Shown here one piece after another: positions 1 through 64,000 of a DNA stretch of 64,000 nucleotides. The notes under the pieces were generated by a model. That model saw only the letters and a list, made by a program, of their open reading frames with translations, was not told the origin of the DNA and did no database searches. The DNA is taken from the IMG/VR virus record IMGVR_UViG_3300010413_000005, positions 49,819 to 113,818 of that record. One strand, given 5' to 3'. The DNA comes from a virus. Made by a program: the position numbers and the translations under genes. Every line of letters begins with the position of its first letter. Positions within the stretch are counted from its first letter, which is position 1.

Positions 1-440
1 TTGGCTCGTTTGCCCAATTCTTCTATCAACGCGTTCAAATCACATCTCATGCCCTTTTTCGTGTTACCGGAGAACGGATCGTTCATGCACTTGGTAGAGA
101 ATTCGCTGGGTTCCATCTTGCGCGTTTTTACGTAATGATCGTGCTGTATACGCTCAAACGCCTTCCGTCCTACTTTCTGCATGTGTTTACGATAGTCCTT
201 GACTTCTCCTTGTAAGTGTATCCCTCCCTTTATGGTGAAGTTGCTGTACGCCAAACCGAGTTCTCCGAGCATCGATCTGATCAGATTACTTTTGTGTAGA
301 TACTTCAATCCTCCAGAGGAGAACTCTCCTCCCAATTTGTTGGGTTCGAATACCGTCACTTCGATATCGTAAAATTGATTGAAAACGTAAGACGCGACCA
401 ACCCGGAGATTCCTCCTCCTACCACAATTACTTTTTTCAT
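1..440 (-). CDS. FAD/NAD(P)-binding oxidoreductase-like protein, 5' part only
   Basis: The first 146 residues are visible; the rest runs off the left edge. The N-terminus is a Rossmann nucleotide-binding fold: a hydrophobic strand, GGGISG at residues 8-13, and an acidic residue (E32) at the end of the second strand, the usual ribose contact of FAD. A second glycine pair (LGGE, 36-39) follows, as in the amine-oxidase/UGM-like flavoprotein group. The ATG has AAGGACG upstream. It overlaps by ATGA with a short upstream reading frame. The substrate cannot be deduced, because the substrate-binding part is missing. The fold is clear; the exact enzyme is unknown. Confidence 0.7.
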   Translation of the reverse strand, partial: MKKVIVVGGGISGLVASYVFNQFYDIEVTVFEPNKLGGEFSSGGLKYLHKSNLIRSMLGELGLAYSNFTIKGGIHLQGEVKDYRKHMQKVGRKAFERIQHDHYVKTRKMEPSEFSTKCMNDPFSGNTKKGMRCDLNALIEELGKRA

Positions 441-493
441 AAAACGTCCTTAAATACAAAACGCCCACCACGGCCGGAGATCGAAGCAGCCAT
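437..493 (-). CDS. 18-residue leader reading frame coupled to the oxidoreductase
   Basis: A strong AGGAGG lies 10 bases before an ATG that opens an 18-codon frame rich in Gly, Arg and Phe. Its TGA stop shares ATGA with the start of the oxidoreductase gene. The arrangement is that of translational coupling, so it may be a tiny gene or a leader that feeds ribosomes to the next gene. The peptide matches no family I know. It may simply be chance that the frame is open. Confidence 0.35.
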   Translation of the reverse strand: MAASISGRGGRFVFKDVL

Positions 494-506
494 AGCAGGC
501 GCCCTC

Positions 507-1391
507 CTAAACACGATTCGAAACCTCGTCCAAATCGGTTCCGGAAGGTGACCCTATGATACCTTCACCGATGAATCTACATATAATTTCTGCTACTATG
601 GCTATCCCTTCTATATCCATTTTTCCAGTTTTGGTGATGAACTTGCCATCCGAAAATTCTATCAAAAACAGCTTTTCTATTTCTCCTTTTCGAAAACATT
701 CCAGAGGAGCAGCTATCCTAATTTCAGCCTTTCTGATGCGTATGGATGGACAAATAGCGGCGACCGCTACGCGGCGATTCTTAGGCAACTCCAAATACAC
801 AGACATGTAACGGCTGTTCTTCATCCTATCGATTACCACCAAATCTCCGACCGAAGCGTTTTTGGATCGCGAAATTCTCTTGCCGGAAATATTGGACAAC
901 CTTTGGAAGAATCTCATACAGAAATCTCGCGCTCGATCCAATGCGTCGCTGGCAGCCGTTCTTTTGGATTCGGTGATTTTCTTTTTCGTGCTATCGTCCA
1001 TCGGAGACGCTTTACGCAAAGACGTAACGTTTTTACGCCTTTTGGCTTTCACCGCGGAAACCTCCGGTTTTGATTTTGTAATTCTGCCATTTACTATTCC
1101 CCAAGCTTCGATAGTCTTGTTCAACAACGCTATCAAATCTTCGTCTTCCAAATGTGTGAAACAATACGTTCGGCGATCTCCGTCTTCGTCGGTGATTCTT
1201 TCGCGTCGCATGTAATTGGATACTCTGAGACTATTCGATTTGCAATGTTTCCTCAACGCAACACATCGATTCCTCATCACGCAAGGCATCTTATCGATCG
1301 GAGAATCTCCTTTTCGTTCTCCGTCGCATTGCGTATCTTTACGGGAATAATACCCGAAACATCTAGGGTACTTTTTTTTGTTTTCGAGCAT
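507..1391 (-). CDS. Hypothetical protein with Cys-rich N-terminus
   Basis: A 294-residue protein of unknown function. The first 50 residues hold five cysteines (11, 22, 37, 43, 50) between basic stretches, which could bind zinc. Residues 110-155 are very basic and low in complexity. The rest is a mixed alpha/beta region ending in hydrophobic helices (around 265-280). The start overlaps the sigma-factor gene by 29 bases and has no clear Shine-Dalgarno site, so expression may depend on coupling. The neighbourhood (sigma factor upstream) hints at gene expression, but this is only context. Confidence 0.7.
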   Translation of the reverse strand: MLENKKKYPRCFGYYSRKDTQCDGERKGDSPIDKMPCVMRNRCVALRKHCKSNSLRVSNYMRRERITDEDGDRRTYCFTHLEDEDLIALLNKTIEAWGIVNGRITKSKPEVSAVKAKRRKNVTSLRKASPMDDSTKKKITESKRTAASDALDRARDFCMRFFQRLSNISGKRISRSKNASVGDLVVIDRMKNSRYMSVYLELPKNRRVAVAAICPSIRIRKAEIRIAAPLECFRKGEIEKLFLIEFSDGKFITKTGKMDIEGIAIVAEIICRFIGEGIIGSPSGTDLDEVSNRV

Positions 1392-2391
1392 CTGAAAGCT
1401 TTTTTACCAGTTGTGAATACCAAGTCACGTAATCTGACACATATTTCCAAGTGTATTCAGCTCCTGAAACACCTCCTGTAATCAAATTGTATTTACCCTC
1501 TAAAACCAAAGTCTTATGAATCTTTCCCTTCTTCAAGAACAGTACCGCTCCCCAATGGTAGTAATGAACCTCTCTCGCCCATTCTCCGGCCGATTGGATA
1601 TCCCTGGCCGGATCGTTAGGTCTGGGATCAAGATTGCGTTTCTTGATTATCTTTCTGACGAAATCGTAATCGAATTTGTTATTCTTGCTTAGGTGTATCA
1701 TGGGCCAAGTACCCTTGTCTATATATATCTGTGATATCTCGGGAAATTCTGATTCTGCCAGATACGTAAACGCCCTCCTGATTCGTAGGCTGGAATAGTC
1801 GACCGCGTTCTTGCTCACACCGATATACTTGGCTATCAATCCGTTGGTCATCTCGGATTCGCCTTCGTTGTCCATGAAAATCATGAACGCCTCCGGTGGA
1901 TGACACATGATATCCAAAACGGTCCGATCTCGTTCGCACAACTTGTTTCTCAATTTCATTTTCAATTCCAGGCGACGCTGGTTGTCTTCGGATTGTTCGT
2001 AAACGGAATACGGATCCGGGATGTCTCCCTTGATAGTTTCTCCGGATTGCTCGGCCATCTCTTCTATCGAGACTAACTGCCAAGCCTGTTTGGAAACTAT
2101 CATCCGTCCGTTTCTTTCTTGAACTACGTGCGGAACCTTGGAATTGGTCATAGAATTCTGTATTATTCTTATGGCTTCGTATCTCAAAACCTTACTGACG
2201 AATCTGTGGAATTTACCTCTTCCGGCGTTGAAATCGTACGAATCGAAACACCTCTGAAACATGGCCACGCGCAATTCTTGCATTGCGTCGTCGAACGGGA
2301 TACCGGAAGCGATGTTGATTTTTCTAGCGTGCGTTTTCAGAATTGGCCATACGTGCTTTTCCAAATCCGCGTACAATTCTTGTAAAACCAT
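1363..2391 (-). CDS. Phage RNA polymerase sigma factor (sigma70-like)
   Basis: A 342-residue protein with a sigma region 2-like segment near residues 30-80 (acidic-aromatic helix, then a GRGKFHRFV...RYEAIR stretch typical of the -10 recognition helix). A region 4-like helix-turn-helix lies near 165-215 (ERDRTVLDIM followed by IAKYIGVSKNAVDYSSLRIRRAF). About 115 further residues follow that I do not recognise. It would bind host core polymerase and direct it to phage promoters. The ATG at 2391 was chosen over an upstream start because AAGGGAGAT sits just before it. The gene overlaps the end of the CobT-like gene by 68 bases. Confidence 0.75.
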   Translation of the reverse strand: MVLQELYADLEKHVWPILKTHARKINIASGIPFDDAMQELRVAMFQRCFDSYDFNAGRGKFHRFVSKVLRYEAIRIIQNSMTNSKVPHVVQERNGRMIVSKQAWQLVSIEEMAEQSGETIKGDIPDPYSVYEQSEDNQRRLELKMKLRNKLCERDRTVLDIMCHPPEAFMIFMDNEGESEMTNGLIAKYIGVSKNAVDYSSLRIRRAFTYLAESEFPEISQIYIDKGTWPMIHLSKNNKFDYDFVRKIIKKRNLDPRPNDPARDIQSAGEWAREVHYYHWGAVLFLKKGKIHKTLVLEGKYNLITGGVSGAEYTWKYVSDYVTWYSQLVKKLSDARKQKKVP

Positions 2392-4006
2392 TTCGATCTC
2401 CCTTTTTACCGAACAACTTCTTTCCCAGACCACTGTACAAAGCCAAGGGTAAATCATCCAATTTCATTATCGCGGAACAAACGGCTCCGGTTTTCTGATT
2501 GTAAAATGCGGCCACATCTATAGTAAGCACGCCTATGGATATCACTTCTATTCCGGATTTCGTTATCGTTTCCACAGATTCAGCCAAATGGTTGGCTAAA
2601 ATACCACTGTCGCATCCGTACGCCAAGGGCGCTCCGTCCGACAATACAATCAACACTTTGCGCTTTTCTTGTCGCACTATCAAACGTTTAGCAGCAGACA
2701 AAATCGCTTCTCCGTCCGCGTTATCCATGTATCCGTCGATGAAAGAGAATCTACTTCTGCACACATTTAGTCTTTCATCGAATTCCTTGAATACTATGTA
2801 ATCGAACGGCGCTCGAGCCTGATATATCTCGTCTTCGAAGTTGATTCCCTTCGGATATCTTTCCACATTGTTGTGAAATCCCAATACTTCAAACGGGATT
2901 CCCAATCTCTCTATGGTGTCGGATAATCCTACGGCGGATACTCTTACGTGCCAAGCCTTGGTCTTTTTCTTTTTCGCCTTGCCCATGGAACCGGACAAGT
3001 CAATCAAAATCAATATCGCTGTTGAAGTATCGACCGGAGCTCCGCGTTCATAATGCACGTTTCGATTACCGGTTATGACCGAATGTAGAGAAGAAGAATC
3101 CAGAAATCCGCTATCTCGGTCGCCGATCGGAGCGCGTTCCTTTTCCGCTCTCATTGTTTCGATAATCGCCCTGCGCATCGCCGAAGCATTCTTCTTCGTT
3201 TCTGACAAGTCGGATACGAACGTGGACGCGTTTCCGGTAGTCGGTTTCACCCAACGGTCCATGGCCAAACAATCCGGATGCGGAATGTATCTGCCATTCT
3301 TCAACACGTCGTTCTTTGATTCCTGTTCGATTTTGTCTTTCAATCGCGATTTGAAATCGAAAGATTGCTCTCCGGCCGGAGGGATGAACGAAATCATAGG
3401 AGATATCTTCTTGGCCAATTCGTATGTACTTTCGGAATCGGCAAGCGATTTCACAGACAAAAACATCTCAGATATCGGTTCGTATTCGGATCTAACGTGA
3501 TCCGGAATCCACCTCAAATCCAGATTCAACCCGTCGGATATCGCTGCGCACAAAAGCATTTTGAAGTCGGACAATTCTCCGGCCTTGGATTGCTTCTCTA
3601 ACAACTTCGACGCCTCATTGTTGGAGAAATCCAGATTGTCTTTCATTCCCGGATAAATCGCGCCGTATTTCAATTCTATTCTGATGTCTTCCAAAGCGTT
3701 GAATGCCGACTTCACTTTCACGTCGGATTCGTTTTTGTACAGATCTACGGCGCCCCTCAAACCGCGATTCTTGGAATACACTTCTTCGGCCGCGTGACAC
3801 AATTCGTGATCCAGTTCTCCGTTCAACGCGCGCATTGAGGACTTGCCCAGTTTGTCCGAATTGTAAGGCAATCTTATCACGGTTCCGTCGAAATCACAAC
3901 GGCATCCGGTCATTTCCACTGATACGTGGTAATTGTTCGATATCGCGCGCGCTATGTTAGCGAACGGAGTCTCCAGCTTCCGGAGGTGTTGAACAGATTT
4001 TTTCAA
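2324..4006 (-). CDS. cobT-like: CobT-like VWA-domain protein with HExxH motif
   Basis: A 560-residue protein. The C-terminal half is a von Willebrand A domain with a full MIDAS motif (D336, S338, S340 in DLSGSMG) and a later LIVLSDGAP strand, as in the CobT subunit of aerobic cobaltochelatase. The N-terminal half carries HELCH (67-71), a zinc-binding HExxH pattern also seen in phage CobT-like proteins. It starts with TTG, supported by GGAGG six bases upstream and by a TTGA overlap with the AAA+ gene before it. CobS/CobT-type pairs form ring-ATPase plus VWA machines. In phages their target is not established, so true cobalt insertion is not implied. Confidence 0.8.
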   Translation of the reverse strand: MKKSVQHLRKLETPFANIARAISNNYHVSVEMTGCRCDFDGTVIRLPYNSDKLGKSSMRALNGELDHELCHAAEEVYSKNRGLRGAVDLYKNESDVKVKSAFNALEDIRIELKYGAIYPGMKDNLDFSNNEASKLLEKQSKAGELSDFKMLLCAAISDGLNLDLRWIPDHVRSEYEPISEMFLSVKSLADSESTYELAKKISPMISFIPPAGEQSFDFKSRLKDKIEQESKNDVLKNGRYIPHPDCLAMDRWVKPTTGNASTFVSDLSETKKNASAMRRAIIETMRAEKERAPIGDRDSGFLDSSSLHSVITGNRNVHYERGAPVDTSTAILILIDLSGSMGKAKKKKTKAWHVRVSAVGLSDTIERLGIPFEVLGFHNNVERYPKGINFEDEIYQARAPFDYIVFKEFDERLNVCRSRFSFIDGYMDNADGEAILSAAKRLIVRQEKRKVLIVLSDGAPLAYGCDSGILANHLAESVETITKSGIEVISIGVLTIDVAAFYNQKTGAVCSAIMKLDDLPLALYSGLGKKLFGKKGDRNGFTRIVRGFGKARMANSENAR

Positions 4007-5118
4007 GTAGTTCCTCCGAAATGTCTCTGTACCAATCCGCCTACGAAAACGGAATCCGAAGCGTCCATCTTATTCAATATGGTGATTCGCGCCGCTCGAG
4101 TTACATCTTTCAGTTTCAAATTTTTGCGCGACCATTCGATCAACGACCGAGTTGAAATGGACGAATAGCAATCTCCTCTACTGCAAGACTCTCTAACCAT
4201 GTTGGCCAATCTGACCATCTTGGTCGCCGTTCGGTCGTCTATTCCCTTACACCGCTTCATCAATATGGATTTTTCCACTTTCGGACTCGGGAACGTCATA
4301 TATATCACGACTCCGAACCGATCGACGAATGACTCTTTTTGAGGCAAATCATTACATGTAGCGATGATTCTGAAATTGGGATCGAATTCGATCGATCTGC
4401 CTCCGTCTCCGGTGATTACCAGCTGGCGAGGTTTGGTCATGGCGGTGTACAACGAAAACGATATGTGTCCGGGCATCGCTTCGACTTCTTCCAACAGTAG
4501 CCAATAACCGCGATCGGCCGATATCGGTAGCGAACCGTCAAACCATTCGGTTTTTGATTGCCCGGTCTTCTTGTCGATGGTCACACCCTTTTCTCCGATG
4601 AATTCGGCTTTGCGCATATCCCCATCGTTTTGTACCCTCAATACCGGTTGATTGCAGATCGAAGCCAACTCCATAACCAGGGTGGATTTACCGACTCCGA
4701 CCGGTCCGTGTATCAGAACATTGTCGTCATCTTCGATTCCCAAAGACAACTCCTCAAGATGACCCGCTTCTCGATCTGATATGATCCATTCCGGATCATG
4801 TATCGGAACCATTTTGGAATCTCTCTCCGAGAGCTCTCTTTTGAAAGAAGGACTCGCAGCCCCTATTCTGAATACTGTAAAAGATGATCCGGTTCCCGGA
4901 TCGACTCCGATTATGTTATGGCGACTTGCCTCTTTGCGCAATTGGTGCGCTGCGTCGCTGACCGTCGGAGCTCCGGGATACTTGTTCAGATACGCGATGA
5001 CGTCCATATCGTGTTTCTTGTTCACGTGGACGTCTAATCGATGATACCATTGTCCGCATTCTTTACACTGTATTTTTTTGCGGCCTTTTCCGTCAATGCT
5101 GCTAGTAGGATCTCCCAT
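4003..5118 (-). CDS. cobS-like: CobS-like MoxR-family AAA+ ATPase with MucR-like zinc finger
   Basis: A 371-residue protein. Residues 18-36 form a zinc finger (C18, C21, H31, H36) followed by a YLNKYPGAP segment, similar to the MucR/Ros finger. A MoxR/CobS-type AAA+ domain follows, with Walker A GPVGVGKST (138-146), Walker B LLLEEVEA (207-214) and an ATCND sensor-1 strand. It is the ATPase partner of the overlapping VWA protein. A promoter-like pair (TTGCCT-N17-TATATT) ends only nine bases before the ATG and there is no Shine-Dalgarno site, so the message may be nearly leaderless. Confidence 0.85.
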   Translation of the reverse strand: MGDPTSSIDGKGRKKIQCKECGQWYHRLDVHVNKKHDMDVIAYLNKYPGAPTVSDAAHQLRKEASRHNIIGVDPGTGSSFTVFRIGAASPSFKRELSERDSKMVPIHDPEWIISDREAGHLEELSLGIEDDDNVLIHGPVGVGKSTLVMELASICNQPVLRVQNDGDMRKAEFIGEKGVTIDKKTGQSKTEWFDGSLPISADRGYWLLLEEVEAMPGHISFSLYTAMTKPRQLVITGDGGRSIEFDPNFRIIATCNDLPQKESFVDRFGVVIYMTFPSPKVEKSILMKRCKGIDDRTATKMVRLANMVRESCSRGDCYSSISTRSLIEWSRKNLKLKDVTRAARITILNKMDASDSVFVGGLVQRHFGGTT

Positions 5119-5127
5119 ATCTTTTTG

Positions 5128-5156
5128 AATATAATCCGCGTTTTTACGGAAGGCAA
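5128..5156 (-). promoter_or_regulatory. Candidate promoter of the CobS/CobT/sigma group
   Basis: On the minus strand TTGCCT (5156-5151), a 17-base spacer and TATATT (5133-5128). The -10 box is identical to that of the three early promoters at the right end, and the spacer length is the same. Transcription would start about three bases before the ATG at 5118, giving a leaderless or nearly leaderless message. Confidence 0.5.
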
Positions 5157-5166
5157 GTGTATTTTA

Positions 5167-6189
5167 TCAGATTTTTATGTATATTTCTCCGAGAGCGTTT
5201 ATCCTATCCCTCAGAGCTGATACATATTCCTTACGATCTCCTGTGAATTTCTTGGCCTTTTCTATGGTTTCCATAGCTTGATCAAGATTGGATTTTCCCG
5301 GATCTATTCCGTCCGGTAATCTGCCGATGTACACGTTCCGGAAATGAGATGATAAGCGTTCCGCGACCTTGAACGGCGCCGTTTTCTCTTCCGGATCGAG
5401 CACTACGGTAACTCCGCACAATTCGTCCAGCCTGCACAGCAAATCAAACTGCTCGTCGTGAAGAACCTTGCCTCCCAGCCCTATCGTTGGAATGCCGTGT
5501 TGATTGAATATAACAGCATCTATCGGTCCTTCAACCACACAGAAATCGGTAGCGCCCAATTTCGCGATGTCCCAACCTATCAAAAGTCGTTTGTGGTCTA
5601 TTCCCTTTGGATTGAGATATTTTGGTTCCAGTTCTCCGGTCATATCCCGAGATGTGAACGATTGCCCGTTGGGACAAACTATCGGAATGATCAGTCTGTT
5701 CCTATATCTTCCACGAGTGCAATATCCCATGTTCCATGCGCGCGCGGTGTATGATTTGATTCTTCTACTCTTCAAATACTTCGGAAGTCTCCATTTGCCT
5801 TTTCGATAAATCGGCTTCATCTCGCTGGGCAGCTCCGCCATTACGTCGCCGTCCGGTAATTCGTCGTCGTCTTCGGATATCCTCAGAGATGCTATCCTAC
5901 TCTTCAACGTTTCCAGGTCATCTCTGCGTCGAAACTGAACAGCTTGGCGAAATACCAATCTGACCGCTTCTTCCCAAGATATGCCCTCCGCGGTCGCTAC
6001 CAACCCGAACACGCTGTTGCCTCTGAAATCGCACTTGAAACAAACATATTTTCCGGAACGCGTATTGAAGTAGAACGAACCGAACTTGCCGCAGGCCGGA
6101 CAAACTGCGGTCATCTCGTCGCCGGTTGAAGGTTTACAACGATCTAATCGGGATTCACCCCAAGAGCGTATATCAAACCCCTTGCTCAT
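5167..6189 (-). CDS. DNA primase (DnaG/Toprim type)
   Basis: A 340-residue primase that would make RNA primers at the phage fork. The N-terminal zinc-binding domain has CPAC (30-33) and CFKC (50-53), as in the CHC2-like zinc ribbon of phage primases. A Toprim domain follows, with the catalytic glutamate in VVEGPIDA (E220) and an acidic VVLDPEE strand (from D265). It lacks a helicase domain; a separate DnaB-like gene lies a few genes upstream. The ATG has GGAG four bases before it. The start overlaps the preceding small gene by 17 bases. Confidence 0.88.
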   Translation of the reverse strand: MSKGFDIRSWGESRLDRCKPSTGDEMTAVCPACGKFGSFYFNTRSGKYVCFKCDFRGNSVFGLVATAEGISWEEAVRLVFRQAVQFRRRDDLETLKSRIASLRISEDDDELPDGDVMAELPSEMKPIYRKGKWRLPKYLKSRRIKSYTARAWNMGYCTRGRYRNRLIIPIVCPNGQSFTSRDMTGELEPKYLNPKGIDHKRLLIGWDIAKLGATDFCVVEGPIDAVIFNQHGIPTIGLGGKVLHDEQFDLLCRLDELCGVTVVLDPEEKTAPFKVAERLSSHFRNVYIGRLPDGIDPGKSNLDQAMETIEKAKKFTGDRKEYVSALRDRINALGEIYIKI

Positions 6190-6499
6190 GATCTCCGATT
6201 ACTTTGTCCACCAATTTCTTGAACATATTTCGTCGCTTTTGGTATTCCGGTTTGGATGGATCGTTGTTCGGACCCATCCACTTTTTCGGATCTCTGTCCA
6301 GCGCTCGTTTGATTCGTCTAAACGATTCCGACCACTCGAACTTCGCCGATGTCACGTTGCCCGTAGTCGCCAATTTGCGTAGCGACATACGATCGAAAGA
6401 ACCCAAGGAATCCAAAGCCAACATAGCCCAATAGCATTCGTCGTAAGTAGGCTTTTTTCCGCTTTTTGCCGCTTCTATGATTTCGAATAGCGTTCTCAT
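6173..6499 (-). CDS. Hypothetical protein in replication cluster
   Basis: A 108-residue, mostly helical, basic protein not recognised. It has a conserved-looking aromatic core (YDECYWAML near residues 19-27) and ends in an acidic/basic helix. The start shares ATGA with the gene before it, and the end overlaps the primase start, so it is translated as part of the helicase-primase operon. A role in replication is suggested only by position. Confidence 0.75.
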   Translation of the reverse strand: MRTLFEIIEAAKSGKKPTYDECYWAMLALDSLGSFDRMSLRKLATTGNVTSAKFEWSESFRRIKRALDRDPKKWMGPNNDPSKPEYQKRRNMFKKLVDKVIGDHEQGV

Positions 6500-6717
6500 T
6501 TCTTATCCCTGGCTATCCATGTGCGCAATTCTCTGCCGACCAATTCGGTGGCTTCCGTGTATCCGAATCCGCCTCTTTCCGCGATTCGTTCGGCGCTTTG
6601 TCCGCAATGATATTTCTTATCATAAGCCAACCAAATTTCCAAATGCTCTTCCCAAGAAATGGTTCCTCTCGGATGTCCGTTTTCAGCCTGTATCGGTGCA
6701 CGTTTTTGTTCGCTCAT
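6496..6717 (-). CDS. Small hypothetical protein between helicase and primase
   Basis: A 73-residue protein. Residues 20-70 (an EEHLEIWLAYDKKY stretch, then AERIAERGGFGYTEATELV) look like a small helix-turn-helix: helix, AERI-type helix, turn, recognition-like helix. It could bind DNA or be a helicase/primase adaptor. It overlaps both neighbours by four bases (ATGA), the mark of tight translational coupling. Confidence 0.7.
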   Translation of the reverse strand: MSEQKRAPIQAENGHPRGTISWEEHLEIWLAYDKKYHCGQSAERIAERGGFGYTEATELVGRELRTWIARDKK

Positions 6718-8114
6718 CTTCTGTCCTCAACTTCCTTCTCCCGGATTCTCATCTTGTGATATTCAGCGAGCGCCGGAACGATCTTGCCGGATTCTCCGTC
6801 GCGATGTTTCGCTATGAACAAATCGAGCGCTTTCTCCGGTCCTTCTTCCGGAGCTTCAAATTCCTCGTCAATCTCTTCGTCGTCTTCGGTGACCTTGACT
6901 TCTTTCTTCCTGTTCTGTTTGCCGTAATCCGGATCGTTCACGCTGATAATCAAGTCGGCAATTCGAGCCTTGTCGTAGCTTTCGGCCGTCCCTTCAGCCA
7001 TAGCCGTTTTATCAGCCCACTGAGAACCAGCGTGAACGCTGGAATATATGGCGTATCCTTCGTCTTCTCCTAACCCCTTGGCTCTCCAATAAACCTCAGA
7101 TTGCTGCAGCCGAAATTTCTCTCCTCTCATATTCGTGGCCAATATGTGATCCAACGAATCGAAACAAATCAACTTCGGCCGCCAACCGTCGAATTGTTCT
7201 TTCAAATCCTCCAAAAGCGTAATCACGTCTTCGAACGTTGCGGACCGGACCGGGAACGAGGCGATTTTCAATTTGTTATTGAACTTCTTGGCCATCTTTT
7301 TGTAGCGCTTATCGATGGCTCGAGCGTCCTGCGGTGTGAGATTGTAACCCTTCAAATCCTTGTAGTTCATTCCCAACCACAAAGCATCAGCTCGAGTCGC
7401 GACCTGGCGCGCCGGCATTTCGAACGGTATCACAAGAGTCTCATATCCCTGCTTTATCGAGTGGTACGCCAGATTGTTGAGAGCGATCGATTTGCCTTTA
7501 CCGGTCGTTCCCATTATCAGACCCAACTCTCCTATTCGCAACCCCTTTGTTATATTGTCTATCGTCTTCCATCCGGTCATTATCGCTGTTACTTCGTCCG
7601 GATGTTCTCTTTCGTATTTTCTGGCGTCTTGACGATCGTAAAACTCCTCTACCCAATTGATCAGAGTGTACTTTCTCTCCTCAACTTTCTTTTTGCTGGC
7701 TTCTCCGAAAACCTTGTAAACGTCGTCCAAGTCTCCGTCTTCGAGATGTTTTGCCCCCTGTTCCAAAGCCAGCTGCGCGTTTACATACAAAACGAATTTC
7801 TTCAATCGCTCGAGCGCCAATTTCGGATTATCCGCGCGTTTCTTGGCTATCCTCTTCACCGCTTGCAGATGGGATAGTCTCTCCTCTTGTTTCCTGCGGA
7901 AGTTCTCCTTGGCTATGGCCATGTACATTTTCGGAGTCGGAGTCTCTCCGAATTGCGTCAAAGAGTATCTCAACACGCTCCAAATCCAAGAGCGCTCCTT
8001 GCTTCCGAAATGATGAGCGTCGCAGATCCGGATGGCCTGTTTCGCGTACGCCTTGTCGCGCATCGCACAAGCTAAGATGGTTTCTTCAAACTCTTTATCG
8101 AACTTACGATCCAT
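6714..8114 (-). CDS. Replicative DNA helicase (DnaB/gp41-like, RecA fold)
   Basis: A 466-residue ring helicase that unwinds the phage fork. The N-terminal helical domain (about 1-140) is followed by the RecA-type core with Walker A GTTGKGKS (202-209), a VIPFEMP strand with the conserved glutamate near 230, and the Walker B strand PKLICFDSLDH. The C-terminal tail has an acidic run (EDDEEIDEEFEAPEE). The start overlaps the loader gene by 11 bases and the end overlaps the next gene by four. The order loader-helicase-primase supports the call. Confidence 0.88.
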   Translation of the reverse strand: MDRKFDKEFEETILACAMRDKAYAKQAIRICDAHHFGSKERSWIWSVLRYSLTQFGETPTPKMYMAIAKENFRRKQEERLSHLQAVKRIAKKRADNPKLALERLKKFVLYVNAQLALEQGAKHLEDGDLDDVYKVFGEASKKKVEERKYTLINWVEEFYDRQDARKYEREHPDEVTAIMTGWKTIDNITKGLRIGELGLIMGTTGKGKSIALNNLAYHSIKQGYETLVIPFEMPARQVATRADALWLGMNYKDLKGYNLTPQDARAIDKRYKKMAKKFNNKLKIASFPVRSATFEDVITLLEDLKEQFDGWRPKLICFDSLDHILATNMRGEKFRLQQSEVYWRAKGLGEDEGYAIYSSVHAGSQWADKTAMAEGTAESYDKARIADLIISVNDPDYGKQNRKKEVKVTEDDEEIDEEFEAPEEGPEKALDLFIAKHRDGESGKIVPALAEYHKMRIREKEVEDRR

Positions 8115-8778
8115 TATATCCCATAGATTTGGACATTTCTGTTGCTTCTTTGGTTCTGTAATCTCCTCCTAACATTTCCACTGTTTTATATTTCCCAGTA
8201 AGCATTGAGCTGATCGTCGGACCGTACGATTCACGCAGATCCTTTTCACTGAGATTGGAAGCCAACAACGTAGGGAAAGCGTTGTCGTATCTGTTCTTCA
8301 ACAGAGCTTCCAAACGAGAAGCCAAGAACCCACTTTTCGAAGTGTGCTCTTTGCCCAGCTCGTCTATGAACAGAAAATCGGAGTTCAAACAATATCGCAA
8401 CAGTTCGGCCGCGACCGGACTGTCGAATCCGATTTTGATATTGGTATCCAAATCGCTCAAAGTGGTGTAATAAATCCTGTACCCTACTCGGACCGCTCTT
8501 CCCAAGATGTAACAGCCGAACATGGTTTTTCCGTTGCCGTTATCGCCCACGAATAGCAATCCGTATCCATTGTTGTACGCTCTGTGTAGTTTATTCTTGT
8601 ATTTGAGCACTACCGACTGAAAGATATCCACGTTGTGTGTGACGTCCGACGATTTGACGTACCAATGAATCGATGGAACACAACCCCTGTAAAGAGCCAA
8701 GTCGTATCTGTGTTTTGAGTTCTTCAGGTTGTATTTTCTGTCCATCGCGAACGATAGGACTTCGCTATCACTTCTCAT
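8104..8778 (-). CDS. DnaC/IstB-like AAA+ helicase loader
   Basis: A 224-residue ATPase with Walker A GDNGNGKT (78-85), Walker B FLFIDELGKEH near 134-144 and a LLASNLS sensor-1 segment near 172, the pattern of DnaC-type loaders. It would place the DnaB-like helicase on the origin opened by the initiator. The ATG at 8778 is preferred over an in-frame GTG at 8787 because AGGTG lies seven bases before it. The start overlaps the initiator gene by 11 bases. Confidence 0.82.
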   Translation of the reverse strand: MRSDSEVLSFAMDRKYNLKNSKHRYDLALYRGCVPSIHWYVKSSDVTHNVDIFQSVVLKYKNKLHRAYNNGYGLLFVGDNGNGKTMFGCYILGRAVRVGYRIYYTTLSDLDTNIKIGFDSPVAAELLRYCLNSDFLFIDELGKEHTSKSGFLASRLEALLKNRYDNAFPTLLASNLSEKDLRESYGPTISSMLTGKYKTVEMLGGDYRTKEATEMSKSMGYNGS

Positions 8779-10366
8779 TCGAATCACCTAGGTTTTTCAC
8801 CGCCCAATTGACAATCGGACGCAATGTCGGAGACATAAATATCTTATTTCCGTTACGCACGCTGTCTGCCATACTCTGAATCGTCGCCAAAAAACGGTCG
8901 CTGTACAACGTCGAATCCAACCCCAATGATCTTATGCCTTCGCGCAATCGCTCGTCTAGCGAATTCGTATCTGCGAATGTATTTTTGATTTTTTCCCTTG
9001 GTTTATCGCTCTTTTTGCGTTTATCCAGATTGGCGCAAGCCACCTGGTCTATCATCGCCGGAGACTTGAGTATGGACACCGGAGGTATGGTCAAGCCTTT
9101 TCTCGCGAAGGAGCCTATATGTTCGTGCCAATACTCGAGAACTTGCCGCGGAGTCACCCCCTTCTCGATGCACAACACTCCGGCCTCTTCCGCATATGAC
9201 TTCTCCTTGTCTGGAAGCACAGAAGGAAACGAGATCGGCCGGCCCTGCGATACTTCGGCCGCGCGGCGATACCGGACGTAGATTCTCGAGAACTCCACTC
9301 CCAGTTTGGCGATCAGTTTCTTGCGTGAGTTGTCACGTTTCGATTTGCTCAATATCCGGAGCATGCGCGGTCGCTCTTTGCTGTTCGGATCGAACGACAC
9401 GCTCGGGTGTCCCCTCTGGTCCAGATTCTCGAAGCGAATTTCTTTACCTCGACGCAAGTCGAGTTCGGCAACTTGTTGCCGAAGGTTTCTCCTCCCAGAA
9501 TCAGCACGTTTCTTCTCCGAAGAAACGAGTACTTTAAATTTGTTTAAATTTAATTTACTTAAATTACTTAAATTTAAATTAGTTAAATTAGGGGATCCAA
9601 GGGGAGCGACTTTAGTCCCTTCCGAGTTGTTTTCAGATTGTTTGTTTTCAACAACTCGATTCGTTTGTTGTAAGTATCCGTCTTCTTTGGTGAATTTCCT
9701 TCTTTTTATCAATTTTTCTTCAACTTTTATTGTATTCCGAATTGTTGATAAATCGCCAGATAGTAAATACAAATTATCTTGATTATTAGTGGTTATATTT
9801 TCTATTAGCATTGAATTGTTGTCGTATGTTTTATAATGATGTAATCGATCGCGTAATACGCAAACATAAAATTGTCCCGCGTAATCATAATAAGTTGTAT
9901 TTGCAGGTTGTGTATTTCCTTTATAATATTGTAAGCGCTTCGATTGTAAAATCAATTCGGATAACGTGACGGCGCTTACATTATTTTCTAACATGAAATT
10001 TGACAATCTAGTGACCGCGTATCCGCTCTTGATCATCAATTTTCTCTCCACTACGACTTCAGTAGGTTTGCCAGATCCGTGTGGAATGAAACTGATGTAA
10101 TTCTTGCGCTCGAGTTCTCTCAATATCTGATTGCTACGACGTTGTGAATACTCCAACTTGTGTGCCAACGCCGTACGTCCGGACTTCAACGTCTTGGAGT
10201 CGTACGTCAAAAGTTTCATCCACACTGCTAGCGCCGGACACGATAACTCTTCACAAGCGGTTTCGATATCGGCCGGACCTTCCCAAGGAAACAATTCTTT
10301 CGTAGCTTTGAAACGCGTTCCGGAGGAATGTTTCGTAGTGGAAAGTATGGGAATGTGTTTTTTCAT
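8768..10366 (-). CDS. Replication initiator-like protein with winged helix and internal AT-rich origin candidate
   Basis: A 532-residue protein. The N-terminal part (about 30-100) is a winged helix: LSCPALAVWMKLLTYDS, SGRTALAHKLEYSQRRSNQILRELERKNYI, then a basic wing. The C-terminal 200 residues are helical and end just before the DnaC-like loader, the order of lambda O-P or primosomal DnaD-type initiators. The middle is low in complexity (Asn/Leu/Lys runs) because the DNA there is extremely AT-rich and holds iteron-like motifs. The ATG at 10366 was chosen over a start 14 codons upstream, which would lie inside a large inverted repeat. Confidence 0.7.
   Translation of the reverse strand: MKKHIPILSTTKHSSGTRFKATKELFPWEGPADIETACEELSCPALAVWMKLLTYDSKTLKSGRTALAHKLEYSQRRSNQILRELERKNYISFIPHGSGKPTEVVVERKLMIKSGYAVTRLSNFMLENNVSAVTLSELILQSKRLQYYKGNTQPANTTYYDYAGQFYVCVLRDRLHHYKTYDNNSMLIENITTNNQDNLYLLSGDLSTIRNTIKVEEKLIKRRKFTKEDGYLQQTNRVVENKQSENNSEGTKVAPLGSPNLTNLNLSNLSKLNLNKFKVLVSSEKKRADSGRRNLRQQVAELDLRRGKEIRFENLDQRGHPSVSFDPNSKERPRMLRILSKSKRDNSRKKLIAKLGVEFSRIYVRYRRAAEVSQGRPISFPSVLPDKEKSYAEEAGVLCIEKGVTPRQVLEYWHEHIGSFARKGLTIPPVSILKSPAMIDQVACANLDKRKKSDKPREKIKNTFADTNSLDERLREGIRSLGLDSTLYSDRFLATIQSMADSVRNGNKIFMSPTLRPIVNWAVKNLGDSNEK
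9535..9990. other. Candidate replication origin inside the initiator gene
   Basis: The region around 9535-9593 is nearly pure A/T with repeated TTAAATTTAA-like units, a natural unwinding element. Between 9828 and 9987 lie three copies of a TAATGTAAGCG-like motif: a degenerate copy at 9828-9847, a good copy at 9923-9940, and an inverted copy at 9970-9987. The same motif forms a phased array at 59424-59482. An origin inside the initiator gene is known from lambdoid phages. Binding and origin function are inferred. Confidence 0.55.
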
Positions 10367-10381
10367 TCGAGAATTAAAAGA

Positions 10382-10419
10382 GAAACGGCTCCGTGCATAG
10401 AGGAACACGGAGCCGTTTC
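10382..10419 (-). terminator. Perfect 14-bp inverted repeat in the initiator leader
   Basis: The arms GAAACGGCTCCGTG and CACGGAGCCGTTTC are perfect complements around a 10-base loop. On the transcribed (minus) strand the hairpin is followed by TCTCTTTT, so it resembles an intrinsic terminator or attenuator between the UvsW-like helicase gene and the initiator gene, whose ATG is only 16 bases downstream. It could limit initiator expression. It could also be a protein-binding site, since its position next to the initiator suits autoregulation. Confidence 0.5.
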
Positions 10420-10504
10420 AATGGGAGATTCGAATATCTTGGTACAGTGCCTTTTGGCGATTAAGTTAGTATAGCGCTTTTCGCTCGGAGCTACTGATTT
10501 TTTT

Positions 10505-11986
10505 TTAGTCATCGGAAGATTCTTTCACAGTCACGCTGAATTCGGACTCCGAGCGATAAACCTTCAATCGCTCTTTGGAATGCTTAGTGAAGTACGAATT
10601 GGTGTGGTCCATGAAATCTATCAAGGTCGCTTCCGTTTTGCCCTCTGCGATCGTCATGTTTCTCATGCGTTGGATGGTAGCCTTGGCGTCTCTTCCACCT
10701 TCAGCGTTGATGACGCATTCGATCTCGGGAATGTCTATCCCTTCTCCGAATACGGTTCCTATCAATATGTTGAAGTCGCCGCTCAAGTAATCGTCTATCA
10801 CTTCTTGTCGTTTGTGTTTTTGATGTTTGCCAACTACCACACCGTATTGTGCCCCTCTTGATTCCAAGGCGTCTACTATCATCTGTATCTGCTCAAGGCT
10901 GTTAGAGACCACAAGGACTTTCATCCTATGGGCAAATTGATGTGCCAACGCAGCGATTCTATCATTTCGATACTCGTTCGCTACGATACCGCGGCGCCGG
11001 AGCGTTTGACTCCATTTCATGTGAGCTATGTTGTCCGGTTTCCTGATCGGATAGACCAACACGTTTTGTCGCATGAGAAATCCGTCTTTTATGAGCCTGG
11101 AAGACGGAACGTCGATTCTAATCGGTCCGCATGAAGCTTTGAGCCAAATGACTCCCATCGACTGTTCTCTTTTATTGTCCAATAACGCGGTCGCCGAAAG
11201 TCCTATTTTGAATCGAGCGTCGAAGTCCTGTATGGTCTTGTGCCATTCTCCGGTCCCTTTGAAATGGTGAAATTCATCAGCTATGATAACGTCGATTCTC
11301 TTTATCAAATCGGCGTATCGCGGATCTCTGGGAACTGTCTTCCATTTGCCATGCTTGTCTTTGTAGCGCCGGCCTCTCAATAAAGTGAGCGTTTGAGCAG
11401 TCGCGACCGTAATGAACTTGGGATCGAATTCGGAGTCTCCTATGATTCCGATTTCAGTACACAAAGCTTCTTCGAGAGAGCTTATCGTTTGATACAGAAG
11501 CATTTGCGACGGAACTATGAACAGAGTCGAATGGCCTAATATGGATATGATTCGAGCAGCGGTTTTCGTTTTACCGCTTCTTATGGGCATCTTGATGATG
11601 CCGTTGCCGAATAATCGAGCCTTTCTTATGTCCCGAGTTACCGAAAGAACTGCCTCTAATTGGTAGTTTCTCAGTTGGATGTTTTCGTTCCAATTGATTT
11701 TTCGTCGTTCTGTATGTACTTTTCTCAAGTCGACTACGTCGTAATCCACTTTCCATTCTTTCAGCACCTCCGCGACGTCTTCGAGCATTCCGATCGGGAC
11801 CGTGTATCCGCGTTTTTCGCTGAAAGTCAACAAATGAGTTCGTCCATCCCAGAATCCGCTTTTGAAGCTCGGAGCGAATCGATGCCCGGCGACCAGATAA
11901 CTGGTGACTTCCTTTATGGCCTTGATCACACTGATGTGTACGCCTTCCAACGTGATCAATCGATTATCCAATATCAATCTGGGCAT
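10505..11986 (-). CDS. SF2 DNA/RNA helicase, UvsW-like
   Basis: A 493-residue superfamily 2 helicase. The N-terminal 95 residues form a small domain like that of T4 UvsW. Then come RNYQ (106-109), a divergent Walker A MPIRSGKT (133-140), DEFH (237-240), GLSAT (262-266) and a C-terminal helicase lobe with ILIGTVFGEGIDIPEI. T4 UvsW unwinds R-loops and stalled forks. A GTG start 13 codons upstream (12025) is possible. Neither start has a good Shine-Dalgarno site; the ATG gives the length expected from UvsW. Confidence 0.82.
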   Translation of the reverse strand: MPRLILDNRLITLEGVHISVIKAIKEVTSYLVAGHRFAPSFKSGFWDGRTHLLTFSEKRGYTVPIGMLEDVAEVLKEWKVDYDVVDLRKVHTERRKINWNENIQLRNYQLEAVLSVTRDIRKARLFGNGIIKMPIRSGKTKTAARIISILGHSTLFIVPSQMLLYQTISSLEEALCTEIGIIGDSEFDPKFITVATAQTLTLLRGRRYKDKHGKWKTVPRDPRYADLIKRIDVIIADEFHHFKGTGEWHKTIQDFDARFKIGLSATALLDNKREQSMGVIWLKASCGPIRIDVPSSRLIKDGFLMRQNVLVYPIRKPDNIAHMKWSQTLRRRGIVANEYRNDRIAALAHQFAHRMKVLVVSNSLEQIQMIVDALESRGAQYGVVVGKHQKHKRQEVIDDYLSGDFNILIGTVFGEGIDIPEIECVINAEGGRDAKATIQRMRNMTIAEGKTEATLIDFMDHTNSYFTKHSKERLKVYRSESEFSVTVKESSDD

Positions 11987-12032
11987 AGAAGTGCGACGAA
12001 TTTGAAAAATAATTCGTAGTATCACGCGCGTC

Positions 12033-12060
12033 TAGCGCGATATGAAATTAATTAGCGCGA
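12033..12060 (-). promoter_or_regulatory. Twin TAGCGCGA boxes upstream of the UvsW-like gene
   Basis: Two direct copies of TAGCGCGA start at 12033 and 12053, 20 bases apart (about two helix turns), in the short gap before the helicase gene. The spacing suits a dimeric or tandem DNA-binding protein. No clear -35/-10 pair accompanies them. The gap also holds an AT-rich inverted repeat at 11998-12017. Function is inferred. Confidence 0.25.
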
Positions 12061-12068
12061 ACGGAAAA

Positions 12069-12206
12069 TTATTCTGAAGTGACTTGTTCTACTTTGTCTT
12101 TGGTTTTTTCTGCGTCGTCGGAGCTAAGATATCCTAATGAATACAGAATTGAGATGGCAGCGGTGATTACCGCGGCGATTATCGCGCTAATTTGCTTCTT
12201 ACTCAT
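12069..12206 (-). CDS. 45-residue single-span membrane protein
   Basis: A short gene with a strong AGGAGGAG and ATG at 12206, one base after the stop of the lipoprotein gene. The product has a short basic N-terminus (MSKKQ), one hydrophobic segment of about 20 residues (6-26, rich in Ala and Ile) and a charged C-terminal tail ending in KVEQVTSE. It is probably an inner-membrane protein. Small proteins of this shape next to a lipoprotein occur in lysis or exclusion cassettes, but nothing in the sequence proves a holin role. Confidence 0.7.
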   Translation of the reverse strand: MSKKQISAIIAAVITAAISILYSLGYLSSDDAEKTKDKVEQVTSE

Positions 12207-12207
12207 G

Positions 12208-12741
12208 TCACTCCTCCTGTTCGATTATGACCGGATGTTCTTTGTCTCGTTTGAGCATCCTTTCCGTTATTGTTTCCACGTTGTTCACATTTTCGTTATC
12301 TCTTTTCTTGTACGGATCTTCTTCGGTGCTGATTCGCGTCCACAATCTTTCGTCGTAGTGATACGGAACGGCTAGAGCTCCTTGTTCGCAATCAGCCAAG
12401 GCATGAATCGCTTCGTGCATCATGGTGTGCTTGAAAGCGGTTCCTTTCAAATCGCTGGCGATTGCTATTTCGTTTTTATCGTAAGTGGTGCAACCAGCTA
12501 TCGAATCCTTGGTTCTACCGTTACAAGTTATAGGTCTGTCTTTGATTATCACATCGTAATTGAAAAGGTCCGCGTAGCACCGATCGCTTACCCTCCATAT
12601 CATCATGTCCCAAGCTGCGACCGAGATCAACATCTCGGGATATTCGACTTGTTCGCCTGGACGCAGTTCGTACGGATCCGTTTGGCAGGCGGACGATATC
12701 GCGAGCGCCAACCCGATTAGTAGTATGTTCAACTTTTTCAT
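12208..12741 (-). CDS. Lipoprotein with HExxHxxxD metalloprotease motif
   Basis: A 177-residue protein. A signal peptide (KK, then a hydrophobic run) ends in ISSAC with the lipid-accepting cysteine at 19, so it is probably exported and lipid-anchored. Residues 109-117 read HEAIHALAD, the HExxHxxxD zinc-site pattern of some small peptidases. Four further cysteines (54, 73, 84, 118) could form disulfides in the periplasm. The C-terminus is acidic-basic mixed. It may act in lysis, superinfection exclusion or processing of an envelope protein. A phage-encoded lipoprotein also argues for a host with lipoprotein export. Confidence 0.7.
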   Translation of the reverse strand: MKKLNILLIGLALAISSACQTDPYELRPGEQVEYPEMLISVAAWDMMIWRVSDRCYADLFNYDVIIKDRPITCNGRTKDSIAGCTTYDKNEIAIASDLKGTAFKHTMMHEAIHALADCEQGALAVPYHYDERLWTRISTEEDPYKKRDNENVNNVETITERMLKRDKEHPVIIEQEE

Positions 12742-12768
12742 TTACAAACCTTTCTTTTATCGGCGTTA

Positions 12769-15700
12769 TCACGGAAGTGTAACACTGGATTGTAGAACGT
12801 TATCGTTGATAACAGCTCCGGTTCCAGTATTTTGGATCGCAGGAGTCGTGGTGTATTCATTCAAACAGATATTTTCCGTTACGATGTTATAATTTCCACT
12901 AGATAGATTGATCCAATCGTTATTGCCCATTCCGACCGAATTCGAGTTGGCAAAAAGGTGATTGGCGTGTACTCGTAATGATTGGTGAAGCGTTCCAGCC
13001 TTGATGAATTCTCCTTCGTATTCCATGGTGAATTCGCAATTTTCTACTGATCCGCCATTGTGAAGAGAACTATCGGAGAACTCAACAAGGAATGTATTGA
13101 ACGCTCCGTTCGATCCTTGGTTGTTCCTTACCTTTCTAATCTGACAATTGTGCGCGTTGCTGACCCTGATGAATGTACGTCCGTAGCTCGCGTAATTGGA
13201 AGTCGTACTTGTGAAGTACCATTGCCCTCCGTATCCGTACAAGAACAAGTCTTCTAAAACACAATGGTCGCCTGTCACCTCTATATACGATTTACTAGTC
13301 GGTTCCGGAGGTCTTGCCGAATTGTAGAATTCGAATCTGGCGTGAATTATTTTGCAATAATCTCCTGCCATTTCTATGCAAGATTCGACGTTGCCGCTTC
13401 CGAGAGAAGTATCGAAATCTGTCAACATCTTGAGATTCATTATCGTCGTTTCACCCTTCATGGAAAAGAACGCGAAACCAGGAGAAACGACATCCCAAGA
13501 AGTAGGAATGAAATTCAATTCGAAACCGTCTACGAAACAATCCGTAAAGCAGAAGATTGAATCATTTCCCGGTCCGGCGATATCTCGATCCATATACACA
13601 CTTTGTACGTCTATCACGAGATCTCTGATTTTGCAATCCTGGAATAAAATCCATTCGTAATTGTGAATTGTTCTTTCATCTGTGGTTCCGGTCGCCTTCC
13701 TGAATTTGCAATTGTATAGTGTTCCTTCCTTGATTTTGATCATATGATCGGTAGCGCCGCTGAATCTCATGAAAGTAGCGTTCATATTGAAGCTGCAATC
13801 AATGTAATCGACGCCTTCTGTGTCTATCATACAAGGTTGGGAGGAGTTGTCTCTGTCCGCTTCTGCGCCGGAGAAATGGCAACCTCTGAAAGTTCTTTGA
13901 GACGTTTCGTGTGAAGTTCCAGCAGAAGAAAGAACGAGTTTTCCGCTATCCGAATACACATAACAATTCTCGAATGAAACCTTGCGATTGCCACTAGTGA
14001 TGCTTATGGCCGGAGTGTAATTCGCCGTTCCTCCGGCGTCGATGACGATTACACAACCGATGAAATGCGAATCTTCTCCGTCGACTACGAGAGCATTTTG
14101 TCCTGATTCTTTTTGGATGAATGCGCAATTTACGAAAACCTTTTTTCTGGAAACTGCGTATCCGTTGTTGTACGGCGATCCTTGCGTCTTGAACGTCGGC
14201 GATCCGTTCGTTTCATTCACGAAAACGCAATTGGAGAAGTAATCAACGCTAACACCTGTGGAAGTCGTTATTACTTGGAATGTTCCGCTCGAGAGCGGCG
14301 TTCCGGAACCGGAAAGAGAATCCGGAACATGACAACTGCGCATCGAAGTGGCTTCGTTTCCGCCCAAACCACCTCCACCGGTGGCTGTGCCGCCTCCGTA
14401 GTGTTGAAAAGCGTTCGGAGCAAGTAGGCAATGTTCAGCATGAAACGGACCGTCGTCTCCTAAGATGGAATATAACGTCGCGCCCATCTGCAGATTTTTG
14501 AACACACCGTACCAATTGAATCCAGAAACCGCGGTGGGAGCGAACAATCTCGATTTCAAGATGTTCTCGCCTTCGATAACCGGCATGTACGATTTGCTCA
14601 TATTTGAACTGGTAAAGAGAAAAGTTCCGGTTCCTTTCAAGAAGTGTTTTTCGGAACCCCAAGACGAAATAACGCTATCTATTCCTTGAAGATCAGCCTG
14701 CATGGTCGCTTGGCTAACGGAATGTGTAATGCCGATACGAGATCTGGCGAGTTGACGATCTGCGTCGGTCATCTTGGTTTTCACTTCGTTTCCGCTTGTG
14801 CCGAGTCCTCCCCAAGAAGCAGAAGCAGAAGGAGCGGTTTGCGCGTAACTGGAAGGATCGAGGCAAATCAGATTTGCGCCTCCGGCGACGCTGGTCAAAT
14901 CATCCACCATCTCTTCTATCGCCGTTTGCATATTGGTAGCTGCGATCGCCCAACTGATAGGAGACGCTCCGGTGTACGGTGTGAAAGATATGCTTACGGC
15001 CGAATTGGCAGCCAAGATTATCTGTCCGCTGATGTCGAACACCGTAGGCGTTCCGCCGTTACCGGTAACAACTCCGGCGAAGAAATGAGCTCCGGAAGTC
15101 GATATGGGATTGCCGGCCGCGCGGCGAACGGAAATGCCTACCAGTTGAACCCAATAATCGGATGCGGTCGTGGACACCGTGGTCTGTCCCAAAGTGCCAG
15201 TGGTAGTTATCTTGTTTTCTCCGCCTCCATAAGCTACGGTACACTCTTCTATCGCGATCGCCGGAGTCAACGCTCCGGCCGCGGGCACCTTCCTGAAGAC
15301 TCGAACAGTACGTCCGGAGTTGTCTTCTCCGTTTTGGGTTACCGAATCCACACCAAATGTTATCGTTCCGCCATTGTCTACGACCGAATCCGGTTCCGCT
15401 TGTTCTCCGACGTCCTCTATGTATTTGACATATTCCGGATTGCCATACGTAGGATTGATCTGAATTCCATAAGGTTTGGAAATGTATCCGGCGCCTACTT
15501 CGTAATCAACAGCGTTCGAATTTTCGAACACCGCGGAACGAGTTACGAGAGAAAGATCCAGAATGTTGCCCAACCCGTCGTGCGCGTCTCCGGCACCTCC
15601 GGTCTTCAGATCCATTTGTACTTGATCCGCTCCCGGAGAAGATAAAGCCATCTTTTCCAAAAAGCTTCCGTTGCTGTAGGCGCGCGAAATGATCCCTCTA

Positions 15701-15798
15701 CAGATTCCCTGCGTATATCCCAACAGTCTGGTCCCGAAGTCTTCGAAACCCATAACTCTTTTTTCGCAGATGTTTGAGAATTCATCTAAAGTGGCCAT
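12769..15798 (-). CDS. Large tail fibre/tailspike-like protein with beta-helix region
   Basis: A 1009-residue protein placed after the gpI-like baseplate gene, where P2-type phages keep the fibre. The N-terminal 100 residues probably attach to the baseplate. Residues 150-270 are beta-sandwich-like (with TTTGTLGQTTVSTTASDYWVQ, also seen in the gpJ-like protein as a similar ATTGLLGQTTPST string). From about 370 onward, repeated short strands with C/N-rich turns (SCHVPDSL, NCVFVNE, NCAFIQKES, GCVIVID, NCYVYSDS, GCHFSG) are typical of right-handed parallel beta-helix tailspikes. It probably binds or cleaves a surface glycan. No catalytic residues can be assigned. Confidence 0.75.
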   Translation of the reverse strand: MATLDEFSNICEKRVMGFEDFGTRLLGYTQGICRGIISRAYSNGSFLEKMALSSPGADQVQMDLKTGGAGDAHDGLGNILDLSLVTRSAVFENSNAVDYEVGAGYISKPYGIQINPTYGNPEYVKYIEDVGEQAEPDSVVDNGGTITFGVDSVTQNGEDNSGRTVRVFRKVPAAGALTPAIAIEECTVAYGGGENKITTTGTLGQTTVSTTASDYWVQLVGISVRRAAGNPISTSGAHFFAGVVTGNGGTPTVFDISGQIILAANSAVSISFTPYTGASPISWAIAATNMQTAIEEMVDDLTSVAGGANLICLDPSSYAQTAPSASASWGGLGTSGNEVKTKMTDADRQLARSRIGITHSVSQATMQADLQGIDSVISSWGSEKHFLKGTGTFLFTSSNMSKSYMPVIEGENILKSRLFAPTAVSGFNWYGVFKNLQMGATLYSILGDDGPFHAEHCLLAPNAFQHYGGGTATGGGGLGGNEATSMRSCHVPDSLSGSGTPLSSGTFQVITTSTGVSVDYFSNCVFVNETNGSPTFKTQGSPYNNGYAVSRKKVFVNCAFIQKESGQNALVVDGEDSHFIGCVIVIDAGGTANYTPAISITSGNRKVSFENCYVYSDSGKLVLSSAGTSHETSQRTFRGCHFSGAEADRDNSSQPCMIDTEGVDYIDCSFNMNATFMRFSGATDHMIKIKEGTLYNCKFRKATGTTDERTIHNYEWILFQDCKIRDLVIDVQSVYMDRDIAGPGNDSIFCFTDCFVDGFELNFIPTSWDVVSPGFAFFSMKGETTIMNLKMLTDFDTSLGSGNVESCIEMAGDYCKIIHARFEFYNSARPPEPTSKSYIEVTGDHCVLEDLFLYGYGGQWYFTSTTSNYASYGRTFIRVSNAHNCQIRKVRNNQGSNGAFNTFLVEFSDSSLHNGGSVENCEFTMEYEGEFIKAGTLHQSLRVHANHLFANSNSVGMGNNDWINLSSGNYNIVTENICLNEYTTTPAIQNTGTGAVINDNVLQSSVTLP

Positions 15799-15805
15799 AA
15801 TTTCC

Positions 15806-17068
15806 TCACGTGTTTATATCTACGGTATCGTTCTCCATAGGGTTGAAAAACATTTCCACTTCGGACAACTCGATTTGTGTGCCCGTTGTTTGGCCTACGC
15901 CTAACGAACCGCTGGAGTGCGAAGAGTCGTTCGTATCTATTACCTGCAATGTGTCGAAATACACTCTAATAACGTTATATGTGCTTTCTGGTATTATTTC
16001 TACGCGAATAGCATAATACGTATCAGGTTGTATTTCTGTGGTGTAAGTGGAAAGCATATTGACGCTCGCCAGAACCGTATCGATTCCGGCGACCGATTTC
16101 GAAAGTCTTATGACGTTGGGGAATGTTGGATGGTCGTTCAAGAATACAGAAATCAAATAGTAATCGTTTTCTCCGGTTCGATAGAAATAGCAATGCATCG
16201 ATTTGGTATCGCTACGTATTTTCCATGTGGCCGTGTAATTGGTCCAATCCGGAGCGGCGTCCAATCCCACGTGTGTTTCGGTATCGCCGGCCGGATCATT
16301 CAACGTCAGCACGCCTCCGCTGACAGTGGATATGCTATTGGTTCCGTCTTCCCACTGCGAATTGTCACCTTCGGTTGTGAATAAGTCCAAGAAACCTAAA
16401 TAGCTTATCACTACTCTTTCGTTCACTGGACGGGTCAATTTCGCGAGTTCTCTTACGAGAGCGTGATCCAATGTTCCGTCGTCCACGATTCTTATGTTGT
16501 ATCGATTCTCGTCGTAATTCGGAGGACCGGGAAGATTTATCATGTGAGGATCGTATCCTTCTCTGTCTTCTGTCAAAGCGGTTCCGTCCATGACAATTCT
16601 GAAATCGAACCAATTCCAAATGCGTACTCGAGCTCCAGTTACCAACTTCAATAGATCGATTATCGAATTCTCCGGACCTCTCTTCTTCCAAAACGGGACC
16701 GATGCTATGATAAGTCTCCGTAGTGTTTCCGAATCCAGTTGATCCGTTATATGGTCCAATTCCGACGTCCAACCCACAATATTCTTCTGGTAAATCAAAA
16801 ACGATTCTGATACAGTAGGAATGTCCCATAGCAACGGTAGATTGCGTATATTCTGTGTTATATCTCTCCATATCTGTTGTGGTCCTTCGAGATATCTTTC
16901 TACAAATTGCCCGCCTTCGTTTTGATCCGCGATCCTGATTCCTTCGATCAGAAATTTGTACATCTCCATCCTCAGCGGTTCTTCCACACTGGGCATAGGA
17001 ATGTATCCGATCATAGGACTGGATTGCGTATGGAGCGGATTTCCGGATTGATCTTGGATGACTGCCAT
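15806..17068 (-). CDS. Baseplate protein, P2 gpI-like, with C-terminal lectin-like domain
   Basis: A 420-residue protein. Residues about 20-210 match the layout of tail protein I: a helix-rich segment, SETLRRLIIASVPFWKKRGPENSIIDLL, then GARVRIWNWFDFRI. This family links the baseplate wedge to the fibre. About 200 extra C-terminal residues have a concanavalin/LamG-like beta-sandwich character (THVGLDAAPDWTNYTATWKI, ENDYYLISVF, YYAIRVEIIPE, IRVYFDTLQVIDTND), probably for glycan binding. The start overlaps the stop of the gene before it by one base (TAATG). Confidence 0.75.
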   Translation of the reverse strand: MAVIQDQSGNPLHTQSSPMIGYIPMPSVEEPLRMEMYKFLIEGIRIADQNEGGQFVERYLEGPQQIWRDITQNIRNLPLLWDIPTVSESFLIYQKNIVGWTSELDHITDQLDSETLRRLIIASVPFWKKRGPENSIIDLLKLVTGARVRIWNWFDFRIVMDGTALTEDREGYDPHMINLPGPPNYDENRYNIRIVDDGTLDHALVRELAKLTRPVNERVVISYLGFLDLFTTEGDNSQWEDGTNSISTVSGGVLTLNDPAGDTETHVGLDAAPDWTNYTATWKIRSDTKSMHCYFYRTGENDYYLISVFLNDHPTFPNVIRLSKSVAGIDTVLASVNMLSTYTTEIQPDTYYAIRVEIIPESTYNVIRVYFDTLQVIDTNDSSHSSGSLGVGQTTGTQIELSEVEMFFNPMENDTVDINT

Positions 17069-17928
17069 TATAGTATCTGCGCTGTTATTTGATCGTTTGT
17101 AGTTATGTAATCTATCGGATTGGAATACAGAATTCCCTTTACCGTCAAATTATAAAGCTGTCCTTCGGTTTGATCGCTGGTTTTCAGCGTGACCAAGCTA
17201 CCTTCCAAACTCTCTACGCTTTGAACAACCAATCCTCCGTCGAAGGAGTAATTGTTCGAATCCAATATCGCCGCGTTGCTTTCCATGACTTCGCTGAATT
17301 GTACTTCTACGGTGTTCTTGTCTTTGGCCAATACCAAAATCACGGTAGGAGATTGCCCTATGCCGGCGAAAATCATATATTCGCTGTAAATCGGCCGGCC
17401 GCTCGAGCTGATAACAGCTCCGGTGACCGCTCCTTCGTATTCGGCGTCATCCGTCATTTCGTTCACGATGACTTCCACATACAGAGGATAAGATTGACCC
17501 GGAGGCAATACTACACTCTGCGCAAATATGCTTTCCGCTCCTCCGGTAATCGGATTGAAAGAATAGCTGGCCGGATCAATCAGAGCGGCGTTTATCTGTA
17601 CAGATTCTTCGAAATCGATTCTTATCTTGTTGGAAGTCAAGGCGCGTATGTTGGATACCCTCAAAGATGTTATAAAATCAGCGGACAACGAATCAGAAAG
17701 CGATATCGTGTCAGATACGGATTTGGATCCGTAAGTTCCGATTGGAGTTTCTTCGACTTCTATTTCGTCTGTATTTACCACCTCTATTTGCGAACCGGAT
17801 CCGTCGGACAGAACAATCACCAGGCAAAACGATAGGGATATCGATTCGTCCAAAGTTCTTTCGTTAGTCGTAGCGATTGAATCGGACGTGCTTACGGAAT
17901 CGCCTACTGTTTTTTCGTATAAAGCCAT
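17068..17928 (-). CDS. Baseplate-associated protein with DSVSTSDS-type repeats and Ig-like domain
   Basis: A 286-residue protein lying between the gpJ-like and gpI-like genes. The N-terminus holds the same Ser-rich repeat as the giant protein at 34021-38754 (TVGDSVSTSDSIATTNERTL, later SVSDTISLSDSLSADFITSL). The remaining 190 residues form two Ig/SLH-associated-like beta-domains (LTSNKIRIDFEESVQINAAL, KDKNTVEVQFSEVMESNAAI), each with the pattern 'strand, F-S/E-E-V, N-A-A-I/L-D, Y-S-F'. It is probably a virion surface protein. Confidence 0.65.
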   Translation of the reverse strand: MALYEKTVGDSVSTSDSIATTNERTLDESISLSFCLVIVLSDGSGSQIEVVNTDEIEVEETPIGTYGSKSVSDTISLSDSLSADFITSLRVSNIRALTSNKIRIDFEESVQINAALIDPASYSFNPITGGAESIFAQSVVLPPGQSYPLYVEVIVNEMTDDAEYEGAVTGAVISSSGRPIYSEYMIFAGIGQSPTVILVLAKDKNTVEVQFSEVMESNAAILDSNNYSFDGGLVVQSVESLEGSLVTLKTSDQTEGQLYNLTVKGILYSNPIDYITTNDQITAQIL

Positions 17929-17929
17929 A

Positions 17930-20098
17930 CTATGCCTGTTGAATTGTTATATTTATGTTGACCGCTACCGGCAATTCATCTTGGTTCAAGGCTATGTCGG
18001 AAGAAGGAATCGATATGGTCACGTCTTGTATCTCTTCGTTGGTGTCGAATATCTCGTGATACAATCTACGCAAGGAGATGGTTCCTCCGAAATTCCATTC
18101 ATAAGTCACTCCGTCGCTCTTCAACGCTTCCGGACGTATAATTTGTAACAAACGATTGCTTATGGATTCCGCGGTGACGGTATCCGGAGCCGTTACGACA
18201 GCGGTGATATCGACCGTTTTGGGTGTGTATGATACCGATGTGACTTGTGTATTGGTTGTGATGTGTTTTTCTTTTATCGGAGTCGAATACAAATCGCCGT
18301 TGAAGTATTCATCCAATTCGGCCAACTGGGCAGAAGTAGGTTGTCCGCCTCCGGCGCCCACCACTATCAATTTCAATGTTTTGGGTCCGAATCCTTCTTC
18401 TACATACGTCGCTCTGCTGAAAGGGCGCGAACCGTCGCTGGCCACGAACGAGGTGGTAAGAGTAACTGCGTCGGACGGACTCAAAGCCACTTCTTTGATT
18501 CTCAAAGATGCCGGCCCTGCTATTTTGGCTTGTTCAAGACTTTCTTCGGTCGCGCCCTCCGCTTCTTTCCATCCGGTCGCCTGTCTCGGATTCCAAATCG
18601 AATTCACGTAAGTCAACCCGGTCTTGTCTATGACCACCGTGTTGGCGCCTACGTTTCCGTCGTTGTTGGCGTCGACTCTGTACGATAGAGAGATATTTCC
18701 CTGTCCCACCGGAGGAATCGCTCCGTTGTTTCCATCTCCGAATACGATGGTTGCCCGATCGTTCTCTCCGAGTTCTATTCTGTAATGTTTGCTTTGCGAC
18801 GTGCTGCTGAGGAAATTATCTACTCTTGTCCACTCTTCGCTGTCCACGGTCAGAATTGTGTAAGTAGAACTGTCTATGAAGTAATCTCGAGTAGTTTGAA
18901 ACCTTTGGTTGGAGTCTCCTGTGGATGAACCTAGTGGATCATCTTCGACGCTACGACCTTGTGTAGCGCTGGCCAGAGCGTATTGTTTCCCGGTGTCTAT
19001 TCTGACTCTTTTCAAAGTCGGATTGGTTCCTCCGGTAGAAGTTATCGTTCTCCATCTAATCCAATACGCAGTTGTTCCATTGATCGCCGTCTTCTGCCAA
19101 TTCAACAGCTCGGTCTGCGGTAAAGTGTATTCCAACGCTCCGTCAACAGTCAAATCGGTCGTGTTGTCTACAAAATCGATTCCGGCCGCTTCCAGTTCCT
19201 GCCATTGAGTTCCGACCACGTAATCGTTTATGTCAGTAGACGGAGTAGTTTGTCCGAGAAGTCCTGTGGTAGCTATGTTCGCGGTTCCTGTCCAAGTGGA
19301 AACCACGTCTTCATAGGCTCCGGTATCGTGGCAACGAACTCTGACCACCGCTCCGTTTCTGTTGGACGATCCCAGCAATCCGGTCAAATTGAAAGTCAAT
19401 TGAGAACCGCCATCAATTACCGAATCAGGCTGTATATCGTCCCAATCTCCGTCGAAGAACTCCCATATGCCATTGATGTTGGCCATCGCCGTATCTACGT
19501 CGAAATCCAATTCATTCCACATTACAGAGTCGTGTCCGAAGTAGACCTTATCGCCGGCCGCGTCGATATCCGGAGTCCAGTTGGTTCCAGCATTGGCAGC
19601 GGTGGTGTGATCGGTGAACGCTCCGGCGCTGGATTCTCGATAAACCGCAGTCAACTGGTCGGTTCTGGAAATGGTAACAGCTGTTAGGCACTCGAACGGT
19701 ATAGGCTCCGCGTCTGCTTGTGATCTAGTCGCCGCTTGGGCATCTTCGGATATCAATTCGAACGACGTGCTGAAAGGTTTGCTCAATTCGTAAATCAAGT
19801 CGACGTTCGCCGGAGTCGCCGAACTCAACTCGTAATCGATCAATCGTAACATATCTCTAACAGTTTCGGTCAAACTTGCAGTGGGCAGCGTGTTTTCGTT
19901 CGCTACCATATCCAGGAGAGTATTATTCAAATGTCCTACGCACGCGAACGCTCTTAACAATTGGATGAACGGTTCGAAGTCGCTTTCGTCTGTCAATTCC
20001 GGAACGTTTTGGCGTTTGAATTGGATCAAAGCTTCTAACAGCTGCGGATAATAATACGCAGCGTAGTTGAAGAATGGTACCTGTATTGTGCGAGCCAT
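17930..20098 (-). CDS. Baseplate wedge protein, gpJ-like (T4 gp6 class)
   Basis: A 722-residue protein. The N-terminal 130 residues (ELTDESDFEPFIQLLRAFACVGHLNNTLLDMVANENTLPTA is the core) and the C-terminal half (ALVSP-like LSPSDAVTLTTSFVASDGSRPFSRATYVEEGFGPKTLKLIV, then a TPKTVDITAVVTAP domain) are typical of baseplate J proteins. A long beta-rich insert lies between them (about 170-430). It forms the wedge ring around the tail hub. The gene follows the gp25-like gene, the W-J order of P2. Confidence 0.85.
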   Translation of the reverse strand: MARTIQVPFFNYAAYYYPQLLEALIQFKRQNVPELTDESDFEPFIQLLRAFACVGHLNNTLLDMVANENTLPTASLTETVRDMLRLIDYELSSATPANVDLIYELSKPFSTSFELISEDAQAATRSQADAEPIPFECLTAVTISRTDQLTAVYRESSAGAFTDHTTAANAGTNWTPDIDAAGDKVYFGHDSVMWNELDFDVDTAMANINGIWEFFDGDWDDIQPDSVIDGGSQLTFNLTGLLGSSNRNGAVVRVRCHDTGAYEDVVSTWTGTANIATTGLLGQTTPSTDINDYVVGTQWQELEAAGIDFVDNTTDLTVDGALEYTLPQTELLNWQKTAINGTTAYWIRWRTITSTGGTNPTLKRVRIDTGKQYALASATQGRSVEDDPLGSSTGDSNQRFQTTRDYFIDSSTYTILTVDSEEWTRVDNFLSSTSQSKHYRIELGENDRATIVFGDGNNGAIPPVGQGNISLSYRVDANNDGNVGANTVVIDKTGLTYVNSIWNPRQATGWKEAEGATEESLEQAKIAGPASLRIKEVALSPSDAVTLTTSFVASDGSRPFSRATYVEEGFGPKTLKLIVVGAGGGQPTSAQLAELDEYFNGDLYSTPIKEKHITTNTQVTSVSYTPKTVDITAVVTAPDTVTAESISNRLLQIIRPEALKSDGVTYEWNFGGTISLRRLYHEIFDTNEEIQDVTISIPSSDIALNQDELPVAVNINITIQQA

Positions 20099-20111
20099 AT
20101 CGAACTCCGTT

Positions 20112-20489
20112 CTACACGTTGTTATACGATAACCTGAATTCCTTCTCTTCGTCGCTTTCTAAGCACAAATACGTGAATTTCATAGTCGTAGTTTGCTCTT
20201 CCGAATCCTCTTCCCAAGTTATCGTGTCTTGTCGCAGCGTGAATCTTTCTTGCGCTTCGAATCTCCTAAACATTTCTATGACTTTTCTCTGTATGGCCGA
20301 ACGCGTAACCGGATCGTTGATAGAGAATATCATATCCTCTCCCAATCCTATATTTTGTTGAAAAGCGTTCTCGTTATCGTCAGATCCCAAGGCTAAAGAG
20401 ATGATTTTCAAATCGTTGTCGTCGCCTTCTACCAACGCGGCGCCTCCGTCCGGCCCTACTCCTACTGGTATTTTCAATCCCTTTGGCAT
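20112..20489 (-). CDS. Baseplate wedge protein, gp25/gpW-like
   Basis: A 125-residue protein of lysozyme-like gp25 type. Features are a central ISLALGSDDNENAFQQNIGLGEDMIFSINDP stretch with the conserved acidic/Asn turn, an arginine-rich AIQRKVIEMFRRFEAQERF helix and a terminal beta-hairpin. gp25 initiates sheath polymerisation at the baseplate. The ATG at 20489 has AGGAGAAG upstream and begins nine bases after the stop of the proline-rich gene, which excludes a longer start reading through that gene's repeats. Confidence 0.82.
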   Translation of the reverse strand: MPKGLKIPVGVGPDGGAALVEGDDNDLKIISLALGSDDNENAFQQNIGLGEDMIFSINDPVTRSAIQRKVIEMFRRFEAQERFTLRQDTITWEEDSEEQTTTMKFTYLCLESDEEKEFRLSYNNV

Positions 20490-20497
20490 TTCTTCTC

Positions 20498-20833
20498 CTA
20501 ATCTATCGGGCAAATGGGAACGATTGGGATATCCGGCAATGATGGGAACGCCGGAACTCCCGGAATCGGATTCGGAATGGAAAACGACGGAGGCGTGGGC
20601 AATGTATACGGAACGTCTATGTCCAATATGGGAGGGATCGGCAACTCCGGAGGGAACGCCGGAACTCCCGGAATCGGATTCGGGATCGAAAATGAAGGAA
20701 TGGTAGGTAATGGGAATGGAACGTCTATGTCCAATATGGGAGGGATCGGCAACTCCGGAGGGAACGCCGGAACTCCCGGAATCGGATTCGGGATCGACAA
20801 AGTCGGATATCCTGGAAAATTGCAATTGCTCAT
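20498..20833 (-). CDS. Proline-rich protein with three 36-residue repeats
   Basis: A 111-residue protein made of three copies of a 36-residue unit (core FSIPNPIPGVPAFP-PELPIPPILDIDVP); the last copy is shortened and ends PIVPICPID. Roughly a third of the residues are proline, so it should be extended (polyproline II). It starts with an ATGA overlap on the spike gene and ends just before gp25, so it belongs to the central baseplate. It could cap, thread or wrap the spike, but no known spike-tip (PAAR) motif is visible. Confidence 0.65.
   Translation of the reverse strand: MSNCNFPGYPTLSIPNPIPGVPAFPPELPIPPILDIDVPFPLPTIPSFSIPNPIPGVPAFPPELPIPPILDIDVPYTLPTPPSFSIPNPIPGVPAFPSLPDIPIVPICPID
20547..20800. 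repeat. Three tandem 108-bp repeats
   Basis: Near-identical copies begin at 20547, 20655 and 20763, exactly 108 bases apart, with most differences confined to the spacer near the PYTLP/PFPLP codons. Because the unit is a multiple of three, all frames stay open across it. The repeats encode the 36-residue units of the proline-rich baseplate protein. High identity suggests recent expansion or ongoing recombination. Confidence 0.85.
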
Positions 20834-21738
20834 TGCGTAAATACCTTCAAACTCATTGCCGTTTGCATTTGCGTCAAGAAAGTGGCGGTGGCCGTTACAA
20901 ACGTTGCCAAACCAGCAGGCGGAGATGGAACGCAAGTTCCCAATACGGTAGTCAAAGCGGTCGTCCAAGTAGTCATAGCGGCGAAGAATAGCGTGCCCAT
21001 GATAACGGGTTGAATCGCGGGTTGGCCTCCGAGTTGCATTTTGCCCGCTTCCAACACTGCATCGGCGCAACTAACCGTCAATCCGGCTTGTGCCAAAATC
21101 TGCATATTTCCTCCCTTGATGTCTATCAAACTTCCACTCTTATCGACGACTTTCAAACCGTCCGAATTGGAGCTGTACATATTGCCGTGTTGATCTATGA
21201 TCGTCAATTCTCCGTCCTTGGCATTCATATATATTGTGTGTCCAGTGTGAGTTCCGATAACGATCGAACCATTCTCGTCCATGCCAAAATACGATTTTTT
21301 ATTATCCTCGTTGTTCCATGTGACGGATATCTTTCTTTTTCCATCTGTGTCGTCAAATACGACAACGTGCCCTCCCGGAGTGGCGAATCCGCGACGTTTG
21401 CCGTAATTGGTGAGGAAATCAGGAGGAACCGGAGTCGGAGCTTCGCCTTCTTCGTTACCGAAGTATCTTTTTCCAACCCATTTGGCATCCAAGTTGTCAA
21501 TCGAAGCTTGTCCATATTGTTCATCTTCGTCGGAACCGGTTACCACTTCTATCTCAACAATCTCTCCGACATCGGGCACTATGAACATTCCCCAACCCAA
21601 AACCGGTTCGATCCACATGGGCAGATCACTTTCTTCGTCTCCCAGCAGACCAGAACACGCCACCCTTATTCGCCCTCTCTGTTCCGGATCGTCTATCGAA
21701 GTCACAGTCGCCGGATATCTTTCAGTTGTCATCGACAT
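20830..21738 (-). CDS. Baseplate spike protein, gpV/gp5-like
   Basis: A 302-residue protein. It opens with an OB-fold (YPATVTSIDDPEQRGRIRVACSGLLGDE, then WIEPVLGWGMFIVPDVGEIVEIEV), the signature of VgrG/gp5/gpV spikes. A region of short beta-strands follows (about 140-215, SIVIGTHTGHTIYMNAKDGE, DGLKVVDKSGSLIDIKG), expected to form the triple-stranded beta-helix needle. The final 90 residues are hydrophobic and Thr/Ala-rich. It trimerises to make the membrane-piercing tip under the hub. Confidence 0.85.
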   Translation of the reverse strand: MSMTTERYPATVTSIDDPEQRGRIRVACSGLLGDEESDLPMWIEPVLGWGMFIVPDVGEIVEIEVVTGSDEDEQYGQASIDNLDAKWVGKRYFGNEEGEAPTPVPPDFLTNYGKRRGFATPGGHVVVFDDTDGKRKISVTWNNEDNKKSYFGMDENGSIVIGTHTGHTIYMNAKDGELTIIDQHGNMYSSNSDGLKVVDKSGSLIDIKGGNMQILAQAGLTVSCADAVLEAGKMQLGGQPAIQPVIMGTLFFAAMTTWTTALTTVLGTCVPSPPAGLATFVTATATFLTQMQTAMSLKVFTQ

Positions 21739-21746
21739 AAATTACC

Positions 21747-23024
21747 TCACGGCAGTTTAGGAACTATCTTGCTCGCATTGAAATCGCAAAGATAACCTCC
21801 TCCATCAGCGTTGAATTTGTGAGCAACTCTTGTGAAATAGTATTCTCCGCTCAAGCTTTTGCCCACTCCGTCTATGTTGTGTGTCTGTCTAGACATCAAA
21901 GTCTCGGTCCCGATTGTGGTTCCGCTCGAGAGCATGAAATTCTGTCTTTGTCTCCTATACCATTGTTTAGCCCAAGCTACCAAATCGGCTTCATCCGTAA
22001 AGCGACGATTAGCGACCGCTTCGAAACTGTATTCTCCTATGAACAATTTGATATCGCTACCTGTGGTGTGTTCTTCTTCTATTGCTTGATCGACGACTTT
22101 CAACGTATCGCCGGAAACCGTGACTAACGTTTCCGGAGAATTGTCGTTTGTTTCTTCGATGTTTACTTCCATGATTTTGCCGGTTCTGACGTTTTTGGTT
22201 TGAACCGTTATTTGTGTAATCGCGTCTTGTATCACCAGCTCCGGTTCGAACGACAGAAGAGAAGAAAAGTCTCCTGCGTTGTACTTGAACGTGTACACCT
22301 TTTCTTGCAAATCGGAACGGCTCAATTTATCTGGATCTTTGAAATGTAAAATCCAGGTTCCGTCTTCGTCCGCGTCCACCCAAAAGATAAATCCGGTCAA
22401 ATTGGATATGCCTTGGACAAAATCAAAATCCTTCAATCCCACTTTCTGTATGAAATCATGAGGAGCGTCATGCGTTTGATCAACATCGGTAGCGAATCCG
22501 TAATCTCGAGCGCGATCGATTACCGCGTCGCTGAAACGAACGTCTTTGAATCGCCGGCCGCCTTTGCCCTTCTTTTTTTTGGACTTCTTAGGAGCGCTAA
22601 TCATTTCCGAATCTCTTGTATATCCCACCCATTCTATGAATGGAATATCGCCTTGCGGAAACGAAGGATGGACACGACGTATCACCACAGATCCAATGTA
22701 TTTGGTTTGCGCTCCGTATCCCATGCGAATGGACACTGTGTTTCCGGGTTGAAACAATTTTGAATCTATCAAACTCTCTACGTCTCCGGTTCCGGAACCT
22801 CCAATTCCGCCTATGCTGGCTGCCAATTTGGGAGGAATCATGGATGGAGCGATAACTACACCCTTGGCCATATCTGCCATTCCGTCGGTGCTTTCGTATT
22901 CCAATGTCTTCACCAGTCTGCGAATACCTTCCGGAACCGCTACGCCTTCGATGTACAAATCGAAATTGGGAGCATTCGAACTGACGTCGTCGGTCAACGG
23001 GTTATCTACCGAACTCAATATCAT
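21747..23024 (-). CDS. Tail hub protein, gpD/gp27-like
   Basis: A 425-residue protein with the order of domains of the late-control D/gp27 hub: an N-terminal barrel (PNFDLYIEGVAVPEGIRRLVKTLEYEST), a central VRIGYG-like strand (VSIRMGYGAQTKYIGSVVIRRVHPSFP), a helical insert, and a C-terminal SGEYYFTRVAHKFNADGGYL-like segment. It connects tail tube and spike. The ATG at 23024 (TGATG overlap with the preceding stop, GCGGAG upstream) is preferred to the TTG one codon earlier. A KKSKKKKGKGG basic loop near residue 145 is unusual. Confidence 0.8.
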   Translation of the reverse strand: MILSSVDNPLTDDVSSNAPNFDLYIEGVAVPEGIRRLVKTLEYESTDGMADMAKGVVIAPSMIPPKLAASIGGIGGSGTGDVESLIDSKLFQPGNTVSIRMGYGAQTKYIGSVVIRRVHPSFPQGDIPFIEWVGYTRDSEMISAPKKSKKKKGKGGRRFKDVRFSDAVIDRARDYGFATDVDQTHDAPHDFIQKVGLKDFDFVQGISNLTGFIFWVDADEDGTWILHFKDPDKLSRSDLQEKVYTFKYNAGDFSSLLSFEPELVIQDAITQITVQTKNVRTGKIMEVNIEETNDNSPETLVTVSGDTLKVVDQAIEEEHTTGSDIKLFIGEYSFEAVANRRFTDEADLVAWAKQWYRRQRQNFMLSSGTTIGTETLMSRQTHNIDGVGKSLSGEYYFTRVAHKFNADGGGYLCDFNASKIVPKLP

Positions 23025-23845
23025 CAATACGCTCCGCTGGTTGATGGTTGCAATACGTGAGATACATATGATCCGCCGTTTCGCTCGAGAAACAATATGC
23101 GCAATCTTCTTTGGGCCGTGTCCTTTCTACCGAAAGCGGTTTTCAACGTGGTCGAAGTCTGCTCTATTTTCTTACTTTTGATTCCGTTGATAGCAGGTAG
23201 CGCTACCGTATTTCCGCTGGCCAACAACTGTAATTTGGGATGATTCTTTCTGATTACGTCTCCCAACATCGGATTGTTGTATTCTCTGTAAGCCAACAAT
23301 TCATAGTATTCTCCGTCCTTTACTCGGTGGTATCTAGTGTCGGTTTCCTCTTCGTCGCTCAAACTGTACGGAGTAAATTGTAAAAGAGTCAATCCAAAAG
23401 AAACGCTTCTCAACCCTCCGAACCGGTCCGCGCGACCGTAAGATATGTCAGATATTCCGGTAATGACGCAAGTTTGTTCGAAGTAGCCATCGCCTACCGA
23501 TATCTGCAATATCGGAGGTCGACGTAACTTCTTGTCCATCTTGATCCAACTCTTCAGCTTGTCCAATTTCTTCTTCGGAGATTCGTCCAAAGAGTGCAGT
23601 TTGTAGAATTGAGATCTGAATGAAACGGTATCGTTGTTGCCGTTCACGAATTGGATAACGGAATGTTCCCGATTGAAACCCTTGTGCTGCGCATAATTTG
23701 TGGATAGATTCTCGCTCAAATCCTCCGGCTCAAATTGCCCCTTCAACGTATCGCCGGAATCCAAATTGCGTAGAGACCAAACCGTATCGTTGGAAATCAA
23801 CGACGATAATATGGCCAATCCTGTTCCTGCAAATGAGGTAGCCAC
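23024..23845 (-). CDS. Tail/hub assembly protein with LysM-like C-terminus
   Basis: A 273-residue protein between tape measure and hub, the place of LysM-containing hub-adaptor proteins (Afp7, T4 gp53, PBSX XkdP class). Residues 195-225 (ELLAYREYNNPMLGDVIRKNHPKLQLLASGNTVALP) match the LysM pattern of a short helix, 'I-A/G-x-x-N' and 'G-x-x-I-x-x-P'. The N-terminal part is beta-rich. It starts with GTG, supported by AGAGGTG nearby. Confidence 0.72.
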   Translation of the reverse strand: MATSFAGTGLAILSSLISNDTVWSLRNLDSGDTLKGQFEPEDLSENLSTNYAQHKGFNREHSVIQFVNGNNDTVSFRSQFYKLHSLDESPKKKLDKLKSWIKMDKKLRRPPILQISVGDGYFEQTCVITGISDISYGRADRFGGLRSVSFGLTLLQFTPYSLSDEEETDTRYHRVKDGEYYELLAYREYNNPMLGDVIRKNHPKLQLLASGNTVALPAINGIKSKKIEQTSTTLKTAFGRKDTAQRRLRILFLERNGGSYVSHVLQPSTSGAY

Positions 23846-23856
23846 TATTTCACCTC

Positions 23857-26280
23857 TTACGCCGGAGACGCTCCGTGTTCCAGCGCTATCCTTCGAGCGT
23901 ACGGCTTTGCTTTGAATCCAGCACGCTCATGTATTTGTTGCTTGTGTCTGGAGGACGCGACCGAGATTGCTCGACTATCCACCTTCAAACTGTTATCAAT
24001 CTGCAGACATCTCTTATCTTCCAGATTGACGTTGGCTTCTACTTTGGGCTCCTTCAAAGTGGCTCCCTTGCCCTCCGCAGCTCGAGCGGCGATTTCTTGT
24101 GCAACCTGTGTAGCCGATTTGCCTTCGGTAGCCAACGCCGTTTCTTTGAAGGTATCCATCAATTTCTCTTCGGGAGTCCTTATTTTCGGTTTTGTCACCT
24201 CCGCTTTCGTTTCTTTGACTATCCTGAAAGTTCCTTGTTTGGAGAATTCACGGAGTTCTTTCGGTATCGGGAAATTGATAGCATCTGCCGCTTTGACTAT
24301 CAATTTGATCATAGAAACCAGACCGTTTACGATATCCTCCAAGATAAATTTACCTATCTCTTTGAAAACGTTCAGGACCGGTTTGGCGAACTCTAACAGA
24401 TTTCCCAAACCCATCGCTATCATTCCAAATACGATTCCTACCACTTTCCCGATTATCTTGAACGTTCCGATGAATAACGGCTTCAAAAATGACATGGCTT
24501 GTGCGAATCCGTCGTACATTTCCTTGGCCATGGCTATGACGTACTGTATGAATCCGACTACTTTCACTTTCAAGAATTCGACTGCCGGAGCGGCGAACTC
24601 CATAAATGCGTCAGCTCCGGCGATAATCGCTTCTTTCATGTGTAGCCAAGCGAGAACTGCCACTCCTATCGCGGCCAACACGGGCAAAACGAATACGCTC
24701 GAGAATAACGCTGCTACAAATCCGATTACGGCGCCGATCGCCGATATCGCCGGAACCAACACGGTCGTGATAAAGAAGACTATTCCACCCAATCCCAGCA
24801 AGACCGGAGCGAGCGCTCCGGCGAATATCACAAACATGGTGACGATTTTGGCTATGGATTTCACTCCGCCCTTGCCCAAATCCATTCCGAACTTTTGAGC
24901 CAAAGAAGTGACGTACGAACGGACCGTGACGATGGTGTTTTTCAAAGTCAAGAACGCTTCTCGAATCCCCATCGCTATTTGCACAACTGTGGACCCTGCC
25001 TCGTCTGCGGTCTTTTCTGTCAAACCAGTTTCGGAATTCAATTCCTGTAACACTGTAACTATGCTGCTGAGTCCTTTGACCGCGGATTTTGATCCTCCGG
25101 ATAACGTGTCGATTAGCAATCCGCCCACTTCGATGTTGAATCCTTCGACCGCGGACTTGAGTAAGGTAATTTGTCCTTGGAACGTATCCAAGCGACGTTC
25201 GGCCATTCTTTTAGCGACACCATCGGCTTTTTGAAGTTCTTCGACCAATCCGGTGAACTTGCCTTGTTCGAGCGCCGTCTCCATAGCGCCCACCGCTTTT
25301 TGGCCACGGACACCGAATATCTCGGTCATCATCGCCGCGCGTTTGGTTTTACTGGTGATTTTAGACAATCCGGTTTCGAACGATTTCATCGTACGAATGG
25401 TGTCGATGGAACCGTCTTTGAATTCGTATACCGAACCTCCCAATTGTCGCATATATTCTTGCGCCTTTTCGGACGGTTTGGTCAATTTGATCAGCATATT
25501 CGTGAAACTTGTGCCGGCGATCGATCCTTTCAAACCTGCGTCTGCGAGCACTCCGAGTATTCCGGAGGTCGTTTCGAGCGGAACGCCCATCGTTTTGGCT
25601 TGTGTGGAAGCGTATCGGAACGCTTCTCCGAGTTGGGATATGTTCGTGTTGGTTCGAGCGGAGGTCAAAGCCAACACATCCGCGACTCGAGTAGTTTGAT
25701 CCGCTTGTAGACCCATCCCCTTCAAGACGCTGGCTACAATATCGGTCGCCTCCGCCAAATCCATGCCTTCGGCTGCGGCCGCGTTCATTACGCCGTCCAG
25801 ACCGGTGATGATTTCCGAAGCGTTGAAACCGGCCCTGGCCATATATTGCATGGCTTCGGATGATTGGGTGGCCGAGAAGACGGTAGTGGCACCCATTTGT
25901 TTGGCTTTGAGTTCCAAACGCGACATGTCCTTGTCGGACACATCCAGCAAAATGGCACCTACGTTTGCCATTCCCTGTTCGAAATCTGCGGCCTGCTTTA
26001 CCGCAAAGCCTAGACCTGCAGCAGCTGGCAACGCAGCTACGCCAGCACCTCGCAGCGCGGTGCCCATTTGTTTGACAGCTCCGCCCAACTTGCCCGCAGC
26101 GCCCCTCAACGCCGCGAACGAACTTGTAGCTGCCAAGCCAATTCTATTCAAAGCAGGAGGAACTTGATTCGCCGATCTCACGAACCGGCCGAATTCGTCC
26201 CTTGGCTGCTTCATGGCCCGAACACCTTGGTTGCCGTCGAACGTAAAAACGCCGCCCAAGCCTATTCTTTCCAGGGCCAT
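23857..26280 (-). CDS. Tail tape measure protein (TP901 family)
   Basis: An 807-residue protein that sets tail length. Residues 95-340 carry the TP901 tape-measure core (FEQGMANVGAIL, MGATTVFSATQSSEAMQYMARAGF, AEATDIVASVLKGMGL, then GSIAGTSFTNMLIKLTKPS). Several long hydrophobic segments follow between about 430 and 650 (membrane-active stretches), and then a charged helical end. It lies directly behind the frameshifted tail chaperone gene, the usual order. At about 1.5 angstrom per residue the length predicts a tail near 120 nm. Confidence 0.9.
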   Translation of the reverse strand: MALERIGLGGVFTFDGNQGVRAMKQPRDEFGRFVRSANQVPPALNRIGLAATSSFAALRGAAGKLGGAVKQMGTALRGAGVAALPAAAGLGFAVKQAADFEQGMANVGAILLDVSDKDMSRLELKAKQMGATTVFSATQSSEAMQYMARAGFNASEIITGLDGVMNAAAAEGMDLAEATDIVASVLKGMGLQADQTTRVADVLALTSARTNTNISQLGEAFRYASTQAKTMGVPLETTSGILGVLADAGLKGSIAGTSFTNMLIKLTKPSEKAQEYMRQLGGSVYEFKDGSIDTIRTMKSFETGLSKITSKTKRAAMMTEIFGVRGQKAVGAMETALEQGKFTGLVEELQKADGVAKRMAERRLDTFQGQITLLKSAVEGFNIEVGGLLIDTLSGGSKSAVKGLSSIVTVLQELNSETGLTEKTADEAGSTVVQIAMGIREAFLTLKNTIVTVRSYVTSLAQKFGMDLGKGGVKSIAKIVTMFVIFAGALAPVLLGLGGIVFFITTVLVPAISAIGAVIGFVAALFSSVFVLPVLAAIGVAVLAWLHMKEAIIAGADAFMEFAAPAVEFLKVKVVGFIQYVIAMAKEMYDGFAQAMSFLKPLFIGTFKIIGKVVGIVFGMIAMGLGNLLEFAKPVLNVFKEIGKFILEDIVNGLVSMIKLIVKAADAINFPIPKELREFSKQGTFRIVKETKAEVTKPKIRTPEEKLMDTFKETALATEGKSATQVAQEIAARAAEGKGATLKEPKVEANVNLEDKRCLQIDNSLKVDSRAISVASSRHKQQIHERAGFKAKPYARRIALEHGASPA

Positions 26281-26301
26281 GTGCTACCTTTCTTCGATCT
26301 C

Positions 26302-26550
26302 CTATTTCTTCTTCGCCTCTGCTAATTCCTTTTCAAGCTGCCTTTTCAATCTTCTCAAGTGCCAAAATCTTTCTTCGTAATCCATATCCTGAACAGCTTC
26401 CCAAGTCATGCCACTTATGCAATAAGTCAAGGCGAAAGTCTGTTCATACAGATCTTCCCGTCGACTTAACGGGAAGAAATCCCAAAAAAATTGTTGTAAC
26501 TCCAATCCAACGAAATCACGTAATCGTTCGAGTATCCGCATTTGGGACAT
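26302..26550 (-). CDS. Tail assembly chaperone, frameshifted C-terminal part
   Basis: An 82-codon frame in the -1 register relative to the upstream chaperone gene, overlapping its 3' end by 85 bases. It has no convincing start of its own. It is entered by a -1 slip at the T7 run (26484-26490), after which the protein continues WDFFPLSRREDLYEQT and ends in a charged helix (KRQLEKELAEAKKK). This mirrors the T domain of lambda gpGT, which recruits the tape measure during tail assembly. The tape measure gene starts right after it. Confidence 0.75.
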   Translation of the reverse strand: MSQMRILERLRDFVGLELQQFFWDFFPLSRREDLYEQTFALTYCISGMTWEAVQDMDYEERFWHLRRLKRQLEKELAEAKKK

Positions 26551-27314
26551 TTGTCTTTTTTGGTCATCTCTATGGCCATATTCGGACCCATGTAGTGGAT
26601 ATCGATTTTGTTGATCAGAGACTCCACGTCTCTCTTGGACATATCGTCCAGTTCTCCGGAGATCAACTCGAGCGTATTCGTATCGTCGTTGATTCCCTTT
26701 ATCGAACCGATCATAGCCAATTCCTTGGCTACACTATCGTCTTTAGTGGCGTAGGATTGTTCCGCTATCTCCCAACGCTGAGGACCGAGAATGAATTTCT
26801 TGACCTCTTTACTTCTGATTTCGAACGGATCTTTGAGTTCGTATTCCCATTTTGACGCATCCAAATCGGACGCGTGGTTGACTTGCAGAGTCTGCAAATT
26901 GGCTTGGTAATCAAATTCAATTCCGCATCGAGGACAAGTGAGTTTCATAGGGACTTCTTCGCCGATACATTGTTTACGAACGTAAGCGTAAACGTACCAC
27001 ACGTCACCCATGAACATCTGTGAAACGACAAGCTGTTTTTCCGGATGCTGCAGCTTGGTGAAGTCGTGGTTGCCCACCGAATTCAGCATATGCGCAACGA
27101 CTAATCCGGTTTGTTGCGCTACGCTCACCGTTCCCTTGATTTCGTTCCGAAGTTTGCCCAGCTCCTTTTCCTCCTTCATCCTCCACGGTCTGACGGAGAA
27201 TTGCTTGGCTAGAGCTCCGGTCGGATCTAAAACGCCTAATGGCAGATTAGCGCCGAGATCTGACATTGTCGTCTTCTCGACGCCCTTGTTCTTTTTCGAT
27301 TTCTTCTCAACCAT
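26466..27314 (-). CDS. Tail assembly chaperone (G-like) with zinc ribbon
   Basis: A 282-residue protein encoded between the tail tube and tape measure genes. The middle contains CPRC (near 145) and the C-terminal part contains CPKC, two half-sites that may form one zinc ribbon, unusual for this class. The ATG at 27314 was chosen because GGAGG lies nine bases upstream; a TTG five codons earlier lacks this. The frame ends at a TAA at 26466, 15 bases after the slippery site, so most ribosomes make this short form and a few make the GT-like fusion. Confidence 0.75.
   Translation of the reverse strand: MVEKKSKKNKGVEKTTMSDLGANLPLGVLDPTGALAKQFSVRPWRMKEEKELGKLRNEIKGTVSVAQQTGLVVAHMLNSVGNHDFTKLQHPEKQLVVSQMFMGDVWYVYAYVRKQCIGEEVPMKLTCPRCGIEFDYQANLQTLQVNHASDLDASKWEYELKDPFEIRSKEVKKFILGPQRWEIAEQSYATKDDSVAKELAMIGSIKGINDDTNTLELISGELDDMSKRDVESLINKIDIHYMGPNMAIEMTKKDKCPKCGYSNDYVISLDWSYNNFFGISSR
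26484..26490 (-). promoter_or_regulatory. -1 ribosomal frameshift site (T TTT TTT)
   Basis: On the coding strand seven T residues are read AAT TTT TTT GGG in frame 0 and TTT TTT TGG after a -1 slip. This is a perfect X-XXY-YYZ heptamer with X=Y=Z=T. Frame 0 stops 15 bases later; the -1 frame stays open for 60 more codons. Location and direction match the conserved frameshift of dsDNA-phage tail chaperones. Confidence 0.8.
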
Positions 27315-27360
27315 CTCGGTTGCCTCCAATCAGCCTTGCGGCCTTGTTAGGTCTACCGTT

Positions 27361-27382
27361 AGGGTCGAACCATTTCGACCCT
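27361..27382 (-). terminator. Hairpin directly after the tail tube gene
   Basis: Perfect 9-bp arms (AGGGTCGAA / TTCGACCCT) around a four-base loop, three bases after the tube stop codon. No T-run follows, so it is more likely a 3'-end stabiliser or a partial terminator that sets a high tube:chaperone ratio than a full intrinsic terminator. Confidence 0.5.
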
Positions 27383-27385
27383 ATT

Positions 27386-27823
27386 CTACAACGGCAATAC
27401 GTCATCAGCGGACATCATATATTCGACGACCGCCATTTCGCCTTCGTTGGCCATCTCCAAATCGGGCAGAGTGCGCTTCTTGATAAACACGCCGTTGAGC
27501 GTGTAGGTCGCGTTCGCTGATCCGCTGATCGATTTGTGAACCAGATTGACCACTTTCTTGTACGTAGGAGAAACCGGATCTTGGCATTCGATGTACCAAG
27601 CTTCCATCGCTACGCGTTCGACGGTGTGGTGCATGGGAATCTTGATAGAGAACTCCGTGGCTCCTCTATTCCCTCCCGATACCACGGTGCGATCCGGCAA
27701 CTCGTTGGTTTGCAACTCGTCTTCGATTCCGCTCACTTCCACCGCCGTCAACGTCACGAATCCCATCACTCTGACGTCGTACTTGTTGACCGGCATGTGG
27801 TCTGGTTTGATTGCGCCTTTCAT
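27386..27823 (-). CDS. Tail tube protein
   Basis: A 145-residue protein following the sheath gene and preceding the chaperone gene, the invariant place of the tube protein in contractile-tailed phages. It is beta-rich: YDVRVMGFVTLTAVEVSGIEDE, then FSIKIPMHHTVERVAMEAWY, a SANATYTLNGVFIKKRTLP hairpin and an acidic helix near the end. Tube rings stack inside the sheath and carry the DNA. Its length is typical of gpFII/gp19-type tubes. Confidence 0.82.
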   Translation of the reverse strand: MKGAIKPDHMPVNKYDVRVMGFVTLTAVEVSGIEDELQTNELPDRTVVSGGNRGATEFSIKIPMHHTVERVAMEAWYIECQDPVSPTYKKVVNLVHKSISGSANATYTLNGVFIKKRTLPDLEMANEGEMAVVEYMMSADDVLPL

Positions 27824-27870
27824 AACGTCCTCCTGTGATCGTAATTGTTCCTACGATTGGATTCTTCGGA

Positions 27871-28308
27871 TTACTCTACGGTAACTCCAGCCATGTGAGC
27901 GGTGGCCGAAAGAGCAGCTCCGGCCGTGGGCGCCGCGGTAACGGAAAGCGTGACTACGTCGTTCTCGACCAACGCGACGTCCAGATCCAAACTCTTGACG
28001 GTTCCGTCCGCTTCCGTATTGGCAATGGTCAGCGACCCCTTGGAAACGCCGTTCACCAAAACCGCTACAGTCGTGGAATCGGCCGTTCCGGTCGTTCCCA
28101 CGGCGATCTTGAGTTCGCGTAGTTTGCATGCATGGCGTACTACCAATCCGGCGATGACTGCTACCGCGATTGTCGCTTGGTAAGCGGACAACGGAGAGCC
28201 GTCATAAGCCATCTCTTTCAGCACGTCGTACAAACGACTATCCCGAGCGTTCGACTCGTCGAAAAACGCTCCTGCTTCACCTAGTGATTTCTTCAAAGTG
28301 GCGGTCAT
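27871..28308 (-). CDS. Virion protein between sheath and tube, unknown
   Basis: A 145-residue protein. An N-terminal helical part (DESNARDSRLYDVLKEMAYDGSP) and one hydrophobic stretch (ATIAVAVIAGLVV, 45-57) precede a beta-sandwich-like C-terminal half rich in V, T and A (STTVAVLVNGVSKGSLTIAN). The last half resembles decoration or adhesion domains in composition, not in a motif I can name. Its place between two abundant tail proteins suggests a structural or assembly role. Start ATG has GGAG upstream. Confidence 0.65.
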   Translation of the reverse strand: MTATLKKSLGEAGAFFDESNARDSRLYDVLKEMAYDGSPLSAYQATIAVAVIAGLVVRHACKLRELKIAVGTTGTADSTTVAVLVNGVSKGSLTIANTEADGTVKSLDLDVALVENDVVTLSVTAAPTAGAALSATAHMAGVTVE

Positions 28309-28320
28309 CAGAATCCTCCT

Positions 28321-30642
28321 TTATGATGATACGTTCTCGAAAACTCCTTGCTTGCTCATCGTTATGATAAAGCGCTCGGTGGTATCGGCCAACCTTAATG
28401 ACACCGCTGCGTTTTTATCGCCGGCCGCGCGCGTCGCATCGGTGTTGTTCTCAGAATCTACTTTGATGATGGCCGCTTCTCCGAACGTATCGCCGCGGAT
28501 CGCCCTCTTCGTCCATTCGGGCAGGAAGAACGAAATCAGAGCAGCTTTCGCGTCGTTGTCTGAATCGGCATCGTTTATGGTGAAGATGATGAAGTCCAGA
28601 GCGGCGTATAGAACCTGCTCGTAATACGACATCAACTCACGTTGGTGCTTCCAACGCCAAGTCGGATCGAGGTGCAACGTTCTGTCGCCCCAAAGAACGT
28701 AGTTGCCCCTTTTCTTCAGGATCATACCGATGCCTGCTGGATTGAGCAACTCCTGATCCAATATATTCGGATCCGTCGTCAATTTGATGATCTTGGGCAG
28801 CTTGACGTTGATGCCTGCTTCGGCTTTGTGATATCCGTTGTAATCTCGAGCGACTGCCGCTTCAGCTCCGTGAATCATTCCGGTGGCCGGAACCAACTTC
28901 AACTTGCCTTCTCGAGAGGCAGCGGGATTCGGATCGAGCACGTAAACGTAACTCGGAAACGTAACGACCGAGAAATCGCTACGACCCAAGGTGTCGTTGA
29001 TTTGAGACAGAGCTGATTGCTCCGTCACGATGTTACTCGGAATCTCGTGACGATATTGGTGATTATAATGTTCTACGTAGGCTACAGCCGCTTTTGCGAC
29101 CGCGGTCGCTCCGATTCCCGGAGTGGCGAACTTGACCAATCCAAGATTCTGGTCGGCCAATTGATTGAACGGGCTGTTATCCAGGTCCCACGCCTGTTGG
29201 ATATAATCGGTATCGGTCAAATCCGCATTCCCGTCTGCTCCGTCCGCCAACTCCTGCGCGAACTGGACCAAGAACTTCTTTCCGGCCGCGGATACGGTAG
29301 TCATGTCTCCAGACGAAATCGTGATCGTGGAATGTGTGTTGTCCGAAATCCGGAACTTGTCCAACTTGTTATCCACCTTGTTGGGATACACATATCCGCC
29401 TATCAACTCATCTACGATGAACGGTTTGTAGTTGATAACCAGAGTATCGGTAGCCACCAAAGCCGTGCCACCTGCGGTAACGGTGAATGACGGTGCCCAT
29501 TTGTTCACGTTCGCTCCGCCTGCTCCGTTCGGAGGATCAAATAGCGTTCCCAAAGTGACTGTCCCGAGAGCTCCGAACTTATCGGAAACCGCGTCGCCTG
29601 CGGTAGCAGACGTCATGGTAATCGTGATCTTTTGCGCCAACTGGGCGTCGTTTGTAGTTCCCAAAGCGAACGTAGGATCACCTCCGCTCGGAGAGTTGAT
29701 CGTGAAATCGTGTATGATCGCCGTCAAAACCAAAGCGGTAACGGTGCTGACTTCGCCGTAATAATTGGCAGGACGTTGAGCCGCGGTATGCGCTCCGGTT
29801 ATCAAGTCAACTACGAATATCTCGTCGTTTGCGTCGTCGTTGTTGATGACGTTTACCCAATACCTGGCGTTATCCGGATCCGTGTGTAGATTTCCGTACT
29901 TTTTGACGAATTCTCCATCCACGAAAACGGACAAACTGAATTCGCTATCCGGATTATCTTCGCCGTCTCCGACTTCTACAGTTATCGCTTTGTCCTCGGT
30001 TTCCAAAACAAGATAGAAAACCAAATCGGACGCGCCTCCGGCCGTCCAATCCGTCTTCATAGTCTGATCCGATTCCACGGTAATCAAACCGGTCGCGTTG
30101 TTCCCGACAATCGGATATCGAGAATTCGGAACTTCGCTCAACTCGATATATCCGCCCTTCCACTCGTCGGTGTTGTAATTAGAAGCCACAGCTGCGGGCA
30201 ATTGCAACGTGGTTTCGTTCAAATCTCCGGCCGCGTCCAATTCATATGTGGCGTTCTTTCTTTTGCCGCCCCATCTGCCCCCGTTCGCCGCTTTGACGGT
30301 TCCCATCGGAGTTAACAGATCTGAATTGCGTTGATACAGAGTGAGTTGCGCTTGTCTTTCGTTCCCGTCGGTGACTCTGACCAGCGCCAATCCTCCGGCG
30401 CCTCCAGCCCCATCGTAGAAGTCCAACGCGCAATCAGGGGTGAGATAACCGTCTACGATTCCTCCCATCTTTTTGCTGAATAACTTTTTGCTGCTAGCGA
30501 GTATTAATTCGCCAACTTTGCCTTTTTCGAACACTCCGGCGTATCCGGCCCAACCGAGCGCACCTGGCTCTATTGTCTTCTCGCCTTCTTGTTCGATGAT
30601 TACGACTCCCGCTCCTCTGGTAGGTCCGAATCTTTTAGCCAT
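28321..30642 (-). CDS. Contractile tail sheath protein
   Basis: A 773-residue protein. The C-terminal 170 residues hold the conserved sheath core: VKLPKIIKLTTDPNILDQELLNPAGIGMILKKRGNYVLWGDRTL, then RELMSYYEQVLYAALDFIIFTINDA. The N-terminus (GAGVVIIEQE, then WAGYAGVFEKGKVGE) supplies the arm that links neighbouring subunits. Residues about 140-420 form beta-rich insertions on the outside, which makes it longer than most sheaths. On contraction it drives the tube through the host envelope. Confidence 0.9.
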   Translation of the reverse strand: MAKRFGPTRGAGVVIIEQEGEKTIEPGALGWAGYAGVFEKGKVGELILASSKKLFSKKMGGIVDGYLTPDCALDFYDGAGGAGGLALVRVTDGNERQAQLTLYQRNSDLLTPMGTVKAANGGRWGGKRKNATYELDAAGDLNETTLQLPAAVASNYNTDEWKGGYIELSEVPNSRYPIVGNNATGLITVESDQTMKTDWTAGGASDLVFYLVLETEDKAITVEVGDGEDNPDSEFSLSVFVDGEFVKKYGNLHTDPDNARYWVNVINNDDANDEIFVVDLITGAHTAAQRPANYYGEVSTVTALVLTAIIHDFTINSPSGGDPTFALGTTNDAQLAQKITITMTSATAGDAVSDKFGALGTVTLGTLFDPPNGAGGANVNKWAPSFTVTAGGTALVATDTLVINYKPFIVDELIGGYVYPNKVDNKLDKFRISDNTHSTITISSGDMTTVSAAGKKFLVQFAQELADGADGNADLTDTDYIQQAWDLDNSPFNQLADQNLGLVKFATPGIGATAVAKAAVAYVEHYNHQYRHEIPSNIVTEQSALSQINDTLGRSDFSVVTFPSYVYVLDPNPAASREGKLKLVPATGMIHGAEAAVARDYNGYHKAEAGINVKLPKIIKLTTDPNILDQELLNPAGIGMILKKRGNYVLWGDRTLHLDPTWRWKHQRELMSYYEQVLYAALDFIIFTINDADSDNDAKAALISFFLPEWTKRAIRGDTFGEAAIIKVDSENNTDATRAAGDKNAAVSLRLADTTERFIITMSKQGVFENVSS

Positions 30643-30653
30643 TTGGAAACCTC

Positions 30654-31892
30654 CTAAACATTCGATGTAGCAGACAGCGCAACGTTCAGAACGCCAGTTA
30701 TATCCTCTGCATCCTTATGGTAGAATAGCGCTTGAACGATCCGAAATCTAAATTTGCCCACGTGCAAATCCTTTTGATTAGCTGTTGTTTGTTGATCATA
30801 ATCGTCTAATAACCACAAACGGAAATTTTCGTCCAATCCCAACGACGTGAGAAAGTCATTGTTGCCGAAGTATTTTTGTACTGCCTCTTTCATCCGGGCG
30901 TGGTCCTTGCCCTTGTTAGTTACAAATTTGCCCAATATTTCGATGTCTGATTGGGTGATTGATACTTTTTTGCCGATGCCAGTCACCTTGCTAATTACGA
31001 AGATGTCTCTCAAAGCGTCTTTGCCATCCACTTCCGAGATATCTTCCAGCACTATTTCTGGCACTTTTTCCAACTCCACGTAATCCTGTCCGGTTGTTAC
31101 AACGATCTCGGGATAGTAAACGAATCTTATCAACAACACGGAACCGGAAGATTGCGAAGACGAAAGCGTGATTACTTTGTTATTCGAATCGTACGATTGG
31201 AACAAATCGTTCAACTTGTTGGAGTCGACGGATATGTTGTACACGGAATCGATGCTGACTATGTTGTACGGAGTCTCTATCGGAAAATCGTTGATCAAAT
31301 CAATCGTAGAAGAATTCGAAGCCAATTGAACGGAGTGTTCTCCGATCGGACGAATTTTGTCCTCCATATCTTTCAACAGAGAACGCCAAACGTAATCCTC
31401 CATCTCCTCTATGTCGCTTTCGTACATGACGCGGATTTCTTTCACGATCGGAGTGTAAATCGGATTGGTAGTTCTCAAATTGACTATGACTTGTAGAGTC
31501 TGAGCGGCGACCGGGAAACTGCTAATGTTGTTGTGAACTTCTTCTTCCGTATTCCAATTGTTGGAAGAAGCCACTATCCAAGCTCCGGCGCCGGAATTGT
31601 AATACAACTCCTGCGTTCCGTCGTGTAATCGATATTTGACATCCGTAACAGGAGAATTGGAAATCAACTTGTGTACGACGTCTACCATAAATCCGGTCCA
31701 TCTCTTCAAACTTTTCGGATTGGTTGACTTAGTTTTCACATACAAATCGTAATCGAGCGGATACGAACCGCTGGCATCTTCCAATTGAATCCAATTGTTT
31801 TCCGGAGGCAAACGCGTTTTGGGACCCAAGGTGATGCTATTTCGTTCGCTATCCAAGAATTCGAACGTTTTTATCAGAGTCTTTACTCTCAT
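30654..31892 (-). CDS. Virion structural protein next to the sheath
   Basis: A 412-residue protein of unknown fold, beta-rich in its first half (LKRWTGFMVDVVHKLI, VKYRLHDGTQELYYNS, AAQTLQVIVNLRTTNPIYTPIVKEIRVMYES). The second half has a helical-basic region (DHARMKEAVQKYFGNNDFLTSLG). The start shares ATGA with the tail-completion gene before it. Position between neck and sheath suggests a tail terminator, collar or sheath-cap role. No motif lets me decide. Confidence 0.65.
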   Translation of the reverse strand: MRVKTLIKTFEFLDSERNSITLGPKTRLPPENNWIQLEDASGSYPLDYDLYVKTKSTNPKSLKRWTGFMVDVVHKLISNSPVTDVKYRLHDGTQELYYNSGAGAWIVASSNNWNTEEEVHNNISSFPVAAQTLQVIVNLRTTNPIYTPIVKEIRVMYESDIEEMEDYVWRSLLKDMEDKIRPIGEHSVQLASNSSTIDLINDFPIETPYNIVSIDSVYNISVDSNKLNDLFQSYDSNNKVITLSSSQSSGSVLLIRFVYYPEIVVTTGQDYVELEKVPEIVLEDISEVDGKDALRDIFVISKVTGIGKKVSITQSDIEILGKFVTNKGKDHARMKEAVQKYFGNNDFLTSLGLDENFRLWLLDDYDQQTTANQKDLHVGKFRFRIVQALFYHKDAEDITGVLNVALSATSNV

Positions 31893-32518
31893 TTTTTACT
31901 CCTGGCCGCTGCAGCTTGTTCTCTAAACGAAGCTTGAAGCGCTTGCTGCCAATTTCTTTTCATCAACCTTTTCATTTCCGGATCATCGTTCGCGTTCCTC
32001 ATCCATGGTCTGGCCGGTATTTCTATGACATTGGTGCTTTCTTTCAAAGGATACCAATTCTGCATTGCTTCGAACAATTCTTTAGCGCGTCCGGTCAACT
32101 CGGAGGGATCTATCTTTCCGATACTCGCCTGCCAAAGCATATAAAACATGTTGCGCATCTTTTGACTCACCGGAATGGTTGCCCCTTCGTGTACTATCAC
32201 CGCTATGTTGTAAATATCGTCTCTACGCAAAACTCCGGCGAACGAGGTGAAATCGTTTACCACCTTCGAAGTGATAGCGTTGAACATTTCAGAAGTTCCT
32301 ACCAATGGTTTGTCGTCTCCCTTTATCGCTTGGGTGAGAGCGGCGTTGGCTGGCTTAACTCCGGCTTGTATAGCCCTCCTGTACGCCGCTTGTGCTACCA
32401 TACCGTTCAACTGCGTAGCTCTGCGCATATTCCTACGCATTATCTTGTCAAATTGCTTAGAATCCAACGCCGCTTCCATTTTCTTCATTCCCTTGAATGT
32501 GATCTTGGTTTTGGGCAT
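31889..32518 (-). CDS. Tail completion/neck protein (gpS/HK97 gp10-like)
   Basis: A 209-residue basic protein. It starts with ITFKGMKKMEAALDSKQFDKIMRRNMRRATQ and later has VHEGATIPVSQKMRNMF and IEIPARPWMRN, the pattern 'phi-E-x-G-ATI ... IPARPWM' of virion morphogenesis (P2 gpS) and HK97 gp10-type neck proteins. It finishes the head-proximal end of the tail. It overlaps both neighbours by one to four bases, consistent with coordinated translation of the connector set. Confidence 0.72.
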   Translation of the reverse strand: MPKTKITFKGMKKMEAALDSKQFDKIMRRNMRRATQLNGMVAQAAYRRAIQAGVKPANAALTQAIKGDDKPLVGTSEMFNAITSKVVNDFTSFAGVLRRDDIYNIAVIVHEGATIPVSQKMRNMFYMLWQASIGKIDPSELTGRAKELFEAMQNWYPLKESTNVIEIPARPWMRNANDDPEMKRLMKRNWQQALQASFREQAAAARSKK

Positions 32519-32931
32519 TACAGATTACCTCTATTCTGATTTCCCGGTTGTCGATCGGAAAAGAACGCCTTTACAGTGGTAGGTCCGCCTTGGTCATCCC
32601 AATGTGCCTCCGGAAGCATTTCGGTGATGTATACGTCTACGTTTATCGTTCCAATTTTCGTGAATCTATCTCCTCTTTTCAAAGCCACTCCAGACGCATT
32701 CAAATCAACGTATCTGAACAGCACGTATCCTATAGAGTCTTCGCGCGCGCCTCCCTTTTGCATGTCCAAAGAGACGTCCTTTCCCCATCTCGGTTGGCCG
32801 TTCACTATTACAGTGGAAGCTCGAGCTGATTGCTGTACGGTTTCTCTGAAATCGTCGTCGTAAAACGTATTAGCAGGCACAGAAACCTGTATGCTCACAG
32901 GAATGGGGTGTAACAATAACGGTATCGGCAT
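32518..32931 (-). CDS. Head-closure-like small virion protein
   Basis: A 137-residue beta-rich protein. The stretch GVALKRGDRFTKIGTINVDVYITEMLPEAH is like the barrel of head-closure/stopper proteins, and its place between adaptor and tail-completion genes agrees. The ATG at 32931 overlaps the adaptor stop (TAATG), with GGAG nine bases upstream; an earlier TTG is less likely. The fold assignment is tentative. Confidence 0.6.
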   Translation of the reverse strand: MPIPLLLHPIPVSIQVSVPANTFYDDDFRETVQQSARASTVIVNGQPRWGKDVSLDMQKGGAREDSIGYVLFRYVDLNASGVALKRGDRFTKIGTINVDVYITEMLPEAHWDDQGGPTTVKAFFSDRQPGNQNRGNL

Positions 32932-34019
32932 TATCTGTAACTCCAATCAGCAGGAGTCGCCAACCCTATAGGCGCCCTGTACAATCTCAAAATGTCCAGA
33001 ATCTCTTGGTCTGACGTTATTCCGGACAATCCGTACGTTTTTCTCGTAGAGGTATCGGCCCATTTCCTTTTGTGTCCGTCGACCCATTCTTCAATTATCT
33101 GCCCGCCCATGACCGGAGGTGGTGTTATTCCGCCTGTTCCCGGAACGATCGGGTTGGTCAACTTCTCGATTACCAATTTGATCAAAGCTCGTTTGATCAA
33201 CGCGGGACACACTCCGTTGTCGAGATATCCGAAAACGCCCTTTACGTATTGATTCTGCCTTCCCTTGCGAAACAGCGTACGTCCGGTCCTCATCGGAGCC
33301 GTGTAAATATCTCTGTAATCATTCCAACTATCGATCAATTTGATTCGAGGATTTTGCTTGTCCATCGGATAAACGCTCGCATTATACACCTTGTAATAAT
33401 CGGTGTTTAGCGCGACAGTGTCGTCGTTTATCTTCAACGTTTCTATGGATATGATGGGAACTCCGAAGAACAACGTATCGGAATCGTTTCCGTCCACGTA
33501 AAGCTCGAGAGTGAGCGGATAAAACCATTGCCTAGTCGCTCGTTCTATGAACGGTTGCCACGTACATATTGACGCTTGTATCGCTGCGTCGTCCGGAGGA
33601 TTGGCGTTCAATCCGGCAGCTCTGACTTCGGCGATGCTTACATATTGTTGTCCGGCCGTCAATACGATTTCTGAATTGACCTGGAATTCTTCGTTGAAGT
33701 ATTGTTCCTGGCTTCCTACGGTGGCTTTGACAAACCATCTTATTTCGTGCGTCCCGAGAGGAGCGCTGGCCGGAACGACGTATCTGGCCACGTATCTTCC
33801 AGTTTCCACCCTGTCTCCGACCGGACAAGCATTCAAATTGACAGATTGCCTACCGGATAACGGATACACTTGGATAGGATTGTTCGGATCCGTGACTTTT
33901 TCGAATATTTGGAATTCTAATTGGGCAACATTCGTAGGAACGCCGTAGCTATCGTTAGTGTACACGTCCAATTTCGGGTTGCTACAATCGCTTACTTCGT
34001 TTCGCGTCAATGCTGGCAT
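32931..34019 (-). CDS. Head-tail connector (adaptor) protein with Ig-like N-terminus
   Basis: A 362-residue protein. The first 120 residues form an Ig-like beta-sandwich (RYVARYVVPASAPLGTHEIRWFVKA). From about 125 it has the gp6/gp15-like connector pattern: YVSIAEVRAAGL, DDAAIQASICTWQPFIERATRQWF, then DTLFFGVPIISIETLKIND. It binds the portal ring. The Ig-like extension is uncommon in adaptors and may decorate the neck. Confidence 0.75.
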   Translation of the reverse strand: MPALTRNEVSDCSNPKLDVYTNDSYGVPTNVAQLEFQIFEKVTDPNNPIQVYPLSGRQSVNLNACPVGDRVETGRYVARYVVPASAPLGTHEIRWFVKATVGSQEQYFNEEFQVNSEIVLTAGQQYVSIAEVRAAGLNANPPDDAAIQASICTWQPFIERATRQWFYPLTLELYVDGNDSDTLFFGVPIISIETLKINDDTVALNTDYYKVYNASVYPMDKQNPRIKLIDSWNDYRDIYTAPMRTGRTLFRKGRQNQYVKGVFGYLDNGVCPALIKRALIKLVIEKLTNPIVPGTGGITPPPVMGGQIIEEWVDGHKRKWADTSTRKTYGLSGITSDQEILDILRLYRAPIGLATPADWSYR

Positions 34020-34020
34020 A

Positions 34021-37000
34021 TCAACCTGCCGTTTCTACGGAATCGTTTATCACCAAATTGTAATACATGTCCACTTTCAAGCTGTCATTGTATTCTAAAA
34101 CGTCTCCGTTGTTTTCAACAAACCCCGTTGGAATGGGCGAACAAATGCGCCCTCCCGATATTGATAACGGTCCCGTGGGATTCACTGTGTGTATTTTGCT
34201 GTCTCCGTAATTGGCTCCGTTGAGTATTCCGTGTATGACCAATATAGGTTCTCCCGAATACGACACATCTTCCGTCTCTACGACGTCGGACAATTCCCTA
34301 TTGTATTGTGCTTCTATCAACAACGAATCCGTCAAATCTATTGCATCCGGAGGAACGAATAGCAAATCAGCCGTTATGGAGTCAGATATCGATATGGAAT
34401 CGGCCGCTTGTCCTCCCAGAATCAATACCGCGGACAATGAATCCGATACGCCGGCCGTATCTTGAATTGATCCGACTTTTTCCAGCGACGCATTGGCTTC
34501 ATCGATAACCGAAATGGAATCGTAAATCTTCACATCGAAGCTGGGAGCTTGATATTGCAACGAATCCGTTACGGATGCGGAATCCGAAATCGTTCGGCTG
34601 GCTTGGTGTTCTTTTGTTGGGAGCTCCGAAACCGCAGCCGAATCGTTTATCACAATGTAGAATATCTTCTCCAAAGAAGTCGTCAACTGGTCGGTGACGG
34701 ACGGAGAATCAGATATCGTACGTCCGAAATACATTTCAATTGTCGTTTGGTCGGACACCGGAATTGTGTCAGACAACGAGATTATTCCGCCCAACGATAT
34801 GTCTATCGTGTCCGATACTTCGGAAGTATCGTTTATGTAGCGAGATGCGTCGTGTTCTCGAGTAAGTTGTTCCGATACAGTCGGAAAATCCGACACAGTC
34901 TTGTCAAAATCGGCGACTCTGGACAATTGATCTGATGTCGAAATGGTGTCTGATAGCGCTATCTCGAAGGATGATTCTTGGCTATCCGAAGTACTGACGA
35001 AATCTCCTACGGTCCTGGATGATTCGTGAGAACGAGATAATTGTTCTGATAACGAAACGGAATCGTCTATTGTTATTTGAACCGTTCCGCTAAACGCGAT
35101 TTGTATTTGATCAGATACGGATACGGAGTCCGAAGTCGATCTGTCGTATTCGGTTGTCTTCAATACGGAGTCGTTCACGACCGCGGTATCCGAGAAAGTC
35201 AGATCAAATATGCCTGCTGATGCTTGGTCTGAAACGGATACGGAATCAGATAACGCTCTGTACGACTCCCAAGACCTCTGTATTGCATCTGAGGTGGAAA
35301 TCGAATCGGATATCTCCACGCCCAACGTTTTATATTCGGAAATCTGGTCAGACGTAGACGCTGAATCGGACGCGCTCCGGGAATATGACAATGCGTTCGC
35401 GACCTGATCGGACGTAGAAACGGAGTCGGATACTATTCGTCTGATCGATCCTTCTTCGAATTCTGTGGACAACGAATCGGATACATTGATCGAATCGCCG
35501 GCCGCTCTGCCGTACGACATCACTGCTTTGATGCTTTCGTCGCTGGCGTTTACGGTATCCGATATCGCATATGATCTTATCAACGAAGCTTTGAACGTGT
35601 CATATGGGACAACCCAGTTACGGATCAACCTTCCGAACGTCATGGACACTTTCAATTGATCCATGACTCCAACCATAGATTCGCCGTCTCTTTGCGTTTC
35701 TACGGATATGGTGTCGGACATTACGGTGGAATCGGAAATTGTTCTGATACAATTGAAAACGCGAGCGACTTGATCCGAAGTGGAAATTGAGTCGGATATC
35801 TTCGCTCCCAATTCCATTTCTACGGCGACGGAATCCGCTACGTTCAAGGAATCTACGGCTGATCTGCTGAATGCCAAGGACGGTTTGGTGGTGTCCGTAG
35901 TGACGGAAAAATCACTAATCGTCCTGGAATAAACCAGCGAAATATGCAATTCGTCGTCTATAGATATGGAATCTTGCTGGTATCCTTGTATCTCTACGAA
36001 AAAGTGTTCGCTCAAAGAAACGGAGTCGGATATCGTACGAACTGAGTCGAATACGCGGTTCAATTGATCGGACGTAGAAACGGAGTCGGATGCTGATCGT
36101 CCGGACTCCAGATTGGCTACTATTTGATCCGAAGTGGAAACAGAATCAGCGCTCGAGCGTCCAAGAATTCTATTTGTCTTCGTCGTGTCTGTCGTTATTA
36201 TCCAATCAGATTGCGTCCTATTCGCTTCCCATGATCGTTGAGTTTGGTCGTTTACGGTCGACGAATCGCTTATCGTCCTATTCGCTTCCCAAGATCGCTG
36301 CAGCGTATCAGTGACCGAAACTGAATTGGCATCTCCTCTGAAGAAATCAGCCTCTTTGTGCAATTGATCTGAGACAGATACGGAATCCGAATTCGAGCGC
36401 TCGAATGTCATTTCTACGCCCAATTGATCCGACGTAGAAACGGAGTCGCTTATCGTTCTGTTCGCTTCCCAAGAACGAGATATCTGATCTGCAACGGATG
36501 TGGAATCTGATACGGTTCTTCCGTATTCCAGAACCGTTGCAGATTGATCGTTTACTGATGCAGCATCCGATATCGTCCTGTCAGCTTGCCAATCGCGCGC
36601 GGTCGCGTCCGAGATTGACACGGAATCTGACAAAGTTCTGCCGAATTCCAACTCTGCTGCTACGGAATCGGTCGTTGACAGAGAATCGGATGCTGTCCTG
36701 CCGTATTCAAGCTCGGTGGCAATTTGATCGGAAGTGGAAGCAGTATCAGATTGTGTCCTATTCGCTTCCCACGCGCGCGCGGTCGAGTCCGTAACTGATG
36801 CCGTATCTGACAGATTGATTCTGTCGAATTCCATAACCGCTGCTATGGAATCGGAAACGGAAGCAGTATCGTTGATCGTTCTGGTGTATACTTGCCCGAT
36901 AAAACCGAGCGTGAACAAACATATCAGGTGATCAACGGTATTGTTGGTTGACCAATCGATGTAATCTGGATAATAAAAACGACCTACCTTGCCTGGAGAA

Positions 37001-38754
37001 TTCAAGTCTCCGGACGAATGCATCAATATGCCTTCAAATGTCTTCCTTCGTCGTTCGGATGTACTTCCGGTTTTGCCTAGCGCCATTCCGTCTTGATCCA
37101 CAGCTGTGTACGAAAATTTCACGTGTCCTTCGGAACACCCTCCGGCTTGTATTCCGACGTCGGTTCCGTCTCTATTCGTCAGAGCGTGAATCAGCTTCTT
37201 GGTGCCGTACGTTTGATCCAATCCGAATGAAGGAAGATATTGATCTGCGCCTCCGGTTCCGGAATTATCCGCTACCAAAGTCTCAACTTGGTACGGAAAA
37301 TAAGTCGTTCCTCCGAAATACAACGCCAAATAGAAAAAGTAATCGGCATTGGTTCCTACCCAAGTCCACCCGCTGGATGTGGTTTGCTCGAAAGATATTT
37401 CGTAATTTGCCGTTCCCGAAGTAGTCTGGCCATAGAATCCAGAATGTCTGTATATGAAGTCCGGTTGCCCGGTTTCTTCGGTCCCCACGAACGAATAACA
37501 TTGAGCGCCGGCTTGGCAATCCACCCATCCGGCGTTGCCGATTCCGGCCGCAGTTCTGAGTTGATCTGAATCAGAATCCAGACATTGTCCTATTATGTGG
37601 AGAGCGTCCGGCCTGAAATTCAATCCGCTCACGGCTCCGGCGCTACACAGAGCGGCGCCCACGGCAGCCTGGACGTCGGAACCTCCGAAAGCTATGTAAC
37701 TAAACGCGTATCCGCTGCCCATAACCGCGGACCAATTCAATCGGAATCCGTCGGTTATTCTGCTGTACGTGGCCAACAAATCCGGACTGCCTACCGTCGA
37801 ATTTCCGGCAATGTACAACGCTATAATTTCGCCATTTCTGCTGTATCCGGCCGCTCCGGATCCGGAATCGTGCCAAACTCCGAACGATCTTTGCGCCGCG
37901 GTCGTAACTCCGTCATCGGCTCCGATTCCGTGAGTGTATTCTATATCTGTCACGGCTGAATCCAGATTGTTTCGCGTGCCGTAGATAATCAACGCTTTAC
38001 AATCGAATCCGAGTCCGGTTATGTCTTGGTTACCTGTGGAAGTAGGGCTGGCGAAAGTTCCGGTAGCTATTCGAACATCTTTCGGAGTGGCAGTTTGTGG
38101 CGGCTGGATGACCATCATATGCGCCGTGTACGCATAAGACGTTATTCCGGGAATGTCGGTGGACGGATTGCCGGTGGAAGTGCTGGCGCTTGCAATTCCC
38201 TTCGTTTGTACGTAGCAAGTTACTTCGTCCAACAACACGCCTATGCCGACGTCCAACCTTTCAGTCCACCCGCTCGCAGGACTCGCTCCGGTGTTGTTCC
38301 CTTCGACCAGATTCGCCGAAGCTATTGCGAGACAATCGGCGACCGGAGTGGTTTCGGCCAACCAATTGTAAGTTCCGGAGTCTTCATAGTTTATGGAATG
38401 ACGCGCGATCGGTCTTGCCTTGTCCGCTCCGCGAATGCAATGGATGTATGCTACGGAATTTAGAGTGCCGATGCCGGGATAAGAAAACTGTACGCTGTTG
38501 GAATCTCCGCTCTCTCTTATCTTCCAAAATACTACGTCACGACTTGCGTTTTGATATCCTCCGAGAATGTGCCATCCAGATGGCGGATAAACAAATTCAT
38601 CTACGTTGGGATTGGCATTGGGCAAACAAATTTGGGCTATGAGCAGGTCGCCGGTAGTGGGAGGGCTGCCACCGTCGATGCCGGATATGTCTACGGTATT
38701 CGAAGAAGCGAAAGCCGTATTATACGCAATCCCTTCGTAAGACGGAATAGCCAT
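34021..38754 (-). CDS. Giant Ser/Thr-rich repeat virion protein
   Basis: A 1577-residue protein, the largest in the window. The first 220 residues form a beta-sandwich domain. Residues 230-490 hold a second, Gly/Ser/Tyr-rich beta domain (SYIAFGG, FIYRHSGFY). From about residue 622 to 1498 there are about 44 copies of a 20-residue unit, consensus R-T-I-S-D-S-V-S-T-S-D-Q-L-x4-E-x2, giving a long, acidic, hydroxyl-rich stalk. It lies between connector and accessory virion genes and is the likely substrate of the glycosyltransferase fusion three genes upstream. The role is inferred: whisker, neck fibre or capsid/tail adhesin. Confidence 0.7.
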   Translation of the reverse strand: MAIPSYEGIAYNTAFASSNTVDISGIDGGSPPTTGDLLIAQICLPNANPNVDEFVYPPSGWHILGGYQNASRDVVFWKIRESGDSNSVQFSYPGIGTLNSVAYIHCIRGADKARPIARHSINYEDSGTYNWLAETTPVADCLAIASANLVEGNNTGASPASGWTERLDVGIGVLLDEVTCYVQTKGIASASTSTGNPSTDIPGITSYAYTAHMMVIQPPQTATPKDVRIATGTFASPTSTGNQDITGLGFDCKALIIYGTRNNLDSAVTDIEYTHGIGADDGVTTAAQRSFGVWHDSGSGAAGYSRNGEIIALYIAGNSTVGSPDLLATYSRITDGFRLNWSAVMGSGYAFSYIAFGGSDVQAAVGAALCSAGAVSGLNFRPDALHIIGQCLDSDSDQLRTAAGIGNAGWVDCQAGAQCYSFVGTEETGQPDFIYRHSGFYGQTTSGTANYEISFEQTTSSGWTWVGTNADYFFYLALYFGGTTYFPYQVETLVADNSGTGGADQYLPSFGLDQTYGTKKLIHALTNRDGTDVGIQAGGCSEGHVKFSYTAVDQDGMALGKTGSTSERRRKTFEGILMHSSGDLNSPGKVGRFYYPDYIDWSTNNTVDHLICLFTLGFIGQVYTRTINDTASVSDSIAAVMEFDRINLSDTASVTDSTARAWEANRTQSDTASTSDQIATELEYGRTASDSLSTTDSVAAELEFGRTLSDSVSISDATARDWQADRTISDAASVNDQSATVLEYGRTVSDSTSVADQISRSWEANRTISDSVSTSDQLGVEMTFERSNSDSVSVSDQLHKEADFFRGDANSVSVTDTLQRSWEANRTISDSSTVNDQTQRSWEANRTQSDWIITTDTTKTNRILGRSSADSVSTSDQIVANLESGRSASDSVSTSDQLNRVFDSVRTISDSVSLSEHFFVEIQGYQQDSISIDDELHISLVYSRTISDFSVTTDTTKPSLAFSRSAVDSLNVADSVAVEMELGAKISDSISTSDQVARVFNCIRTISDSTVMSDTISVETQRDGESMVGVMDQLKVSMTFGRLIRNWVVPYDTFKASLIRSYAISDTVNASDESIKAVMSYGRAAGDSINVSDSLSTEFEEGSIRRIVSDSVSTSDQVANALSYSRSASDSASTSDQISEYKTLGVEISDSISTSDAIQRSWESYRALSDSVSVSDQASAGIFDLTFSDTAVVNDSVLKTTEYDRSTSDSVSVSDQIQIAFSGTVQITIDDSVSLSEQLSRSHESSRTVGDFVSTSDSQESSFEIALSDTISTSDQLSRVADFDKTVSDFPTVSEQLTREHDASRYINDTSEVSDTIDISLGGIISLSDTIPVSDQTTIEMYFGRTISDSPSVTDQLTTSLEKIFYIVINDSAAVSELPTKEHQASRTISDSASVTDSLQYQAPSFDVKIYDSISVIDEANASLEKVGSIQDTAGVSDSLSAVLILGGQAADSISISDSITADLLFVPPDAIDLTDSLLIEAQYNRELSDVVETEDVSYSGEPILVIHGILNGANYGDSKIHTVNPTGPLSISGGRICSPIPTGFVENNGDVLEYNDSLKVDMYYNLVINDSVETAG
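34260..36890. repeat. About 44 degenerate 60-bp coding repeats
   Basis: The DNA repeats in 60-base steps, for example TCCGATACGG / GTAGAAACGGAGTCGG-like boxes every turn. It encodes the Ser/Thr-Asp units of the giant virion protein. Copies differ at the wobble positions and in the variable last five codons, so the array is old or under selection against identical copies. The same unit recurs two to three times in the gene at 17068-17928. Confidence 0.8.
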
Positions 38755-38775
38755 ATCACTTCACCCTACCACTCC

Positions 38776-39486
38776 TTACACGTACGCCCAACCGTTTACG
38801 GCTATGGGCAAATTGGTTTTACCATCCGGACCGGTTCCGGGCACCATTCTTTCAAATGGCTGATCGTATTCGTCGAACCATTCTCCGTTTTTGTATTTAG
38901 CCAAAGCAGTTCTACCTGTGAAAGTCCTTACGTGGACCAACGTGTCTTCGATCGGTTTGGTAGACAAATCGTTGAATACTACTTTCGGCGACTCCGGCGT
39001 TTCTATCCACAACGAAGAGATGCCTATCTTCGGATAAAATCCGGAGCCGTTTACAATCGCGGTTATGTACACGCGTATCCACAAATCTCCCATGTATTTA
39101 GATATGTAGTCTCCGTCTCTCCCTTCTATCACTTTCACGTAATTATACCAATCTTCAAACGTTATGAAAATCGGATCGATGGTAGATATCAATCGCGGGT
39201 TGTTTGTTTTTTGGGGATTCTCTCCCCATATTGAAGCCGAAATCTGCGATTCGTTTCCTCCGTCTATCCGATTCGCTCTCACGTGCAATTGTGAATTCCC
39301 GAATTCTATCGGTCCCTTGGATTCCATGTGTACATCGAAGAAATTGCCCTCTGCTCCTTCTTCGATGTACACGTACGCGTCATCACCCAACAACGGATTC
39401 ATAGCAAAGAACTTCTCCGTATCGCTGGTCGCTTTCCAATCGCCTACGTATATGCCGTCTCCGATGGGGTATAGAATCTGCGTCAT
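38776..39486 (-). CDS. Accessory virion protein, beta-rich
   Basis: A 236-residue protein, not recognised. It is rich in aromatic residues and short strands (DAYVYIEEGAEGNFFDVHME, SQLHVRANRIDGGNESQ, LWIRVYITAIVNGSGFYPKIGISSLWIET), which suggests a beta-sandwich such as a carbohydrate-binding or decoration domain. It overlaps the next upstream gene by ATGA and precedes the giant repeat protein by 21 bases, so it may anchor or cap that protein. Confidence 0.6.
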   Translation of the reverse strand: MTQILYPIGDGIYVGDWKATSDTEKFFAMNPLLGDDAYVYIEEGAEGNFFDVHMESKGPIEFGNSQLHVRANRIDGGNESQISASIWGENPQKTNNPRLISTIDPIFITFEDWYNYVKVIEGRDGDYISKYMGDLWIRVYITAIVNGSGFYPKIGISSLWIETPESPKVVFNDLSTKPIEDTLVHVRTFTGRTALAKYKNGEWFDEYDQPFERMVPGTGPDGKTNLPIAVNGWAYV

Positions 39487-39914
39487 CCTGCCGTTTCTCC
39501 TGCTCCTTCGTTGATCAGAACGTTCGACAACGCCGTAGCGAGCGCTTCCGATTCGTTCGTGCTTACGCCAGCGGTCACCAACGCACTCGCCAGATTGCCT
39601 TCCAAGGCACCGTTAGAACCGACTCCGGCGAGCCAAGTCCGCGCAGTGCTGATATGCGTCAACACCATATCGAACCAATCGTTGGCGCGCCAAAAGCGGA
39701 TGATTCCGCTGAAGTTAGCCTTGGCCGCGATTACGCCGGCCTTTACTCCGAAAGCCAACACTTGGTCGACTATCACTTGGTTTATCGATGTGCTGGCTGC
39801 TACTTCGGCCGCGGTGCTTCCGGGATTAGTAGCCAAATCGCTCAATATCGCTCCGTCGTTGGAGCGTATTGCGCTTGTGAAATCCGAAGCGTTCGCTATC
39901 CGTCTCTCTGCCAT
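39483..39914 (-). CDS. Accessory virion protein, Ala-rich helical
   Basis: A 143-residue protein, alanine- and asparagine-rich and mostly helical (STAAEVAASTSINQVIVDQVLAFG, ALEGNLASALVTAGVS). No motif recognised. It begins with AGGAG before ATG and ends with ATGA overlap on the next gene. The hairpin TTCGGG/CCCGAA (39928-39945) covers its leader and could modulate translation. Confidence 0.6.
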   Translation of the reverse strand: MAERRIANASDFTSAIRSNDGAILSDLATNPGSTAAEVAASTSINQVIVDQVLAFGVKAGVIAAKANFSGIIRFWRANDWFDMVLTHISTARTWLAGVGSNGALEGNLASALVTAGVSTNESEALATALSNVLINEGAGETAG

Positions 39915-39962
39915 GATCCACTCTCCTTTCGGGTCTGAGCCCGAATCCGACGTGGATCCGGA

Positions 39963-40298
39963 CTATGTCGCTTTTATTATATGCCTACAAGCAGGATCGG
40001 AACAAATTCTGGATTGTTCGATTTCTGGTTTGTTTGACTCGTGCGCTTTCGTTTCTTTGCCGCATTTCCGACATGGAAACGAAGGGTGCTCTCCTGGTGA
40101 AGTGTCTTCGGGAGGAGCGTCTTGTTCCTCCCGGCATTCCGCGTTGGAACAGATTCTTCGATTGCTACCTGCGTTGGGAGAGCCACCATGTGACTTCGTT
40201 TCTTTGCCGCATTTAGGACACGGAAACAACGGCGCTTTGGGCACGTTCTCTATGCTGACCGCCAACAGGTCGGAGAACTTTTCGTGATCCGAAGTCAC
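39963..40298 (-). CDS. Tandem zinc-ribbon protein
   Basis: A 111-residue protein made of two similar halves. Each has CxxCGKETK-H, a spacer, and C-S-x3-C: CPKCGKETKSH ... CSNAEC and CRKCGKETKAH ... CSDPAC. That gives eight cysteines for two zinc ribbons, apparently an internal duplication. The track-independent start is GTG at 40298 with no clear Shine-Dalgarno site, so the true start could be a later GTG. It lies inside the virion block, so it may fold onto a capsid or tail protein or handle nucleic acid. Confidence 0.6.
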   Translation of the reverse strand: MTSDHEKFSDLLAVSIENVPKAPLFPCPKCGKETKSHGGSPNAGSNRRICSNAECREEQDAPPEDTSPGEHPSFPCRKCGKETKAHESNKPEIEQSRICSDPACRHIIKAT

Positions 40299-40300
40299 GA

Positions 40301-40783
40301 TTACACGATCCGTACGTTGTATGTCAACTTCAGTTTGTCAGCCGTGGTCTTATTCACCGAAGTGAAAACGGCTCTCATCAACGCCGAACCTCCGGGAGAC
40401 GTGTTCTGATTGAGAACGCACACCTCTTGGATGTTATTCGCCGATATGGAACCGCCACCGCTGGGATAGCTGATGACCAATTGAAGAGTACGCGTGCCGG
40501 ATAGCAACGTCTTGGAATCCGCCGTGTTTAGCGAGGCCGCGACCGGAGACAACACGTTGGATTGCCCGCTGTTCGCTGCGGCGCCGCAAGTGCCGATTCG
40601 GAATTGATCCCAAATATTGGTATTCAACCCGGTGCACATCCGCCAAGTTTGACGCTTGCCGGTATTCACGACCAGGTTGTGTGTGACGATACGCTTGATT
40701 ACTTCCGGACCGTTCTTGCCGTCGCGAATAACTTCAACGGTAACGAATCCGCCGAACTTTGCATTATCTTTGAGTGGTAGCAT
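40301..40783 (-). CDS. Accessory virion protein, unknown
   Basis: A 160-residue protein with an alternating beta pattern (GFVTVEVIRDGKNGPEVIKRIVTHNLVVNTGKRQTWRM). The motif 'V-x-H-N-L-V-V-N-T-G' is common at the start of small phage tail/decoration proteins. The C-terminal half is Ser/Gly/Thr-rich (SGTRTLQLVISYPSGGGSISANNI). The start overlaps the glycosyltransferase gene by 20 bases. Confidence 0.6.
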   Translation of the reverse strand: MLPLKDNAKFGGFVTVEVIRDGKNGPEVIKRIVTHNLVVNTGKRQTWRMCTGLNTNIWDQFRIGTCGAAANSGQSNVLSPVAASLNTADSKTLLSGTRTLQLVISYPSGGGSISANNIQEVCVLNQNTSPGGSALMRAVFTSVNKTTADKLKLTYNVRIV

Positions 40784-42500
40784 CGATAGCCTCCTTTATG
40801 ATTGCCATATTTCTTTCGGCTTCACGGAACGCTTCTGGAGGCGTTCCCTCTGGAAACAATTCTATGACCTTTTGTGCCCAAAACAAACTTTCTTCCAATT
40901 TCCCCAATTCTCCACAAACCATAGCTAGGCGTTGGGCCGGAATGTGTCCGTAATAGGACAAATCAATCCACCACACAGTGAACGGAGGGTCACCCATAGT
41001 GGTGGTAGCGTACACGTAGAATCTGTACGCTTTCTCGTATTCCTTGGATAACATGGCCATATCGCCTAACCAAACCCAATGTTCGGTACGACACCAATCG
41101 TCCTTCGTACAACCCATAAGGCATTCGTAGGCTTCTTTTCGTTCTCCGCGGCGCATTCGTTCTTTTGCCAACATCAATCTGGCTTGATATTTTTGAACTC
41201 CGTTGTTGGAAACGCCTAAAAATTGCTCCAAGCGCTCGATCGCCTTTTGCGGATTCAATTCGCGCCATTCTTGTCCGAGATAGAAAAGACTTTGCACACT
41301 TTCTCCGGTGCGCCAATCGTCCATCAGTTGTTTTCTATTTTGTGCCCGTCTTTGTACCGCTCGAGTCTCCGCCCTTTGTTGGCTTCGTTGATGAAGCGTT
41401 TTCACGAGCGGCAATTGAACGCACAGAGCCTTTTCCGGCCAAATCAATTCGTTGTGGACCGGTCGCCGGAACCGGATATCCGGCCGATTGCGAAACAACC
41501 AAGGAAAAGCCCACCGCTGTCCGTTGCCTTGTCGGAATACAAATCCCACGGAACAATTGGACGGTATGATGGTATCGAGATTCAACAATACGTCCATGCC
41601 TTCGACGAGATATTCGTGCCCTTCGGTCATGAATATCCATTCTCCGGAACATTGTTCGATACACTGATTGCGACACCAACTGAAATGTATTTTGTCTCCT
41701 CCCAAATCCTCTTCGGGAGGTCCGCTCGGTCGATCTAAGTAGAAAACCTTGTCGGCGTACTGTTTGGCTATCTCGAATGTGCGATCTTTCGATCTAGGAT
41801 CCACACCTACGACAAATTCATCTGCGATTCCGCGATACGTAGCCAACGTATTTGCTAGATCCAATTCTTCGTCTCGGACCGGAAGCGTCACCGACATCTT
41901 GTATTTCTTACGGGCGATATCTCCGCAAATGCCTAACAGATATCCGCCGATAACTTCGACTCTGACACATTCCCAATACTCTTTGAGATAATCCAGAAAT
42001 TGTTTCGCCGTCCATTTACGCGTGTGTTGTCTCTCTTCGTCCGGACCCAACCTATTGTTCGGAACGCTGATGAAGGCATAATTGGAATTGTCCGCGATGA
42101 ATGACAACAATCGCGCGCGCGCGCGTTTACCTAGATGCTCGATGAATTCGGTGGAAACAAATACGTCGCTGACCGGAATCGAGTCAACTTCTGATCTCAA
42201 ATCGGCTTTGTGCGTGATATCTACGCAGCCAGTATCCATTGCGTGCTTCAACGCGATTTCGCTGTGGTCGACTACGCATATGGATACTTTCGGGAGGACT
42301 TCGGAGAACACTTCGGCGAAAGAACCGACTCCGCCTCCGACGTCAGTCAGCGTCGCCGCTTTATATGGAGTGCATTGCGCTATTCTTTGATAAACGCGAA
42401 CTAGAGCGCTTTTCCTCCAAGTCTCGTGCCCTTCTTCGCCCCATATTTTATCCCAAACTAATTCGCTGTTTGCCTTATCGGCTATTCGGTCGATGGTCAT
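40764..42500 (-). CDS. SAM methyltransferase - GT2 glycosyltransferase - TPR fusion
   Basis: A 578-residue protein with three parts. Residues 1-200: class I methyltransferase with DVGGGVGS (53-60) as motif I, VVDHS as motif II and FISVPNNR near 143-150. Residues 202-370: GT2-type glycosyltransferase fold with SVTLPVRDEE at its start, VVGVDPRSKDRT and the acidic EWIFMTEGHEYL strand that usually binds the nucleotide-sugar metal. Residues about 400-570: TPR helices (YLGQEWREL, AIERLEQFLG, VWLGDMAMLSKEYEKAYRFYVYA). It would modify a protein or glycan during virion assembly. Neighbours are virion genes, including the Ser/Thr repeat protein, its best candidate substrate. Confidence 0.8.
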   Translation of the reverse strand: MTIDRIADKANSELVWDKIWGEEGHETWRKSALVRVYQRIAQCTPYKAATLTDVGGGVGSFAEVFSEVLPKVSICVVDHSEIALKHAMDTGCVDITHKADLRSEVDSIPVSDVFVSTEFIEHLGKRARARLLSFIADNSNYAFISVPNNRLGPDEERQHTRKWTAKQFLDYLKEYWECVRVEVIGGYLLGICGDIARKKYKMSVTLPVRDEELDLANTLATYRGIADEFVVGVDPRSKDRTFEIAKQYADKVFYLDRPSGPPEEDLGGDKIHFSWCRNQCIEQCSGEWIFMTEGHEYLVEGMDVLLNLDTIIPSNCSVGFVFRQGNGQRWAFPWLFRNRPDIRFRRPVHNELIWPEKALCVQLPLVKTLHQRSQQRAETRAVQRRAQNRKQLMDDWRTGESVQSLFYLGQEWRELNPQKAIERLEQFLGVSNNGVQKYQARLMLAKERMRRGERKEAYECLMGCTKDDWCRTEHWVWLGDMAMLSKEYEKAYRFYVYATTTMGDPPFTVWWIDLSYYGHIPAQRLAMVCGELGKLEESLFWAQKVIELFPEGTPPEAFREAERNMAIIKEAIDATTQR

Positions 42501-42551
42501 GCCATAACACCTATTATGCTGCGGATAGATGGTTGCCCATAATCCTTTGGT

Positions 42552-43232
42552 TTACAATACTTCTCCCCAAAACGCTTTCGAAGTCATCGCCCAACCCGGA
42601 TAACCGTCCATCTCCTTTTTGACCGGAGTCTTGTAGCTGGGCAACAGCGCTTTCGCATGTGCTTGCAAATGCGCTTTCGCGGTCGCGATCTGCTGCGCGC
42701 TCATTTTGGCTTGGGACACTCTAGCGAGAGCGTTGGCGAGATGAATCTTATCGACGGAGCTGTTTTCGGACGCGCTCTTTACGTTCGCGTTGTGATGTGG
42801 AAGCATACGGAGCGACCGCGGCACGGTTTTGCCTTCCTTGTCCTTTTTGCCGCCTGGAAGAATCATCGCGAACGCCGCATCCGGAAGGTTGTTTATGAAC
42901 GCCGCGGTCCAAACTGCCTTGGTAATCGGTATGGCTTTCTTACGATACGAAGTGAACCTTTCTACTTCTTGCATATCTCCGAATTCGAAGTTGCCGTATT
43001 TGTCCCGTTTGTAGGACATGGCGTAATAGGATTCCTTGTCGTCCTCTTTGTAGGTTTCGACAATCAATCCGGAGCCGAATACTTCGACCACGTACGCGTA
43101 CGCTTTGGTCGAGTTGAGTTTCATCTTTACGTGCTCTCTGCAAGCGTTCGTGAGAGCCGTAGTGAATTGCTTTAGAGACTCCCCATTAGCCAATTCGATA
43201 GTTGATTTGTGGACAGCGACGTTTTGTTCCAT
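42552..43232 (-). CDS. Virion-associated protein with C-terminal HH/AHA domain
   Basis: A 226-residue protein. Residues 40-110 are beta-rich (YAYVVEVFGSGLIVETYKEDDKESYYAMSYKRD). The C-terminal part has LRMLPHHNANVKSASEN and HLANALARVSQAKMSAQQIATAKAHLQAHAKAL, a helical module I associate with head-maturation proteins of XkdF-type phages. The ATG at 43232 (AGGAG six bases upstream) is preferred to the TTG two codons earlier. The function is not known. Confidence 0.65.
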   Translation of the reverse strand: MEQNVAVHKSTIELANGESLKQFTTALTNACREHVKMKLNSTKAYAYVVEVFGSGLIVETYKEDDKESYYAMSYKRDKYGNFEFGDMQEVERFTSYRKKAIPITKAVWTAAFINNLPDAAFAMILPGGKKDKEGKTVPRSLRMLPHHNANVKSASENSSVDKIHLANALARVSQAKMSAQQIATAKAHLQAHAKALLPSYKTPVKKEMDGYPGWAMTSKAFWGEVL

Positions 43233-43259
43233 GGCCAACTCCTTTGCGTAATCGCTATA

Positions 43260-43691
43260 CTATAATTTGTTGCTATGGATAGGAAATTTCCGTTTGGGTG
43301 AATGTCTTCGTTTGCCGACGTGATTGACCGTTACTCGAGCGCTCGGTTGAGCAGCGTGCGCTACCAAGGTAAGTCGAACGTCATCCACGAATAGATCTAT
43401 TTTTTCTCCGCCCTTTACCGCTCCGCTAGGCGGAATTCTTTCTATTTCGTATATGATCGATCGAAAAGATCGCGGTCGCGAAACCGAATATTGAACCCCG
43501 ATTTTCTTAGTGGCCTCTTCGTTACAATTGGCGCACCTACAAGTTACGAGGTGATTTTCCACGAGAGACACTCCGGTTATTCTGGATTGAAAATCGGAGC
43601 GCTCGAGCATCGGCAACCATTCGCGTGCTTGTTCTTCGTCCGACAAATCTACACGAATAGTATCACCATCTATCGTGTGTATTTTGAGCAA
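43260..43691 (-). CDS. Hypothetical protein in the head region
   Basis: A 143-residue protein. The first 45 residues (IHTIDGDTIRVDLSDEEQAREWLPML) form a small acidic domain. C49, C51, C54 (CRCANC) could bind a metal. The C-terminal region is basic (KRRHSPKRKFPIHSNKL). The start is TTG with AGGAG five bases before it. Function unknown; its position is between capsid-associated genes. Confidence 0.55.
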   Translation of the reverse strand: MLKIHTIDGDTIRVDLSDEEQAREWLPMLERSDFQSRITGVSLVENHLVTCRCANCNEEATKKIGVQYSVSRPRSFRSIIYEIERIPPSGAVKGGEKIDLFVDDVRLTLVAHAAQPSARVTVNHVGKRRHSPKRKFPIHSNKL

Positions 43692-43708
43692 AACTGCTCC
43701 TATGGTGG

Positions 43709-44074
43709 CTATTCAGAAGATTCGTTCGTTTCGTCTACCAGATTGATTCCCCTCAGCGCTGGAGATTCGAAATCCGCAGATTTGGCCGCTTCTCTTTTCG
43801 ACCTTCTGCTGTGTCTCGCTTCTTTATCGACATTGGTCTGTTCGGAGTCTTCTTTTTCTTCTTGAACAGGTTCTTCTTTTTCCGATGACACCACCACTCT
43901 GTCGATCAATTTAGCGCAATACGATTCCAGATACTCCAATTCAGCGTCGTTCAACTGATACATCGTTCCCGGTCTGACGTGCATAGATCCTTCGAAAGAA
44001 CGAGCGATGTCGGACGGAAAATCAATTTGTTGGATGGGTGCCGATTTGGACACCACAATAACGTTGAGTTTCAT
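43709..44074 (-). CDS. Hypothetical acidic/basic protein near capsid gene
   Basis: A 121-residue protein. The N-terminal half is compact (MKLNVIVVSKSAPIQ, IARSFEGSMHVRPGTMYQLNDAELEYLESY); 'V-R-P-G-x-x-x-x-L-x-x-x-E-x-x-x-L' is a pattern seen in small phage head proteins. The C-terminal half is disordered and highly charged (EKEEPVQEEKEDSEQTNVDK, then RRSKREAAKS). Function unknown. Confidence 0.6.
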   Translation of the reverse strand: MKLNVIVVSKSAPIQQIDFPSDIARSFEGSMHVRPGTMYQLNDAELEYLESYCAKLIDRVVVSSEKEEPVQEEKEDSEQTNVDKEARHSRRSKREAAKSADFESPALRGINLVDETNESSE

Positions 44075-44083
44075 GATTCACCT

Positions 44084-44536
44084 CTAATCGTCGTCGCCTT
44101 CTACTTCGTCGTCGTCATCATCTTCGTCGTCGTCTTCGTCGTCATCGACGTCCATTGGTTCGTCGATTTCCGAAGACGGTTCTCCGTCGCCCAACTCCTG
44201 CTTTACCAGAAGTGCTTTGACCATCTCCGGTTTCTTCATATCCGATTCCATGTCCAAATTGAACTGTTCGGATTGTCCGAGACGAATCAAGTCCGTCTTG
44301 GTCATGGCGTCCAAATCGGACTTGGTGTAAACCTTTTTGACTGGCTTCGGTTCCTCTTTGGGTTTGGCCGGAGCTGTCTTCACTTCTTGAAGCATGGTTA
44401 CGCTGAATTCAGCCTGCCTCTTGTAGTACATAATTTCGCGGTCGTCTGTGATTATTTGCGGTGTTCCGCGAACGAATTTGCGACCGCGCGCGTCGTAAGT
44501 CTCACATTTGTTTAGAACCACTCGAGCTTTTGCCAT
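44084..44536 (-). CDS. HeH/LEM-like small head protein with Asp tail
   Basis: A 150-residue protein. The middle (YTKSDLDAMTKTDLIRLGQS ... KKPEMVKALL, about 70-115) matches the helix-extension-helix (HeH/LEM, Rho-N-like) module that phages often place beside the capsid gene. The last 25 residues are almost only Asp and Glu (DDDEDDDEDDDDDEVEGDDD), DNA-mimic-like in charge. It is the first gene after the capsid protein and after a strong hairpin, so it is probably made at a lower level. Confidence 0.7.
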   Translation of the reverse strand: MAKARVVLNKCETYDARGRKFVRGTPQIITDDREIMYYKRQAEFSVTMLQEVKTAPAKPKEEPKPVKKVYTKSDLDAMTKTDLIRLGQSEQFNLDMESDMKKPEMVKALLVKQELGDGEPSSEIDEPMDVDDDEDDDEDDDDDEVEGDDD

Positions 44537-44609
44537 CTTTGTATCTCCTTTTGACCAATTAATGGCTGGGTTGACGATGAGCGACTAAGTGTCACCCTTT
44601 TGACGCTTA

Positions 44610-44640
44610 AAGCTCGCCAACCTCAAGGGCTAGCGAGCTT
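44610..44640 (-). terminator. Strong hairpin after the major capsid gene
   Basis: Arms AAGCTCGC and GCGAGCTT pair perfectly. On the RNA, five more pairs (two G-U) extend the stem to 13 bp with a five-base loop. It begins 22 bases after the capsid stop codon. Only TTTAAGC follows, not a long T-run, so termination is likely to be partial. The element probably sets a high capsid level or protects the 3' end. Confidence 0.55.
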
Positions 44641-44662
44641 CGAAGCTTCGTGTGGACGGCGA

Positions 44663-45868
44663 TTAGACGCCTGTTCCGATGTTCTTGGTCTTGACGATTG
44701 CCGTCAATTCCTCAAACTGTACGGCGACTTTCGCCGTGATGGCGTATTGGTTTACGCCCTTGTAGATGTCGCGGTCCTTCTCGATCCTGATGTCGCGTCC
44801 GATACCCACGATGAAGTTATTCATGTGTGTAAGCATCAGTTGCGGATAGGCTCGATACGTGACTTTGACCGTGTCTCCGTCGCCGATCGCCCCACCGCCG
44901 ATACGCGCTATAGTTCCGTTGGTCGCGTCCAGGGTGTAATCGGTTGCGGAAATGTACGGAGTAACCGGAGTCGCGTCCAACGTACTCGGGACAACTACCA
45001 CGGATTCCACCGGTCCATTCTTCAAAGCAACAGCGGTCGTACCAGAAAGAACGATGTGCTCTGTGATAGGCGGTTTGAACTCCCACAACGGAACCGGAAC
45101 AGCGGTAATACCGAACGGACCAGGCATCCCGCCTCCGCCACGGGCCGCATCGTCACCTAGTGCGGTCGCGCGCGTCGACAGTTTCTCCATATATATCTGC
45201 CATAGATCCGGAGACAGGTACCATCGCAAGTTGTTTCGATTCCGACGGAACTTGGTAGGCATCGCCAAGATCGAATCCGAGAACACTGACAGGCCTATAT
45301 TTTTGCCCTCCGCGTCCTTCACATTCGCGCCGTCCGCTAACAGACTCCATCCGTCTTGCAACTTCAGGTAGCTGTCTACGCGGTACTTGGTGTTATCGCC
45401 GTTGTCCAGATAATCGCTCTCGAGAACGGCCGGACCTAGCTTGTTGCCGTTGATGTATAACTCTTCCAGGTCGTTAGCCAACCTGGTGGCCATCAATCGA
45501 ACGATCGTATCTTCGATGCTGTCGCCTTCGATGTTCAATTCACGGAAGTTGTCTCCGATTTCGAACGGCACCATGATCTCGCTGGGAGCCAAGGTGATTT
45601 TCGAAGTGGTAATTCCGCGTCGAACTCCGGGATCGACTGCTTCGCTCTTGGGGACAGCCGCGCGCCGGCCAACGCCGATCTTATCGATTTCGAGCGATTC
45701 ATTCCTGAACCGTACGATTCGCGCGTTATCCTTCAAGACTGTCTCATCGATCACGAAATCGATGAAACGGTCGGATTGTGCGGGATTCAGTTTCCCTGCG
45801 GTGGCCAGATCGTCAGCAACTATTGCCGCCTTACTAACCAATTCCTCGTTTGAAATGTTTCCTGGCAT
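44663..45868 (-). CDS. Major capsid protein (HK97 fold)
   Basis: A 401-residue protein. The E-loop/P-domain pattern of PBSX/N4-type HK97-fold capsids is visible: FIDFVIDETVLKDNARIVRF, KITLAPSEIMVPFEIGDNFRELNIEG, IEDTIVRLMATRLANDLEELYINGN, and the C-terminal beta strand pattern LMLTHMNNFIVGIGRDIRIEKDRDIYKGVNQYAITAKVAVQFEE. About 50 residues of an Ig-like insert (TVKVTYRAYPQ) lie before the end. It builds the shell together with the scaffold and protease upstream. Confidence 0.88.
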   Translation of the reverse strand: MPGNISNEELVSKAAIVADDLATAGKLNPAQSDRFIDFVIDETVLKDNARIVRFRNESLEIDKIGVGRRAAVPKSEAVDPGVRRGITTSKITLAPSEIMVPFEIGDNFRELNIEGDSIEDTIVRLMATRLANDLEELYINGNKLGPAVLESDYLDNGDNTKYRVDSYLKLQDGWSLLADGANVKDAEGKNIGLSVFSDSILAMPTKFRRNRNNLRWYLSPDLWQIYMEKLSTRATALGDDAARGGGGMPGPFGITAVPVPLWEFKPPITEHIVLSGTTAVALKNGPVESVVVVPSTLDATPVTPYISATDYTLDATNGTIARIGGGAIGDGDTVKVTYRAYPQLMLTHMNNFIVGIGRDIRIEKDRDIYKGVNQYAITAKVAVQFEELTAIVKTKNIGTGV

Positions 45869-45916
45869 CTCACTATCTCCTTTTGGTTGTTCGTTAGGAA
45901 CCGGCAGATCCGGCTG

Positions 45917-46873
45917 TTACACTACACCCGTGAAAAGGCTTTTGCCCTTTTGGACTTGCGTTTCGGTGTTCCCGTCGTCGATTGACCGAGACGGATTGTG
46001 TGGTTGTTCCAGAGCATCCAGACGCTTCACAACGTCGTCGATGTTCTTTTGAGTCTTCTCTTGTCCCGCCTTGACCACGGTGGCCAAATCGCGAATGGCA
46101 GATACCAATTCGCCTTGAGCTTCCGGAGCTTGTCCTTCGCTCTTGGACACGCCGGCCAACGCCGGTTTGGTCGTGTTGGGATTGGAATGGATGGCCACGG
46201 CCGGAACCGATGAATTCGGAGACATACCTACCGGAACCGCCTCCATCATCAGTTTCTGCAGCGTATCGATCGCTTGCTGAAGCTGCGTAATACGCTCCGG
46301 AGTGAAATGCTTCGCTTTCGCGATAGCGTCCAGAACGGTGCCCGCGATTTCGCTAGCAGAAGGAGCAGCCGGAGCAGCCGGAGTCGAATCGGCGCCCTCC
46401 GCGTCCTTCTTCACCTTCTTCATGGGCGGTTTCATTCCCTGGAATCCCTTTTCGAATTCCTCCATGGCTTTGGTCAGAGCTTCGTCCTTGAGTCCGGCCG
46501 CTTCGAACTTCGATTTGGCGAAAGCGATCGGATCGAAATCCGTCTTGTCGCCCTTCTCTACGTTCTCCGACTTATCGGAATCGTTGCTCTTGTTTGCGCC
46601 CTTTTCCACATCTGAAACGATGCTGTCCACAAGGCTGTTCACTTTATCGAGAGCTTTTTGGACAGCGTCGTTCTCTACCTTTTCGACGTCCAAAGCAACC
46701 TTGGTGACATCATTGTTTTCAGTAGCTGGCGTGTTTTGGTCTTTATTTCCTGGCATTGTATCCTCCTGTAATCGCTTTGCTACTAAAAATTCGACTTGGT
46801 TAGCTGGAGTGTCCACTAGGGATACTTCGTTAACCTGCAGATCTAAAAATCGCCTATTGGCTTCTTTCGGCAA
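45917..46873 (-). CDS. Capsid scaffold protein with XkdF tail motif
   Basis: A 318-residue protein. The first 39 residues (LDLQVNEVSLVDTPANQVEFLVAK) are the 'E-V-S-L-V-D-x-P-A-N' end motif of XkdF proteases. The rest is long, charged and helical, with the typical FTPERITQLQQAIDTLQKLM helix, as in scaffolds. It starts with TTG (GGAG eight bases upstream), 15 bases after the protease stop and in the same frame. A second start, ATG at 46756, has a perfect AGGAGG five bases before it, so a nested 279-residue scaffold is probably the main product. Confidence 0.72.
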   Translation of the reverse strand: MPKEANRRFLDLQVNEVSLVDTPANQVEFLVAKRLQEDTMPGNKDQNTPATENNDVTKVALDVEKVENDAVQKALDKVNSLVDSIVSDVEKGANKSNDSDKSENVEKGDKTDFDPIAFAKSKFEAAGLKDEALTKAMEEFEKGFQGMKPPMKKVKKDAEGADSTPAAPAAPSASEIAGTVLDAIAKAKHFTPERITQLQQAIDTLQKLMMEAVPVGMSPNSSVPAVAIHSNPNTTKPALAGVSKSEGQAPEAQGELVSAIRDLATVVKAGQEKTQKNIDDVVKRLDALEQPHNPSRSIDDGNTETQVQKGKSLFTGVV

Positions 46874-46888
46874 AGTATTTCTCCATTT

Positions 46889-47422
46889 TTACTCTTTCAA
46901 TTTCTGCGTCATAGCCTTGCCACCGATGGAAAGGCCGGTTATGCTGCCTTCTTTTATCTTCTTCCACACGGCCGCGTCGTTCACCTTTATGACCATGATC
47001 CAGGTGCCCGCTTTTACGATGCTGGAACCGATGGACATATCTATCGGAGCCGTATACGATTGTCGCAGCTCGAATCGCTGTTTGAAATCCTTGTGCATAT
47101 AGCCCAAGGTGGTAGACTTGTTGTACGAAGCCAAGAAATCGCCGGCCGCCTTTTCGATGACGGCTGCGGACATGATGTCGTAATGTGCGTCGACGGTTTC
47201 CGGCTGTAACACCAGGCCGGTTATCTCTTGTTTGTCTTCATTGGCCTTGGTGATCGGTACGAATAAACGAAAGTCTTCTCCGCGGTCGTCGCTTCGAGCT
47301 TCAACTGCGTCGATTGTAGGCGTCAAAGCGTTCTTTTGGATCGCGTCCAAAATGGCCAACGCCCTGTATGCCTTGAATACCGCTCGGATAGCGGTTTCTA
47401 ACTGTTGGTTGCTGTGTGCCAT
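46889..47422 (-). CDS. XkdF-like prohead serine protease
   Basis: A 177-residue protein with the XkdF core: VDAHYDIMSAAVIEKAAGDFL, YMHKDFKQRFELRQSYTAPIDM, IVKAGTWIMVIKVNDAAVW and GSITGLSIGGKA. It would cleave scaffold and capsid during head maturation. The usual C-terminal LVDxPAN motif of the family is absent here because of an in-frame TAA (46889-46891); it reappears in the next gene in the same frame. Confidence 0.82.
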   Translation of the reverse strand: MAHSNQQLETAIRAVFKAYRALAILDAIQKNALTPTIDAVEARSDDRGEDFRLFVPITKANEDKQEITGLVLQPETVDAHYDIMSAAVIEKAAGDFLASYNKSTTLGYMHKDFKQRFELRQSYTAPIDMSIGSSIVKAGTWIMVIKVNDAAVWKKIKEGSITGLSIGGKAMTQKLKE

Positions 47423-47452
47423 TACTCAAAGAATAATGTACACTTACACCAG

Positions 47453-48685
47453 TTAGCTAATTACGGGCATAGTAGCGGGCCTTTTTGTAGGGTGTTTTCC
47501 ACCCTTAGGAACTCCGCTTTTTGGCGTAGGTTTGGGAGTATTTCTTCGAGTAGGAGAAGTTTTGTTTGGTATGGAAATAATGGTTTTGCGTTCGTATGAA
47601 GTGAGAGCGCTGAAATATCTCGATTCTTGTGATATATCTACTGTGGTACGGCATCGAAAATGAAAAGGAGGCAGAACAATACCACTTTTAGCCAACGCGG
47701 CAGAATCGCTCCTGCCCACATCTCCAGATTTCGGAGATATGGTTTGGAGTTCTTTGTATGACATCCAAGGGTGCGCCGCTCTCACATCATCCGGATTGGT
47801 CGCTCCGGCCTCGCTCTCGATTTGTTGAACGGCGTCTTCTACCAAAAACACTTTGCCGTTCATATGTTGACAAATTTCCGAAGTCCTCCGATCCATAGGA
47901 TTGACCAATACAAATCGGGTGACTCCTACGTCTACAAATGATCTCACTTGTCCACGTACTCTCGAGTTGGTGGCTGTGTTAGCTGCCAAGCCTTCAAAGT
48001 ATTGAGATTGAGTTCCGTAGAATCCTCCGGGAGTCTGTACTTTGCGTAACGATTCTCTAACAGCCATACTCATGGCCAAACCGGCATCGTTACGTCCCAA
48101 GCCCAACTTCATCGTATCTTCTACTGATCCTCTCACCACGACACTTACGTTGCTGTCGTAGTGTTCTCCGATCCAGATCATTTGATCGTCTTGAAGAGCG
48201 TCGATAGCGCTATCGTCTAACAAATCGAAGTCCGGTTTGACCTTGGCCTTTTTTGCCTTCTCTACCGGTTCCGACAATTTGTCTAACAACGCGGAACTGT
48301 ATTGTAATGATGATTTTGTATTCTTGTTGGCCTTTTTGAAACCGGCTGTTCTGGCCAATTTGTAAATTTCCGCTATCGAATTGGTGTACGGTTTGGCTAC
48401 GTCGGTAGACCATTTGTCCATGTATCTTCCTACCAACGCGGTTATCTCTTTGGCGTTGCTCCCGGAACGCGCTCGCGCGCCGGCCGCGTCAGCAGCTTGT
48501 TTGCTCCTCAGATTCCACGAGGCATTTAGGATCTGATTCATCCTGTATTCGGCTCGAGCGATTTGCGCTACTTCCGACAACACGAGCGCTTTCGCTATCA
48601 ACCGATCGCCTTCACTCAACAACAAGTTCATAGCGGCGAACTCTTTGGCACACGCCTCGCATTCGAATTCGCTTTTCAGAGACAT
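47453..48685 (-). CDS. MuF-like head morphogenesis protein (SPP1 gp7 class)
   Basis: A 410-residue minor head protein. The C-terminal domain shows the Mu-F signature: ITRFVLVNPMDRRTSEICQHMNGKVF and LPPFHFRCRTTVDI, with the conserved Cys-Cys pair. The N-terminal 120 residues are helical and start with CEAC (9-12). It binds the portal and helps DNA ejection or capsid assembly. The last 45 residues are basic and Pro/Thr-rich. It follows the portal gene, as in SPP1 and PBSX. Confidence 0.82.
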   Translation of the reverse strand: MSLKSEFECEACAKEFAAMNLLLSEGDRLIAKALVLSEVAQIARAEYRMNQILNASWNLRSKQAADAAGARARSGSNAKEITALVGRYMDKWSTDVAKPYTNSIAEIYKLARTAGFKKANKNTKSSLQYSSALLDKLSEPVEKAKKAKVKPDFDLLDDSAIDALQDDQMIWIGEHYDSNVSVVVRGSVEDTMKLGLGRNDAGLAMSMAVRESLRKVQTPGGFYGTQSQYFEGLAANTATNSRVRGQVRSFVDVGVTRFVLVNPMDRRTSEICQHMNGKVFLVEDAVQQIESEAGATNPDDVRAAHPWMSYKELQTISPKSGDVGRSDSAALAKSGIVLPPFHFRCRTTVDISQESRYFSALTSYERKTIISIPNKTSPTRRNTPKPTPKSGVPKGGKHPTKRPATMPVIS

Positions 48686-48694
48686 TACAACTCG

Positions 48695-50479
48695 CTATTC
48701 TTCCGTTTTAGACTTCCACAATTGTTCCAATTTTTTATTGATTTTGAGCAATCGTTCTGCCGCCAACATAACAACGTCGTCGTCTTCTATGATTTCGTCG
48801 TCGGATAGAACTCCTAATGCTTTCAAAGCGGTCACTTGTTGTCCAGGTTCCGTTGGCTCCGCTTTGTTCTTCACGGCTTCAGCCATGGTAAGTGAGAAGG
48901 GCATATCTTTCGGGAATCCCACGGGGAAATCTCCCAAGTCTCTGCCTAGTATTTCTTCCAACATACTTCTGGCGATGGCGGGTGTCATTCCTCCGGTCTT
49001 CTCGGAAGTGGCCAATATCTTGACCAATTTATCGTTGTCCGTGGTATTAGGAGAGTTGGATTTGAATGTGTGGAATATGATTCCCATTTCCGGGAATATG
49101 ATACGATTCATAAGTTCATCGAACTTATCGCGCTCCGGAGCGAATATCTGTTCGTCGGCCAGGCGCCGGCTGGACTCCGCCGTTGTTCTCGTGTAGTCGT
49201 CCGCGCGCCCTACGAATATCGGAGGCAACCTGAATGCTCTGCGTATTTTATCTTGGTTGTTTGAGGAGTAATTTTGAAATAGCGAGTCTCTATTTTGGGC
49301 ATCGGTCAGAGGTTTGATATCGATTTTGAATTGTCCTCCGTCTTCTCCTTCGAATCCTCTGCCCTCCGCTTCTACGATTAGAAATTTGCTGTAATTGTCG
49401 CTGCCTTGAATTTGGCTTTCCACGAAGTCTTCGATTCTTTTGATCGTTCCTTCCGTAAGCTGTCCGTTGGATACCAACACGGCCATCGACGGTATGTTGT
49501 TGTTCCTCAAAGTGACATAATTGATCTCTTCGGCCGCGCGGTCGCCGAATATGGACAACAGATTGCCTATGAATCTGGGCAACCCGTAAGCAGATCGAGC
49601 TGAATATATCGACCTGTGGATGATTTCTGTCGCTTTCTTCTCTTCTGGAAACGACGCCAGTTTGCTTTCCGGAATCAACGTTCCGTTTTCACAATCGTAA
49701 GTTCTGGGATCTCCGAATTCTTTGAACCAACGTATCCTGTGGCTGGTGACCGAATTTCCCGCGGTGACGCTGGAAGCATAACGACATTGTATGTATCTCC
49801 TGAACCTCTTCAATCGCTTTAGCGACCGCGTTTTTATCGTTCCGTCCTCTTGCAATTCGAGTATTTTACGATTGCACTCCGTGTGTTCAGGTTCCATCCT
49901 ACCGATTCTCATTTGATAGGCGGGCATGTGTGTGAAACTCTGAATGTTGCCCTTGCTGTCTCTGAGAACTTCGAAGTAAGCATTTCCTGTGGTCTCGATA
50001 TCGGTCCTCTGCTTCTCCCTGAATTCTATGAACGTCTCCTCCGTGCACCATTTGAAGAAATTCTTCAATCTTACCTGTTCGGCGTTTATTTGCTTTTTGA
50101 TCGATTCTTCTATCTCGGATTCTTCTTTTTCTTTCATTATCGAAGGGAATCGATATCCGGTAGACTCTATGTTGGTAACCATAGACGCTACCGATTGTCC
50201 CAACTCGCTGTTGTGTTCCGGTAACATGGTGAGAGTCAATAAATCGAACGGAGGAGATATCGCCTTGCCTTGTTCTATCAGACTCTGCAAATGATCATCT
50301 TCTATGGATTTGCTGGGTCTGGGTTCAGCCGTCGGATCCAAAGTCGATTGTTTCTTTACTTCGATGACATGTGCCCTGATGGAACTGATAGCCCGTTTGT
50401 TGTAGCTATTACCAATGCTGTTGAAATCGGATTTCTTTTTCGAATCTGATTCGGTTTGTTTTTTTGCTTTTTTTGTCAT
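48695..50479 (-). CDS. Portal protein
   Basis: A 594-residue portal. Typical segments are DLLTLTMLPEHNSELGQSVASMVTNIESTGYRF, FIEFREKQRTDIETTGNAYFEVLRDSKG and GLPRFIGNLLSIFGDRAAEEINYVTLRNNNIPSMAVLVSNG, followed by a clip-to-crown region with QIQGSDNYSKFLIVEAEG. It forms the dodecameric DNA gate at one capsid vertex. The start shares TGATG with the terminase stop. The N-terminus is Lys/Ser-rich and probably disordered. Confidence 0.85.
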   Translation of the reverse strand: MTKKAKKQTESDSKKKSDFNSIGNSYNKRAISSIRAHVIEVKKQSTLDPTAEPRPSKSIEDDHLQSLIEQGKAISPPFDLLTLTMLPEHNSELGQSVASMVTNIESTGYRFPSIMKEKEESEIEESIKKQINAEQVRLKNFFKWCTEETFIEFREKQRTDIETTGNAYFEVLRDSKGNIQSFTHMPAYQMRIGRMEPEHTECNRKILELQEDGTIKTRSLKRLKRFRRYIQCRYASSVTAGNSVTSHRIRWFKEFGDPRTYDCENGTLIPESKLASFPEEKKATEIIHRSIYSARSAYGLPRFIGNLLSIFGDRAAEEINYVTLRNNNIPSMAVLVSNGQLTEGTIKRIEDFVESQIQGSDNYSKFLIVEAEGRGFEGEDGGQFKIDIKPLTDAQNRDSLFQNYSSNNQDKIRRAFRLPPIFVGRADDYTRTTAESSRRLADEQIFAPERDKFDELMNRIIFPEMGIIFHTFKSNSPNTTDNDKLVKILATSEKTGGMTPAIARSMLEEILGRDLGDFPVGFPKDMPFSLTMAEAVKNKAEPTEPGQQVTALKALGVLSDDEIIEDDDVVMLAAERLLKINKKLEQLWKSKTEE

Positions 50480-51954
50480 CAGATCACTCCTGGTTCCGAT
50501 GTTCGGGAACTGCGCCTCTTCATTCTACTACCAGTCACTGCCAAATCAAACGCATCGAACAAATCCTTGTACTCGTAATTCGGGAACAACACCAATTGTT
50601 CCACCAACAAATCGTGTTCGTTCTTTTTGAAGAACATCCGACCTTGTTCAAACAAAGGCTCGAGCTTCATAGCCCTGGTCACTTTGTCCTTGTCGGTATT
50701 CTTGGGACGTACTCTAATTCCAGGATAAGTGTCTTGTAATGTGTGTATCTGTCCCAATTGATATTGATTCGATTCGACTACCGCAACAATTGGATCCCAT
50801 CTACGGTAGAATCTCAAAATCATTTTCGTTTGTTGAGAGAATCTCAATTGTCCTTCGTAATAATCCAAGGTGTAGTACGCTGTTCGGTCCTTCGTCGCTC
50901 CTATCACAACGATCGCGAACTTATCGGCTGCCTCGCTCTCCGAGATGGCCAAGTCCACTCCCATGAACACGCGCAACCCGGCCAACGAAGGATACTCCGC
51001 TGGATCTATCCTTTGGCAATCGTCGTATTGGAATATCTCTCCCTTCATCGCTTCGGTATCGCATTGATACTGCGCGTTGAAGATTATGAGACCGCTCTTT
51101 CTCTTCTTCTTGGCGAACCATTCCGGAGGTCGCTTCTCCGGCCATGGACTTTGTCCTTTTTCGTTCAGAGCTTTGATGATGTGGTGGTGATTCTTCAGCT
51201 CGTTTTCTATCAAGTGTCCATACAAATCGGAGTAGTGATATCGCGTTCCGAGTCTATGGAACTCTCCTCTGTGAGGAACGTCCGGATCCGGAGGGTCAAG
51301 CGTAGGATCGAGCGTTTGATAATACCATTGTTTGGTCTTATCGCGCATGTGTTTGGTGCGCGAATTCTCTTCGTCTATCAAATCGTCTGCGATTATCACA
51401 TCGTAGTGTTTACTAACGATGGTGCCTTCGACTCCTACGCATGTAATCGACGCTTCTTTTTCCTTGGAATTTCGAGGCAGCACCTCGATTTCTTTGTTGT
51501 CCCACTTCTTGGTTCTCTGCGAATCATAATACGGACCGAATATCTCGGCCAGTCGTTCGTTGGATTCGAACTGTTTTTTGATCGACTTGAGAAACGCCTC
51601 TGCGTTTTGTAAGCTCTTGGAAGCTATAAGAATCCTCAAATTGGGATTCTTCAGCAACAGATGTATGGCCTTGGTTACCGTACAAGTGGTACTCTTTCCG
51701 GCGCCGCGGAAAGCCAATTGTAGATTGTCCGGATGAAGGAATTGATACTGCATCATCCGGAGATGAAACGGCATCACCTCGTATCCAAGGACTTCGGTGG
51801 CCAATATATCGATGCGATTACGCTCGATTACCGCGCGTCGTATCCACTCGTTGGTTACTTCTACGCAGTGCTGGTGATAATCGACTAGTTGTGTTCGATT
51901 AGCACGACGTAGATCAACATCAGATAACGCCAAGGCTGATGTGCTAACATTCAC
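50479..51954 (-). CDS. terL: Terminase large subunit
   Basis: A 491-residue packaging motor. The ATPase half has an adenine-motif-like region, Walker A FRGAGKST (82-89), Walker B VIIADD (186-191) and a coupling region. The nuclease half has GVDLAIS (first acid), VVESNQYQ and DLFDAFDLAV (third acid), the RNase-H-like catalytic triad. GTG at 51954 is taken as start because it gives a 4-base GTGA overlap with the preceding gene and has GGAG upstream; TTG at 51969 would overlap more. Confidence 0.9.
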   Translation of the reverse strand: MNVSTSALALSDVDLRRANRTQLVDYHQHCVEVTNEWIRRAVIERNRIDILATEVLGYEVMPFHLRMMQYQFLHPDNLQLAFRGAGKSTTCTVTKAIHLLLKNPNLRILIASKSLQNAEAFLKSIKKQFESNERLAEIFGPYYDSQRTKKWDNKEIEVLPRNSKEKEASITCVGVEGTIVSKHYDVIIADDLIDEENSRTKHMRDKTKQWYYQTLDPTLDPPDPDVPHRGEFHRLGTRYHYSDLYGHLIENELKNHHHIIKALNEKGQSPWPEKRPPEWFAKKKRKSGLIIFNAQYQCDTEAMKGEIFQYDDCQRIDPAEYPSLAGLRVFMGVDLAISESEAADKFAIVVIGATKDRTAYYTLDYYEGQLRFSQQTKMILRFYRRWDPIVAVVESNQYQLGQIHTLQDTYPGIRVRPKNTDKDKVTRAMKLEPLFEQGRMFFKKNEHDLLVEQLVLFPNYEYKDLFDAFDLAVTGSRMKRRSSRTSEPGVI

Positions 51955-52241
51955 AGAACTCCGTTCCAAAATTGGGATTCGGCCGCCTTCGTTACCGCAG
52001 ATTTTCCGGACGCAGGTTCGATGGATGATCTAAAGCCGTGGCTTTTCAACCATTGTCGCGCTCGAGCTACGGTCCAAGTGCGGCGATCGAATCGAATTGA
52101 TTGGATTTCCGTTTTACCACTAGGTAAAACTCCGAATATCACAGTCACTCCCTTGGGCGATCCTGGCAATTTTCCTGTCCTCATCTTGGAATATCTGCCA
52201 GGATCTCTTTGGCGAGCGGCGTGTTGATTAGGGTACGGCAC
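51951..52241 (-). CDS. Small protein upstream of terminase
   Basis: A 96-residue basic protein. The part IQSIRFDRRTWTVARARQWLKSHGF is a small module I know from the N-terminus of XkdF-type phage proteins, where it reads 'S-I-R-F-D-k-x-x-W-t-x-x-x-A-x-x-W-L-x-x-H'. Here it stands alone. The GTG start at 52241 has only a weak AAG nearby; an ATG 19 codons later is possible but has no Shine-Dalgarno site. It may be an accessory packaging protein. Confidence 0.55.
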   Translation of the reverse strand: MPYPNQHAARQRDPGRYSKMRTGKLPGSPKGVTVIFGVLPSGKTEIQSIRFDRRTWTVARARQWLKSHGFRSSIEPASGKSAVTKAAESQFWNGVL

Positions 52242-52242
52242 C

Positions 52243-52611
52243 TTAGAATTCTATCTCCTCATCCGCTCCGGCCAATAGAATCTTGGTCGTTCCGGTATCG
52301 GCGCCGGAAGTAGCTCCGATGAACACTATTCGATCTAGCACATCTATCGTCGTTTCCCACGATACGTTCGCGCCCTTCGCGGCGAAAGTCAACGCGGTGT
52401 GCAGATCGATGAAAGCGTCCGCCTCTTCGCTCCACACCCAAACCTGGATGGCCGGATTCGCTCCTCCGGCCGCGACTATTTGGATGTGTAATTTTCTGAA
52501 TCTGAAACATTGAGCTCCGGATCCTTTTTTCGCCGTAGGAGTGGCCGGATCGTTAGCCGTCAACGTTCTGTATAATTTGTAATTAGGTGCTCTCTCGATT
52601 GAAGCGGGCAT
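52243..52611 (-). CDS. Small virion protein (beta-rich)
   Basis: A 122-residue protein with two repeated strand-turn blocks (CFRFRKLHIQIVAAGGANPAIQVWVWSEEADAFID; ANVSWETTIDVLDRIVFIGATSGADTGTTKILLAG). The pattern is typical of small phage decoration or adaptor beta-sandwiches. It lies in the terminase region, next to another small gene of similar type. Start ATG has GGAGG upstream. Confidence 0.6.
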   Translation of the reverse strand: MPASIERAPNYKLYRTLTANDPATPTAKKGSGAQCFRFRKLHIQIVAAGGANPAIQVWVWSEEADAFIDLHTALTFAAKGANVSWETTIDVLDRIVFIGATSGADTGTTKILLAGADEEIEF

Positions 52612-52674
52612 ATCGCCTCCTGTGATTGACGCGACGTAGGCGACTTGCGCCGCCTATCGTACGCGCCGGTTGGG

Positions 52675-52974
52675 TTATTCGTACGCGACCGCTCGACAGA
52701 GCTCTCCGCTGACGTTCAGATCTGCATCTGCGCCTAGCGAAAATCCGTTGGATAGCGGAGTGATGCCGTTAGTGGTGATAACGGACATGGTGCCGTCGGT
52801 CACCGTCTTTACGGCGCTATCGTCCGCCATGCCTTCGACCCAGTCAGCCTTGCAAAGACCGCTGACGTTGAAGACTTCGATTCTCTTCGGTCGAAAATCG
52901 AAAGTGCGGATGTTCATATCCGCTCCGGTTCCGTAAAACGATCTGACTTGTACTCGAGAAACGCCTGAACTCAT
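52675..52974 (-). CDS. Small virion protein
   Basis: A 99-residue protein, beta-rich (VSRVQVRSFYGTGADMNIRTFDFRPKRIEVFNVSG), ending with GELCRAVAYE. The motif 'F-R-P-K-R-I-E-V-x-N' recurs in small phage head-tail proteins. ATG at 52974 has a perfect GGAGGTG seven bases upstream. Its neighbour at 52243 is similar in size and style, so they may be paired decoration proteins. Confidence 0.6.
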   Translation of the reverse strand: MSSGVSRVQVRSFYGTGADMNIRTFDFRPKRIEVFNVSGLCKADWVEGMADDSAVKTVTDGTMSVITTNGITPLSNGFSLGADADLNVSGELCRAVAYE

Positions 52975-53009
52975 TTTCCACCTCCTAATTGTTGGAACGT
53001 TCCTTGACA

Positions 53010-53039
53010 GCTTACAGTTCGAATTCCAAAACTGCAAGC
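53010..53039 (-). terminator. Hairpin upstream of the 99-residue virion gene
   Basis: Ten-base arms (GCTTGCAGTT / AACTGTAAGC on the minus strand, one G-U pair) with a 10-base loop lie in the 129-base gap 52975-53103. A perfect palindrome GGAACGTTCC (52994-53003) follows. No T-run follows, so this is either a processing/stability element or a binding site. I see no gene in the gap. Confidence 0.35.
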
Positions 53040-53103
53040 CTGCTTTCGCTAGGAACTGGTTAGGAGGTTAGAATATCTCTGAATTTTGGAAGAAGTCTAA
53101 TTT

Positions 53104-53979
53104 TCAAACGGCGCCGTATACGCGTTTAGGATCGATTTGTCCGTTGTGTATCCAATCGGCCCAAGTCCTTACTACCTTCCACTCCTTGGAATCGAGCTGT
53201 CTCCAACTCCAGAATGTGAATCCGTCGACGAACAATTTTCCGAATTGTGTAAACTTGAAAAGGTGTTCGTTCATATTTTCGCCGGAGTTCTTTCCGAAGG
53301 CCGGAACCGATGGAATGATTCTTTGCCAACCCAACTCCGACCACTTGTTCACTCCGCGTTTTACGTCTTCTCTGCCTACAGAATACAACTGAGGAGAACC
53401 AATTCCGAATCCTCCGAATACTTCCCATGGGAAATTTTTGTGCGCCATAGCCATGCCGTAGCTGGTGGTTCCGGCATCGAGACTTTCGTCCATAGCATCC
53501 AACATCAAATCGATCAACGTGCGCGCTTGTTTGTAACGAGTCTGTTTGGGTCCGGTGGATTTCACGCCCTTCGCGTATTCGGGTTGTTTTCTCATGGTCA
53601 AGTCTTTTGCCGCGGCGCCCTTCCATTTGTAAAACACTTCCGGATCGATCCACCAACCGTTCACGGTTCCGTCGCAAACCTTGGTTACGTCTACGAATCG
53701 TTGGACGAACGAACCTTCCCAACCTCCGCGCGGAAATCCCCAAAGCAACACGGTTATTCCGCGTTCGGCGAACGCCTCCGCGTAGCGCGCGATCAACTCT
53801 CCGCTTTTCCCGTTGGAATACAACTCGATATCTCTGCCGTTCTTTTGTTCTTGCCACATCGCCATGATGGCTACGAAGCTGATTCTGTTATTCCAGGCCT
53901 TGTACGCCGCTTGTTTCGGCGTTCCGTGCTTCGATTCATTCAATCCTCTGAGATACACTCCGATTCCGTCAACACTCAT
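53104..53979 (-). CDS. TIM-barrel glycoside hydrolase-like protein
   Basis: A 291-residue protein with eight candidate strand-helix repeats: GIGVYLRGL, ISFVAIMAMWQE, ITVLLWGFPRGG, VNGWWIDPEVFYKW, TSYGMAMAHKNFPW, IGSPQLYSVG, QRIIPSVPAFG, VDGFTFWSWRQLD. The acid in WWIDPE near residue 112 could be catalytic, as in GH18/GH25-type enzymes. It could be the endolysin or a virion-bound wall hydrolase; there is no signal peptide. The start overlaps the preceding gene by 11 bases. Confidence 0.65.
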   Translation of the reverse strand: MSVDGIGVYLRGLNESKHGTPKQAAYKAWNNRISFVAIMAMWQEQKNGRDIELYSNGKSGELIARYAEAFAERGITVLLWGFPRGGWEGSFVQRFVDVTKVCDGTVNGWWIDPEVFYKWKGAAAKDLTMRKQPEYAKGVKSTGPKQTRYKQARTLIDLMLDAMDESLDAGTTSYGMAMAHKNFPWEVFGGFGIGSPQLYSVGREDVKRGVNKWSELGWQRIIPSVPAFGKNSGENMNEHLFKFTQFGKLFVDGFTFWSWRQLDSKEWKVVRTWADWIHNGQIDPKRVYGAV

Positions 53980-54640
53980 CGCGCACCTTGCCCTTCTTTT
54001 TCTTCTTCTTCTTTTTCTTCTTCGGTTTGTTCTTTTCCGATTCCTTTTCGCTTTCTAAAGCAGCCAATTCGGCATCTATAATTGATTCCTCCGAAGTATC
54101 TACGGAAGGACCGTAATGCGTATCGCCGGCATTCAAAGACATAATGTCGATTTCTCCGAACTTGCTCATCAATCCGGACAATTTGACATTCTGCTTCAAA
54201 ATCATATCCGTCAATTCTTTATCGCTAATGTCGGCTATCAACATTCCGTTGAAGATTTCCCTGCGGTCCGGTTCCTTCTTGATCACTCCGAACTGCATTC
54301 CCTTGTCCACGATTTTGTCCGTCAATTCCGAACGTAGACGAATCGCTCCGACCATAGCGTTGTATTGTTTCTTTTGATCCAATCCGGTTATCAAATCGGT
54401 CAGAGCTTTCATATTGCGTCGTTGTTCAATTACGTATTGTACATAAAAATGCTCTCTCGGGACTCCGCGGAGTTCTGCCGCCTTGGCCTCCAACATGGCA
54501 TTTTTGATTTGTAAATACGTTTCTTCCGACCATCCCAGATTCTCCGGAATCTTTTCTTCTTCGACGTCGCCGCGAAGGAGCTCCCCATACAATACAGCGA
54601 TCGCGGCCATCATATCTTTCTTGGACAATTTATCAGACAT
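53969..54640 (-). CDS. Candidate terminase small subunit with poly-Lys tail
   Basis: A 223-residue protein. The N-terminal two-thirds are helical with an HTH-like opening (KKDMMAAIAVLYGELLRGDVEEEKIPENLGWSEETYLQIKNAMLEAK) and a central coiled region, the usual form of TerS. The C-terminal tail is acidic and then carries a run of ten lysines interrupted by a glycine. Position fits: upstream of the large terminase in the same operon. The HTH gene at 56027 is an alternative TerS. Confidence 0.5.
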   Translation of the reverse strand: MSDKLSKKDMMAAIAVLYGELLRGDVEEEKIPENLGWSEETYLQIKNAMLEAKAAELRGVPREHFYVQYVIEQRRNMKALTDLITGLDQKKQYNAMVGAIRLRSELTDKIVDKGMQFGVIKKEPDRREIFNGMLIADISDKELTDMILKQNVKLSGLMSKFGEIDIMSLNAGDTHYGPSVDTSEESIIDAELAALESEKESEKNKPKKKKKKKKKKGKVRDEC

Positions 54641-54650
54641 ATGGTATATT

Positions 54651-54905
54651 CTACCTATTTCTACAAACGGGGCATCCTATTTCGTGTATCCTCTTCAATA
54701 CTTCTTCAGCTTTTGAAAGGTGCGTCCATCCGTACCAACGTCCGCATTTACACCTCAAAGCGAATTCTTCTATCGGACGTTGGGAACGCATACCTGTGTC
54801 GGCCAGGCGCCAAGTAAGATTCAGATTGCCTCGATACCGATCCCAAGTATCAAGACTCTCCCGGAGGAGCTCCAGCTTGCCCGTCTTCTGCTTCTTCTTT
54901 GACAT
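54651..54905 (-). CDS. Zinc-ribbon protein, 84 residues
   Basis: A small protein with two cysteine pairs: CKCG (53-56) and CPVC (78-81). The first is followed by RWYGWTHLSKAEEVLKRIHEIG, so it is a rubredoxin-like zinc ribbon. The N-terminus is basic and helical. It overlaps the upstream gene by 56 bases; the Shine-Dalgarno site is weak. Function unknown, probably nucleic acid binding. Confidence 0.6.
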   Translation of the reverse strand: MSKKKQKTGKLELLRESLDTWDRYRGNLNLTWRLADTGMRSQRPIEEFALRCKCGRWYGWTHLSKAEEVLKRIHEIGCPVCRNR

Positions 54906-55299
54906 TCTCGTCGGTTCCTTCTGCTTCCTTTTGTTCGGATGCCGCTTTTGCCTTTTCTTCTTCCTGTTTCCTTCTTGCTTCTTCCAATCGAGCTTTCATC
55001 CTTTTCGAGAATTCTTCTTCGATCATATCGGCCGCGTCGAAAGCATATTTCACAGCTTCTGCGAGTTCTTCTTCGTCGTCAGATTCGACCGGTTGGGCGC
55101 TCAAGAATATCTCTCTTACGTCGTTGCGATATATTTCGACGCTGGAAGTGAACGAGTTGCCCATTTCCAAGTTGTGGAGACGCTGGTCTAGCGTTCCTAA
55201 GATCTGCGCTATGTAATTCAACCTTTTGGCGGTCGTCAATTCGCTCTGGTTAGGAGCGTTGCTGTTTACCAATATTTTCCTGTGACTTTTATTCTTCAT
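54850..55299 (-). CDS. Hypothetical protein with charged coiled-coil tail
   Basis: A 149-residue protein. Residues 20-60 hold an ordered helix (ELTTAKRLNYIAQILGTLDQRLHNLE). After an acidic segment a long coiled coil of E, K, A and R runs from about 85 to 130, then a Gly/Pro-rich acidic end. ATG at 55299 has GGAG eight bases upstream and shares ATGA with the previous gene. Function unknown. Confidence 0.6.
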   Translation of the reverse strand: MKNKSHRKILVNSNAPNQSELTTAKRLNYIAQILGTLDQRLHNLEMGNSFTSSVEIYRNDVREIFLSAQPVESDDEEELAEAVKYAFDAADMIEEEFSKRMKARLEEARRKQEEEKAKAASEQKEAEGTDENVKEEAEDGQAGAPPGES

Positions 55300-55712
55300 T
55301 GCATCATCTCCTTTGGAATTGGTTTCTTCGAAGACTCCCAACCGTTCTCTCCATTTTTCAAAGTTCCGTCCTCTACCATTACCGCGATCCTATCAAATAT
55401 CTCCGCGTACACAGCCCTGGCTGTGCTTCTGCTGATAGAAGTAACGGACGGAGTGCAATGTTTCGTCGATACTTCGATAATCAACGATTGGACTATCTCG
55501 GGCATTCCTTCCTCTATCAAGACCAACATCGCAGAATCGTTTATCAGCATTACGGCCGCAGCGGGATAGACGTCGTCCACGTTAGGAATAGCGAACAACT
55601 TGTTGTAAGTAGGTCCTCCTACGCTAGATCCAATGTGGAATGTAACGGTTTCCGGCCTGCGAATCTCACATCCCATGCATCGAATTGTATGCTTAATTGG
55701 TATCGGATCCAC
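55296..55712 (-). CDS. Hypothetical protein, Nudix/phage-like unknown fold
   Basis: A 138-residue protein of alternating strands and helices (ETVTFHIGSSVGGPTYNKLFAIP, AAAVMLINDSAMLVLIEEGMPEIVQSLIIEVSTKH). C12 and C15 (CMGC) near the start may pair or bind metal. I do not recognise a family; the Nudix box is absent. It overlaps both neighbours by a few bases, so it is part of the packaging operon. Confidence 0.55.
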   Translation of the reverse strand: MDPIPIKHTIRCMGCEIRRPETVTFHIGSSVGGPTYNKLFAIPNVDDVYPAAAVMLINDSAMLVLIEEGMPEIVQSLIIEVSTKHCTPSVTSISRSTARAVYAEIFDRIAVMVEDGTLKNGENGWESSKKPIPKEMMQ

Positions 55713-56025
55713 GATTTACTATCCTCGAAATCTTCACTCTGAGCCAAACGAACGTAAATTTGAACCGAAGCCACGATCTTTTCCACCACGGAAGAGAACG
55801 ATACATCAGTTCCGCGCGCCGCTTTACCTCTGAATCGCTGATTTGCCTCAGCACTCCAGCACGAATCAGTTGCAACAGCGCTTTGGTTTTGCGCTTTTTC
55901 TCCGATGGAGCCAGCGCTTTCTCCTTCTCGATGGCTTTCATTTCCATGTATTGGCGCCAAGCTCTGACTTCGGTTTTTCCGTACGGCTGCCTTCTCAACT
56001 CATAATTGGACTTTCTCGAACCCAT
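55693..56025 (-). CDS. Basic hypothetical protein
   Basis: A 110-residue, highly basic protein (KKRKTKALLQLIRAGVLRQISDSEVKRRAELMYRSLPWWKRSWLRFKFTFVWLR is its middle region, described by Lys/Arg plus Trp). It might bind DNA, RNA or a membrane through the aromatic-basic helix near 72-93. ATG at 56025 has AAGGTG upstream; the longer frame upstream would overlap the HTH gene by 68 bases. Confidence 0.6.
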   Translation of the reverse strand: MGSRKSNYELRRQPYGKTEVRAWRQYMEMKAIEKEKALAPSEKKRKTKALLQLIRAGVLRQISDSEVKRRAELMYRSLPWWKRSWLRFKFTFVWLRVKISRIVNRGSDTN

Positions 56026-56026
56026 T

Positions 56027-56584
56027 TTACACCTTGCCTTTGAGTTGTTTCTCCAATTCTGGGAATTCCGTTTCCAATACTTTCCGTTGAGCATGACTCA
56101 ACGGTTTGCTCGAATGTTTTATGTCTATATCCGAAGCCAACGAAGCTGAAATTCCGTACTTGGCCTCTACGACATCGTATGCTCCGGATGATAGATGTAT
56201 GGCCGAGATACGATGTGAAAGTAGCAATTCGAATTCGGATATGAGTCGTCGAATGGAAGCTGTTGACATTTTGGTTTTCTCGGCCAACAACTTCGTTCCC
56301 ACTCCGTCGCGCCGCTTATGCCACAAATAGTGTTGTACTCTCAAATTGAATTTGCGATTCGGACCGGGAGATGATCTGTTGTAACAATTCAGAACTGAAC
56401 CTCTCGGCTGTACTTCCTTCCAAGTCGCTCCGGTCGCTATCTTGTACGCCGTTTGATATTTCACGCCCATGGATTCGGAGACTTCTTCTATGGTCTCTCC
56501 GGCGAATACGCGCTCCTTTATCTCGGATGCGATTCTGCTGGTTATCACCGCTTTCGGGTGACTTTCTCCCTTAGGACGCGACAT
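56027..56584 (-). CDS. Helix-turn-helix DNA-binding protein
   Basis: A 185-residue protein. The N-terminal part has an HTH: ITSRIASEIKERVFAGETIEEVSESMGVKYQTAYKIATG (residues about 14-52). A second possible HTH is LLAEKTKMSTASIRRLISEFELLLSH near 100-125. It could be a regulator or the terminase small subunit. The gene lies just after the dCMP deaminase gene and before the packaging block. Confidence 0.65.
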   Translation of the reverse strand: MSRPKGESHPKAVITSRIASEIKERVFAGETIEEVSESMGVKYQTAYKIATGATWKEVQPRGSVLNCYNRSSPGPNRKFNLRVQHYLWHKRRDGVGTKLLAEKTKMSTASIRRLISEFELLLSHRISAIHLSSGAYDVVEAKYGISASLASDIDIKHSSKPLSHAQRKVLETEFPELEKQLKGKV

Positions 56585-56594
56585 GAATCACATA

Positions 56595-57107
56595 TCAATA
56601 GGTTTGGATTTTGTTCTCGATATGTGTTAGTTCGATGCCGATCTTTTCGAACATGTCGAACGTTTCTTGCGACGCCTGATAAATCCGTTGCGCTACCACT
56701 CGAACGATTCCGACTCGGATAATGGCCATGGCGCATTGCCTGCAAGGAGTCATCCTGCAATACAAGGTTCCTCCTGTAATGGATATTCCGAATTCTGCCG
56801 CCTGTAAGATAGCGTTCATTTCGGCGTGTATGGTACGAACGCAGTGCTGCGTCACCCTGTCCACCGTTCCGGCGCTCTCTCCTTGGGAAGCTTTCAGGTG
56901 TGCTACGTTCTTGAATAGGTGCCCTACGTCGTCGCAATGTGGCAATCCCGGAGGAGAACCTACATAACCGGTCGTCAACAGTTTGTTGTCTCTTACGATG
57001 ACGCATCCGGAGCGACCGCGGTCGCATGTGGCTCTTTTAGAAACCACGTCCATCATCTCCATCCAGTACGTGTCCCAATCCGGACGAACGTATTTTTCAT
57101 TGTTCAT
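56595..57107 (-). CDS. dcd-like: dCMP (deoxycytidylate) deaminase
   Basis: A 170-residue zinc enzyme. It has HAEMNAI (94-100, zinc ligand H94 and proton-shuttle E96) and CRMTPCRQC (zinc ligands C122 and C125). The N-terminal TYWMEMMDVVSKRATCDRGRSGCVIVRD matches ComEB/dCMP deaminase. It converts dCMP to dUMP, the precursor of dTMP, for phage DNA synthesis. No thymidylate synthase gene lies in this window. A perfect GGAGG site precedes the ATG. Confidence 0.9.
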   Translation of the reverse strand: MNNEKYVRPDWDTYWMEMMDVVSKRATCDRGRSGCVIVRDNKLLTTGYVGSPPGLPHCDDVGHLFKNVAHLKASQGESAGTVDRVTQHCVRTIHAEMNAILQAAEFGISITGGTLYCRMTPCRQCAMAIIRVGIVRVVAQRIYQASQETFDMFEKIGIELTHIENKIQTY

Positions 57108-57168
57108 ATCGACCTCCTGAATTAAGTAACAACCGCATGTCCGCGGTTATGAAACTAGTCGAACGACG

Positions 57169-57519
57169 TTACGACGCTTCACAGACCGCGGACAAACGAT
57201 TCTTCGCGCGCCGATCTCGAAACGCAGCCGCGCGCCGGCCGGCCGCGACATTGTGGTTGTTGATTTGTCTTTTCACTTCGGAAGCGACGTCGCGCGGAAT
57301 GTCCTTGATCTTGCCGTCCGCGGTCTTGCCGAAGCAAATCAGAAAGTACGGTCGGTGCCCGCGTATGTTGTATCCGGGATACGCATAAACGTCCTCCGTG
57401 TGGAATCCTTCGTCGTCCACCCATCGAATCTCGACATTGTGAGGCGGATGCGTATCAACGGGCACACCGTGCTCGTCTTTGAGAGTCCACCAAATATCGC
57501 ATTTTACGTCGCTAAACAT
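57169..57519 (-). CDS. Hypothetical early protein
   Basis: A 116-residue protein: N-terminal beta-rich part (CDIWWTLKDEHGVPVDTHPPHNVEIRWVDDEG) and a helical, Arg-rich end (RRAAAFRDRRAKNRL). No motif recognised. Between its start and the next gene upstream are 27 bases; a 61-base gap follows it. Confidence 0.55.
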   Translation of the reverse strand: MFSDVKCDIWWTLKDEHGVPVDTHPPHNVEIRWVDDEGFHTEDVYAYPGYNIRGHRPYFLICFGKTADGKIKDIPRDVASEVKRQINNHNVAAGRRAAAFRDRRAKNRLSAVCEAS

Positions 57520-57546
57520 GACACTATCGTCTATAATAACGTATTT

Positions 57547-57840
57547 TTACCGTCGTAGTAAACTGTTATTTTTCTTTTCCTCTCTAATTTCACGAATGAA
57601 TGTGTACGGATTTTCCGCTTCCAATCCGTCTCCCAGCTGATCGTCATCGATATCTCCGGCGATTCTCATCATAGCCAACTTGGCAGTGGGAGAATTCCTA
57701 ACGGCTATCGACAACTTCAGAATCTTGACCGCGCTGTCTTTCTCTTCCCGAGCGCCGGCCGCGCGACCGCGTTCATAGGTAGCGTTGGCCACAACCAGCA
57801 TTAGGACTAACATCACCACGAATACGATTACTGTTATCAT
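57547..57840 (-). CDS. Membrane-anchored small protein
   Basis: A 97-residue protein with one N-terminal membrane span (MITVIVFVVMLVLMLVVANA, 1-20) and a cytosolic or periplasmic helical tail. It has GGAG before ATG. Type II-like topology; could be a spanin-like, exclusion or host-interaction protein. No family recognised. Confidence 0.65.
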   Translation of the reverse strand: MITVIVFVVMLVLMLVVANATYERGRAAGAREEKDSAVKILKLSIAVRNSPTAKLAMMRIAGDIDDDQLGDGLEAENPYTFIREIREEKKNNSLLRR

Positions 57841-57841
57841 T

Positions 57842-58048
57842 TTAGACTCCTAATCTCAACTCTAGTTTGGCCACCCTTTTGGATAACTTATGGTTCGTCT
57901 TGATCAAGGAATTGATCAGAACATCTCTTTTCTTCAATTCTTCAAGCAATTCCTTGCATCTGGCTACCGGATTGGTCGAACTCGTTTTGTTCAACCTTCT
58001 GAAATCTATCTCGAGCGTATCTGGCACCACCAATTTATGCTCCACCAC
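57842..58048 (-). CDS. Small coiled-coil protein
   Basis: A 68-residue protein: RCKELLEELKKRDVLINSLIKTNHKLSKRVAKLELRLGV forms a leucine heptad coil over residues 30-68. It starts with GTG after GGAGGAGG. It overlaps the preceding gene by 14 bases. Probably an oligomer or an adaptor; function unknown. Confidence 0.6.
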   Translation of the reverse strand: MVEHKLVVPDTLEIDFRRLNKTSSTNPVARCKELLEELKKRDVLINSLIKTNHKLSKRVAKLELRLGV

Positions 58049-58313
58049 AACCTCCTCCGTGCCCCTTGCATTTAGGGTTGGTTACGTCGTTCCAAGATAT
58101 CGCTTCGTTGGCCTTTGATAGCAATTCGGAAGTCTCCATCTCTGAAGACTCCAATTGGTTCGCGACCGCTTCTCCGCGGACCGGTTCTTGGATCTTCAAA
58201 ACGAAGACCAACAATTTCAGAATCAACTCGTCTCTTTCGGCATACGCTTTCTTCAAACGAGCAACTTCGGATTCCAGCTTTTCCACTCTATCTTTCATAG
58301 GTGTACCGTACAT
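58035..58313 (-). CDS. Coiled-coil protein with Cys/Gly tail
   Basis: A 92-residue protein. Residues 5-45 form a coiled coil (KDRVEKLESEVARLKKAYAERDELILKLLVF). The end holds CKGHGGGCGG, a possible metal or disulfide site. It resembles the neighbouring coiled-coil protein in style. ATG at 58313 has AGGTAG upstream; a later ATG five codons on is possible. Confidence 0.6.
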   Translation of the reverse strand: MYGTPMKDRVEKLESEVARLKKAYAERDELILKLLVFVLKIQEPVRGEAVANQLESSEMETSELLSKANEAISWNDVTNPKCKGHGGGCGGA

Positions 58314-58317
58314 TTTA

Positions 58318-58572
58318 CTACCTAGATGTAGGTGACCATTGTCGATTGGACGAGATATCGCCCAAAATCTCCATCTTGCCTTCGTAGTGTACGCTTCGAT
58401 GTTTCATCAGAAAGTCCAAAAGCGCCCTTCGCATCCCCTCAGCATACGGAGGATCTACGAATACGCCGGTAATCTTTCCGTCAATCACCTGTATTCTTCC
58501 CTTGGGCAAGTCGCGTCCGGAAACCTCGTACACCTCCAAAGTTGATTTCAATTCACATTTGAAAGTTGACAA
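58318..58572 (-). CDS. Hypothetical early protein, TTG start
   Basis: An 84-residue protein with mixed strands and helices (CELKSTLEVYEVSGRDLPKGRIQVIDGKITGVFVDPPYAEGMRRALLDFL). TTG at 58572 has AGGAG seven bases upstream. No family recognised; it is one of a run of small early genes. Confidence 0.6.
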   Translation of the reverse strand: MSTFKCELKSTLEVYEVSGRDLPKGRIQVIDGKITGVFVDPPYAEGMRRALLDFLMKHRSVHYEGKMEILGDISSNRQWSPTSR

Positions 58573-58581
58573 TTTGCTCTC

Positions 58582-58887
58582 CTATTCGTCTTCGGGAGAG
58601 GAGAACATCATATCCCAAACGTCCTTCTCCTCTTCGGTTTCGCTCGAGCGCCGATCCGCCTTGTGAAGCAAAGTGAGCGCTTGTAATTCTATCCACATTT
58701 GCGCTGCCTGTTTACCGTTCCAAGTGAAAGCTCCTCTCAATGGTCCGGTCGATTTCGCAGCTGCCTCTATCAACTCATACGGTCCCAAGCACCCTTCGTT
58801 CTCGTTCTTCAATCGTGATACTTCGGACAGCATCTCGTCTAACAAATCTGGATCAAAGTACGGCAATCCATTTTCGTCTTGTTGCAT
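58582..58887 (-). CDS. Acidic early protein
   Basis: A 101-residue protein with net acidic charge (start DENGLPYFDPDLLDEMLSEVS, end EEEKDVWDMMFSSPEDE). An ordered middle contains AAQMWIELQALTLLHKADRR. It may bind a basic host protein, as many early phage proteins do; no evidence for a specific target. It overlaps its upstream neighbour by one base (TAATG). Confidence 0.6.
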   Translation of the reverse strand: MQQDENGLPYFDPDLLDEMLSEVSRLKNENEGCLGPYELIEAAAKSTGPLRGAFTWNGKQAAQMWIELQALTLLHKADRRSSETEEEKDVWDMMFSSPEDE

Positions 58888-59111
58888 TAGATCTCCTCAT
58901 GGGAAGATATTAGCGTGTCGATATCGGTCACGCTGATCCTTCCGTCTCGAGATACGACTACGAAATCGCTGTAAGGGGCGCCGTTGTTTTTACCGACTGC
59001 CTCCACCTTCGCCACCGTTCCGTATCTTCTACTCCTCCACATAGATCCTTCTTTTACTGGAACTCGATCGTTATACCCTAACGCCTTGCGTATGATCGAT
59101 CTGATATTCAA
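58887..59111 (-). CDS. Hypothetical early protein, TTG start
   Basis: A 74-residue protein with a small SH3-like beta-barrel pattern (RVPVKEGSMWRSRRYGTVAKVEAVGKNNGAPYSDFVVVSRDGRISV). The TTG start gives a TTGA overlap with the previous gene; the Shine-Dalgarno site is weak. Similar small barrels bind nucleic acid or polymerase, but this is a guess. Confidence 0.5.
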   Translation of the reverse strand: MNIRSIIRKALGYNDRVPVKEGSMWRSRRYGTVAKVEAVGKNNGAPYSDFVVVSRDGRISVTDIDTLISSHEEI

Positions 59112-59356
59112 CCTTGTTCCCGGTTACGTGTGGGCGTGAATTTGTTGTGTACGCAATAAGCTCGTTCGGTCGCTCCGGAATATCTGAAGTGCCATTCTGA
59201 CAAACATTCGTCCAGACGCTTTCGAATCTCCTTTTTCGTTACTCCGAACTTGTCCGACAATTGCTTGATTGTGTATCCTTGCGCATCCGATTTGGCCAAG
59301 TAATTGATTAGTTGTTGGCTTGTAACGGTCGGTTTCCCTTTTCGATCCTTTTTCAT
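59108..59356 (-). CDS. Winged-helix DNA-binding protein
   Basis: An 82-residue protein with a winged-helix fold: TVTSQQLINYLAKSDAQGYTIKQLSDKFGVTKKEIRKRLDECL (10-52) and a basic wing (WHFRYSGATERAYCVHNK). It lies directly downstream of the iteron array, so it might regulate that region or replication. RBS is GGAGAG. A 22-base stretch inside it (59220-59241) is identical to the leader of the gene at 59616 (see findings). Confidence 0.65.
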   Translation of the reverse strand: MKKDRKGKPTVTSQQLINYLAKSDAQGYTIKQLSDKFGVTKKEIRKRLDECLSEWHFRYSGATERAYCVHNKFTPTRNREQG

Positions 59357-59423
59357 TTCTCTCCTTTATACTCAAAATATTTTGTAAATATGAATTTCGA
59401 TAAACCTGTGATTTTATGTTTTA

Positions 59424-59616
59424 TAATAATGTAAGCGTTTGAGAAAATAATGTAAGCGTTTGAGAAAATAATGTAAGCGCCTATTTTTATGGTATTTTAT
59501 ATTGGTCGTTTTATACCTTCCATCGATCTCGTTTTTACAATTCATCACAGTGAAAATAGAGACTAAAGTCGCGTAAAGTGATAATAGATAATATATTAGA
59601 AAGTATTGTAAGCGCC
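59424..59616. repeat. Iteron-like repeats, phased at 21 bp
   Basis: Three direct copies of AATAATGTAAGCG lie at 59424-59440, 59444-59461 and 59465-59482. The GTAAGCG cores begin at 59431, 59452 and 59473, exactly 21 bases apart, two turns of the helix. A fourth copy, TATTGTAAGCGCC, is at 59604-59616. The whole gap 59357-59615 is AT-rich and otherwise empty. The same motif, including its TTTTATAAT flank, occurs in the initiator gene. This looks like an initiator binding array and candidate second origin or control site. Confidence 0.7.
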
Positions 59617-59897
59617 TACGCTTTGATCAACGTGGATCTGTATTCTTCGGCGACCGCGAAAAACAAACTCTTCTCTTGTCCGGGAACCGGAACGATCGCG
59701 TAATCTTTTTCTACGTACGCTTCAGCCATAGTCAAGGTTTCGCTCAACGCGATTCCCGGAAGGATTTCTTCAGCTATGCGTAGCGCGTTGTTACATGCTT
59801 CTTCGGTTCCGGCCGGAGCAATACCGGTGAAAATCCAACTGTCCAGTTTCGCCGCAGCTTCGAGTCCAACTTGATAAATCTCTTTCATGGTTGCCAT
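59616..59897 (-). CDS. Early protein following promoter P3
   Basis: A 93-residue acidic, helical protein (EACNNALRIAEEILPGIALSETLTMAEAYVEKDYAIVPVPGQEKSLFFAVAEEYRS). No family recognised. The ATG has AAAGGAGATTCGAAA before it, the same leader type as three other early genes. The gene is transcribed from promoter 59935-59963. Its stop overlaps the last iteron copy. Confidence 0.65.
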   Translation of the reverse strand: MATMKEIYQVGLEAAAKLDSWIFTGIAPAGTEEACNNALRIAEEILPGIALSETLTMAEAYVEKDYAIVPVPGQEKSLFFAVAEEYRSTLIKA

Positions 59898-59934
59898 TTT
59901 CGAATCTCCTTTTTCGTTATGTCCCATTAAATTA

Positions 59935-59963
59935 AATATACGATATCTGATTGTAAAAGTAAA
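59935..59963 (-). promoter_or_regulatory. Early promoter P3 (TTTACT-N17-TATATT)
   Basis: -35 TTTACT (59963-59958), 17-base spacer, -10 TATATT (59940-59935), with an A-run upstream (T-run on the plus strand) that would act as an UP element. The whole block is nearly identical to P2 at 60924-60952, including the -35-adjacent TTTTACA. The product starts 38 bases downstream at 59897. The rest of 59898-60004 holds nothing else I can support. Confidence 0.8.
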
Positions 59964-60004
59964 GGGGTGGAAGCTATTTTTTTCAATTTAGGATGAATTA
60001 TTTT

Positions 60005-60124
60005 CTACCACAGCTTGATTTTTCGACGTGGGCGCCGTTTGATTTTGTTGATCTCGAGCTTTCCTCCGACGTACGAAGCCAAAACTATCGGTTTGTTCTG
60101 TGTGTTGCTATTGGACTTTTTCAC
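60005..60124 (-). CDS. 39-residue basic protein
   Basis: GTG at 60124 is preceded by AAGGAGATTCGAAG, the same leader as the neighbouring early genes. The product is 39 residues, neutral in its first half and very basic at the end (KIKRRPRRKIKLW). Such tails bind nucleic acid or phospholipid. It is too short to be recognised; the ribosome-binding site is the main support. Confidence 0.6.
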   Translation of the reverse strand: MKKSNSNTQNKPIVLASYVGGKLEINKIKRRPRRKIKLW

Positions 60125-60200
60125 CTTCGAATCTCCTTCTCGAGCGCTACGCTCGTCTTTCCGGTCGACCGAAGTCGACCGAATCGACCAACGTACAAGA

Positions 60201-60290
60201 CTACTCAGTGAATCCCTGCCAGTTACACTCCGGACGGTTGTCGTCCTTGCGAAATCCCTTGGCTCCGAACTGCTCGCATTGCCACCATCA
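60201..60290 (-). other. In-frame extension of the zinc-ribbon gene beyond an internal UGA
   Basis: Directly after the TGA (60290-60288) the same frame continues 28 codons to a TAG (60203-60201). It encodes WWQC, then an FGAKGFR segment, a PEC cysteine and a WQGFTE end. It has no start codon of its own near its beginning. It supplies the missing second cysteine pair of the zinc ribbon. In family-like sequences I would expect Gly before WWQC, and GGA to TGA is one base change. Readthrough, a mutation or a sequence error are all possible. Confidence 0.6.
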
Positions 60291-60434
60291 GGATAGCGCG
60301 TTATTCCTCCGGAGGCCAGAACCGCACACCGGACACACTCCGGAGGCGACGATTCTTTGCGTTTCTTCGCGCGCGCGGCGAATACGCGCTCTGCTTTCTG
60401 CGTTACGACGGCGTGTTTCTGATGCTTTAGACAT
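60288..60434 (-). CDS. Zinc-ribbon protein, apparently truncated at an in-frame UGA
   Basis: A 48-residue product. After a basic helical N-terminus (ETRRRNAESRARIRRAREETQ, split over residues 6-26), CPVCGSGLRRNNALS supplies only two zinc ligands. The other pair lies beyond the TGA (see 60201-60290), so the short form could not fold as a normal ribbon. A typical GGAGATCGAC leader precedes the ATG. The intact frame would give 76 residues plus the recoded position. Confidence 0.6.
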   Translation of the reverse strand: MSKASETRRRNAESRARIRRAREETQRIVASGVCPVCGSGLRRNNALS

Positions 60435-60445
60435 GTCGATCTCCT

Positions 60446-60892
60446 TTATGCCAACGGTCCGGAGTGGAAGTCTTGACCGTCCGCGGTGAGTAACCAAATG
60501 GATTCCAACTCTCGAGTGCCGATGCCTTCTGCCAACTCGACATCGTAGTACTTGCTGTATCTGCTGTTCGGATCCTGAGACATCGCCACTTCGTAGTCGC
60601 GCGGAGTCCAATGGTGCTTGGTCGGTTCTCCCTTCGTGCCCAGATGCCGGCCGGAGGTGTGCGAGCCTACGCGACTAACGAAATACTCCGACTCCAAGGT
60701 TGCGTCGATTTCGCAGCAGAGATAAACGCCGAATCCTTGGTGCGTCATCTTGCAGATTATCGGATAGCGACCGGGAAGTAGTCGGACGGAGCGATCATGT
60801 CCGGCATATTCGGTCCCTTCGCTCACGACCTCTTCTTCGTGAATGGTGCGATATCCGATCAGCCTGTTCTCGATTTCTTTTCTGTATTTCAT
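60446..60892 (-). CDS. Hypothetical early protein after promoter P2
   Basis: A 148-residue protein, first gene behind P2. It has a beta-rich middle (SVRLLPGRYPIICKMTHQGFGVYLCCEIDATLESEYFVSR) and several histidines (45, 78, 93). Family not recognised. ATG at 60892 has GGAGATTCGG directly upstream. Because it is first in its message it may be abundant early and act on the host. Confidence 0.65.
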   Translation of the reverse strand: MKYRKEIENRLIGYRTIHEEEVVSEGTEYAGHDRSVRLLPGRYPIICKMTHQGFGVYLCCEIDATLESEYFVSRVGSHTSGRHLGTKGEPTKHHWTPRDYEVAMSQDPNSRYSKYYDVELAEGIGTRELESIWLLTADGQDFHSGPLA

Positions 60893-60923
60893 CCGAATCT
60901 CCTTTGTTATCCCCATTAATTTA

Positions 60924-60952
60924 AATATACGGGATTCGGATGTAAAAGTAAA
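60924..60952 (-). promoter_or_regulatory. Early promoter P2 (TTTACT-N17-TATATT)
   Basis: -35 TTTACT (60952-60947), 17-base spacer, -10 TATATT (60929-60924), and an A-run just upstream of the -35 box. It lies in the gap between 60892 and 60976. Spacing and both boxes are identical to P1 and P3. Confidence 0.8.
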
Positions 60953-60975
60953 GTGGTGGAAGTTATTTTTTTTAC

Positions 60976-61347
60976 TTATCTTGTAAATTTTACGTTCTTC
61001 AACGTAGTGGTGATTTCCCTTTGTATCATCGACGTTATCCAAAACAATACCACTTCCGGATCGATCTCGGAAACGGAACGGCCGGCCGCGTGATTCTTTA
61101 GAGCTCCGTCGACCTCTCTTATGATGTAAGGGAACTGCTTTGTCTGAGAACCCTTTTCTTTCGTCGGAGTAACGGAGCCGTCCGCGGAACGAAGTTCGAT
61201 CGGCAATCGAACTTCCATACTAAATTCGAACACGACTATGAATCCATATTCGCAGTCGAACACTATGTTACACACCTTGGTGTCGATAATAGAGGCCAGA
61301 CGATTGATAATCACGTCCGATATTTTCACTGCCATCTCTAAATTCAT
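60976..61347 (-). CDS. Hypothetical early protein
   Basis: A 123-residue protein with beta-strand core (VCNIVFDCEYGFIVVFEFSMEVRLPIELR) flanked by helices. It starts with the TAATG overlap on the reductase-like gene. Family not recognised. The end is a helix with ITSMIQREITTTLK. Confidence 0.6.
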   Translation of the reverse strand: MNLEMAVKISDVIINRLASIIDTKVCNIVFDCEYGFIVVFEFSMEVRLPIELRSADGSVTPTKEKGSQTKQFPYIIREVDGALKNHAAGRSVSEIDPEVVLFWITSMIQREITTTLKNVKFTR

Positions 61348-61793
61348 TATGTAAAATCCTCTTCTTCTGCGTCGTTCTCGGAATCCGGATCGACGTACTC
61401 TTTGGACAACAAACGAAATATGAAATCCGGAATCGACGTCGCTTTCTTTATTGGATCGTATCCGGTGACATGTCCGTTGGGTTCGAACTTCATTCTCGAG
61501 AAGAAACTGATGTAAGTCTTCAGCGGAACACCGTACTGAAGTCCGAGAGATACCGCGATCGCGAAACAATTGCACATTGCTCGGAACGGAGCTCCTTCTT
61601 TGTGAAGGTCAAGGAATATCTCGCAGCAATCTCCTTCTGGGTACTCTCCTACGCACAATTGCATCTTGGTGGTTCCTATTTTGATTTTGAAAGTGTTGTT
61701 CTTTCTTTTCTTCGGAGGTTTGCGAGGCCAATCTTGATCCTTGTGATCTTTTTCGACTGGACAGTATTCGGCGCCCTTCTTCTTTTCGTCCAT
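61347..61793 (-). CDS. nrdJ-C-like: Stand-alone TSCPD-type domain, like the C-terminus of B12-dependent ribonucleotide reductase
   Basis: A 148-residue protein. Residues 48-132 match the C-terminal domain of class II (NrdJ) reductases: GEYPEGDCCEIFLDLHKEGAPFRAMCNCFAIAVSLGLQYGVPL, then RFEP-like MKFEPNGHVTG and ATSIPDFIFRLL. In NrdJ this domain follows the catalytic barrel; split NrdJa/NrdJb versions exist. No catalytic subunit lies in this window. It may complete a host enzyme, regulate it or bind nucleotides. A basic linker opens the protein. Confidence 0.75.
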   Translation of the reverse strand: MDEKKKGAEYCPVEKDHKDQDWPRKPPKKRKNNTFKIKIGTTKMQLCVGEYPEGDCCEIFLDLHKEGAPFRAMCNCFAIAVSLGLQYGVPLKTYISFFSRMKFEPNGHVTGYDPIKKATSIPDFIFRLLSKEYVDPDSENDAEEEDFT

Positions 61794-61802
61794 GGTGTTC
61801 TC

Positions 61803-62510
61803 CTAATTCTGGAATTGTGATATCCAAGTTGCCAGGATGATTTGCTTGTGTTTGATAGTCAATTCGTTGCCCTTTTCGTACCATCCGGAAATGGTTTTCA
61901 GCCATGCCGTGGTGTATACGGTCCGCTCGTTCTCCGGAACGTTTTCCAAGTCCACGAGCATCTGTTCACAAGATTTCTCGTCGTATTTCGAAGCGTCGCC
62001 TACGTCTTTTATCGGCTCGCACTTTCGCTTGTACGCTATCGCCTCCGACACCTTGGCTTCTATTGATCCCATTAGAGATAGAAGGGCGTCTTGTGTGGAT
62101 TTCAAATCTGATATTGCGCTTTCGATTGACGAAATTTTCACGTCCATCTCCAGCAACATGTGAGCGGCGTGTTTCGGAGTTGTTGGAGACGGATTTTGAT
62201 CTCCCTTGTCGGGAATTTCTACTTCTTCGAAAGCCTTTTCTTTCGGCAACCCCATCTCGAGCCTAAACTCCTTGGCTGAGAAAACCATCTGCCTATCTCT
62301 TCTCGATTCGATATACATCCAATCGAGATTCTTTTGATTCAGCAAATGGAACATAGGAGCGTTGCGCTTCTTGAAATTCTCTGGAGCCACCGGAACTCTC
62401 TCCAACCTGCCGGCCGTCAATGCGCTATGGATGGAAGTATCGCAGACTCCTGCTAGCCTGGCGAATTTGTGATAATCCACCACGGCATTTACTCCTTTTA
62501 TCAGTTTCAT
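61803..62510 (-). CDS. HTH-coiled-coil protein
   Basis: A 235-residue protein. Residues 12-50 look like a small HTH or excisionase-type wing (HKFARLAGVCDTSIHSALTAGRLERVPV). Residues 125-160 form a coiled coil (VKISSIESAISDLKSTQDALLSLMGSIEAKVSEAI). The C-terminal domain is helical with aromatic residues. It may be a regulator or DNA partition/host-takeover protein. A GGAGATCGAG leader supports the start. Confidence 0.6.
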   Translation of the reverse strand: MKLIKGVNAVVDYHKFARLAGVCDTSIHSALTAGRLERVPVAPENFKKRNAPMFHLLNQKNLDWMYIESRRDRQMVFSAKEFRLEMGLPKEKAFEEVEIPDKGDQNPSPTTPKHAAHMLLEMDVKISSIESAISDLKSTQDALLSLMGSIEAKVSEAIAYKRKCEPIKDVGDASKYDEKSCEQMLVDLENVPENERTVYTTAWLKTISGWYEKGNELTIKHKQIILATWISQFQN

Positions 62511-62591
62511 CTCGATCTCCTCATTCAGTCGACGGTTGGGCTGCCCTCTGCTCGGAGTAGGGCGCCGCTCCGTCTTCGCGTTCGGTTTGGT

Positions 62592-62759
62592 TTAGCTCAA
62601 CGGCCAGAATTGCGACATACGGCGCATATCTTCGGTCCGTTGCTCCATCTCGGTCATCCAGTCCTCTTCGCCGATGTTGGCGTTTTCGGCTGCGACGATT
62701 TCTTCGGTGGAAGCTTCGTTTAGGCTATTGTTATTTTTATTGTTATTTTTGTCTGCCAC
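62592..62759 (-). CDS. 55-residue acidic protein, GTG start
   Basis: GTG with AAGGAGAC upstream. The product starts with an Asn/Lys-rich tail (DKNNNKNNNS) and continues as an acidic helix (STEEIVAAENANIGEEDWMTEMEQ). Small acidic early proteins often bind host enzymes; no target can be named. Confidence 0.55.
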   Translation of the reverse strand: MADKNNNKNNNSLNEASTEEIVAAENANIGEEDWMTEMEQRTEDMRRMSQFWPLS

Positions 62760-62823
62760 TCTAGTCTCCTTTTTATTTTGTTTATGATAGGGTTGGTACG
62801 AACGTTCGAACTTCGTCCGTAGG

Positions 62824-62964
62824 TTATTCGCCGTCTTCTTCGGTTACGTTTAGTTTCAAGCTGGATAAGAAACCGAGATGTTGTTCACGGAGTTCGTCCG
62901 TAAGTTCTTCCATCTCTATTTCGTAAGCGCTTCGTTCTTCAGTTTGCTTTTGATCGCTACTCAA
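62824..62964 (-). CDS. 46-residue acidic protein, TTG start
   Basis: TTG at 62964 has AGGAG seven bases upstream. The product is acidic and helical (YEIEMEELTDELREQHLGFL) with a short strand-like end (SLKLNVTEEDGE). Function unknown. Confidence 0.5.
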   Translation of the reverse strand: MSSDQKQTEERSAYEIEMEELTDELREQHLGFLSSLKLNVTEEDGE

Positions 62965-63027
62965 TTCACTTCTCCTATTACATTGTTTCAAAATGGCCGT
63001 ACTCTCTCGAGCGCCGGCCGGTTAACA

Positions 63028-63249
63028 TTACTTGATTCCGCGGTCACTCTTGTACCACACCCACCAGATTTTGATCGTGTACAGACCGAGAACCGTAGAC
63101 TGTACGCACAACCACAGATTGCCTCTTTGCACCGAATCCCATAACCAAAATACTTGCGACAAGAACATCAAACCTTGTCCGTAGGAACGTTTGCGCTCGA
63201 TCCCCAACATCGCTAACACGACCAGCGCGAACGCTACTATTGATATCAT
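63028..63249 (-). CDS. Small two-span membrane protein
   Basis: A 73-residue protein with two hydrophobic segments (about 2-17 and 41-64) around a short polar loop with RKRSYGQG. An amphipathic WLWDSVQRGNLWL stretch joins them. It could be a small transporter subunit or holin-like. The start overlaps the zinc protein by four bases. Confidence 0.6.
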   Translation of the reverse strand: MISIVAFALVVLAMLGIERKRSYGQGLMFLSQVFWLWDSVQRGNLWLCVQSTVLGLYTIKIWWVWYKSDRGIK

Positions 63250-63497
63250 TTTCGCCTACCCTTCTTGACTTCGTGCGAATCGTCCACCATACGCTTCCAC
63301 TTCTTGACGCACTTATCGCACACCGTTCCTTCGAATCCCTCCGGTCGTTCTTCCGGACCGATGACCGCGATCGATATCCTCACCTTGCCCCACCCCGTCG
63401 GAAGCTTGTCCGGACTGCTCGTCACTGCCTTGGAGCCGCATTTACCGTTTTCACACGTGAATAAAAACTGCGATTGACCAACAAACTCTACTAACAT
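63246..63497 (-). CDS. Zinc-binding protein, 83 residues
   Basis: Four cysteines in two pairs: CENGKC (15-20) and CDKC (60-63), enough for one zinc site. Between them lies a beta-rich stretch (WGKVRISIAVIGPEERPEGF). The end is basic (KKGRRK). It is probably a nucleic acid or host-protein binding factor. The gap 63498-63627 behind it holds no gene I can support. Confidence 0.6.
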   Translation of the reverse strand: MLVEFVGQSQFLFTCENGKCGSKAVTSSPDKLPTGWGKVRISIAVIGPEERPEGFEGTVCDKCVKKWKRMVDDSHEVKKGRRK

Positions 63498-63627
63498 GCC
63501 CGCTCCAATGCGTCATTATCATCCCACCCTCAAACCGCGACCCTCTTTTACGAAATCCTATTTTTATGTATATTTGCTCGTCTACGTATATCTCCTTGTC
63601 GAGATATCGCCTCTGAAATAGCGAGCG

Positions 63628-63861
63628 CTACTTCCAGAGCTTGTTGTTGTAGGGCGCGATCGTATCGTTGATGTCCTCGATCGCGGTCCTGATTTTGAAT
63701 GCTTCTTCCGTATTCATCTCGTGGTCGCTCGAAGAGAGCAACGCCGATAGCGCGTTGAGGTGTTCTCGAGCCGAAGCCAGGAAATGGAATTTTATGCACG
63801 CTGTGCTGATCGTGGCTGTTACATCAGATTGGCCTGTATTCGTTCTCTTTGGCTTATCCAT
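63628..63861 (-). CDS. First early gene behind promoter P1
   Basis: A 77-residue protein. The body is helical with AREHLNALSALLSSSDHEMNTEEAFKIRTAIEDINDTIAP. Family not recognised. GGAGATTCG directly precedes the ATG, as in other early genes. As first gene of the message it probably acts at once after entry. Confidence 0.65.
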   Translation of the reverse strand: MDKPKRTNTGQSDVTATISTACIKFHFLASAREHLNALSALLSSSDHEMNTEEAFKIRTAIEDINDTIAPYNNKLWK

Positions 63862-63899
63862 TCGAATCTCCTTTATACTGTATTTGTATCGTTAAGTAG

Positions 63900-63928
63900 A
63901 ATATATGAGAATCGACCAACGAAGTAAA
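63900..63928 (-). promoter_or_regulatory. Early promoter P1 (TTTACT-N17-TATATT)
   Basis: -35 TTTACT (63928-63923), 17-base spacer, -10 TATATT (63905-63900), A-run upstream. The product starts 39 bases downstream at 63861. Boxes and spacing are identical to P2 and P3, so the three probably fire together. Confidence 0.8.
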
Positions 63929-63962
63929 GCCAACGTGGCTATTTTTTTTCAAAATAAATTGA

Positions 63963-64000
63963 TTATTCGAAGAACGCGCTGCCTACCAGATCGCACATAC
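63963..64000 (-). CDS. C-terminal end of a gene beyond the right edge (tentative)
   Basis: The minus strand from the right edge is open for 12 codons and ends CDLVGSAFFE followed by TAA at 63965-63963. The distance to the P1 promoter fits a gene end. Too short to identify, and chance cannot be excluded. Confidence 0.3.
   Translation of the reverse strand, partial: MCDLVGSAFFE

Follow-up and report, generated by a model that had tools for sequence, protein, structure and literature searches.

Iterons of a putative initiator at a candidate in-gene origin and at distant loci of a large environmental phage

Introduction

Why would an intergenic gap in a phage genome carry phased copies of a repeat that also lies inside a replication gene some 50 kb away? 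The question is raised by the stretch of viral DNA analysed here (the window, 64,000 nucleotides), for which a first-pass annotation had proposed that a single initiator binds both sites, either as two origins or as an origin plus an autoregulatory or handcuffing site. The analysis below covers the whole record from which the window was taken, together with a set of related phages in which the same arrangement could be compared.

The phage and its map

The window corresponds to positions 49,819-113,818 of a contig that totals 113,818 bp. The contig ends carry an exact 144-bp direct terminal repeat, and so the map closes as a circle of 113,674 bp. From its tail sheath, portal and terminase genes, the virus is a tailed, myovirus-like phage; it is labelled G000 in the multi-genome comparison. 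The genome encodes a UvsX-like recombinase, SbcCD-like subunits, an exonuclease, a RuvC-like resolvase and its own DNA polymerase. The polymerase (1545 aa; L011:685-5322, minus strand) contains an internal HNH-endonuclease-like stretch with the look of an intein or insertion. A sigma-70-like factor of 430 aa with regions 2, 3 and 4 is also phage-encoded (L009:16817-18109, minus strand).

At several genes, with starts at record positions 12510, 13171, 14187, 109727 and 113689, the ribosome-binding site is overlapped by the element GGAGATTCGAA; nine copies of GGAGATTCGA are on the coding strand, one of them inside the terminal repeat, and two on the other strand.

Three clusters of one repeat

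The repeat in the gap has the consensus TATGTTTTATAATAWTGTAAGCGC, of which the whole genome holds 13 copies with at most one mismatch, against 0.2 expected. The word AATAWTGTAAGCG likewise gives 13 matches at this threshold in the whole record against 0.2 under a first-order Markov null, a count that overstates significance because the word, like those used for the relatives, was picked after the data had been seen. Within the window, nine matches are found at up to two mismatches where 1.5 are expected, and none of 100 shuffles reaches nine. All 13 copies fall into three clusters, here called A, B (in the initiator gene) and C (the reported gap). Thus the absence of copies scattered through the genome was borne out. 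The full-genome motif search did not confine the motif to two loci, since it uncovered a third and larger cluster, A, with seven sites at record positions 6266-7476, outside the window and within the largest non-coding region (locus L009). Clusters B and C are composed as follows.

59376..59615, no strand: ORF-free gap around cluster C (ORF map)
59425..59437, plus strand: cluster C iteron, exact AATAATGTAAGCG (motif match)
59446..59458, plus strand: cluster C iteron, exact AATAATGTAAGCG (motif match)
59467..59479, plus strand: cluster C iteron, exact AATAATGTAAGCG (motif match)
59602..59614, plus strand: cluster C variant iteron AGTATTGTAAGCG, two mismatches to AATAATGTAAGCG (motif match)
9835..9847, plus strand: cluster B degenerate iteron, two mismatches (motif match)
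9925..9937, plus strand: cluster B iteron, one mismatch to AATAATGTAAGCG (motif match)
9973..9985, minus strand: cluster B iteron, exact (motif match)

Cluster C therefore consists of four sites, three of them exact and phased at 21 bp as first described (the cores given in that description were one base off) and the fourth the variant that had been placed near 59604. Cluster B has two good copies and one degenerate copy, and the presence of the motif in the initiator gene, once in inverted orientation, was likewise confirmed. By the shorter way round the circle, B and C are about 49.6 kb apart, in agreement with the distance of 50 kb first reported.

Clusters A and C occupy the longest ORF-free gaps of the genome, as defined by a simple ORF rule, and the A+T-rich DNA beside their iterons ranks third and fourth in the genome. 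A separate repeat family, GGTTTGAAAAGGTA with GGTAGGGAAA-like flanks, sits mostly a few kb from region A (record positions 3344, 4745, 4786, 5767 and 21096; loci L009 and L010). A search of Rfam gave no match in the four stretches searched, region A included. When viral contigs were scanned with the pattern TTTTATAATAWTGTAAGCG, only two contigs matched, each with a single copy in seemingly unrelated coding DNA.

Alignment of 14 sites with their flanks (the 13 copies plus the degenerate one) gave a consensus close to TATGTTTTATAATAATGTAAGCGC. Many copies include TATAAT, and with a sigma-70-like factor encoded by the phage one might take the repeats for promoters served by that factor. This explanation is scarcely credible: TATAAT is missing from five of the 14 copies, the conserved part being TGTAAGCG, most copies are oriented against the genes and none lies ahead of the structural operons, and the iterons of the other phages described below lack TATAAT.

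The initiator gene and its neighbours

The gene that houses cluster B lies in a replication block with the following features.

8768..10366, minus strand: replication initiator gene, 532 aa, O-like, with a winged-helix N domain, a disordered linker and a C domain (gene order, conserved domains, model)
10031..10276, minus strand: part coding for the winged-helix domain, residues 30-111, the likely reader of the iterons (alignment, model, fold matches)
9541..9590, no strand: A+T-rich element, 92%, a likely DNA unwinding element (richest 50-bp window of the genome)
8104..8787, minus strand: DnaC-like helicase loader (phrog_50, E 1e-29)
6714..8114, minus strand: DnaB-like replicative helicase (phrog_19, E 3e-52)

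The order of initiator, loader and helicase is retained in the relatives. A gene for a MoxR-like AAA ATPase (window 2324-5118, minus strand) adjoins one for a VWA-like protein, both named by eye; this pair flanks the replication block and is also retained in the relatives.

The initiator of the closest relative compared is about 40% identical in the N domain (30-111) and the C domain (271-525), and the middle part is unalignable. The AlphaFold model has low confidence over residues 112-269 and is mostly ordered over 27-111 and 270-528, and the N domain resembles winged helices at weak E-values, including the plasmid initiator structures 4pt7 and 5kbj. The B iterons sit in the unconserved, linker-encoding DNA between the two conserved domains, with the A+T-rich stretch at the end of the linker. 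That stretch had been described as composed of A and T only; at 92% it is not pure, yet no other 50 bp of the genome is as rich in A+T. The protein itself has no PHROG match at E 0.1, no match to the Phage_rep_O Pfam family was found in any of eight members at E 0.1, and PF06970 (RepA_N) matched none of the initiators searched. In place of a family match, it is gene order, fold and the sites that point to an initiator function.

Relatives of the phage

Relatives were found with the helicase as query and then through alignments of initiator and terminase; the initiator as single query confirmed no relative. No relative was found among genome contigs, and these therefore give no clue to a host or prophage. 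Several relatives are unclosed contigs, and distances across their contig ends are minimum values. In six of the relatives (G002, G007, G008, G010, G013 and G014; loci L020, L107, L117, L126, L130 and L134), the initiator is encoded by two ORFs, one for the N domain and one for the C domain, which flank the origin spacer; in G002 these two reading frames have no overlap.

Position of the origin

The proposal of a lambda-like origin within the initiator gene is supported by both GC skew and the A+T-rich element at B. In the phage under study, detrended cumulative GC skew reaches its lowest value 0.6 kb from the B spacer, and in eight of nine near-complete genomes (G000, G002, G003, G004, G005, G006, G008 and G009) the minimum is within 3.5 kb of the initiator spacer, the sole exception being G007. 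Because the genes on both sides of B in the phage under study are co-oriented, the skew step there is not a gene-strand effect; gene-strand switches could confound the skew in G008, and perhaps in G004. A two-breakpoint fit with the arrays masked placed the G000 origin at +1.3 kb (90% interval, -2.4 to +4.4 kb), and the interval covers the spacer in five of seven genomes, the spacer being excluded in G006 and G009. In G000, G005, G006 and G010, moreover, no 50-bp window of the genome is richer in A+T than the one in the initiator spacer. Judged from these sequence features, it is highly probable that B is the origin.

The first-pass annotation had suggested looking for a skew switch at either site. 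One is present at the initiator gene and absent at the gap, and in this genome none of the origin type is seen at A either. For this reason A and C are probably not co-equal origins, and by skew they are not strong bidirectional origins; the notion of two equal bidirectional origins is not supported. Could A (or C) be the main origin, with the in-gene sites serving only in autoregulation? Cluster A does have the most sites, the largest non-coding region and A+T-rich DNA. This arrangement is nevertheless very improbable, because most genomes have their origin-type switch at the initiator gene, and not at A or C, and because no distal array was detected in three of the relatives (G003, G007 and G009).

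With arrays masked, the second skew switch falls at 65-74 kb in G000, past A and C, and in G002, G005 and G006 roughly 6-10 kb before the array. The idea that A is a replication terminus was weakened once the array regions were masked, since the second switch is not at A, and the skew gives no direct backing to a terminus or a fork barrier at the arrays.

The same layout with different iterons

In the nine near-complete genomes, the words of each initiator spacer were searched against the rest of the same genome, and in six of them a distal array repeats the iteron found in or at the initiator spacer. The iterons are listed here with their motif counts against a first-order Markov null, which overstate significance for the reason given above, and with the fraction of random source windows that scored as high when both strands were required, which yields optimistic p-values because the both-strand criterion was adopted after the first null result had been seen.

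G000: AATAWTGTAAGCG; 13 against 0.2 expected; 0/60
G002: AACCCWATTACC; 13 against 0.3; 1/60
G004: TCGGACTTTCCCAG; 8 against 0.7; fails the both-strand test
G005: CAGTTACCCR; 9 against 0.1; 1/60
G006: CACAGTTACCCG; 10 against 0.1; 0/60
G008: CGTGTACCANAAATGAGMCACGG; 13 against 0; 2/60

In the earlier null test, on one strand, random coding windows often scored as high as these genomes, which we ascribe to tandem repeats in coding DNA. Under the both-strand test no significant distal cluster was found in three of the nine near-complete genomes, G003, G007 and G009. The failure of G004 is explained by the placement of both its four-copy arrays on one strand, a case that the test misses by design; its array at 64.9 kb is an almost exact copy of the four 22-bp iterons in the gene, and it is on this visible array that the genome was counted. 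The array overlaps long ORFs and may lie in coding DNA. An element of G003, GGTTTT...AAAACA, seemed by eye to be common to the gene and a non-coding region, but this was not upheld. In the same genome, record positions 41001-41500 (L033:1001-1500) have an extreme GC skew of +0.54 and G-rich repeats, and lie in the variable segment that in G000 contains region A.

The distal arrays lie 52.6-53.8 and 64.3-64.5 kb downstream of B in G000 and, at positions that agree with these, 54.2-55.3 and 64.9-66.1 kb downstream in G002. Those of G005 and G006 are at 38-39 and 42-43 kb, and those of G008 at 98-100 kb. G005 and G006 have winged helices that are 78% identical and share the same iteron core, whereas no other pair exceeds 51% identity, and within those pairs the iterons differ. 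This is suggestive of co-variation between iteron and winged helix, with one informative pair and no statistical weight.

The iterons found in the gene recur at the distal sites, differ between phages and appear to track the winged helix, and it is on these grounds very likely that the initiator binds the sites of all the clusters. The proposal of one initiator for both sites thereby receives strong, if indirect, support from six genomes, each with its own iteron in gene and distal array. The conserved layout and the phage-specific repeats suggest that all copies are bound by a single initiator protein that changes fast in evolution.

The repeats might instead be operators of a transcription regulator, either the initiator or a small helix-turn-helix (HTH) protein (59108-59356), and the in-gene copies would then be incidental or autoregulatory. 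Cluster C is directly upstream of the small HTH gene, and the third site group of G002 is in short intergenic gaps. BLAST, however, gave no match to the small HTH protein in G002, G003 or G001, whereas the layout that includes the initiator gene is common to the relatives; the in-gene sites lie at the GC-skew minimum, beside the A+T-rich element; and promoter scans show no excess at C and, at A, 7 against 3.7 +/- 1.6 expected. Operators are therefore an improbable explanation.

Roles of the distal arrays

Extra copies of iterons have known effects in other replicons. The incA and incC iterons of P1 and F and chromosomal titration sites limit or time initiation, and in iteron plasmids extra iterons lower the copy number by handcuffing, the pairing of initiator-bound sites. 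By analogy, B might be the origin while A and C are control sites that titrate the initiator or handcuff with B, and so limit or time initiation. The phage under study has 11 sites away from the origin against two good and one degenerate at it, a distal excess is also found in G002, G005 and G006, as a sink would need, and A and C lack origin-type skew. On the other side, a sink has no need of the A+T-rich DNA at A and C, though the iterons are themselves A+T-rich, and copy-number control would be of little gain to a fast lytic phage, if this phage is lytic. On balance we regard control sites as unlikely.

Among phages, the nearest precedent found for an initiator that serves both an origin in its own gene and a remote second site is SPP1, in which gp38 (G38P) binds the repeats of oriL, inside gene 38, and those of oriR; oriR-bound gp38 has been proposed to stall forks and trigger concatemer synthesis (PMC6316719, PMC3485210). 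Like SPP1, the phage under study has its initiator gene in one block with a loader and a DnaB-type helicase, repeats and A+T-rich DNA inside that gene, the same repeats and A+T-rich DNA at a distant non-coding locus, and recombination functions. It differs in size (113.7 kb against 44 kb), in having three clusters rather than two, and in arcs of about 50-64 kb against 12-13 kb. Unlike SPP1, it is myovirus-like, has its own DNA polymerase and an initiator that matches no known initiator family, and is known from sequence alone.

The explanation that we favour as a whole, with a probability of about 0.6, is that the repeats are initiator iterons, with B as main origin and A and C comparable to oriR of SPP1. 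The repeats would be the iterons of the phage's own 532-aa O-like initiator. Its winged-helix domain would bind the B iterons and the adjoining A+T-rich DNA would open, and the C domain together with the DnaC-like loader would place the DnaB-like helicase at the opened B. The same initiator would also occupy the seven sites of A and the four of C, which may form a secondary locus that acts, like oriR, as a late origin or protein roadblock and aids the switch from circle-to-circle replication to recombination-dependent concatemer replication. The recombinase, SbcCD-like subunits, exonuclease and resolvase correspond to what such a switch in replication mode would need. The SPP1-like role of A and C, drawn from precedent, falls a little short of even odds.

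Comparison with other in-gene origins

In lambda, iterons followed by an A+T-rich tract are found in the middle of gene O (PMC7466680). The iterons and A+T-rich tract of the phage under study are also in the middle of the initiator gene; unlike those of lambda, its iterons are fewer, spread out and in both orientations, and its initiator has no match to Phage_rep_O. In the same spacer-word test, the lambda record showed no distal iteron cluster.

For the RepA_N protein Rep of plasmid pSK41, the relevant passages of one account place the Rep boxes centrally in the rep gene, with the linker encoded by origin DNA, and state that proteins without the origin-encoded linker can rescue replication (PMC5703833). 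The initiator described here resembles RepA_N proteins in its modelled winged-helix N domain, origin-encoded linker and separate C domain. It differs in lacking a match to PF06970, and RepA_N proteins belong to plasmids, not phages; distal arrays, present here, are not mentioned for pSK41 in those passages (PMC5703833).

The lytic origin oriL of P1 is thought to lie inside the initiator gene repL and to need an A+T-rich region there (PMC9948254). The phage under study shares an A+T-rich region and a probable origin within the initiator gene, in an unrelated gene arrangement. We know of no distal iteron array for P1 RepL.

Significance

The function of the second site of SPP1 is still a model, and a family of collinear phages provides natural replicates of the arrangement. 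With a common layout and different iterons, these phages allow ideas on what the second locus does to be tested by comparison. From sequence alone, one can predict where uncultured phages have their origins and second loci and which sequences their initiators recognise. The results also suggest that a DNA-binding domain and its sites, spread across 100 kb, have changed in concert. It is put forward tentatively that these are a family of large environmental phages in which initiator-bound arrays, tens of kb from the in-gene origin and at as many as three loci per genome, govern the passage from theta to concatemeric replication, and in which the recognition domain and its dispersed arrays may co-evolve.
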